This document shows positions 1-33,487 of a stretch of 33,487 nt of DNA, one piece after another (the first letter of the stretch is position 1; each line of letters begins with the position of its first letter). The position numbers and the translations under genes were made by a program. Source of the stretch: Corallococcus llansteffanensis (GTDB lineage Bacteria; Myxococcota; Myxococcia; Myxococcales; Myxococcaceae); assembly GCF_003612055.1 (NCBI RefSeq), contig NZ_RAWB01000033.1:1-33487 (forward strand), in the 5' to 3' direction. Below the pieces are notes generated by a model. That model made no database searches. It was not told the origin of the DNA and saw only the letters and a list, made by a program, of their open reading frames with translations.

Positions 1-2
1 TC

Positions 3-404
3 CCCATCCCGCCCCCGCTCGCCGCCACGGAGGTGCTGACGGGCTACCTGTATTGGATCTCCTACCAGGGCAATCCCTTGCAGCGGCTGGGCTACAGCTA
101 CTGGGCGGAGAGCTGCTACGAATACATCCGCCCGCTGATGGGCCGGGTGCAGAAGACGCTGGGGCTCACCGCCGCGCAGATGACCTTCTTCGTCGCGCAC
201 GCGGACATCGACGAGGACCACTCCGCGCTCGTCAACGAGATGATCGCCAAGAAGTGCCGGACGCCGGAGGACTGGGAGGACGTGGCGCGGGTCATGGAGA
301 CCAGCCTGCGGCTGACCTGGCGGATGATGGACGAGGTGGTGGACGCGCACGCGCGGCTGCTCGCGGGACAGAGCGAGCGCGGCGCCTTCCTGAAGGCGCT
401 CTGA
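3..404 (+). CDS. Haem-oxygenase-like (HDO) iron-containing redox enzyme, partial at 5' end
   Basis: The reading frame is open from the window edge, so the N-terminus is missing; a GTG at 33 is an internal codon rather than a convincing start. The visible 133 residues are helical and carry FFVAHADIDEDHS, in which His and acidic residues are spaced as in the haem-oxygenase-like di-iron oxidase superfamily (TENA/PqqC fold, PF14518-type). Known members bind two irons and perform oxidative C-C or C-N chemistry on amino acids or fatty acids; the substrate here is unknown. The stop is four bases before the next gene, so the two are almost certainly cotranscribed. Family assignment rests on the motif and helical pattern; the upstream metal ligands lie outside the window. 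Confidence 0.75.
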   Translation, partial: PIPPPLAATEVLTGYLYWISYQGNPLQRLGYSYWAESCYEYIRPLMGRVQKTLGLTAAQMTFFVAHADIDEDHSALVNEMIAKKCRTPEDWEDVARVMETSLRLTWRMMDEVVDAHARLLAGQSERGAFLKAL

Positions 405-408
405 AGCC

Positions 409-1557
409 ATGGCCGGGACCTATTTCCGCCACCTGAACTACGCGCTGGGGGATGAGGACTCGAGCGTCGAGCTCCAGGTCCTCCCGCCCGACACCGGGCG
501 GGTCGTCGCGGTCGCCGGCAGCGGCGGCCGCGTCATCCCCCTGCTCGCGCGAGGACCGCGAGAACTCTCCTGCGTGGACATCTCCGACACCCAGCTCGCG
601 CTGACCGAGCTGCGCGTGTGTGCCCTGCGCACGCTGGAGCATCCGGAGTACCTGGGGCTCCTGGGCTACGAGCCCATGCCCGTGGCGCGCCGGCTGGAGC
701 TGCTCGGCGCGCTGCCGCTGTCCCCGGGCGCGCGTGGCGCCCTGGAGCCGCTGAAGGCCGCGGTCGCCGCGGGAGAGCGGATCATCTACCTGGGCCGCTT
801 CGAACAGATGCTGCGCACGCTGTCCCGGGTCAACGGGCTGCTCACCCGGGCCGCCGGGCGCAGGCTCTTCGACGCCCCCGACCTGGACGCGCAGCGCGCC
901 TACGTGACGTCCGGCTTCCCCCGGAGCGCGTGGAAGGGCGTGCTGCTGCTGCTGGGCAACTCGGCGGTCCTGAATTCGCTGCTGTACCGGGGGGACTTCC
1001 CGAAGAAGAACCGCCCCGGCAGCACCTTCCGCATCTACCAGGAGCTCTTCGACCGGCTCTTCCAGGACACCCCGGCGCGCAAGAGCTTCTTCCTCCAGAT
1101 GGTGTTCCTGGGAGAGCTGCGCTTCGCGGAAGGCTTCCCCATCGAAGCCGACCCGGCCGTCTACCGGGCAGCGCAGCGGCACGCCCGGAAGTGCCGCATC
1201 GACTTCATCCAGGGCGACCTCGTCGAAGAGGTCCGGAAGCAGCGCGACGTGGGCTTCGTGTCGCTCTCCGACGTGCCGTCGTTCCTGCCCCCGGCGCGCG
1301 AGCAGACCTTCCTGGAGGAGCTGAAGCCCGGGCTCGCGCCCGGAGCGCTCGTGGTGACGCGGGGGCACCTGCGCGTCGTCACCCCCGGACACGCGGGCTA
1401 CGCGCACGTCACCGACCGCTACCAGGACGTCCTGGCCCGGGAGACAACGCAGCTCTGGACCATCCACGTCTATCAGCGGGAGCCCTCCGGCGCGGCCGGG
1501 GAGCGCTTCCAGGAGGACCTGTCGCATGCACGCGGTCAGGCTGAACCGTTCGTTTGA
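409..1557 (+). CDS. DUF3419 / BtaA-like S-adenosylmethionine aminocarboxypropyl transferase
   Basis: The 382-residue protein begins with a region typical of DUF3419: NYALGDEDSSVELQVL (about residues 10-25), a Rossmann strand and glycine-rich loop VVAVAGSGGRVIPLLA (about 32-47), then CVDIS and TQLALTELR. In BtaA the equivalent segments bind S-adenosylmethionine and the enzyme transfers its 3-amino-3-carboxypropyl group to diacylglycerol in betaine-lipid synthesis. No BtaB methyltransferase is nearby, and the neighbours are oxygenases and an acyltransferase, so a betaine-lipid role is not supported; I infer transfer of the aminocarboxypropyl group to another acceptor. Length is close to that of BtaA. 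The gene starts four bases after the HDO gene and its 3' end overlaps the next gene by 32 bases, which points to translational coupling. Confidence 0.8.
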   Translation: MAGTYFRHLNYALGDEDSSVELQVLPPDTGRVVAVAGSGGRVIPLLARGPRELSCVDISDTQLALTELRVCALRTLEHPEYLGLLGYEPMPVARRLELLGALPLSPGARGALEPLKAAVAAGERIIYLGRFEQMLRTLSRVNGLLTRAAGRRLFDAPDLDAQRAYVTSGFPRSAWKGVLLLLGNSAVLNSLLYRGDFPKKNRPGSTFRIYQELFDRLFQDTPARKSFFLQMVFLGELRFAEGFPIEADPAVYRAAQRHARKCRIDFIQGDLVEEVRKQRDVGFVSLSDVPSFLPPAREQTFLEELKPGLAPGALVVTRGHLRVVTPGHAGYAHVTDRYQDVLARETTQLWTIHVYQREPSGAAGERFQEDLSHARGQAEPFV

Positions 1558-2410
1558 CGCCCACGCCCTGGAGGCCGCCTACGAGGCGGTCCGCGCGCAG
1601 GTGGAGGGCCGGCCCGCGGGCTACCCGGGCGAGGGCCACGTGGGGTGGTCCTCCATCTGCCTCGACTCGGTGTCCTCCGGGCCCTCCCCCGTCCTGGCCC
1701 GGGCCCCGGCCCTGCGGGAGCTGTTGTCCGGCCTGGGGTTGCGGCTGCGGCTCGCGCGCCTGCTGCGGCTGGAGCCGGGGGGCGTCATCCGCGAGCACCA
1801 CGACGCGTTCCTCAGCCGGCGCATCGTGCGGCTGCACGTGCCCATCGTCACGCACCCCGACGTGGAGTTCTACCTCGGCGGCCAGCGCTGCCCCTGGGGC
1901 GCCGGCGAGCTCTGGTACGGCGACTTCTCCCAGCCCCACCACGGCATCAACCGCAGCGCCATCGCGCGGGTGCACCTGGTCCTGGACGTGAGCGCGGACG
2001 CGGCGCTCCTGCGCCTGTTCCCGGAAGGCCTGGTGCCCGCGTCGCTCGCGGCGCTGGAGCCGGACGGCGCGCGGGAGGAGCTGGATCCGGGCGTGCTGGA
2101 CCGGCTCGCCTTCGACTTCACGTTGCCCGCGGGCTTCCACCTGCCCGGCACGGGGCTGGAGGCGCTGACGGCGCCGCTGCCCGGCAGCGTGCGGCTGGTG
2201 GACAACGAGCTGTGCGTCTTCGTCAACGAGCAGCCCTTCCTCAAGGCCGTGCCGGTGTCGGAGGACACGGTGGACCTGCTGGGCATGGGGCCCGAGGCGC
2301 GGCTGCGCTACACGTTCCACGGCGACCAGGTGCGCGGCGTGACCCTCACGCTGGGCACCACGCCCGTCCATTCCTTCGACGTGCGCCATGCCCTCCGTCC
2401 GCATCCTTGA
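1526..2410 (+). CDS. Aspartyl/asparaginyl beta-hydroxylase-type Fe(II)/2-oxoglutarate oxygenase
   Basis: This 294-residue protein has the core of the Asp/Asn beta-hydroxylase family (PF05118). REHHDAF lies at about residues 89-95, RLHVPIVTHPDV at about 102-113 (His104 is a likely iron ligand) and the C-terminal half of the double-stranded beta helix at about 138-154, with HHGINRSAIARVHLVLD supplying the second His and the Arg (about 148) that binds 2-oxoglutarate. Such enzymes hydroxylate peptidyl or free Asp/Asn and related amino acids. A further 140 residues follow the core; I do not recognise that segment. The start overlaps the preceding gene by 32 bases and the end overlaps the next by 23 bases. 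The substrate may be the product of the DUF3419 enzyme, which is inference. Confidence 0.82.
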   Translation: MHAVRLNRSFDAHALEAAYEAVRAQVEGRPAGYPGEGHVGWSSICLDSVSSGPSPVLARAPALRELLSGLGLRLRLARLLRLEPGGVIREHHDAFLSRRIVRLHVPIVTHPDVEFYLGGQRCPWGAGELWYGDFSQPHHGINRSAIARVHLVLDVSADAALLRLFPEGLVPASLAALEPDGAREELDPGVLDRLAFDFTLPAGFHLPGTGLEALTAPLPGSVRLVDNELCVFVNEQPFLKAVPVSEDTVDLLGMGPEARLRYTFHGDQVRGVTLTLGTTPVHSFDVRHALRPHP

Positions 2411-3509
2411 GGCCGGGGACCCGCGGCCCGGCCCGGGGCTGCTGGCCACGCGGCTGGTGGGCCACTACGTGGAGCACGGCACCGCGCCCTACCTCGCGAA
2501 CACCCGCCACCGCGTCCTCCTGGCGGACGTGGACGGGCAGGTGCTCCCCCTGGTGGTCAACGACGGGGACGACAGCCGCTGCTACCTGACGTCGCCCTAC
2601 GTCAACTACATCTCCTACGCGGAGGACTTCGCGCGCTCGGTGAAGGAGCGCGCGGTGCGGTGGGGGCTGCTGGCCTTCATCCGGGCGGTGCGCGCGGCCA
2701 TCCCGCGCAGACACCTGGACCGGGTCGTCTACGTCAACCACTGGCTGCTCGCCACGGGGCCGGAGCTCGCCCTCTCCACGCCGCAACTCGCGGCGCTGAC
2801 GGAGGCCCTCCAGGCGCGCTTCCCGGAGCATGCCTTCGTCTTCAAGCGGGCCAGCGCGGCCACCGCCGAAGAGGTGGAGCGCGGCGACTCCCCGTCGCGG
2901 CTGCACGCCATCTTCAACCGTCAGATGTACCGCTGGCGGCACGAGCCGGGCCTCAAGCCACCCCGGGAGTTCCGCCAGGACCGGGGCCTGCTCCAGCGGC
3001 ACCAGCCCCACCTGCGCAGGCTGACGACCGCGGAGCCGGACACCGTGTCCCGCCTGGGCGCGCTCTACCGGGCCCTGTACCTGGACAAGTACTCGGAGCT
3101 CAACGCGCACTTCACCCCGGCCTGGTTCGAAGCGGCCCTGCAGCAGGGGGCGCTGGAGGTCTACGGCATCGACGTGGAGGGCGGGCTGCACTACTTCGTC
3201 ACCTGCTTCGAGGCGGGGGACGAGCTCATCGGTTCGGTGGTGGGCCACGACCCGGCGCTCTCGCGCAAGCACGGCCTCTACCGGGCGGGCGTCAGCCACC
3301 TGATGCGGCTGGCCGAGGAGCGCGGCCTGACGCTCAACCTGAGCTCCGGGTCCGGCGAGTTCAAGCGCAAGCGGGGCTGCACGCCCTGGACGGAGTACGA
3401 GCTGCTCGGCTTCGAGCACCTGCCGTGGCGGGCCAGACATTCCTGGTCCCTGCTGCGCGGCATCTATAATGCGGTCGGGCCCAGGGTCTTCACCGCCCTG
3501 AGCATCTGA
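2388..3509 (+). CDS. FemAB/GNAT-fold acyltransferase-like protein
   Basis: The 373-residue product looks like a GNAT-fold (FemAB / Acetyltransf_6-like) transferase. The C-terminal half carries LYLDKYSELNAHFTP, then VTCFEAGDELIGSVVGHD, a helix, and LNLSSGSGEFKRKRGC at about residues 317-332 followed by TEYELLGF. The combination of a Gly/Ser-rich turn, FKRKRG and a TEYE strand is typical of FemAB-like proteins. The N-terminal 190 residues are less recognisable. It probably transfers an acyl or aminoacyl group to the product of the neighbouring enzymes, which is inference from context. The ATG lies 23 bases inside the preceding gene, so coupling is likely. The family call is moderate; donor and acceptor cannot be read from the sequence. 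Confidence 0.65.
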   Translation: MPSVRILEAGDPRPGPGLLATRLVGHYVEHGTAPYLANTRHRVLLADVDGQVLPLVVNDGDDSRCYLTSPYVNYISYAEDFARSVKERAVRWGLLAFIRAVRAAIPRRHLDRVVYVNHWLLATGPELALSTPQLAALTEALQARFPEHAFVFKRASAATAEEVERGDSPSRLHAIFNRQMYRWRHEPGLKPPREFRQDRGLLQRHQPHLRRLTTAEPDTVSRLGALYRALYLDKYSELNAHFTPAWFEAALQQGALEVYGIDVEGGLHYFVTCFEAGDELIGSVVGHDPALSRKHGLYRAGVSHLMRLAEERGLTLNLSSGSGEFKRKRGCTPWTEYELLGFEHLPWRARHSWSLLRGIYNAVGPRVFTALSI

Positions 3510-3543
3510 CGGGGCCCCGGGCCCCCACCTCGTCGAGGAGTCC

Positions 3544-4176
3544 ATGCTGTACACGCCCTCCGCCTTCCAGGAACCCGACGTGCGAGCGCTCCATGCGTTC
3601 ATGAAGCAGCACAGCTTCAGCACGGTCATCTCCCACGACGCCGAATCCCACGTCTCCCACGTGCCACTCCTGCTGGTGCCCGAGCGCGGCGCGAAGGGCA
3701 CCCTCCGGGGGCACCTGGCGCGCGCGAACCCGCACTGGCGGGACTTCAATGGCGAGCGGCCGCTGCTCTGCATCTTCCACGGCCCGCACGCCTACATCTC
3801 ACCCAGCTGGTATCAGGCGCGCCCCGCGGTCCCCACGTGGAACTACGCGGTGGTGCACGCCGTGGGGCGTCCCCGACTGCTCGACACGCCGGCGCTCTCC
3901 GCGCTCATCGACGCGACCCTGGCCGAGTACGAACCCGGCCTGGACGCGCCGGGCGGCCCGACGCACCTGCCGGAGCACACGCGGGCGCAGTTGCTGGAGC
4001 ACATCGTCGGCTTCGAACTCGAGATCGACGAGCTGGTGGGCAAGTTCAAGCTGGGCCAGAACCGCTCCGCCGAGGACCAGGCCGGAGTCCGCGAGGGCCT
4101 GCTGCGCCAGGGGGGCGACGCCCAGGCCCTGCTGGACTTGATGGCCGCGAGGGCCCGGCCCCCACACAAACCCTGA
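3544..4176 (+). CDS. PaiB-type FMN-binding protein
   Basis: The 210-residue protein is a full-length PaiB family member (PF04299, split-barrel flavin-binding fold). It starts with MLYTPSAFQEPD, as these proteins usually do, and has HAYISPSWY at about residue 82, PTWNYAVVHAVGR at about 98 and KFKLGQNRSAED at about 166, all conserved in the family. Bacillus subtilis PaiB was described as a negative regulator of sporulation and protease genes; many homologues are simply FMN-binding proteins of unknown chemistry. It begins 34 bases after the preceding gene with a GAGGAG ribosome site. Whether it is a regulator or a redox enzyme of the adjacent cluster is not shown by the sequence. Confidence 0.9.
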   Translation: MLYTPSAFQEPDVRALHAFMKQHSFSTVISHDAESHVSHVPLLLVPERGAKGTLRGHLARANPHWRDFNGERPLLCIFHGPHAYISPSWYQARPAVPTWNYAVVHAVGRPRLLDTPALSALIDATLAEYEPGLDAPGGPTHLPEHTRAQLLEHIVGFELEIDELVGKFKLGQNRSAEDQAGVREGLLRQGGDAQALLDLMAARARPPHKP

Positions 4177-4208
4177 CCGCGGTCCTCTTTTTTCCGAAAG
4201 CCCCGACC

Positions 4209-5681
4209 ATGGCCGAGCGAATCCTCCTGAGCGCCCCGGAAGCCCCCCAGCGGACCTGGGCGCTGAGCGCGGTGGACATCGCGCTCAAGGACATGTTCGT
4301 GAGCTTCGCCCTGGCCTTCAGCGGGCCCATCCACACCGCGCGCTTCGCGGAGGCCCTCCGCCGCGCGCTCGTGCAGCATCCCTTCTTCCACGGGACGCTG
4401 CAGACGCGGAACGAAGCGCTGCTGCTCGTGAGCCCGGCGCCCACCGGCAACGGCGCGGTCGCCCTGGACGTGGCCACGGTGGAAGACACGCTGGAGTTGA
4501 AGCACTGGCCCGCGCTCTACCGCAGCGCCTTCATCGACGGCCTCGTCCCGAAGGGGCGGCTGGAGGGCCAGCGCGACCGGCCGCTGCTGCACCTGAAGCT
4601 GAACCATTTCCAGAACGCCTCCGTCGTGGGGCTGACCTGGAACCATGCCCTGTCGGACCTGCACGGCATCTACGGGTTCCTCGGGGCGGTGGCCCAGGTC
4701 TACAACGGCGGGGACGCGCCGGGCGCGGAGCCCCTCTTCGACCGGGCGGCCATCTGGCGCGAGCTGCAACTGGACCCGGAGGCGGGTGCGCCCCCCTCGC
4801 GTGAGGGCCGCAACGGCATCGTCGGCATCTCCCGCCTGCGCGCGGGGCTCGGGCTCGCCCGGTACCTGGGCACGGGCGTGCACGACGCGGTGCCGCTGTG
4901 TCTGTTGTTGGACGAGGACGGGGTGGAGGCCCTCAAGGCGGAGCTTGCGCCCACGGGGGTGCGGGCCTCCACGAACGACGTCGTCAACGCCACGCTGCTG
5001 AAGGCCTTCGCCGAGTGCGCCCGGGACACGGCCGGCACGGGCGACGTGGGCCTGTACTTCCCCATCGACGTGCGGGGGTTGCTGGGCATCCCGCCGGGGA
5101 CGCTGGCCAACTGTCTGGGGAACGCCTCCGCCGTGCTGTCCCTGCCCGAGCTGTCGCGGGCCTCCGTGGCGGAGCTGACCGCGCGCAACCGGGCGGTCGT
5201 GGCGGCGTTCGGGAAGGCCCAGCTCGAAGCGGACATCCGCTGGGCGGACCACTGGCGGCGGAACACCCGTCCGTCGAGCGTGTATCACCACTGGTTGTTC
5301 GGACGGGACCGCGTCTACTCCTCGAACTGGTCCAGCCAGGACCTCACGCGGCTGCACTTCGAGGACGCGGCCTTCGTCGCCATGCTGCGCAGCTCGCGAA
5401 TCAACCGCTGGTTGCCCCTGCCGGCCTTCCACAGCACCGTCCTGCCGCTGAAGCTCGGCGAGGGCCGGCCGCTGCACGTGGTGCGCACCAGCGTGCGCCA
5501 GCGTCACTTCCAGCGCCTGGCGCGCCAGCTGCCCCAATGGCCACACGTCCGGGAGGTGCTCCGGATGGACACGGGCGAACGGCTGCTGGCTCCCGCGCGC
5601 GCCCACCCGGGCAGCCCTGCGCGCGGCGGGCCGGGCGGTGGGGTGGCCGGAGACGCACGGCGCGCCCTGCCTCCCCGGTGA
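4209..5681 (+). CDS. BAHD-like / condensation-superfamily acyltransferase
   Basis: Starting at the ATG at 4209, 32 bases after PaiB, this encodes 490 residues. An HxxxD active-site motif sits at His146-Asp150 (WNHALSDLHG), close to its usual place in BAHD acyltransferases and NRPS condensation domains. DVRGLLGIPPGTLANCLGNA, about residues 291-310, resembles the conserved segment in the second half of BAHD enzymes (PF02458, the plant and fungal transferase family). The usual DFGWG motif is not clearly present; the region around SSNWSSQDLTRLHF occupies its place. Such enzymes move an acyl group from CoA to an alcohol or amine. The last 30 residues are Gly/Pro/Ala-rich and probably disordered. 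The frame is open further upstream across PaiB, but that part is antisense-like and has no start with a ribosome site. Confidence 0.72.
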   Translation: MAERILLSAPEAPQRTWALSAVDIALKDMFVSFALAFSGPIHTARFAEALRRALVQHPFFHGTLQTRNEALLLVSPAPTGNGAVALDVATVEDTLELKHWPALYRSAFIDGLVPKGRLEGQRDRPLLHLKLNHFQNASVVGLTWNHALSDLHGIYGFLGAVAQVYNGGDAPGAEPLFDRAAIWRELQLDPEAGAPPSREGRNGIVGISRLRAGLGLARYLGTGVHDAVPLCLLLDEDGVEALKAELAPTGVRASTNDVVNATLLKAFAECARDTAGTGDVGLYFPIDVRGLLGIPPGTLANCLGNASAVLSLPELSRASVAELTARNRAVVAAFGKAQLEADIRWADHWRRNTRPSSVYHHWLFGRDRVYSSNWSSQDLTRLHFEDAAFVAMLRSSRINRWLPLPAFHSTVLPLKLGEGRPLHVVRTSVRQRHFQRLARQLPQWPHVREVLRMDTGERLLAPARAHPGSPARGGPGGGVAGDARRALPPR

Positions 5682-5731
5682 CATCCCACGGGGACGGACT
5701 CCACCTTGCAGGACAGGGAGGAGTACGAGTC

Positions 5732-6595
5732 ATGGGTCAGGGATATTCCATCAACATCGGGTTGAACGCGGTGGACCCCCACCACTACGCGGGCTGGGAC
5801 GGCCAGCTCACGGCGTGCGAGGCGGACGCGGAGGACATGGTCAGCATCGCGAAGACGCAGGGCTTCGGTCGGGTGACGCAGCTGCTCACGAAGGAGGCCA
5901 CGCGCTCGCGCATGCTGGGAGAGATGGACGAGGCGGTGAAGGTGCTCCAGGCCGGGGACCTGTTGCTGCTCACCTACTCGGGACACGGCGGCCAGCTCCC
6001 GGACACCAACGCCGATGAGTCCGACGGGCTGGACGAGACGTGGTGCCTCTATGACGGAGAGGTCATCGACGATGAGATCTACGTCGCGATGTCGAAGCTG
6101 AAGCCGGGGGTGCGCGTCTTCATGCTCTCCGACAGCTGCCACAGCGGTTCGGTGAGCAAGGTGGCCTACGCGGCCCTGCGCTCCAGCGGCAGCCTGCAGC
6201 TGCTCGCGGACACGGTGCAGAGCAGCGAGCCCTCCGAGCGGCGGTTCAAGGAGATGCCCCTGGGCATCGAGCACCGCACCTACCGCGACAACAAGGCGAT
6301 GTACGACGACATCATGAAGCGGCTGCCCAAGGAGGACCCGCGCCTCACGCTCAAGGCCACCGTGCTGCTCATCTCCGGCTGCCAGGACAACCAGCTCTCC
6401 AGCGACGGCGCCTTCAACGGCCTCTTCACGTCCAACCTGCTGCGCGTGTGGAACGGCGGGAAGTTCCGCAACGGCTACCAGACGTTCCACCGCCGCATCC
6501 TGCGCACCATGCCTCCCATCCAGTCGCCCGCGTACTCCGTCATCGGAGTGCCCAGTCGCGAGTTCGAGCGGCAGGTTCCCTTCCACTTGAGCTGA
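5732..6595 (+). CDS. Caspase-family (C14) peptidase, bacterial metacaspase/orthocaspase-like
   Basis: The 287-residue protein is essentially a bare p20-like caspase domain. The catalytic His is His85 in YSGHGGQ and the catalytic Cys is Cys136 in DSCHSGS; DGLDETWCLYDGE between them is the type I metacaspase segment that lines the active site. There is no signal peptide, transmembrane segment, prodomain or attached sensor domain. Metacaspases usually cut after Arg or Lys. The C-terminal part, with ISGCQDNQ and DGAFNGLFT, matches the small-subunit end of prokaryotic caspase homologues. The start is supported by the GGAGGAG stretch just upstream. The gene lies 50 bases after the BAHD-like gene and about 50 bases before the PYP-like gene, so all three may be cotranscribed. 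Confidence 0.88.
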   Translation: MGQGYSINIGLNAVDPHHYAGWDGQLTACEADAEDMVSIAKTQGFGRVTQLLTKEATRSRMLGEMDEAVKVLQAGDLLLLTYSGHGGQLPDTNADESDGLDETWCLYDGEVIDDEIYVAMSKLKPGVRVFMLSDSCHSGSVSKVAYAALRSSGSLQLLADTVQSSEPSERRFKEMPLGIEHRTYRDNKAMYDDIMKRLPKEDPRLTLKATVLLISGCQDNQLSSDGAFNGLFTSNLLRVWNGGKFRNGYQTFHRRILRTMPPIQSPAYSVIGVPSREFERQVPFHLS

Positions 6596-6648
6596 CGCAC
6601 GCTCAGCACCGGACAGTCCTTCGCCGTGGTTTCCGGAGCCTCCGGAGG

Positions 6649-7107
6649 GTGGCTGTTGGGCAGCCACCGCTTCGTGCCGCGCCGCTGCAAACCCATTCCC
6701 GCGAAGAGCTCGACGCCCTGATTCAACGGGTGGACGGCCTGTCGGAGCTGGAGCTCGACGGGCTTCCCCTGGGAATGATCCAGCTCGACTCGCAGGGGAA
6801 GATCCTCAAGTTCAACCGGACCGAGGCCTCCCTCGCCCGCATCAAGGCGAAGGACCAGATTGGCAGGAGCTTCTTCAACGAGGTCGCGCCCTGCACCCGC
6901 GTCCGGGAGTTCTACGGCCGGTTCCAGGAGGGCGTCCGGGCGAAGAACCTCTACCAGACCTTCGGGTTCATCTTCCGCTTCGCGCATGGCGCGCGGCACG
7001 TGGCCATCACCCTCTTCTACAGCGACAAGACGAATTCGGTGTGGGTCCTGGTCTCCGACCAGCAGGTGCCCAAGGACGGGTCGCCGCCCAGGAACCGGCT
7101 GGCCTGA
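6649..7107 (+). CDS. Photoactive yellow protein (PYP)-like PAS protein
   Basis: The protein (about 152 residues from the GTG at 6649) is a single PAS domain that aligns without gaps to residues 23-122 of Halorhodospira halophila PYP as I remember that sequence: LDGLPLGMIQLDSQGKIL, IGRSFFNEVAPCT, EFYGRFQEGV and WVLV all have direct counterparts. Cys82 matches Cys69, to which p-coumaric acid is bound in PYP; Glu59 matches Glu46. Tyr42 is replaced by Phe55, Thr50 by Ala and Arg52 by Ile, so the chromophore hydrogen-bond network would differ. A C-terminal tail of about 15 residues follows the domain. Start choice is uncertain: no ATG is suitably placed, the ribosome site is poor, and GTG at 6730 is an alternative. 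No Tyr ammonia-lyase or p-coumaroyl-CoA ligase is in the window, so chromophore supply is unproven. Confidence 0.75.
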   Translation: MAVGQPPLRAAPLQTHSREELDALIQRVDGLSELELDGLPLGMIQLDSQGKILKFNRTEASLARIKAKDQIGRSFFNEVAPCTRVREFYGRFQEGVRAKNLYQTFGFIFRFAHGARHVAITLFYSDKTNSVWVLVSDQQVPKDGSPPRNRLA

Positions 7108-7120
7108 CCGAGGAGCTCCG

Positions 7121-7723
7121 TCAGGCCAACACGGGGTTCGAGCCGCCCTCCGCGGCCCCGGCGGCGCGGCTCCACTCCCCTTCCAGCAGCGAGAGCAGCG
7201 CGGTGTCCGTGAAGCCCTCGGGCCCGGCGTTGTTGTCGCGCAGGATGCCTTCCTGCTGGAAGCCCGCGCGGGTGAGCACGCGCTGGGAGGCGACGTTGCG
7301 CGGATCCAGGCGCGCCTCGATGCGGTGGAGCCCCATCCGCGCGAAGCCGAAGTGCAGGACCGTGGGCATCAGCTCCTTCATCACGCCCTGCCCCCACAGG
7401 GGCATGCCCAGCACGTAGCCCACCTCCGCGCGCCGGTCGCGCGAGCTCCAGTTGAACAGCCCCACGGTGCCCAGGGGGACGTCCCCGGTGCGCGCGCAGA
7501 GCACCCAGCGGAAGCCCTCTCCGCGGCCCGCGGACTCCAGGTCCCGCGTCAGCTTCTCGCGCATCTTCGGCTCGCCCCCGGTCGTGCCGTAGAGGAGGTA
7601 GCGCGCCACCTCGGGGTGCTCGTAGATGGCGGCGAGCTCCGCGGCATCCTCCAGCCGGGGCTGCCGCATGCGAAACCGTTCGGTCTCGAGCTCGGGGTAC
7701 GTGGCGAAGGAAGGAGTCAGCAT
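7121..7723 (-). CDS. RimJ/RimL-type GNAT N-acetyltransferase
   Basis: The 200-residue protein has the layout of the RimJ/RimL subgroup of GNAT acetyltransferases: LETERFRMRQPRLEDAAEL at the N-terminus, VPLGTVGLFNWSSRDRRAEV and GYVLGMPLWGQGVMKELM for the acetyl-CoA-binding strand and pyrophosphate loop, then HRIEARLDPRNVASQRVL and a GFQQEG strand. Members acetylate protein N-termini, ribosomal proteins, amino acids or antibiotics; the substrate here cannot be told. I chose the ATG at 7723, which gives the usual N-terminus, over an upstream in-frame start that would add 25 low-complexity residues. The gene converges on the PYP-like gene, with only 13 bases between the stops. Confidence 0.88.
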   Translation of the reverse strand: MLTPSFATYPELETERFRMRQPRLEDAAELAAIYEHPEVARYLLYGTTGGEPKMREKLTRDLESAGRGEGFRWVLCARTGDVPLGTVGLFNWSSRDRRAEVGYVLGMPLWGQGVMKELMPTVLHFGFARMGLHRIEARLDPRNVASQRVLTRAGFQQEGILRDNNAGPEGFTDTALLSLLEGEWSRAAGAAEGGSNPVLA

Positions 7724-7775
7724 GGCGCTGATTCTACCGTTTCGCGGAGACACGGTGCCTGGGACTTCCCGCGCT

Positions 7776-8390
7776 TCAGGGCGGGCGGAGCACGTCACAG
7801 CGCGTGGAGGCGCCCCGCGCGAGGTCCTCCGCCACGGAGCGCAGCAGGGTTCCTGTGAGCGCGGAGCGCTCGTCGGGCGCCGTCCCCGCGGGAGCGCCCT
7901 GGGTGAGCCAGGCCGCCACGCGTCCGAGGCTCGCGGCCGTCACCACCTGCAGCCGCACCTCCACCTGCACGACGAAGCGCTCGTCCGGCTCCGGGCGGTC
8001 GTCCAGCGTCCAGGCCACGCGCTCCAGCTCCAGCGTGGCCACCCCTCCTGCCAGGGGCCTCCCATCCAGCAGGTAGCCCGCGCGCGTGAAGGCGAGCACC
8101 TGGGTGACCTGTGCTCCGTCCATGCGCGCGTCGAACCAGAGGGCACGGCGGCGGAACAGGGTGAGATGCACCTCCAGCTTCCCCGCCATGCCCAGCCGCA
8201 CCAACCGGTCCAACTCGGGCGTGACGAACGCACGCGCCTCCGGCCGCACCACCACGCGCCGTCCGGCGAGCGTCGCGGTGCAGGTGGCGCGGGCCTCGTC
8301 CGCCCGGGCCCCGGACGGCAGCAGTCCCACCGACGCCGTGAGCGCCGCCAGGAGCCGCCACCGTCCGCCTGTGCCGTACCGTGGTGCCAT
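7776..8390 (-). CDS. Small exported protein, possibly DUF4390
   Basis: The 204-residue product has a signal peptide: a basic start, the hydrophobic stretch LLAALTASVGLLP and a likely cleavage site near ARA-DEA. The remainder is rich in predicted beta strands, with ELDRLVRLGMAGKLEVHLTL followed by LWFDARM and a later WTLDDRPEPDERF. This resembles DUF4390 proteins, which in betaproteobacteria sit beside ntrY and ntrX; here an NtrYX-like pair also lies just upstream in the same direction. I hold that family call loosely because I am comparing from memory. The gene starts three bases after the stop of the Omp85-like gene, so the two are cotranscribed and the protein probably acts in the periplasm with it. 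Confidence 0.6.
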   Translation of the reverse strand: MAPRYGTGGRWRLLAALTASVGLLPSGARADEARATCTATLAGRRVVVRPEARAFVTPELDRLVRLGMAGKLEVHLTLFRRRALWFDARMDGAQVTQVLAFTRAGYLLDGRPLAGGVATLELERVAWTLDDRPEPDERFVVQVEVRLQVVTAASLGRVAAWLTQGAPAGTAPDERSALTGTLLRSVAEDLARGASTRCDVLRPP

Positions 8391-8393
8391 GCC

Positions 8394-10886
8394 TCAGAAG
8401 GTCCGGACGAAGAGCAGGCGCGCCTCGGGCGTGGCCCGCGCCTTCTCATCCGTGCGCCAGGCCGCGTCCACGCGCACCGCGTCGGTGAAGTGGAAGCTGG
8501 CGCCCACGCCCAGCCGCGGGTCCGTCCAATCGGAGGCGGCGTGCACCGCGCCCAGGTCCGCGAAGACGCCGAAGGCGTGCCAGCGGTACTCCGCGCTGCC
8601 GAGCACCGAGGCGTCGCCCCCGCGGAAGTCCTTGAAGCCGAAGCCGCGCAGCGCGCTCCAGCCGCCCAACGCCTCCTGCTTCTGCAGGGGCAGGTCCTGG
8701 CCTCCCGCGACGCGCAGGCGCACGCTCAGCCCCGAGTGCCAGGTGACGGGCAGGTCCAGCACCGCGTCACCGATGAGCTTCCAGAAGCGCGTGTCCACGC
8801 CCACCTGCTGGCCCACCTCCAGGGTGACGAGTCCGCGCAGCGCGGGCTCCCGCGTCCGGTCCCCTTCACGCGGGAAGAGGGACGTCTCCGGCGTCCGGAA
8901 GAGCGAGCCCACGGGCGACCCCGGCTTCGCCTTGCTGTCGTACTCCGCGCGCAGCACGACGGAGTGGAAGCGGCCCTCGCTCACCGGCGCGTTGGGGAAG
9001 GGCGGCGAGTCCCGGCGGAACAGGGTGAGCGGCGGGGTGAAGGCCTGGAGGGATTCGTAGGTGTCGCCGTGGAACTCCGCGCCCGCGAGCCACGAGCGCG
9101 CAGGGCGCCAGGTGGCGAACGCCGCGAAGCCCTTGCGGCGGAAGTAGTCCCGGTCCGGCCGGTTGATGAGGAACGAGTAGACGTAGGAGTCGATGTCGCC
9201 CAGCCGCCAGCGGTCGGACGTGTCCGTGAAGTCGTGGACCTGCGCGCCCACCTCCGCGAGCCCCAGCGCGGGCACGTGCAGCTTCGCGCCGCCCAGCAGG
9301 CTGACGCGGCGCTGACGCTTCGTCCCCTCCGGATCATCCGGCAGCCGCTGGCCGCCCAGCCGCAGCGGGACGAAGAAGGCCGCATCCAGCGTCGCGTGCA
9401 CGCGGTCCTTCGGATCCCAGATGCGCAGCTCGGCCGCGAGTCCCGGCGCGAAGCCCGTCACCTGCGTGTGCACGGGCAGCAGCTCCACCGACAGGTCCGG
9501 CCGGCGCGCCCGCACGTGCACCACCAGGCGCCGTCCCTCCAGCGTGATGCCCTCCTCCCTTTCGTCGTGCCACGAGAACAGCTTCCGCCAACGCGACTCG
9601 GGCTCCTCGGGCTCCTTGTCCTCATCGCGCCGGGACGCACGCCGCTCCTGCTCCTGGGTGCGGTAGCGCCGCGCGCCGGTGGCCTCGCGCTCCTCGACGA
9701 CCTTCACGCTCCGGCGTTCCTCGTTCAGCCCCTCGCCGCCCACGGTCCGGAGGAAGCGCAGCCGCGACTCCAGGCGATCCACCGCACGGCGGGCGTCGCT
9801 GCGGAGGAAGACATCGCCCGGCGACAGGCCCAGCGCCTCGCGCACCCGCTCCGCCATCTTGGGCTCCACACCGGGCACGTCCACGGCCTCCAGCCGGCCC
9901 TCGTCCACCGTCACCACCAACGCGCCTTCGTGGGACAGCGTGGCGGACACCGTCGCCAGCAGGTAGCCCTCATCATCCCGCAGCTCATTCAGCGAGCGCT
10001 CCAGCGCGGCGTCCAGCCCGCCCTGCACGATGCCGGGATGGAACTGCCCGCGCTCGATGTGCGCGAGCCACTCGCGGGGCGGATGAAGCGGAGGGCACGG
10101 GTTGTCGATGGACACCTTCGCGCGGCGTCCGTGGATGCGCACCGTGGCGACGAACTCCTCCACGTCCCGCTCATCATCGTCATCGTCTTCGTCATCGTTC
10201 CCGAAGGAGCCGGGCGGCCGGGGGAACAGCTCCTCCAGCCACTCCTGCGGAGGAAGGTCCTGGAGCCCCTGGACCTGCACCGAGGTGACGGTGGGGTACT
10301 CCTCCAGCGTCACCTCCAGCAGCGCTGGCCCCTGTTCGCTGACGCGCAGGCGGGGCGCCACGTGGGCGAAGAGGCCCGTGCCCGCGAGCTTTCGCAGCAG
10401 CGTCTGCACCTCCTTGGGGGACAGCGGCTCCGTGGCCCCGGCGGCGGGGGCGCCCACGAGCGCGCGCACCTGCGCATCCGTCAGGTGATGGAGCCCCACG
10501 AGCGCGAGGCCTGTCGGCGCCAGCCCCTTGCCGTTGACGTCCAACTGGAGCGGCGCGAGGACCGATGGGTTGGAGTCGTCGTCGTCGTCGAAGCCGTCGG
10601 GGCACTCCTCGCGCGCCGTGGCGTCCTCATCGTCCGGATCGTTGTCGTTGTCGTCGTCGTTGTCGTCGTCCGGATCCTCATGTTCGTCCGGATCCTCATC
10701 CGGATCCTCCTCGTCCTTGGGCGCTCTGGCCTGGGACCGCGTGGCGTCCCCGGAGGGAGCCGTGAGCGCGCCGGCATCAGACGGGAGCGTGCCGGCGTCC
10801 CCCGCGGGTTGCGCGAGGGCGGCGAGCGAGACGAAGCAGAGGCAGAGACAGAGCAGGATGCGATTCATGCGGGGTGGCAGGAGCAT
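8394..10886 (-). CDS. Omp85/BamA-TamA-like outer-membrane protein with Asp-rich repeats
   Basis: About 830 residues. A signal peptide (ILLCLCLCFVSLAALAQ) is followed by an Ala/Asp linker and an extreme Asp/Glu-rich tract (about residues 58-105). Then come POTRA-like modules, one containing VTSVQVQGL and another LSPGDVFLRSDARRAVDRLE, with two further charged insertions (about residues 255 and 465). The C-terminal 400 residues are amphipathic strands, and the chain ends in LLFVRTF; a terminal Phe is usual for beta-barrel outer-membrane proteins. GGWSALRGFGFKDFRGG resembles the conserved RGF region of Omp85 barrels. It probably inserts or exports proteins or lipids, but it is not the housekeeping BamA judging by its unusual acidic insertions. 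The ATG at 10886 has a GGAA ribosome site; the ATG at 10868 gives the same mature protein. Confidence 0.75.
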   Translation of the reverse strand: MLLPPRMNRILLCLCLCFVSLAALAQPAGDAGTLPSDAGALTAPSGDATRSQARAPKDEEDPDEDPDEHEDPDDDNDDDNDNDPDDEDATAREECPDGFDDDDDSNPSVLAPLQLDVNGKGLAPTGLALVGLHHLTDAQVRALVGAPAAGATEPLSPKEVQTLLRKLAGTGLFAHVAPRLRVSEQGPALLEVTLEEYPTVTSVQVQGLQDLPPQEWLEELFPRPPGSFGNDDEDDDDDERDVEEFVATVRIHGRRAKVSIDNPCPPLHPPREWLAHIERGQFHPGIVQGGLDAALERSLNELRDDEGYLLATVSATLSHEGALVVTVDEGRLEAVDVPGVEPKMAERVREALGLSPGDVFLRSDARRAVDRLESRLRFLRTVGGEGLNEERRSVKVVEEREATGARRYRTQEQERRASRRDEDKEPEEPESRWRKLFSWHDEREEGITLEGRRLVVHVRARRPDLSVELLPVHTQVTGFAPGLAAELRIWDPKDRVHATLDAAFFVPLRLGGQRLPDDPEGTKRQRRVSLLGGAKLHVPALGLAEVGAQVHDFTDTSDRWRLGDIDSYVYSFLINRPDRDYFRRKGFAAFATWRPARSWLAGAEFHGDTYESLQAFTPPLTLFRRDSPPFPNAPVSEGRFHSVVLRAEYDSKAKPGSPVGSLFRTPETSLFPREGDRTREPALRGLVTLEVGQQVGVDTRFWKLIGDAVLDLPVTWHSGLSVRLRVAGGQDLPLQKQEALGGWSALRGFGFKDFRGGDASVLGSAEYRWHAFGVFADLGAVHAASDWTDPRLGVGASFHFTDAVRVDAAWRTDEKARATPEARLLFVRTF
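10575..10717. repeat. Trinucleotide and 12-bp repeat tract encoding Asp-rich segment
   Basis: This stretch is made of GTC/GTT triplets and three copies of a 12-base unit TCCGGATCCTCA (10669-10680, 10687-10698 and 10699-10710, the last with one change). On the minus strand it encodes runs of Asp and DEDP-like tetrapeptides in the Omp85-like protein. All repeat periods are multiples of three, so slippage would change tract length without breaking the frame. Confidence 0.85.
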
Positions 10887-10949
10887 GCGCCGTTCCAGGT
10901 GGAGGTCCCCGGCAAGTGCCTGGAAGGACGAGGAGCCGCCGGGCGAGTC

Positions 10950-10998
10950 GATGTCATGGACACATCCGGATGTCACCCCGGGATGTGCCCGTGACATC
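10950..10998. promoter_or_regulatory. Cluster of palindromes upstream of the Omp85-like gene
   Basis: A 10-base inverted repeat (10950-10959 against 10989-10998, one mismatch) of the form GATGTCA...TGACATC encloses a perfect 12-base palindrome ACATCCGGATGT at 10962-10973 and a CCCGGG at 10977-10982. A further GATGTCA copy starts at 10970. It lies 60-110 bases before the Omp85-like start and just after the response-regulator stop. Several half-sites of the same sequence suggest an operator or activator site, possibly for the adjacent regulator; that link is inference. I found no sigma-54 -24/-12 motif between it and the gene. Confidence 0.4.
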
Positions 10999-11018
10999 GC
11001 CCGTATCCCTGGGGCGTG

Positions 11019-12374
11019 TCATGGGGTGACGGGGAGGCCCAGGGCCTTGATGCGTCGGTAGAGGTTGCCCCGGTCCACCTGGAGGAGGCGAGCGGCCCCG
11101 GCGATGCTCTCCCCTTCCCGGAGCGCGGCGCGGATGAGGTCCCGCTCGAAGTCCTCCACGTGCTCGCGGTAGCTCTTGTCGCCCAGCGTGGCGCGGGGCG
11201 CGGCCGGGGTGCCCGCCGGAGCCGTCACCGCGTCCGGACGGAGCTCCAGCGGGCCATCGCCGCGCAACAGGTTCAGCCGCTCGATGACGTTGCGCAGCTC
11301 GCGGACGTTGCCGGGCCACGGATACGCGCGCAGCGCGGCCTCGGCGCCGGGGGCCAGCACGAGCGTCGCCCGGGGGCCGGCGAACTCCGCGGCGAAGACG
11401 CGCGCCAGGGGCAGCAGATCCTCGGGGCGCTCGCGCAGTGGCGGGAGGTGCAGCGGCAGCACGTTGAGGCGGAAGAAGAGGTCCTGCCGGAAGCGCCCCT
11501 CCTTCACCGCGCGGGTGAGGTCCTGGTGCGTGGCCGCGAGGATGCGCACGTCCACCGGCACCGGCAGCGTGCCGCCCAGGCGCTCCACCTGACGGGTCTC
11601 CAGGACGCGCAAGAGCTTCGCCTGGAGCTCCAGCGGCATGTCGCCCAATTCGTCCAGCAACAGCGTGCCGCCCTGCGCCTGCTCCACGCGGCCCGTGCGC
11701 CGCGCCACCGCGCCGGAGAAGGCGCCCCGCTCGTGCCCGAACAGCTCGCTCTCCAGCAGCGTCGCGGGGATGGCCGCGCAGTTGACCGCCACCAGCCGGC
11801 CCTTGCGCCCGGAGGCCTTGTGCAGCGCCTGCGCCACGCGCTCCTTGCCGGTGCCCGTCTCACCGGTGATGAGCACCGCCGTGTCGCTGGGGCCCACGCG
11901 CGCGATGAGCTGGCGCAGCGCCTCCATGGCCGGGCTGTCCCCCACCAGGTGCCCCGGACGGGCCAGCTCGTCCAGCAGCCGCTCCCGCTCCTCCCGCAGC
12001 GAGCCCAGCGCCAGCGCGTTGCGCAGCGCCGTGATGAGCCGCTCCGCGGAAGGGGGCTTCTCCACGAAGTCCGTGGCCCCCAGCTTCAGCGCCTGCACCG
12101 CCTCCGCGGGAGAGGCCTCGCCGGAGAGCACCACCACGGGCACGGGCAGCGGCTTCGGCAGGCGCGCGAGCAGCTCCAGCCCTGTCTCGCCCGGCATGCG
12201 CAGGTCCAGCAGCATCAGCGCGGGAGGCGCGTCCGGCGCTTCGAGCAGGCGCGCCGCCTCCGCCGTGGAGCGGGCCTCCACGGTGGTGAAGCCCTCGTCG
12301 CCCAGCAGCCCGCGCAGGGCCCGGATGACGCCGGGATCATCGTCGACGATGAGGATGCGGGGGCCTGGCTTCAT
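11019..12374 (-). CDS. NtrC-family sigma-54-dependent response regulator
   Basis: The 451-residue protein has three domains in the normal NtrC order. A receiver domain holds the acidic pair at residues 11-13, the phospho-acceptor Asp57 (LMLLDLRMP) and Lys106 (EKP). An AAA+ domain has Walker A GETGTGKE at 171-178 and the Walker B stretch GGTLLLDELGDM at about 235-246. A Fis-type helix-turn-helix ends the protein (AARLLQVDRGNLYRRIKAL). The sigma-54-contacting loop at 217-222 reads GAFSGA rather than GAFTGA. It should activate sigma-54 promoters after phosphorylation by the kinase encoded immediately upstream, whose stop codon overlaps this start by four bases (ATGA). Confidence 0.93.
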   Translation of the reverse strand: MKPGPRILIVDDDPGVIRALRGLLGDEGFTTVEARSTAEAARLLEAPDAPPALMLLDLRMPGETGLELLARLPKPLPVPVVVLSGEASPAEAVQALKLGATDFVEKPPSAERLITALRNALALGSLREERERLLDELARPGHLVGDSPAMEALRQLIARVGPSDTAVLITGETGTGKERVAQALHKASGRKGRLVAVNCAAIPATLLESELFGHERGAFSGAVARRTGRVEQAQGGTLLLDELGDMPLELQAKLLRVLETRQVERLGGTLPVPVDVRILAATHQDLTRAVKEGRFRQDLFFRLNVLPLHLPPLRERPEDLLPLARVFAAEFAGPRATLVLAPGAEAALRAYPWPGNVRELRNVIERLNLLRGDGPLELRPDAVTAPAGTPAAPRATLGDKSYREHVEDFERDLIRAALREGESIAGAARLLQVDRGNLYRRIKALGLPVTP

Positions 12375-13597
12375 GACGTCACCTGGGAGGTGGGAGGCAC
12401 CCGAGGCAATGCGACGAACGCCCGCGTCCCGCCGCTCGCACCCGGCTCCAGCCGCAGGGTGCCACCGTGCTCGTGGACGATCTTCTGGGCGATGGGCAGC
12501 CCCAGTCCACTGCCGCCGGGCTTGGTGCTGAACAGCCCCCGGGTGAGGACCGCTCCCTCCAGCACGCCCGGCACGCCGCGCCCGCCGTCGTTCACGGTGA
12601 CGTGCACGGCGCCATCGTCCTCCGAGCGCAGCGCCACGCGCACGGGCGGCGTGTCCGGCCCGGAGGCCTCGGCGGCGTTCTTCACCAGGTTGCCGAACAG
12701 GCGGCGCAGCCCGTCCGGATCCGCGCGCAGCTGGACCTCCGGCCCGGGCTCCAGCTCCACGGGCACCGGCGAGCTGCCCGCGTACAGGGTGCACACCTCC
12801 GCCAGCAGGGCGCGCAGCCCCACGTCCTGGAAGCGCGGGGCCGGCAGGCGCGCGAAGGTGGAGAAGCTCTGCGTCATGCGCATGAGCAGGTCCACCTCCT
12901 CCTGGAGGAGGGCCACCGCTTCGGCGAGGCACGTCGGGTCCGGCGGGGCGCTGTCATCCTGGCGGGACAGACGCGCGAGCGAGAGCTTCATTGCGGTGAG
13001 GGGGTTCTTCAGCTCGTGGGCGAGCGCGCGGGCCACGTCCTGCCAGGCCGCGATCTGCTCGGCCGCCTTGAGCCGCTCGCGCTGGCCCAGCAGCTCCTGC
13101 CCCATGCGGTTGAACTGCCCCAGCAGGTACTGGAGCTCGTCGCGCGGCGGCTCGGGCACGGTGAGGCGCACGGCCAGGTCCCCGCGCGAGTAGGACCGCA
13201 TCCCCTCGATGAGGGTCCCCACGGGACGCAGGAGGACACGGCCGAGCAGCGCCGCGGCCACGGCCAGCACAAGGCCCGACCCGAGCCCCAGCACGGCGAT
13301 GAAGGCGGGCACGCGACGCACCAGCGCCCGCCGCGCCAGCTCCGCCTGCGCGAGGTTCAACCGCGCGTCGTCGAGCGCGTCCTGCGGCAGGCCGCGCCGC
13401 TCCAGGTCCGCGGACACTCCGTCGAGCACCCCCTCCACCGGGGCGATGGACACGGAGAGCACGCGCTCCAGCACGCCCTGCGCGAGCACACCGAGCAGCA
13501 CCAGCGGAATGAGGCCCGTCAGCAGCATCACCGCCAGCAGGCGCCGCCGGAAGCGGGGCGGAGGCGGCGGAGGACCCATCAACGGAGCGCGGCGCAT
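12371..13597 (-). CDS. NtrY/NtrB-like membrane sensor histidine kinase
   Basis: This 408-residue kinase has two transmembrane helices (about residues 20-40 and 97-120) flanking a short periplasmic segment of 55 residues, a HAMP domain (about 120-172, with RPVGTLIEG), an H-box ALAHELKNPLT with the phospho-acceptor His194, and a catalytic ATPase domain with N-box NLVKNAAEA, VNDGGRGVP and GSGLGLPIAQKIV. The H-box and NLVKNAAEA are of the NtrY/NtrB type. It lacks a PAS domain, which NtrY usually has, so it is shorter than typical NtrY. It phosphorylates the response regulator in the overlapping downstream gene. The Pro run at the N-terminus makes ATG 13579 a possible alternative start. Confidence 0.9.
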   Translation of the reverse strand: MRRAPLMGPPPPPPRFRRRLLAVMLLTGLIPLVLLGVLAQGVLERVLSVSIAPVEGVLDGVSADLERRGLPQDALDDARLNLAQAELARRALVRRVPAFIAVLGLGSGLVLAVAAALLGRVLLRPVGTLIEGMRSYSRGDLAVRLTVPEPPRDELQYLLGQFNRMGQELLGQRERLKAAEQIAAWQDVARALAHELKNPLTAMKLSLARLSRQDDSAPPDPTCLAEAVALLQEEVDLLMRMTQSFSTFARLPAPRFQDVGLRALLAEVCTLYAGSSPVPVELEPGPEVQLRADPDGLRRLFGNLVKNAAEASGPDTPPVRVALRSEDDGAVHVTVNDGGRGVPGVLEGAVLTRGLFSTKPGGSGLGLPIAQKIVHEHGGTLRLEPGASGGTRAFVALPRVPPTSQVTS

Positions 13598-13633
13598 GGT
13601 GCGCCGTTCATACCGCAGGCACCTGCAAAGTTC

Positions 13634-13663
13634 TTGCGACCGTCCTCGCGGGACAACTACAAG
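13634..13663 (+). promoter_or_regulatory. Possible sigma-70-type promoter
   Basis: TTGCGA at 13634-13639 and TACAAG at 13658-13663 are 18 bases apart and each match the -35/-10 consensus at four of six positions. The site is in the 100-base gap between the divergent kinase gene and the tandem-domain gene at 13698. This is weak evidence in GC-rich DNA. Confidence 0.25.
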
Positions 13664-13697
13664 CGCGGCAGGGTTTTGAACAACGAGGGGGTTTCAC

Positions 13698-14732
13698 ATG
13701 TATCGAAAGAACGTTCTCCGCGGTCTGCTCGCGCTGGGCCTGCTGACGGCGCTGGGTGCCCAGGCCGAAACGCTGTTCGCGCAGGCCAACTTCCTGATCA
13801 ACAAGCGCCAGCTCTCCGCGGTGAACTACCGCGCCAAGGGCACGCTGCTTCCCGTCGGCACGAAGATCGAAGTGCTGGACCGCGACGACGACGAGATCAC
13901 CTGCAGGGTGCTGGACCCCTCCCAGGCCGAGTTCCGGGTCGTGACCCACCGGAGCCTGGGCAAGCCGCTCGCGGTGCTGTTCGCCGGGTTCTTCGCCCCC
14001 ACGGATCCCGCGGCGCGCATCGCCGCGCTCTCGCCGGAAGACCAGAAGCAGGTCAAGTCGGGGGAGCTGGCCCGGGGCATGTCCCGGGAAGCCGTGCTGC
14101 TGGCCATCGGGCCGCCGCCGCCCCACCGGACCCCGTCGCTCAAGAGCGACCGCTGGACCTACTGGAGCTCCAAGCTCTCCACCTTCGAAGTGGTGTTCGA
14201 CGGCGACGGCAAGGTCGTGTCGTTCGGCGATGAGCCCCCCGTGGCCGCGCCCGCCCCGGCCCCGGCGGCGAAGGTCTTCTACTACGCGACCGCGAACTTC
14301 CACTTCGAGGACGGCACCGTGTCCTGGGTGAACTACCTCAAGGGCCCCATCCTCCCCATCAACACGCAGGTGGAGGTGTTGGACAAGGGATCCTCCAAGG
14401 TGAAGTTCAAGGTCGTGGACTCCGGGACGGAGCTCTCCTTCGAGAACGACTCCCGCTCGGGCTGGGACACCTGGAAGCTGTTCCAGGCCGCGTTCGCCGC
14501 CGAGGACCAGGCCGCGAAGCTCGCGGCGCTGTCGCCGGAGGACCGCAAGAAGGTCGAGGCCTCGGAAGTGGAGCCCGGCATGTCGCGCGAGGCCGTGCGC
14601 ATGGCCTGGGGTCCCCCGCCTCCGCATGAGACGCCGTCCCTCGCCTCCAGCACCTGGATCTACTGGAAGGGCAAGATGACCAAGGTGAAGGTGAAGTTCG
14701 ACAAGAACGACAAGGTCGCTTCCGTCGAATAG
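13698..14732 (+). CDS. Exported protein made of two copies of one domain (BamE/SmpA-like motif)
   Basis: The 344-residue product has a signal peptide (LLALGLLTALGAQA, cleaved near AQA-ET) and then the same 150-residue unit twice, at about residues 24-180 and 193-344, joined by an Ala/Pro linker. Each copy starts with an ANF strand and a VNY element, continues with LPVGTKIEVLD or LPINTQVEVLD, then ALSPEDQKQV or ALSPEDRKKV, and ends with GMSREAVLLAIGPPPPH or GMSREAVRMAWGPPPPH followed by a YW strand. The GMSREAV + GPPPPH element resembles the GMTxxQVxxxLGxP turn of BamE/SmpA-type domains; the rest I do not recognise. No lipobox is present, so it is probably a soluble periplasmic or secreted protein. 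The RBS is GAGGGG a few bases before the ATG. Confidence 0.75.
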   Translation: MYRKNVLRGLLALGLLTALGAQAETLFAQANFLINKRQLSAVNYRAKGTLLPVGTKIEVLDRDDDEITCRVLDPSQAEFRVVTHRSLGKPLAVLFAGFFAPTDPAARIAALSPEDQKQVKSGELARGMSREAVLLAIGPPPPHRTPSLKSDRWTYWSSKLSTFEVVFDGDGKVVSFGDEPPVAAPAPAPAAKVFYYATANFHFEDGTVSWVNYLKGPILPINTQVEVLDKGSSKVKFKVVDSGTELSFENDSRSGWDTWKLFQAAFAAEDQAAKLAALSPEDRKKVEASEVEPGMSREAVRMAWGPPPPHETPSLASSTWIYWKGKMTKVKVKFDKNDKVASVE

Positions 14733-14873
14733 CGCAGGCGCTGGCGGTCCCTGGGCGTGGCGACACCCGGGCTTCCGACCGTCCGCAGGGCAGGCGGCCA
14801 TCCGCGAGCCGCCGCCCCCTGGCTGCCATCCCGCGAGGGAAGACCTCACCTTGCGGCAGGAGGTGACGGCACC

Positions 14874-15176
14874 ATGGCGGACAAACTCATCGAGAAGCAG
14901 CACCAGCACGAGCGGGAGCAGGAGCGGGAGCGGCTGCGCGCCGAGGAGCAGAAGGACCTGGAGGTGGAGGCCCACCGTGGGGCCCGGCCCCTGGAAGGCT
15001 TCGCCGGGGGGCACACCACCTGGACGGGCGCGCAGGACGACGAGGCCGCCGCCCGCGTGCACTCCGGTGATGCAGGGGCGTCATGGGAGGCCAGTGAGCG
15101 TCAGGCCCGCCTGGAACCCGAGCCCCTCTCCGATGAGGACGAGGACGGGGAAGCTCGCGTTCCGGAAAGACGCTGA
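14874..15176 (+). CDS. Small, highly charged hypothetical protein
   Basis: This 100-residue protein has a near-perfect ribosome-binding site (AGGAGGT, eight bases before the ATG), which is the main reason for accepting it. The N-terminal 35 residues are a Glu/Arg/Gln-rich helix likely to form a coiled coil (HEREQERERLRAEEQKDLEV); the C-terminal end is acidic. There is no Cys, no signal peptide and no membrane segment. I do not recognise a family. It stands alone between two unrelated genes in the same direction, more than 100 bases from each. Confidence 0.6.
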   Translation: MADKLIEKQHQHEREQERERLRAEEQKDLEVEAHRGARPLEGFAGGHTTWTGAQDDEAAARVHSGDAGASWEASERQARLEPEPLSDEDEDGEARVPERR

Positions 15177-15207
15177 CGCTTCCTGAAGCGACGCGGGTCC
15201 CACCGTG

Positions 15208-15221
15208 CCCAGCGCGCTGGG
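15208..15221. promoter_or_regulatory. 14-base perfect palindrome upstream of the GMC gene
   Basis: CCCAGCGCGCTGGG is a perfect dyad in the 163-base gap before the GMC oxidoreductase gene. A shorter hairpin (CGCTTC-CT-GAAGCG, 15177-15190) follows the stop of the small charged protein. The palindrome could be an operator, but GC-rich DNA yields such sites by chance. Confidence 0.25.
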
Positions 15222-15339
15222 GCCCGACAAGCCTCCTGATTCAAGCGACGTGGCAGGCGTCTGGAATGCGGCATGCCTTCTGCAACCTGGGAGAAGGCCA
15301 CCGCTGGACCCACGAAGCCCCCACCGCCCCACTTCGCTT

Positions 15340-17058
15340 ATGTCATCCAATTACAAGAAGTTCTTCGCTGGCTCCAGCCGTGTCCCGAAGGGCATCTCGC
15401 TCGGCTATCCGGTTCCTGGCCCACAAGGGGCCAGCGCGGATCAGATCGCCGGTCAGGCCTTCTTCGCCGCGCCGAGCGACTGGGGCGACATCCAGGCCTC
15501 GGCGTATGACTTCATCGTGATTGGCACCGGGCCCACCGGCGTGGCCTTCATCGAGCAGACGCTGAAGCGCAATCCCAACGCCCGCATCCTGGTGCTGGAG
15601 CGCGGCGGCTTCTGGCTGCCTGTGCACTACCAGATGCTGCCCATGGCCTTCCAGGCGGCGACGGGCTCGCCTCCCACCACCTACCCGTGGACCCGCACGA
15701 CGCGGATGGCGACGACGGAGCTGGAGTTCTTCCAGGCCGGCTACATCCCGGTGGTGGGCGGTCGCTCCACCTACTGGAGCGCCTGGTGCCCGGCCCCTGG
15801 CCCGGACCTGCTGCGCGACTGGCCCCAGGAGCTGATCGACGTCACGCTCCAGCCGGGCTTCTGGGACCGCGCCCGGTCCTTCCTGCACGTCACGACGACC
15901 GACCGGATCAACGACGGCGTCTACGGCAGCCTGCAACACCAGCTCGACGTGAACCTCCGGGAGAACTTCAAGCGCGCCGTGCCTTCGGCCCAGAATGCCT
16001 TCCCCGCGCCCATCGCCGTCGGCAATCCCGCCTGGAAGGGCGTCAAGTTCTACAAATACTCCACCGTCGGCACGCTGCTGGACTTGCAGCAGTCCCAGAA
16101 GGCGCTGGCGGCCCAGGGCAAGGGACAGCCCCTCACCATCGTCGACCACTGCGTCGTCGGCCGCCTGCTGCATGACGGCCACGGCACGGTCACCGCGCTG
16201 GAGACGAGCCGCGGCCCGCTGGCGGTCAGCTCCGCGAAGATCGTCCTGGCCATGGGCACCATCCCGCCCGCCACCCTGCTGATGAATTCGTTCAAGGAAG
16301 CGCTGCCGAACATTGGCAAGCGCTACACCGGGCATTTCATGTCTCACATCACGGCGCGCGTGAAGCGGTCGGCCTTCGTGGACCTGTCCGCGCTGGAGAT
16401 TGGCGCGGTCTACCTGGACGGCAAGGCCGGCAATGGCTTGCAGTACCACGTCCAGGCCAGCGCCTTCGCCTCCGCGAACCCAGCGGCCGACGAGAGCACC
16501 ATCGCCCACGAAGCGCCGGACGCGGCGGCGGTCGCCTCCATGGCGCAGCTGAAGGGCTCCGAGGATTACGTCGTGTTCGTCTGCGCCACGCTGGGCGAGG
16601 TGAGCGAGACGAACGCCCACAACTGGATCCGCCTCAACGGAGGCACGGACCCGTCCACCAACATCTCGCTGCAACTACAGCCGGGGCCGCTGGACCACGA
16701 GCTGTGGGACGTGCTCGACGAGGCGACGTACCAGACCCTCGGGGTGCTGGCCGGCCGCACGGGCGACCCGTGCTCGGAGCTCGAGTACTGGGTCGACGAC
16801 GAGGACGGCGGCGGCTTCTGGCAGAAGGAGCGGCCGGGCCGCAAGCAGATCCGCCTGAACATCATCGTGCACGAGGCCTCGCCCCTGTGGATGGGCAAGG
16901 ACGCGGCGACCTCCGTGGTCGGGCTCGACTACCGCCCGCACGGGGTGCACAACGTCTACGTGACGGGCGGAGCGCTCTTCCCGACCTCCGGCTCCTGGAA
17001 CCCCACGCTGACCATGTGCGGACTGGCGCAGGACCTGGCCGACCGGCTCGGCGCATGA
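15340..17058 (+). CDS. GMC-family FAD-dependent oxidoreductase
   Basis: The 572-residue protein has an FAD-binding Rossmann motif DFIVIGTGPTGVAFIEQ at about residues 57-73, the second strand ILVLERGG, a GGRSTYWSAWCP segment where GMC enzymes contact the flavin, and the C-terminal signature YVTGGALFPTSGSWNPTLT, with the Asn that pairs with the active-site His. The likely catalytic His is in VHEASPLWMG. GMC enzymes oxidise alcohols, sugars or sterols; the pyranose-oxidase-like C-terminus suggests a hydroxyl substrate, but which one is not visible. There is no signal peptide. ATG 15340 is chosen because the protein begins near the Rossmann fold as expected; it lacks a clear ribosome site, and in-frame ATG 15205 would add 45 residues of low-complexity sequence. 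Confidence 0.85.
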   Translation: MSSNYKKFFAGSSRVPKGISLGYPVPGPQGASADQIAGQAFFAAPSDWGDIQASAYDFIVIGTGPTGVAFIEQTLKRNPNARILVLERGGFWLPVHYQMLPMAFQAATGSPPTTYPWTRTTRMATTELEFFQAGYIPVVGGRSTYWSAWCPAPGPDLLRDWPQELIDVTLQPGFWDRARSFLHVTTTDRINDGVYGSLQHQLDVNLRENFKRAVPSAQNAFPAPIAVGNPAWKGVKFYKYSTVGTLLDLQQSQKALAAQGKGQPLTIVDHCVVGRLLHDGHGTVTALETSRGPLAVSSAKIVLAMGTIPPATLLMNSFKEALPNIGKRYTGHFMSHITARVKRSAFVDLSALEIGAVYLDGKAGNGLQYHVQASAFASANPAADESTIAHEAPDAAAVASMAQLKGSEDYVVFVCATLGEVSETNAHNWIRLNGGTDPSTNISLQLQPGPLDHELWDVLDEATYQTLGVLAGRTGDPCSELEYWVDDEDGGGFWQKERPGRKQIRLNIIVHEASPLWMGKDAATSVVGLDYRPHGVHNVYVTGGALFPTSGSWNPTLTMCGLAQDLADRLGA

Positions 17059-17063
17059 CAGGT

Positions 17064-17088
17064 GTTTTCCGTGTATAATCCGGAAAAC
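17064..17088 (+). promoter_or_regulatory. Inverted repeat enclosing a perfect -10 box
   Basis: GTTTTCCG (17064-17071) and CGGAAAAC (17081-17088) form an exact 8-base inverted repeat. The nine bases between them include TATAAT at 17074-17079, a perfect -10 hexamer preceded by TG. No -35 box at the right distance is convincing. The position, 42 bases before the lipoprotein gene, fits a promoter whose -10 box lies under an operator. A transcription terminator for the GMC gene is an alternative, but no T-run follows. Confidence 0.5.
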
Positions 17089-17120
17089 AAACCAACCTAT
17101 CCCCTGCTCCGAAGGGCCCC

Positions 17121-18704
17121 ATGTCTCATCGAAACACCGCGTCGCCACGCCTCCCCGTCCTGCTGGGGGCCGCGTGGCTCCTCACGCTGATGGCTTGCGG
17201 GGGCCCCGAGCCCCTGCCCTCGGAGCTGGGCGAGGTGGGCCTCCCGCTGGTGAATGACGGCTACTGGGCCGGCGTCACCAAGGCCTTCCCGCGGACGCCG
17301 ACGGGACACGTCGTGGGCATCTGCCGGCACAACGCCTACGTGGACACCGAGTCCACGTCGGCGCTGAACCTCTCCAAGACGACCGCGAAGCTGAAGCTCG
17401 CCATCGACGCCAACGCCGACCTCCTGGAGTTCGACGTCAAGGAAGAGGGCGGGCGGGTGTACGTGGACCATGACGACAATGGTCTGACCAACGGGGCCCT
17501 GCTGGCGAGCGTGCTGGACTCCGCGCAGCTGAAGGCCGACGACTCGGTGCTCTACATCGAGCTCAAGGAGACGAGCACGCACACGAGCCTGGCGCGGCAG
17601 GTGCTGGACACGCTCCGGGCCCGCCGCACCTGGTACGCGCGCGAGGGCCGCCCCGTCGTCCTGCGCAGCTTCCACTCGCGCCGGGCCAACCTGGACGCGG
17701 TGAAGGCCCTGCTCCCCGAGTACCCGGAGCTCAGCCCCTACCTCCGGCTCCACGTCCTGTTCTCGGAGAACCAGACGACGGACATGGTCGCCTACCACGG
17801 GCTCATCCGGAACGCGGCCACGCAGGGGTGGCACGGCATCGAGTTCCCCTACACGGATGCGAACATCCTGTCGAAGATTGCCTATGCGAAGTCCCTCGGC
17901 CTGAGCGTCTCGCTGTGGACCCTGCCGGCCAGCTACGGCGAGGTGTTCCTGTCGAACCTGCGCGACGAGGTGGATGCCTTCATCGTGGAGTACGACGTCG
18001 CGAAGGCGCGCGCCGTCGTCTCGGACGCCAACCAGCTGCTCTACCTGAATGTCTGGGACCAGCCGGCCGGAGCCACGAGCGTCCGCTACCACCGCGGCGG
18101 AACCACGGCCTACACGGTGCCCGTCAACGTCCCGGGGGCGCCGACGACGAGGACGGACGCGACGGGGGAGGACCGGCACGGCACGTCGCTCGTCTTCGCC
18201 GCGGCCTCCGCGCAATCCCTGCCCTTCTACGACGCGGACACGGCCGCCGGGCAGGGCTACTTCGTGAGCGCGTACCTCAACCTGGACGACCTGCTCACCA
18301 CCTGCCCGGGCGGCGCCAGCAGCTGCACCATGGCCCTGCTGAACAAGGCGGAGTCCGGCGGATTCGGCCTGGAGCTGTTCCGCTCCAGTACGGGCTCGCG
18401 GGTGCTGCGCTTCGGCGTCCACGTGGGTGGGGGTTATCAATACGCCACCCTTCCGCTGGACGGCCTCAATGGCAGCAATGGCTACCTCGTCACCGGTTGC
18501 TACGACGGGGACGGGAAGGTCCGGCTCTGGGTGGACAACGACGCCGCGGGTACCACGCCCTCGGACACCCTGACAGGTGGTGTGTTGAACACGAACGTGC
18601 CGGTGATGGGAGGCGCGGATCCGCAGGCCACCGGAGCTCCGCGCTTCTTCCTGAGCGCCAAGGTGCAGATGCTCCAGGTGCTGCGCTGGGCCGCCCACCC
18701 CTGA
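17121..18704 (+). CDS. Lipoprotein with GDPD-like TIM barrel and lectin-like C-terminal domain
   Basis: The 527-residue protein starts with a lipoprotein signal (LLTLMACGG, lipid-bearing Cys26). The N-terminal two-thirds is like glycerophosphodiester phosphodiesterases and related PLC-like phosphodiesterases: RHNAYVDTEST in place of HRGA..PENT, ANADLLEFDVKEEGGRVYVDHDD matching the GADxxExDV..T.DG..V..HD core, and late strands HGIEFPYTDA and GLSVSLWTL. The C-terminal part (about residues 325-527) is beta-rich and looks like a concanavalin/LamG-type jelly roll. GDPDs release glycerol-3-phosphate from glycerophosphodiesters; other PLC-like enzymes act on phospholipids. The HR of HRGA is changed to HN, so activity should be tested. 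It is probably on the cell surface. The inverted repeat just upstream may control it. Confidence 0.75.
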   Translation: MSHRNTASPRLPVLLGAAWLLTLMACGGPEPLPSELGEVGLPLVNDGYWAGVTKAFPRTPTGHVVGICRHNAYVDTESTSALNLSKTTAKLKLAIDANADLLEFDVKEEGGRVYVDHDDNGLTNGALLASVLDSAQLKADDSVLYIELKETSTHTSLARQVLDTLRARRTWYAREGRPVVLRSFHSRRANLDAVKALLPEYPELSPYLRLHVLFSENQTTDMVAYHGLIRNAATQGWHGIEFPYTDANILSKIAYAKSLGLSVSLWTLPASYGEVFLSNLRDEVDAFIVEYDVAKARAVVSDANQLLYLNVWDQPAGATSVRYHRGGTTAYTVPVNVPGAPTTRTDATGEDRHGTSLVFAAASAQSLPFYDADTAAGQGYFVSAYLNLDDLLTTCPGGASSCTMALLNKAESGGFGLELFRSSTGSRVLRFGVHVGGGYQYATLPLDGLNGSNGYLVTGCYDGDGKVRLWVDNDAAGTTPSDTLTGGVLNTNVPVMGGADPQATGAPRFFLSAKVQMLQVLRWAAHP

Positions 18705-18771
18705 GGACACCCCGGGTGATTCAATTCCGCACATCTTGACGAGGAGTGAAGAACGGTCGTCTGATTATTGA

Positions 18772-19695
18772 ATGATCAATCAGACCTCCGAGTACCAGTC
18801 CTGCATCCAGAGTTCAGAGAAGGTGTCCTGGCGGATTGATGACCTGCTCCCCAAGGACACCGTCCTTGATTTCAGCCGCCGGTTCCTCTCGGATGCGCTG
18901 ACGGGGTCGGAAGCCTTCAGCTTCTTGAGCACCGACGAGAAGCTGATGCTCAATCAGATCCGCTCCAACAGCTATGCGCACCTGTTCCTGTTCCTGGAGG
19001 AGTACGCCGTGGCCCTGGCGGCGCAGCGCGCCGGCCTGGAGCTCCACGGGAACCCGACGCACATGCGCGCGCTGCTGCGCTTCACCGAGGAGGAGCTGAA
19101 GCACCAGCAGCTCTTCGCGCGCTTCACCAGCGCGTTCGCCCGCGGGTTCAAGGTCGCCCCGGCCCTGCTCGACAACCAGGTCCAGGTGGCCAAGGCCATC
19201 ATGACGAAGTCGAACCTGGGCGTGCTCATCTTCAACCTGCACATGGAGCTGATGACGCAGCAGCACTACCTGGAAACCGTCCGCGGCAACCAGGACGAGG
19301 TGCTGGACCCGCTGTTCTGCAACCTGCTCAAGCACCACTGGCTGGAGGAGTCGCAGCACACGCGGCTCGACTTCCTGGAGGCCCAGAAGATCCTCGCCCA
19401 GGAGCCCGACTCGCTGGGCACGGCGATGACGGAGTACGCCGAGCTCCTCCAGGCGCTGCGGGGCACGCTCAACGCGCAGCTCGAACTGGACCTCCAGACG
19501 TTCGAGAAGGCGGTGGGGCGCACGTTCACGGACGCCGAGCGGAAGCAGCTCGCCGAATCCCAGGAGCGCTCCTATGTCTGGGGTTTCATCGGCATGGGGA
19601 TGAAGGCCCCCCTCTTCCTCTCACGCCTGCGCGCGCTCTCCCCCTCGGCCGAGCAGCGCGTCCTGGAGCTTGCCCCCACGTACTACTGCAACTGA
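18772..19695 (+). CDS. AurF-like di-iron oxygenase
   Basis: The all-helical 307-residue protein has a full set of candidate di-iron ligands in the order and spacing of the p-aminobenzoate N-oxygenase AurF group: Glu76/77 (LEEY), Glu108-x-x-His111 (EEELKHQQ), Glu159 (HMEL) and His189, Glu193, His196 (HHWLEESQH). AurF-type enzymes oxidise aryl amines; other ferritin-like enzymes with similar ligands make aldehydes or hydroxylated products. The substrate here is unknown. There is no ribosome site at a good distance from the ATG; a GAGGAG lies 25 bases upstream and an in-frame stop precedes the ATG directly. The gene is 67 bases after the lipoprotein gene and 21 bases before a small protein that may be its partner. 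Confidence 0.72.
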   Translation: MINQTSEYQSCIQSSEKVSWRIDDLLPKDTVLDFSRRFLSDALTGSEAFSFLSTDEKLMLNQIRSNSYAHLFLFLEEYAVALAAQRAGLELHGNPTHMRALLRFTEEELKHQQLFARFTSAFARGFKVAPALLDNQVQVAKAIMTKSNLGVLIFNLHMELMTQQHYLETVRGNQDEVLDPLFCNLLKHHWLEESQHTRLDFLEAQKILAQEPDSLGTAMTEYAELLQALRGTLNAQLELDLQTFEKAVGRTFTDAERKQLAESQERSYVWGFIGMGMKAPLFLSRLRALSPSAEQRVLELAPTYYCN

Positions 19696-19716
19696 ACCTA
19701 TACAGGGAGACAGACC

Positions 19717-20220
19717 ATGGCAACACCCGTGACACTCTCGGGCCGAGGCGTGATCCTCGTCGGCCAGACCTCCGTCGAAGTCGAGCTCTGCCTGCCGGAT
19801 TGCGCTCGGAGGACGGAGTTCCTGGTGCAGGGCGTCCATGTGGGGCCTGAGATCGTCATCGGAGGCACGTCCATCGACGTCGTGAACCTGCCCCGCTGGG
19901 GCGTGTCGGTCCCCGTCTACGAGCTCCATCCCTCGGCGGCACTCCAGGTCGCGCTGACCGCTCTGGGGCAAGGCGCCGAGCACATCTCCGCAACGATTCC
20001 CGCGGGGCAAAGCATTGGCCCGATTTCCGGTGCGGCCACGCTGCCCGTCCACATCACCCTGCTGGGCGGGACTCCCGCCACGCACCGCTTCGAGTTCAAC
20101 GTCCACGTCACGGGCGTCTGTGGCACCCCGTTCGTCTGCCCTCCCATCGCCACGGCCGCGAAGCCGCGCGCCGCGCGGGGCAAGAAGGGCGCCCGGAAGA
20201 AGGCGGCACGCAAGGCCTGA
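19717..20220 (+). CDS. Beta-rich protein with basic (Lys/Arg/Ala) tail, unrecognised
   Basis: The 167-residue protein starts after a clear ribosome site (AGGGAGACAG) and has no signal peptide. Residues 1-140 alternate short hydrophobic strands and turns (VILVGQTSVEVEL, EIVIGGTSIDVVNL), suggesting a beta sandwich, and contain four Cys. The last 20 residues are almost only Lys, Arg, Ala and Gly, like the tails of histone-H1-like or DNA/RNA-binding proteins. I do not recognise the family. It lies 21 bases after the AurF-like gene, so the two are probably cotranscribed, but nothing in the sequence ties it to that enzyme's chemistry. Confidence 0.65.
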   Translation: MATPVTLSGRGVILVGQTSVEVELCLPDCARRTEFLVQGVHVGPEIVIGGTSIDVVNLPRWGVSVPVYELHPSAALQVALTALGQGAEHISATIPAGQSIGPISGAATLPVHITLLGGTPATHRFEFNVHVTGVCGTPFVCPPIATAAKPRAARGKKGARKKAARKA

Positions 20221-20237
20221 AGGGGAGCCGTGACCGG

Positions 20238-20255
20238 CAGGGGCGTGAGCCCCTG
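20238..20255. terminator. GNRA-loop hairpin after the basic-tail protein gene
   Basis: CAGGGGC and GCCCCTG pair perfectly around a GTGA loop, a GNRA tetraloop in RNA, 17 bases after the stop at 20220. There is no T-run, so it could act as a 3' stabilising hairpin or a weak terminator. Confidence 0.35.
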
Positions 20256-20371
20256 GGGCAGGGGCGGGCCGCAATCCCAGACACATGGACGGACCGGGGC
20301 GCGGGGTGTGGCGCCCGGCCACGGCTCCGTACCTTGGAGCCGCTGCCGACCCGCTCCGAGGAAGAACGTCC

Positions 20372-21433
20372 ATGCGCCTCCCGCCGTGCCTTGCCCTATG
20401 GGTGTGTCTGGTCATCGCGCAGGGGTGCCGCACGCATCCCTCGGCACCTCCCGAGGCAACACCGACGGGGCCGACCGCCACGGCCCGGCCGCTCGCCCTG
20501 GCGACTCCGGAAGCCATCGAGTTCGAGTTCGGACGTCCCCAGGCCACCGCCTGCAACTGCTTCTCCCCCAACCCCTCCGCGACGGACGGATGGGTGTGTG
20601 CCACGCCGCGCTTTGGCGCGTACCTGCTCGCGCTGACGTGGGCGCCGAACTTCTGCCCGGGCCATCCCGACAAGGAGCAGTGCGAACAGCTCGCCGGGAG
20701 CTTCGCCGCGACGCACCTCACCCTCCACGGGCTGTGGCCCCAGTTCAATGACGCCGAGGCGGAGCAACAGAAGTGCATGTACCCGGCCTTCTGCGGCGGG
20801 CTCTGTGAATGCCGGAGCAGCGCTGCGCCCGCGCGGTGCTTCCCCGACCCCGCCACGATTCCAGAAGACATGGGCAAATACGGCCCCGGGTACGTCACGG
20901 ACAACTTCTTCCTCGCGAACCACGAGTGGCCCAAACACGGAAGCTGCACGGGGATGGATTCCAGGACCTACTTCACCAGCACCATCGAGGCCCTGAAGTC
21001 GCTCCCGGGCGACGAGGGGACACCCGCTGTCCTGCGCGACAACATCGGCAAGGGGGTGGCGCTGGAGGAGCTGATCTCGGCGTTCGACGTGAGAGGCAGC
21101 GTCGCCTTCCGCTGTGACGAGCGCTGCAACCTCGCGGAGGTGGGCGCCTGCTTCGGCGTGGGCGCCCAGGGGAAACCGACGACGCGCATCCCCTGTCCGC
21201 AGAACGTGATGACCAGCAGCACCAACAGCTGCGTGGGAAATCCCCAGCGGCCCCGGTGTCCCACCGTGTCGATCCAGGCTGTGAGGCCGGATGGCGGGGG
21301 CGGGGGTGAACCGGCCCCCACGTGTGGTCAGCCGGGCCAGGGCCCCGCCTGCACGAGCGATGACACCTGCAGGACCCAGGGCTTCGTTCGCTGCGCGAAG
21401 TCAGGCTGTTGCACCACCGTGCCGAAGCGCTGA
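20372..21433 (+). CDS. Exported ribonuclease T2 family protein
   Basis: The 353-residue protein has both catalytic segments of RNase T2: CAS I THLTLHGLWPQ and CAS II NHEWPKHGSC, each with its catalytic His, and many Cys that would form disulfides. It begins with a signal peptide ending in LVIAQGC, which reads as a lipobox-like site with Cys19, so it is probably a lipoprotein or secreted. These enzymes cut single-stranded RNA to 3'-phosphates. After the RNase domain there is a Gly/Pro linker and a short Cys-rich tail (about residues 310-353) with six Cys that I do not recognise. The ATG at 20372 is preceded by GAGGAAG. The gene may help prey or RNA degradation and phosphate recovery, which is inference. 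Confidence 0.88.
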   Translation: MRLPPCLALWVCLVIAQGCRTHPSAPPEATPTGPTATARPLALATPEAIEFEFGRPQATACNCFSPNPSATDGWVCATPRFGAYLLALTWAPNFCPGHPDKEQCEQLAGSFAATHLTLHGLWPQFNDAEAEQQKCMYPAFCGGLCECRSSAAPARCFPDPATIPEDMGKYGPGYVTDNFFLANHEWPKHGSCTGMDSRTYFTSTIEALKSLPGDEGTPAVLRDNIGKGVALEELISAFDVRGSVAFRCDERCNLAEVGACFGVGAQGKPTTRIPCPQNVMTSSTNSCVGNPQRPRCPTVSIQAVRPDGGGGGEPAPTCGQPGQGPACTSDDTCRTQGFVRCAKSGCCTTVPKR

Positions 21434-21468
21434 CGCTCCAGGGGCGGCGCGTGGAGACAGTGTCACCA

Positions 21469-21497
21469 GGGGTCCCACCCGCTGTGTGGGAGTCCCC
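21469..21497. promoter_or_regulatory. Hairpin before the large membrane protein gene
   Basis: GGGG-TCCCAC and GTGGGA-GT-CCCC pair around a 7-base loop with a two-base bulge. It lies 36-64 bases after the RNase T2 stop and 18 bases before the ATG at 21515, so it may be a terminator for the former or a leader hairpin over the latter's start. No T-run follows. Confidence 0.35.
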
Positions 21498-21514
21498 GCT
21501 ATGCTGTCCGTCCA

Positions 21515-24500
21515 ATGATCTGCCCAGCCTGTGCGGAACTTCGCGCCACCGACTCGGGGGCCACGTGCCCGGAGTGTGGCGCCACGCTCGTGCCCGCCAC
21601 GGGACGGCACCTCGATGATTTCGCGCAGGCGCTGGTGCGCCGTCGCATCGAGCGCTGGCGCTTCGACGGGTTGCTGGATCGCGCCACGGCGGACCGGCTC
21701 GAGGCGTCACTCCAGGCTCCGGCGGAAGCCGCCGCGCCCGGGCCCGAGTCCTTCGCCGTCCCCGTGGCCGCGAGCCTGGCGGAGCCCCCCGCCGACCCTG
21801 CGGTTCGCGTGGAGGCCTGGGCGGAGGGCGTCGCCGCGTCGCTTCGTCGCGCGGGAGGGTGGCGTCCGGGCTGGGGGGCCGCGCTCGCGCACTCGATGGA
21901 GGAGACCGCGAAGGCGGAGCGGGAGCAGGCGGAGCGGCGGCGGGCGGCGGCGCGTGCCGGCGCTCGGGACGACGAAGGCGACTCCCACGAGGATGACCTG
22001 CGCTCGGCGATGGGCTCGGGAGGAGCGCTGTTCACGCGGGGGAATACCGGAGCGCTGGGGGGCGGACTGGAGGCCGTGGTCGCGCTCGATGAGATCGAAG
22101 GCGCGCCCCGCCTCCACGAGTACATCTGGTGGTTCCTCGGCGCGGTGCTCGTGCTGGGCGGCTCGCTCATGGGAGTCCGCGAGGCGTGGCGGGCGCTCGG
22201 CGGCGTGCCCCGGCAGTTGCTCGTCTCCGGCGCGCTCCTGGGCTACCACGCGGCCTTCATCGGGCTGGGGGCGTTCCTGTCGCGGCGCTCGCTGTCGGCC
22301 GGGCGGGTCCTCGCGGGCATCGGGCTGGCCCTGCTGCCGGTGGTGTTCATCGCGCTGTCGGCGCTGGTGGCGTTGACGCCGACCGTGGGCTTCCCCGTCG
22401 CGCTCGGGGTCGCGGCCCTCGCCCTCCTTCCGCTGAGGACCGCGGGGCGGCTGTTGCATGGGACGTCCGCCGGGTCACTTGCCATGGCGCTGTTCCCCTC
22501 GCTCCTGGCGGGATTGCCGTTGATGGGGTGGGACGAAGCGCCCTGGCCGCGCGCGCTGTGCGCATCCGCGGGCGTGGTGGCGCTCGGTGCCACGGTGTGG
22601 CGTGCGCGGGTGGCGGCTCCGGGCAAGGCGCTGTTCGTCAGCGCGGGCGCCGCGCTCTACGGCGCGCTCTGGCTGGCGGTCTTCTGCGTGGCGAGCGGGC
22701 CCTCCAGCTTCGATGCGCTGGAGCCGGGCAGCCCCCTCTTCGCGGGCCTCACGCTCTGGGCGCTGGCGCTCGGCGCGGTGGTGGCATGGGCCGCGTCCAC
22801 GGACGCCGTCCGCGAGGCGTACCCGCGCGCGGGCCCGGTGTTCGAGACGCTGGCGCACGCGGTGGTGGCGAGTGCCGCGCTCGCGGGCGCGCTCGGCGCG
22901 TTCTCCGTCTCGCCGGGGGACGATGGCCAGGTGGACGTGGCGTCCGCGTGCGCGCCCGTGATGGCCGCGTGGGTCTTCTTCGCGCTGGAGCCGCGACGCC
23001 GGGCGCTGGTGCACACGGGCGTCATGGCCGCGTTGCTCTCGGGGGCGCTGTTCGCGCGCATCCTGGCTCCCGCGGAGCCGGCGTGGTGGTGCTTCGGCGT
23101 CGCCGCGGTGTGCGCCGGCTTGCTGCTCATGGCCCGGGTGAATCCGGCCCAGGGCCTGCGCAACCGGATGCTGGCATGGAGCGTCGTCGGCTCCCTGGCG
23201 ACGATGCCCGCTGTCTCGATGGTGTCCTGGGGTTGGGGAGCAGGTGGCTTCTGGCCGAACGCGCTGACAGGGCTGATCATCGCGGTCGCGGCCCACGTCG
23301 CGGGGGGCTGGAACTGGCGGGGCCTCCACTACCTGGGCGGAGTCGCCGCCATCTTCGGAGCACTCGCGGTCGTCGCGGGGACACCGGAGCTTGCCTCGAA
23401 CACGGCGAGCCTCACCGTCTTCGCGCTCGCGGCGGGACTCTACGGGCTCGCCGGGCTCGTGCAGGACGCGTGGCTGCGGCGCACGGGCCAAAGCGACCTG
23501 CTCATGCCCCTGGAGGACCTCTCGCTGGGCATGGCCGCGCTCGGGGTGGTGCTGGCCCTGGGCGTGACGCCCACCCTGCCGGACGCGCTCGCGTCGTTCG
23601 CGGGGACCCATGGAGCCCTGCTCGTCTGCGTGCCCACGGCGCTGGCCACGGCGGTGCTGCTGGTGCGCCTGCGCAGGGAGGGCAGCCGGCTCGTGGGCTT
23701 CCTCGTCGCCACGGGGCTCGCGCTCACGGTGACGCGCGGCATGGGCACGGTCTCCGACTTCACCTCGACGCGAGCCGCCCTCGTGGCCGCGTCGCTGGGA
23801 CTCGGCTTCGCGCTCCTCGCGGCGCTGCGCGGTCGCGGCCCCGCCGCAGGGGCAGCGCCTTCTCCGAAGGGTCGGCGGCTGCTGGGCGGCATCCCCCTGC
23901 CGTTCGGCGCGCGAGGGCGGCCCCTGCTCACGGATGGCTTCGCGGCCGCGGCGCTCGTGCAGGCCGTCTTCGCGACCGCCACGCTCGCGCAGTGGATCCC
24001 CGTGCCCGTCAGCGACGAGCGGCCGCACTTCCTGCTCGCGGGGGCGCTGCTCACGGCGCTGGCGCTCCTGGCGTTCGTGTCGCGCGGCTTCGTGGCGTAT
24101 CAGCTGCGCGGCTCGGTGGTGACACTCGCCGCGGGCGGAGGGTTCATCGCGCTCACCGCGATCATCAACCGCGCGGGCCGACCGCTTCCGCCCGACGTGG
24201 TGGGCTTGCGCCTTCCGCTCATCGGCATCGCGCTCTGGGCCCTGGCGCTGGCGACGCGGCGCTTCGGCCCGTGGCTCGGCCAGTTCCTGGAGAGGCCACG
24301 GCACGGGCCGCTCTACCACGCGGTGCCGCATCTGGGCGTGGCCGCGCTGGCCGTGGTCCTCGTGCGCTCCGCCGTGCGCGTCGGGCTGCCGGATCCATCC
24401 CGTGCGCTCGGCGTGGTGCCTCCGCTCCTGGTGCTGGGCTCGGCGCTGCTCTGGCTGTTGCTCGCGGCCTCCTTCCGCTCGCGTCCCCTCATCCACCTGG

Positions 24501-26590
24501 GCCTCGTGCTGGGGCTGCCCGGCGCCGCGCTCTGGGGCGCGCAGCAGTCCCTGCTCGGGGCTCCGTTGGCCACGCTGCTGCCCCCCGACGGGCAATGGGT
24601 GCGCGCCACGGCGGTGGAGGCCCTGGGTGAGTCCCTCCACTGGCTCCAGCCCGAGGCGTGGCTTGCGCCCGGGGACACCCTCTTCTTCCTGTGGCAGCGG
24701 GCCTTCGTGGGCATCGCCGCCGCGGGGCTCGCCTACGCAGGAGCGGCGATCCTGGTGGCCCGCCTGGAAGCGGGGCGCGCCTTGCTCCGCCGCCTCTTCT
24801 CCCTGGGCGACGAGTACGCCCACCTGCCCTTCCTCCGGGCCCTGCGCCGCTGGTCCTTCATGGCCGTGATGCTCGTGGCGGCGGCGGCGTTCTTCCAGCC
24901 CGGGCTCACCGCCGCGGGGCTCGCCTTCGCCACGGGGGCCGCGCTGTTCATCGGAGGGACTCGCGGACCGGGGCGAGCCGCCCTGGGCGTCAGCCTCCTC
25001 CTGCTCGTCCATGCGGAGGCGCACCGCGAGGCCTTCTTCGCCACGTGGCCGGGCCCGGTGCTCGCGCTGGTGGCGCTGGCGGTGGTGGCGCTCAGCCCGT
25101 GGGTCGCGCGGCGACGGGGGCTCGACGCGGGCCCCACGCGGGTCCGCGCTCACCTGGCCGTGGTGCCCTACGCCCTGGCGGCCATGGCCTACGCGCTGGC
25201 CGTGACGGGTGGGACGTCGCCGACGATGGCCGTCCCCGTCCTCCTCTGGCGGATGCTCCAGGGCCTGGGTGGCACGTGGATGGTCTCCCCCGCCTTCCCG
25301 CTGACGCTCGCGCTCATCGCCGCGACGCTGCTGGTGGCGGCGTTCCAGTGGCGGGGGGCCTTCGCCGGGTTCGTCGCGGGACTCGGAACGGTGGTGATGG
25401 GCAGCGCCGTCGTCTCCGCGCTGATGGTGTCCTTCGTCATCCGCGCGCTCCAGTTGGCGCAGTGGCCGGACTACGCGAGCCTCTTCACCTCACAGGGAGC
25501 GGCGCTGGCCCTGGCCGCCGCGGGGAGTGCCCTGGCGCTGCACGTCGCCCATCGCGTGACGTCACGGCGACGAAGCGACGTGGCGGGCGGAGTCGGCTGG
25601 GGGCGCGACCTGTGGCTCGTGGCCACCGGCGTGCTGCTCGCCGTCCTCGCCGTGGGGGGCCGGGCGACGGAGGAGGCGCTGCCGCTGGCCCTCGCGTCCA
25701 TCGGGCTGTCCGTCGGGGTGGCCCTGCACTGCGCTTGGCGCGAGCACACGGGCCGGCACGTGTACTTCGTGCAGGTGGCGGTGGTGGGCGTCTACGCGCT
25801 GGTGCGCGGCCTGTACGCGCAGGGCCTGCGCCCCGAGCATGACGCCCTCTTCGCGCTGTCGCTGGGCTTCGTGCTGGTGGGCGTGACGGTGCTGGCGCGC
25901 AGGGCGGGCGTGCGGCCCGTGGAGCAGGCGACGCGGCGGTTCGCGGCGCTGCTGCCCATTGGCATCGCGCTCGTCCTCCCCGGGGACGCGACGGGCGAGG
26001 CCGCCCTGCTCGCGGGCGGGTCGGGCCTGCTGTATTCGGCGCTGGGCGCGGTGGAGCGCAGCCGGATGTTCGGCGCGTTCGCGGCGGGCGCCTGCAACCT
26101 GGCGCTGCTCATCGCCGCGCTCGCGTTCGGGCTGGAGGGGCTGGAGGTGTACCTGGCGCCGCTGGGCCTGCTGCTCCTGATGCTGGGGCAGCTCTTCACG
26201 TCCAGCCTGCCGCACGCCGCCCGCAACGCGGTGCGCATCCTCGGAGGGCTGCTCCTGTACGTGCCCGCGGCGGCGAAACTGGCGCTGCGGATGGGCGAGT
26301 CGGCGGACGGGACGTATGCGCTCGTCTTCGGCGCGGTCTGCCTGCTCGGCGTGGGGGTGGGGATGGCGTTGCAGATCCGCGCCTACCTGGCGCTGGGGAC
26401 GCTGTTCCTCACCCTGGACGTGGTGGCCAACCTGCTCGACGCGGGGCTGAGGGACCACCGCATCGGGTTCCTGGTGATGACACTCACCGGGCTCACCATC
26501 GTGGGCGGCCGGGTGTTGGCCACCCTCAAGCGGGAGGAGTGGGAGCTGTTGACCCGGCGCGTGCGCATGCAGCTGCGCGGCTGGGATTGA
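21515..26590 (+). CDS. Giant polytopic membrane protein with N-terminal zinc ribbon
   Basis: At 1691 residues this is the largest gene here. Residues 3-21 hold two CxxC pairs (Cys3, Cys6, Cys18, Cys21), a zinc ribbon, followed by RRRIERWRFDGLLDRATADRLE and a charged cytosolic segment up to about residue 195. From there to the end the chain is a long series of hydrophobic helices, probably more than 40, separated by short loops, with few large soluble parts. The layout resembles DUF2157/DUF2339-like membrane proteins in which soluble and repeated membrane units occur, but I do not assign a family. The ATG is required for the first CxxC. No ribosome site is obvious. No function is visible beyond a role in the inner membrane. 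Confidence 0.82.
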   Translation: MICPACAELRATDSGATCPECGATLVPATGRHLDDFAQALVRRRIERWRFDGLLDRATADRLEASLQAPAEAAAPGPESFAVPVAASLAEPPADPAVRVEAWAEGVAASLRRAGGWRPGWGAALAHSMEETAKAEREQAERRRAAARAGARDDEGDSHEDDLRSAMGSGGALFTRGNTGALGGGLEAVVALDEIEGAPRLHEYIWWFLGAVLVLGGSLMGVREAWRALGGVPRQLLVSGALLGYHAAFIGLGAFLSRRSLSAGRVLAGIGLALLPVVFIALSALVALTPTVGFPVALGVAALALLPLRTAGRLLHGTSAGSLAMALFPSLLAGLPLMGWDEAPWPRALCASAGVVALGATVWRARVAAPGKALFVSAGAALYGALWLAVFCVASGPSSFDALEPGSPLFAGLTLWALALGAVVAWAASTDAVREAYPRAGPVFETLAHAVVASAALAGALGAFSVSPGDDGQVDVASACAPVMAAWVFFALEPRRRALVHTGVMAALLSGALFARILAPAEPAWWCFGVAAVCAGLLLMARVNPAQGLRNRMLAWSVVGSLATMPAVSMVSWGWGAGGFWPNALTGLIIAVAAHVAGGWNWRGLHYLGGVAAIFGALAVVAGTPELASNTASLTVFALAAGLYGLAGLVQDAWLRRTGQSDLLMPLEDLSLGMAALGVVLALGVTPTLPDALASFAGTHGALLVCVPTALATAVLLVRLRREGSRLVGFLVATGLALTVTRGMGTVSDFTSTRAALVAASLGLGFALLAALRGRGPAAGAAPSPKGRRLLGGIPLPFGARGRPLLTDGFAAAALVQAVFATATLAQWIPVPVSDERPHFLLAGALLTALALLAFVSRGFVAYQLRGSVVTLAAGGGFIALTAIINRAGRPLPPDVVGLRLPLIGIALWALALATRRFGPWLGQFLERPRHGPLYHAVPHLGVAALAVVLVRSAVRVGLPDPSRALGVVPPLLVLGSALLWLLLAASFRSRPLIHLGLVLGLPGAALWGAQQSLLGAPLATLLPPDGQWVRATAVEALGESLHWLQPEAWLAPGDTLFFLWQRAFVGIAAAGLAYAGAAILVARLEAGRALLRRLFSLGDEYAHLPFLRALRRWSFMAVMLVAAAAFFQPGLTAAGLAFATGAALFIGGTRGPGRAALGVSLLLLVHAEAHREAFFATWPGPVLALVALAVVALSPWVARRRGLDAGPTRVRAHLAVVPYALAAMAYALAVTGGTSPTMAVPVLLWRMLQGLGGTWMVSPAFPLTLALIAATLLVAAFQWRGAFAGFVAGLGTVVMGSAVVSALMVSFVIRALQLAQWPDYASLFTSQGAALALAAAGSALALHVAHRVTSRRRSDVAGGVGWGRDLWLVATGVLLAVLAVGGRATEEALPLALASIGLSVGVALHCAWREHTGRHVYFVQVAVVGVYALVRGLYAQGLRPEHDALFALSLGFVLVGVTVLARRAGVRPVEQATRRFAALLPIGIALVLPGDATGEAALLAGGSGLLYSALGAVERSRMFGAFAAGACNLALLIAALAFGLEGLEVYLAPLGLLLLMLGQLFTSSLPHAARNAVRILGGLLLYVPAAAKLALRMGESADGTYALVFGAVCLLGVGVGMALQIRAYLALGTLFLTLDVVANLLDAGLRDHRIGFLVMTLTGLTIVGGRVLATLKREEWELLTRRVRMQLRGWD

Positions 26591-26617
26591 GGCTGCGCAC
26601 CGGGTCCGGGCAGACGG

Positions 26618-27241
26618 CTATTGCACGCTGGGCGCGCGGAACACCGCGCCGTCGCGTCCCTCCAGCACGAGGCTTGCCTCGTCCGAGCGGCCCACACGCA
26701 GGGCCGCCCGCGTCTGGCCGCGCCGATCCACCAGGACCAGCCCGGGTGAGCCGTTCTCGTCCGCGCCGAGGATGGCGCGGGGCAGCCCGTTCGCATCCGC
26801 CAGCTCCAGCCGCGACGAGCCGTCCACCTGGAGGCCGACCGCGAACAGGTCCACGCCACCGGCGTTGGACAGCGTCAGGCGCGGGGCCTCGTCCGAGAAC
26901 ACGATGAGCTCCGCCAGCGACTCACCGCCCGCGGTGGAGAAGCGCAGCCGGGGCGAGTCGTCCTCGCCCATGCCCAAGAGCGCCCGCGGCCGGCCCTCGC
27001 TGTCGCGCAGCACCAGGGACGCGCCTCCTGTCTTGTTCGTGTCCAGCGTGGCCCGCGTGCGGCCCTGCGCATCCTTGAGCACCAGCCGGGAGACGATCAG
27101 CTCTCCTGCGGTCGTCGGTGGGTCACGCAGGGCCGCCGCGCCCAGGCCCAGTCCCGCCACGACGAGCGCGGCGAAGGTAAGGCCCTGCAACCGTCGGTAG
27201 CGGGCATCCAGCCGCTCCAAGCGCGTGTCGAGTGAATCCAT
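26618..27241 (-). CDS. Membrane-anchored protein with six exact-length 23-residue repeats
   Basis: From the ATG at 27241 (AGGAGG upstream) the protein is 207 residues: a short cytosolic coiled start (LDTRLERLDARYRRL), one transmembrane helix (about 20-38) and then 23-residue repeats from residue 53 to 190 with a final partial copy. Each repeat opens with a strand such as LVLKDAQGR, LVLRDSEGR, LELADANGL or LVLVDRRGQ and closes with a turn of polar residues. Six repeats are the same length with no insertion, a pattern typical of a beta solenoid. I know no function for it. The gene converges on the giant membrane protein gene, with 27 bases between the two. Confidence 0.75.
   Translation of the reverse strand: MDSLDTRLERLDARYRRLQGLTFAALVVAGLGLGAAALRDPPTTAGELIVSRLVLKDAQGRTRATLDTNKTGGASLVLRDSEGRPRALLGMGEDDSPRLRFSTAGGESLAELIVFSDEAPRLTLSNAGGVDLFAVGLQVDGSSRLELADANGLPRAILGADENGSPGLVLVDRRGQTRAALRVGRSDEASLVLEGRDGAVFRAPSVQ
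26672..27085 (-). repeat. Six 69-base protein-coding repeats
   Basis: The repeat region of the preceding protein has a constant period of 69 bases (23 codons) over six copies. The conservation is at the protein level, chiefly the alternating Leu/Val strand and a Gly-Arg turn; the DNA copies have diverged strongly, so this is an old duplication. Confidence 0.7.
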
Positions 27242-27379
27242 GCCGGGGTTGCCTCCTGTCCACGCCACCCTTGGCGGGACGGAGCCGAAGCTAACAAATG
27301 CAAGCCCCTCACGGGCGCAAGAGGCCGGTGCGCGCCAGCAGATGTTCCCTACCGCATGCGCCAGAGCGTGCTCGCCCCG

Positions 27380-29056
27380 TCAGGGCAGGACATTCACGTG
27401 CAGGGCCGGCGTGCGGCGCTCCGTCGCGCGCTCCACCACCCGGCCCAGGCGCAGCAGCAGGTGCTCCTCATACGGCCGCCCCGTGAGGTGCACGCCCACC
27501 GGCAGGCCCGCGCGGTCGAAGCCCGCGGGCACCGAGAGGGCGGGGCAGCCCGTGAGGTTCGCCAGGCGGATGAAGCGCATCAGCACGTCCACCATGGGCA
27601 GGTTCGACTCTCCGGCGGGGAGCGTCGCCTCGGGAATCGGCGGGGCGGTGCTGGCCGTCGTCGGAGAGACGATGACATCCACGTCCGCCATGAGGGCCAG
27701 CAGCTCCCGGGTCAGCCGGTGCCGGTGCCGCAGCGCGTGGACGAAGTCCGTCGCCCGGAAGTGACGCCCCAGCGCCAGGTTGGTGCGCGAGTCGAGGCCG
27801 AACACCGACGCGCGCGCCTTCACCTGCGGCAGCATCGCCTCCGTCATCTCACTCAGGATGATGCAGCTGTGCGTCCAGAGGATGGTGTTGAGGTCGGGCG
27901 GTGGAAGCTCCACCACCGTGGCCCCCGCGTCGGTGAGGGCCCGCACCGCCTCCCGGCACCGGGCCACCACGTCGGAGTCCGCGTCCTCGAAGTGGGGCGT
28001 GCAGAGGCCCAGGCGGACGCCCTTCAACGCGCCGTCTTCATAGCCGGACAGGTGGTGCGGCGGTTGCTGCAACGAGGCGACGTCCCGCCCGTCGGAGCCC
28101 GCGACCAGCGCATACACCGCCGCGACGTCGTCGACGGTGAGCCCCATGGGGCCGACGTGCGCCACGTTCCAGCACAGCGGCGGCACGCCCGTCTCCGGGA
28201 TGCGGCCCCAGGTCGCCTTGAGGCCCACGACACCGCAGAGCGCGGCGGGGATCCGGATGGAGCCGCCCCCGTCCGCGCCAATGCTCACCGGGCACAGGCC
28301 CGCCGCCACGACGGCCCCCGAGCCGCTGGAGCTGCCGCCGGTGAGGTGGCCCCGGTTCCACGGGTTGCGCGCGGCGCCGTGGTGCGGGTTCAGCCCAATG
28401 GGGTTGATGCCAATCTCCTGCATGTTCGCCTTGCCCAGGATGACCGCGCCCGCGGCCTTCAGGCGCGCGGCCACGGTAGAGTCGGCCTGGGCCAGCTCGG
28501 AGCGGAACGTCGTGCCCAGCGTCGTGGGGAAGCCCGCCAGGTCCAGCTCGTCCTTCAGGACGACGGGCACGCCATCGAGCACGCTCAAGGGCCTGCCGGC
28601 GCGCAGCCGCTCCCCTGCTGCTTCCGCGGCCCGCAGCACCTCGTCGGGTTTGCGCGCGATGAAGAGGCCCAGGCGGTCCGCGCCGCTGTCCAGCCGGTCG
28701 ATGGCCTCATGGATCCGGTGCACCACGGCCACCGGGTCCGTCGCGCCGTCGCGGTAGGCGCGCGCGAAGGCCGCCACCGTCTCGCGCTTCGGCGCCACGG
28801 GCGACGCGGCGACGGCGCGCGCGGCCTGCGCCTCCGGTGTCTGGGGTTCGGCCGGAGGCGCGCCGGGCGGCAGGGGGTACTGGAGGGGCGGCGCCTCTCC
28901 GGCGGACAGCTCGCGCCAGCTGTCGATGCCGCTGTCCCGCATCAGCTTCTCCACCAACACGGGCCCGACGCCGCCCCGCTCCAGGGTGTTGACGAGGGCC
29001 TTGAGGGCCACGCCAGACAGTCGCGGGGCCTTCACCGGAGGGCGTTGGTAGGGCAT
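27380..29056 (-). CDS. Amidase-signature family enzyme
   Basis: The 558-residue protein has the complete amidase signature: the catalytic Lys in VPVVLKDE (Lys168), the Ser/Gly-rich stretch TGGSSSGSG (about 239-247) for the cis-Ser, and the nucleophile Ser266 in GADGGGSIRIP, where the usual Asp-Thr-Gly-Gly-Ser reads Asp-Gly-Gly-Gly-Ser. The N-terminal 90 residues are an extra region with a Pro-rich linker. These enzymes hydrolyse amides, including fatty-acid amides, amino-acid amides and Glu-tRNA(Gln) precursors (GatA); absence of GatB/GatC neighbours and the N-terminal extension argue against GatA. No signal peptide is seen. It begins ten bases before the stop of the metalloprotease gene upstream, so they may be one operon. 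Confidence 0.9.
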   Translation of the reverse strand: MPYQRPPVKAPRLSGVALKALVNTLERGGVGPVLVEKLMRDSGIDSWRELSAGEAPPLQYPLPPGAPPAEPQTPEAQAARAVAASPVAPKRETVAAFARAYRDGATDPVAVVHRIHEAIDRLDSGADRLGLFIARKPDEVLRAAEAAGERLRAGRPLSVLDGVPVVLKDELDLAGFPTTLGTTFRSELAQADSTVAARLKAAGAVILGKANMQEIGINPIGLNPHHGAARNPWNRGHLTGGSSSGSGAVVAAGLCPVSIGADGGGSIRIPAALCGVVGLKATWGRIPETGVPPLCWNVAHVGPMGLTVDDVAAVYALVAGSDGRDVASLQQPPHHLSGYEDGALKGVRLGLCTPHFEDADSDVVARCREAVRALTDAGATVVELPPPDLNTILWTHSCIILSEMTEAMLPQVKARASVFGLDSRTNLALGRHFRATDFVHALRHRHRLTRELLALMADVDVIVSPTTASTAPPIPEATLPAGESNLPMVDVLMRFIRLANLTGCPALSVPAGFDRAGLPVGVHLTGRPYEEHLLLRLGRVVERATERRTPALHVNVLP

Positions 29057-29066
29057 GCAAGGCAGC

Positions 29067-30083
29067 CTACATGATGAGCTGCGGATCCTGTGCCGCGCCC
29101 CAGTCCTGCGCGTAGGCCTGGGCCATCGTAGGGACGAACTCCTCCTCGCGCTCCACCTTCTCCTTGCGGCCGGCCTTCGTCTCGGCGAAGCCGAACTTGG
29201 GGTAGATGAGGCCCGCGAACATCGAGTCCGTCGCGTTGATGTTCACGCCTCCCAGGATGGGCTGCCCGTCGCGGGTGATGGAGGCGGGGAGCTGGTAGCA
29301 CATGATGGAGGTCTGATCCGGGGGCGTGGCGAAGATGGACATGTCGTCGAGCGGGGTGAGCACCTGCTGGTCGACCGTGGCCTTGTCCCAGCCCTGCGTC
29401 GCGAGGAAGTACGCATACGCCTTCTTGGGCTCGATCCGCGCCACCAGCTCCCGCCGCATGTGCTCGTGCGGGAAGCCGAGCGTGTGCCCCGCCTCGTGCC
29501 GGATGACGCGGCAGTACTCGGACTCGGGTGTATTCATCGTGAAGGCTTCCAGGTTCATCGTCGGCAGGTGCGTCGGGATGAGCTTGACGTCCGTGCCGAG
29601 GTACGACCAGTAGCCGCCGCTGCCACGGGAGATCCGGACGTCACCGGTCCCGCCCGTCTCGACGAAGGAGACGCTGGAGGTCGTGGCCCAGGCGTTCAGG
29701 TGCTGGACGATGCGGGCCCGCAGGTTGGCCGGCGTGGACTCCAGGAAGCTGACGGTCAGCCGCCGCGTGGCCGGTCCCCAGTACTTCGACGTCAGGAGCG
29801 CGATTCGCAGCGGGTCCAGCGGTAGCTGCACGCCCATCGCGGCAAGAGGCCCTGGCACCGGAGCATTGACCGGGTTGATCTTCCGCGCGACCTCCGCCGC
29901 CTTCACCACCAGGCGCTTGGGCAGGACCTTCAGCGTGCACCCGCTGACGCTGGCAGGCTGCGCTTCCACACCCTCCTCTTCGGCGTAGTGCTCGCCCCCT
30001 GACGGGCCCTCCTCTTGCGTCACCGAGCTGACCAGCTCCGCGATCTGAAGAAGGACCTCGCGAATCCTGTCTGCATCACTCAT
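29067..30083 (-). CDS. Astacin-like zinc metalloprotease (M12A)
   Basis: The 338-residue protein contains HEAGHTLGFPHEH (His196, Glu197, His200, His206), the extended zinc-binding motif of astacins, and a Met-turn SIMCYQL downstream. The 100 residues before the catalytic domain include a Glu-rich stretch and look like a propeptide; WGPATRRLTVSF begins the fold. There is no signal peptide, transmembrane segment or lipobox, whereas secreted astacins normally have one. It could act in the cytoplasm or leave by a leaderless route. The C-terminal 40 residues are charged. ATG 30083 is preferred; an in-frame start further upstream would add low-complexity sequence. It lies between the cupin gene and the amidase gene. 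Confidence 0.85.
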   Translation of the reverse strand: MSDADRIREVLLQIAELVSSVTQEEGPSGGEHYAEEEGVEAQPASVSGCTLKVLPKRLVVKAAEVARKINPVNAPVPGPLAAMGVQLPLDPLRIALLTSKYWGPATRRLTVSFLESTPANLRARIVQHLNAWATTSSVSFVETGGTGDVRISRGSGGYWSYLGTDVKLIPTHLPTMNLEAFTMNTPESEYCRVIRHEAGHTLGFPHEHMRRELVARIEPKKAYAYFLATQGWDKATVDQQVLTPLDDMSIFATPPDQTSIMCYQLPASITRDGQPILGGVNINATDSMFAGLIYPKFGFAETKAGRKEKVEREEEFVPTMAQAYAQDWGAAQDPQLIM

Positions 30084-30193
30084 GGCATTGCCTCCGTGGG
30101 ATGGGCCCGTGGCCCCGGGTTCCCCCGTAACCTCCGACACGCGGGTGCCACGTGCATGCGGGTGTGCTCGCTCGTCTTGGCGTGGGCCCGGGC

Positions 30194-30592
30194 CTACTGC
30201 AGGGAAGGCTGCGGCGCCTCGTCCCTGCCCATGCGGGCGCGGGCGTAGTCCTCCGCCCCGGTGAAGTCCACGGCGCGGCAGATCTCGTCGCCCACGACCC
30301 AGGCATCGTGGCCCGGAGGAATGAAGGCGACGTCCCCCGGGCCCAGGTCGAACTCCTCGCCATCCCGCATCTGGATGTGCATCCGTCCGGAGAGGATGCA
30401 GAGGGTGTGCACCACCTCGCAGGACTCGGTGCCGGCGAGAGGCTTCACGTGTTTCGACCACTGCCAGCCCGGCTCGAAGATGCCCCGGCCGAGGATGAGC
30501 TCGCCGACGTTCAAGACATCTGCTTCACCGTGCGAAACAAAGAGCCGGCGCTCGTCCGCCTCGCCGACCTTCTTGATGATTGCGCGCCCCAT
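30194..30592 (-). CDS. Single-domain cupin
   Basis: The 132-residue protein is a small cupin. The first cupin box includes GWQWSKHVKPLAGTESCE and VVHTLCILSGRMHIQM, the second FDLGPGDVAFIPPGHDAWVV; the His and Glu residues in these segments are the likely metal ligands. A clear ribosome site (AAGGAGA) precedes the ATG. Small cupins bind a metal and a small ligand and may be enzymes or sensors; the ligand here is unknown. The protein sits between an unrecognised gene and the astacin-like protease gene. A strong hairpin lies 23 to 45 bases upstream of its start. Confidence 0.85.
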   Translation of the reverse strand: MGRAIIKKVGEADERRLFVSHGEADVLNVGELILGRGIFEPGWQWSKHVKPLAGTESCEVVHTLCILSGRMHIQMRDGEEFDLGPGDVAFIPPGHDAWVVGDEICRAVDFTGAEDYARARMGRDEAPQPSLQ

Positions 30593-30615
30593 GGTGCTGT
30601 CTCCTTGAGAAAGGG

Positions 30616-30637
30616 GAGGCCGTGACCAGACGGCCTC
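30616..30637 (-). promoter_or_regulatory. 8-base-stem hairpin upstream of the cupin gene
   Basis: GAGGCCGT and ACGGCCTC pair perfectly around a 6-base loop. The hairpin lies 23 bases before the cupin start, in the 140-base gap behind the neighbouring gene. It may be a terminator for that gene or an operator/leader for the cupin; a pyrimidine-rich stretch follows on the minus strand but not a clean T-run. Confidence 0.4.
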
Positions 30638-30725
30638 GGGTCCACCTCCAATCTGGAGACGAGGGCTCCCTTGCGACTTCGACTCGGCCGACCAGCCAGA
30701 GGTGGCTCGTTCCCTGGGCCGGCCC

Positions 30726-30742
30726 CCCGGCGCTACTCGCGG
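30726..30742. repeat. 17-base direct repeat, copy 1
   Basis: The sequence CCCGGCGCTACTCGCGG occurs here and again at 31869-31885 in the same orientation. Here it covers the stop codon of the unrecognised gene at 30733. Confidence 0.8.
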
Positions 30743-31779
30743 ACGAACCAATCCCAATGCGCTTCGTCCAGGGGGAAGGCCTTGTCCTCCCGGCGACGGG
30801 CGAGGACCCCCGCCCGCCACGCCTCCAGCCCACCCGTGAGCGGCCAGGCCCGCGACACGGTGCCCTTCAGGGGGCGCGCGAAGTGGAGCAGCAGCATGTG
30901 GTTGACGCGGTCGACGACCGTCGGCGTCGCCCCGGCGCGCAGCTGAAACTCCGCGCTGAACAGCGCGCCCTCTTCGCGCGTGGAGGCCGCGGGAAGAGGC
31001 ACGGCGACGGACGGCCACAATCCCAGCAGGGGTGGCTCCACGCCCTCCAACAGCGCCGCGTGCAGCCGGTCGTGTCCGTCCAGCACCAGCCACTTCGCCA
31101 GGATGTCCACATAGAGCAGCAGCGCGGGGGGCGATGTTCCGTCCCTCGCGCGCTTGCGCCAGCTCTTCACCCGCCCATCGTCGCGGGCGGAGGGTGCGCG
31201 GAGCGCGAGCACGGCGCCCGGCCGCTGCGCTGGCAGCGTGTCCCACCAGTCCTCGTTCCAGGCCTGGCTGAACCGCGTCACGGCTTCCAGCGAGTGGGGA
31301 GGTTGGGGAGGCTGACCGAAGCCCCACTCCATGGGAGACACAGGGTGGCGCTCGGCCTTGTCGGCGGGAAGGGGCTTTACGGGCCGCAGGCACCACTGCC
31401 CGGCATGGAGCACGGACGCGGGTGCCGCCACGAGCGCGCGCGCCAGCGCCCAGGCCCAGGCCTCCCACCATTGCGCGGAGCCCGGAGCCTGCGCCACGGC
31501 GCGGACCTCGGGAGCCGTCAGCGGCGGCAGGATGCAGGGGGCCGGCCCCCTGCCCCGCAGGAAGACCGCGCGGTCCCACCACGGATCGATGCGGCTCCAG
31601 AGCAGCGGCAGTCCTCCGCTCATCCAGCGAAGCCGGTAGCCAGGGGCTGCCTCCAGGTGCAGGGCCGGGCGCTGGCTCCAGCGGCCTCCGGAGGGCACGT
31701 CCAGGAGCAGCCCCGGGCCCGCGGTCGGGAGCCCCCAGCTCTCCGTGGCATCGGCTGTGATGGAAACCCCCGGGTGCAT
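30733..31779 (-). CDS. Unrecognised protein with a ParB-like DGHDRL motif
   Basis: The 348-residue protein starts at an ATG with a good ribosome site (AGGAGG) and has many Trp residues and no signal peptide or membrane helix. I do not recognise the family. Around residues 233-250 it reads VDILAKWLVLDGHDRLHAAL, which resembles the VxDGHHRLxAA element at the nucleotide-binding end of ParB/sulfiredoxin-fold proteins, but the rest of a ParB domain is not evident. It follows cheR by 96 bases in the same direction and precedes the cupin gene. A 17-base direct repeat brackets it. It could be a chemotaxis-linked accessory protein or an inserted gene; the sequence does not decide. Confidence 0.55.
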   Translation of the reverse strand: MHPGVSITADATESWGLPTAGPGLLLDVPSGGRWSQRPALHLEAAPGYRLRWMSGGLPLLWSRIDPWWDRAVFLRGRGPAPCILPPLTAPEVRAVAQAPGSAQWWEAWAWALARALVAAPASVLHAGQWCLRPVKPLPADKAERHPVSPMEWGFGQPPQPPHSLEAVTRFSQAWNEDWWDTLPAQRPGAVLALRAPSARDDGRVKSWRKRARDGTSPPALLLYVDILAKWLVLDGHDRLHAALLEGVEPPLLGLWPSVAVPLPAASTREEGALFSAEFQLRAGATPTVVDRVNHMLLLHFARPLKGTVSRAWPLTGGLEAWRAGVLARRREDKAFPLDEAHWDWFVRE

Positions 31780-31868
31780 GCGCCGCCCTCCTGACCTCGC
31801 GACAGCGCCCTCTTCCCACGGCCCTCGGGGCCCGGTCCAGCGCCTCCATCCCCTTGGACGAACCAGCT

Positions 31869-31885
31869 CCCGGCGCTACTCGCGG
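31869..31885. repeat. 17-base direct repeat, copy 2
   Basis: The second copy of the 17-base repeat lies over the stop codon of cheR in the same codon phase as copy 1 over the stop of the next gene. In a window of this size and GC content one 17-base match by chance is not improbable. Confidence 0.8.
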
Positions 31886-32769
31886 GACGGCGTCGCGGGC
31901 CCCGGGCGGGGCGTGTACACGTTGGCGCTCACCGAGCGGGCCGCCGCGGTGATGCCGATGAGGCTCTCCGCGTGCCCGAGGAAGAAGTACCCCGTCGTGG
32001 GCAGGCGCTGGAGCAGCCCCTGGATGACCCGCACGCGCGCCTCCGTGCCGAAGTAGATGAGCACATTGCGGCAGAAGATGAGGTCGAACGTCCCTCCAGG
32101 CCAGGTGGCCGGGACATGCAGGTTGGCGCGGTCGAAGCGCATCACGGAGCGCAGCTCCGGGCCCGCCGTCATCAACCCCTCCTGACTGCGCACGCCCTTC
32201 AGCATGTACTTGCGCAAGAGCAGGGGCGGGATGGTCCGCGCCCGCTCCTGGCTCCAGAGCCCCTGCTCCGCGCGCTGCACGGCCCAGGTGGACAGGTCCG
32301 TCGCCACGATCTCCAGATTCCACCCGGAGCCCCGGGGGAACGCCTCCAGGAGCGTCATCGCCAGCGAGTACGGCTCCTCACCCGTGGAGCACCCCGCGCT
32401 CCAGACGCGGATGCTCCGGGGGCGCTGGGCCTTGGCCCCCGCGGCGGCCCACTCCGGCAGGATGTGGTCGCGCAGCAGCTCGAAGTGCCGGGGCTCGCGG
32501 AAGAAGGACGTCTCGTGGGTGCAGAGGCTGTCGAGCATCCGCACCTTCTCCGCCTCGTTGCCGCGCGTGGTGACATACGCGTGGTACGCGGCGAACGAGC
32601 CCAGCCCCAGCTCCCGCAGCCGCCGCGACAGTCGGTTCGCCACCAGCGCGTTCTTGGCCGCGGACAGGTGGATGCCCGTCTCCGTCTCCACCAGGTGCTG
32701 GAACAGCATCAGCTCCGCGTGCGACAGCGCGGGAGGCAACGCGTGCGACCACTGCACGGGCCCAGTCAT
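31876..32769 (-). CDS. cheR: CheR-type chemoreceptor methyltransferase
   Basis: The 297-residue protein has the CheR layout: an N-terminal helical domain (to about residue 95, with TGIHLSAAKNALVANRLSRR), then the methyltransferase domain with ETSFFREPRHFELL, RVWSAGCSTGEEPYSLAM for S-adenosylmethionine binding and FDLIFCRNVLIYF with the NxxxY segment. It methylates glutamates on the chemoreceptor and may dock on its C-terminal pentapeptide. It begins four bases after the stop of the cheW gene, so it belongs to the same operon as CheW and the receptor upstream. The family call is firm. Confidence 0.95.
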   Translation of the reverse strand: MTGPVQWSHALPPALSHAELMLFQHLVETETGIHLSAAKNALVANRLSRRLRELGLGSFAAYHAYVTTRGNEAEKVRMLDSLCTHETSFFREPRHFELLRDHILPEWAAAGAKAQRPRSIRVWSAGCSTGEEPYSLAMTLLEAFPRGSGWNLEIVATDLSTWAVQRAEQGLWSQERARTIPPLLLRKYMLKGVRSQEGLMTAGPELRSVMRFDRANLHVPATWPGGTFDLIFCRNVLIYFGTEARVRVIQGLLQRLPTTGYFFLGHAESLIGITAAARSVSANVYTPRPGPATPSRE

Positions 32770-32773
32770 CCCC

Positions 32774-33331
32774 TCACCCGTTGCCCGGGACTTCCGGCAG
32801 CGCGGCCACGGACGCCGGGGGAGGCACGGTGGCCGGGGCCTCGTCGGCGGCGCTCGTCAGCCGCAGCAGCTCCTCCAGGGACAGCAGCCGGTCCAGGTCC
32901 AGGAGCAGGATGAACGTGTCGTTGTGCCGGCCCATGCCCCGCAGGAACTCCAGCCGCACGCGGGTGCCGAAGGCGGGGGGCGGCTCGATGTCGTCGCCCC
33001 CCAGCTCCAGCACCTCGCGCACGGTGTCCGCGAGCAGCCCCAGCACCGTCTGCTGCCCGTCGAGCGTCACCTCGACGATGACGAAGCAGGACCAGCGGGT
33101 GATGGGCCGGGGCGGCAGGCCGAACTTCACCGCCAGGTCCACGACAGGCACCACGCTGCCGCGCAGGTTGATGACGCCCTGAACTGCGACCGGCATCCCC
33201 GGCACGCGGGTGACGGGGCGGTACTCGATGATCTCCCGCACCCGCAGGAGGCCCACGGCGTACTCCTCCTCCGCGAGCATGAAGCTCAGGTAGCTGGAAC
33301 GGGCGCTGGCCGGTTCGATGGGATGGCTCAT
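32774..33331 (-). CDS. cheW: CheW-type chemotaxis coupling protein
   Basis: The 185-residue protein is a CheW domain of normal length: YLSFMLAEEEYAVGLLRVREI, then VPGMPVAVQGVINLRGSVVPVVDL, a signature of CheW, and LGLLADTVREVLEL. It links the receptor to a CheA kinase, which is not in the window. After the domain there is a 35-residue Ala/Pro-rich tail with no known role. A GGGAGA ribosome site overlaps the end of the receptor gene, whose stop is 14 bases upstream. The gene is part of an operon receptor-cheW-cheR. Confidence 0.95.
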   Translation of the reverse strand: MSHPIEPASARSSYLSFMLAEEEYAVGLLRVREIIEYRPVTRVPGMPVAVQGVINLRGSVVPVVDLAVKFGLPPRPITRWSCFVIVEVTLDGQQTVLGLLADTVREVLELGGDDIEPPPAFGTRVRLEFLRGMGRHNDTFILLLDLDRLLSLEELLRLTSAADEAPATVPPPASVAALPEVPGNG

Positions 33332-33345
33332 GGTGCGCTGTCTCC

Positions 33346-33487
33346 CTAGAACCGCTGGAAGTCCTGGTGGGCCGGAGACTCCGCCGCGCCGTTGCCGTGC
33401 CCGTTGAGGTGCCCGTTGCCGTGTCCGTTGAGGTGCCGGGCCACGGGCCCGGACGCGGCGAGCGCCCCCTGCGCCGACATCTGGAGC
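33346..33487 (-). CDS. C-terminus of probable methyl-accepting chemotaxis receptor, partial
   Basis: Only the last 47 codons are in the window. They contain two copies of HLNGHGNG and end in HQDFQRF. The last five residues DFQRF fit the consensus x-[HFYW]-x-x-[HFYW] of the pentapeptide at the C-terminus of chemoreceptors that tethers CheR, joined by a flexible linker as usual. With cheW and cheR directly downstream this supports a chemoreceptor, but the methylation helices and signalling tip are outside the window, so the call rests on the tail and context. Confidence 0.6.
   Translation of the reverse strand, partial: LQMSAQGALAASGPVARHLNGHGNGHLNGHGNGAAESPAHQDFQRF
33389..33436 (-). repeat. 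24-base tandem repeat in receptor tail
   Basis: Two tandem 24-base units (33389-33412, 33413-33436) differ at one base and each encode HLNGHGNG on the minus strand. They form the Gly/Asn/His linker between the receptor body and its C-terminal pentapeptide. Confidence 0.85.

Follow-up and report, generated by a model that had tools for sequence, protein, structure and literature searches.

The forward-strand open reading frame at 6649-7107 of the window (the whole 33,487-nucleotide stretch of Corallococcus llansteffanensis DNA analyzed, a single contig out of 1244 in a 10.5 Mb draft assembly) raises the question of whether its product is a true PYP and, if so, whether a protein with Phe in place of Tyr42 would still carry p-coumaric acid.

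Identity of the product and its pocket residues

The gene and the codons relevant to this question are as follows (residues after the word "for" refer to H. halophila PYP):

6649..7107, + strand: gene for a single-domain PYP-family PAS protein of 152 amino acids with an (uncertain) GTG start, assigned by TIGR02373, phmmer against PDB, AlphaFold, Foldseek, and VIA-align
6811..6813, + strand: Phe55 for Tyr42 (gapless alignment; Phe in 24/24 orthologues)
6823..6825, + strand: Glu59 for Glu46 (alignment; invariant in orthologues)
6835..6837, + strand: Ala63 for Thr50, with no hydroxyl to stand in for Tyr42 (invariant in orthologues)
6841..6843, + strand: Ile65 for Arg52 (invariant in orthologues)
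6892..6894, + strand: Cys82 for Cys69, the chromophore attachment position (invariant in orthologues, which were retrieved without a Cys-based pattern)
6985..6987, + strand: His113 for Met100 (His in 24/24 orthologues)

The product aligned to residues 18-122 of H. halophila PYP without gaps, with 41 of 105 residues identical (39%). This confirmed the gapless homology of the original prediction together with its residue pairs (Cys82/Cys69, Glu59/Glu46, and Phe55/Tyr42) and the loss of Arg52, the position of which is occupied by Ile65. F107, F111, and W132 were further paired with Tyr94, Tyr98, and Trp119, respectively. In PYP, Glu46 is the proton donor of the chromophore, and position 100 is linked to dark recovery.

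A match to a PYP model beyond generic PAS had been proposed as a check, and TIGR02373 indeed gave 96 bits (E value of 1.6e-27), compared with 41 bits for PF00989 (generic PAS), although its curated cut-off of 143.05 bits was not reached. This shortfall, and the Pfam assignment to PF00989, would suit a generic PAS domain with only a superficial likeness to PYP. However, other PYPs with Cys69 were also below the cut-off (an Allochromatium PYP fusion and a Gemmatimonadota protein: 122 and 100 bits, respectively), and the profile catches only ~20% of PYPs; such a score is usual for Cys69 members outside the H. halophila group (PMC9664959). Furthermore, PYP ranked first by a wide margin in all sequence and fold searches. 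The phmmer search against PDB gave an E value of 5.5e-21, and every match with an E value below 1e-14 was PYP or PYP-derived: R. centenum Ppr (1mzu) was first with 78 bits, followed by the Y42F mutant of H. halophila PYP (1f9i). When the AlphaFold model (mean pLDDT of 75) was used as the query, the top matches of Foldseek were all PYP (1.3e-11, against 2.5e-6 for the best non-PYP PAS), and VIA-align gave a Z of 17.6 and rmsd of 2.5 over 121 residues for PYP, against a Z of 12.3 for the best non-PYP PAS. By sequence and predicted fold, no other PAS came as close to the product as PYP, and we consider a generic PAS domain to be very improbable. In terms of the PAS_PYP family (PMC9664959), Cys69 and the Glu46 donor were both present, and the change from Tyr42 to Phe is tolerated (~9%). 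The product is a bona fide member of the PYP family carrying a known natural substitution. A chance or reverse-strand open reading frame was also considered, and was ruled out by dN/dS, a third-position GC of 0.90, and the orthologues.

Phe42 among orthologues and in the wider family

Relatives of the product were found in 34 of the 96 genomes of the source organism's family, and one orthologous group contained 24 members from six genera. All 24 had F42, N43, E46, A50, R51, I52, F62, VAPCT (V66, A67, P68, and C69), F92, F94, F96, F98, H100, and W119; R51 is Arg64 of the product, adjoining Ile65. The substitution set Y42F, T50A, R52I, Y94F, Y98F, and M100H was fixed in this group. Residue counts from the contig pattern search are biased, as APCT and FNx[TA]E were part of its patterns, whereas the family search is unbiased. 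Invariant columns (53 of 102 in the orthologue alignment) were enriched in pocket columns, including all nine published pocket positions, with Phe at 42 (p 0.002), and, in a second set, 19 of 21 pocket columns (p 5e-5). The dN/dS values among Corallococcus orthologues were 0.12-0.26, i.e., purifying selection. Given the conservation across the 24 orthologues and these values, the gene is maintained and its Phe42 is fixed, rather than being the result of damage to a single genome.

The original prediction regarded Phe42 and the loss of Arg52 as an oddity, and PYP-like proteins as rare outside phototrophs and a few other groups. Both views were overstated: Y42F is found in ~9% of PYPs (PMC9664959 and PMC12826048) and Leu is the consensus at position 52 (PMC12826048, which also gives Ala as the consensus at position 50), while PYPs are widespread in Myxococcota, where PYP-bearing genomes reach their highest share and where the family has been proposed to originate (PMC9664959). 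The novelty of the protein shrinks accordingly, the substitution, the myxobacterial distribution, and the Ala50 and Leu52 consensus being already on record in these two sources.

In a tree of 109 PYP domains, parsimony gave ~11 interchanges between Phe42 and Tyr42, at least four of them on starred branches, with many forks open. Residue 50 among the 40 rows with Phe42 was Ala in 33, Ser in 6, and Thr in 1. Gln46 was found in none of these 40 rows and all four rows with Gln46 had Tyr42; Y42F and E46Q are described as mutually exclusive in PYPs (PMC9664959). The constant retention of Glu46 with Phe42 is expected if one hydrogen-bond donor must remain. When Tyr42 of H. halophila PYP is mutated to Phe, the hydrogen bond is shifted to Thr50 (PMC9664959); Ala50 closes this route, and Glu46 alone is then left as the expected side-chain donor to the phenolate. 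During the photocycle of H. halophila PYP, Arg52 is the partner of the phenolate in the pB state (PMC11003764); the product has Ile at this position. Among the other domains collected, a Chromatium weissei PYP fusion (L108) had His at position 46, instead of Glu or Gln, and an Acidobacteriota (Thermoanaerobaculia) contig (L059) encoded three PYP-like domains within 2 kb.

A second type of PYP, single-domain with Tyr42 and Trp100, was present in some Stigmatella-like and Myxococcus-like genomes, and in other genomes, including C. sicarius (G023), the second PYP had Tyr42 and a long C-terminal part. At five myxobacterial loci (L029, L030, L117, L143, and L144), a Tyr42 PYP was N-terminal to ~200 further residues, which may be a V4R-like domain. 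No second PYP was found in the source genome, which has only the Phe42 type; two weak TIGR02373 matches there were rejected as PYPs, being long multidomain frames unmatched by PYP queries.

The 5' end, neighborhood, and chromophore supply

The nearest named relatives were Corallococcus sicarius (88% identical) and Corallococcus sp. CA053C (86% identical). Comparison of window positions 6596-6676 with 8535-10016 of the CA053C locus (L037) showed that DNA immediately upstream of the PYP gene has been deleted and replaced:

6630..6676, + strand: 47 bp replacing the native start codon and leader of CA053C (blastn against L037)

This segment holds an 8-bp inverted repeat, GGTGGCTG-TTGGG-CAGCCACC, at the new start, and ~1.3 kb located further upstream in CA053C is absent from the window. 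A repeat element at the 5' end was rejected, the 25-mer there being unique in the source genome. GTG at 6649 abuts GGAGG with zero spacer, codons 1-9 have no match in the relatives, and this GTG is doubtful as the true start. The replacement is either a real rearrangement that altered expression or a misjoin in the draft. Since the native start and leader were replaced, expression in the source strain is uncertain, and the exchanged ATG and leader segment, the missing upstream DNA, and the unusual first codons may all indicate a gene that is decaying or silent in this genome only. On the other hand, the domain is intact, stop-free, and of low dN/dS, H. halophila PYP without residues 1-25 still folds (PDB 1odv), and misassembly may account for the join, given the 1244 contigs of the draft. 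Decay or silence appears somewhat unlikely, and would be compatible with chromophore binding by the orthologous group.

In Stigmatella- and Myxococcus-like genomes, the PYP gene lies between a divergent 4HBT thioesterase gene and convergent dNK and GDPD genes, and in other Corallococcus it adjoins a GST gene. An operon partner was ruled out because the neighborhood differs between Corallococcus groups; no light-signaling partner adjoined the PYP gene, and no neighbor was conserved across groups. A caspase-like (Peptidase_C14) protein is encoded directly upstream in the window (4898-6595, + strand), and CA053C has a gene with caspase-like sequence features (by eye) downstream of PYP. A DUF3419 protein is encoded near the window start (409-1557, + strand).

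Genes for tyrosine ammonia-lyase (TAL) and p-coumarate-CoA ligase (pCL) usually stand beside pyp in H. halophila, but are not a family requirement. Neither was found beside the present PYP gene, the neighbors of which were caspase-like and GNAT genes; most PYP operons likewise lack them (PMC12826048). The source genome encodes two aromatic amino acid lyases, one of which was clearly identified as histidine ammonia-lyase by TIGR01225 (694 bits). The best model for the other (G000:C277) was BagA/FevW tyrosine ammonia-lyase (416 bits, below the cut-off), and its cluster contains FabG, FabZ-like, and RND genes and a 575-amino acid ligase. The best NCBIfam model for this ligase, the best TIGR02372 match in the genome, was TIGR02372 (4-coumarate-CoA ligase; 89 bits, below the cut-off). 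By analogy with the Chitinophaga flexirubin cluster, which encodes proven TAL and 4CL (PMC3992019), this cluster could plausibly provide p-coumaroyl-CoA. Such a supply is not specific to PYP, since the lyase/ligase pair was missing in 9 of the 24 orthologue-bearing genomes and present in 5/5 PYP-negative Corallococcus. A tie between TAL or pCL and the presence of PYP was unsupported (Fisher p 0.06 and 0.10, with kinship as a confounder). The TAL-like lyase was found in 16/16 Corallococcus genomes searched.

Putative chromophore binding and comparison with known systems

On the basis of sequence and modeling, the protein is probably a chromophore-binding single-domain PYP. p-Coumaroyl-CoA, from the unlinked lyase and ligase or from p-coumarate taken up externally, would acylate Cys82, and the phenolate would be held by Glu59 alone, since positions 42 (Phe) and 50 (Ala) cannot donate. 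Blue/violet light would isomerize the chromophore, which would then be protonated by Glu59, and a partly unfolded state may signal to a soluble partner. The spectrum, ground-state protonation, and recovery rate would be expected to differ from those of H. halophila PYP; slow recovery, from the changes at Met100 and Arg52, is a guess. Counting against chromophore binding are the lack of adjoining TAL and pCL genes and of the unlinked pair in the nine genomes, the replacement of H. halophila tuning residues by F42, A50, I52, and H100, the lack of a conserved neighbor suggesting an output, and the loss of the native start region in the source genome.

Much of the same evidence would fit a PYP-derived domain that has abandoned p-coumarate, with Cys82 and the pocket instead binding another thiol-reactive or aromatic ligand, or serving as a redox or protein-interaction module: both the aryl-polyene-type lyase and the ligase are absent from those nine genomes, there is no operon link, and several tuning residues are replaced. 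A loss of light sensing has been proposed for some PYPs, but Cys69 is lost in these (PMC9664959), whereas Cys69, Glu46, and the nine pocket positions are invariant here across six genera. The local absence of TAL tells little because TAL occurs in only ~5% of predicted pyp operons (PMC12826048), and other lyases, plants, and litter are further potential sources of p-coumarate. We consider this alternative to be unlikely. The two possibilities of the original prediction, a holo-protein with altered tuning or an apo domain, were both apt, but the latter gained no strong support. Within the preferred reading of a chromophore-binding PYP, a fuller proposal is tentative and somewhat less than an even prospect: a natural holo-PYP with Glu46 as the only side-chain donor (Phe42 and Ala50), Arg52 and Met100 replaced, a spectrum of its own, and possibly a long-lived signaling state, fixed across fruiting myxobacteria and paired with a Tyr42 PYP in Stigmatella-like genomes.

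The Phe42/Ala50 pair, fixed in a whole orthologous group, is a natural test of the minimum hydrogen bonds of PYP. Fruiting-body formation is affected by light in PYP-bearing Stigmatella (PMC11832031), which makes a developmental function testable. No myxobacterial PYP was found among the characterized PYPs tabulated in the accessible part of PMC12826048.

The product shares Cys69, Glu46, Asn43, Phe62, Val66-Ala-Pro-Cys-Thr, Phe92, Phe96, and Trp119 with H. halophila PYP (TIGR02373; PDB 2phy), and differs by Phe42, Ala50, Ile52, Phe94, Phe98, and His100 and by having no pyp-pCL-TAL operon. Phe42 with Glu46 and Cys69 is common to the H. halophila Y42F mutant (PDB 1f9i); however, Thr50 is retained in the mutant and supplies the hydrogen bond instead (PMC9664959), whereas the product has Ala50. 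The R. centenum Ppr PYP domain (PDB 1mzu), the best PDB sequence match, differs in having Tyr42, Met100, and a phytochrome-kinase fusion. Natural Y42F PYPs (~9%; PMC9664959 and PMC12826048) similarly combine Phe42 with Glu46 and Cys69; in the present orthologous group, His100, Phe94, and Phe98 are additionally fixed in all six genera.
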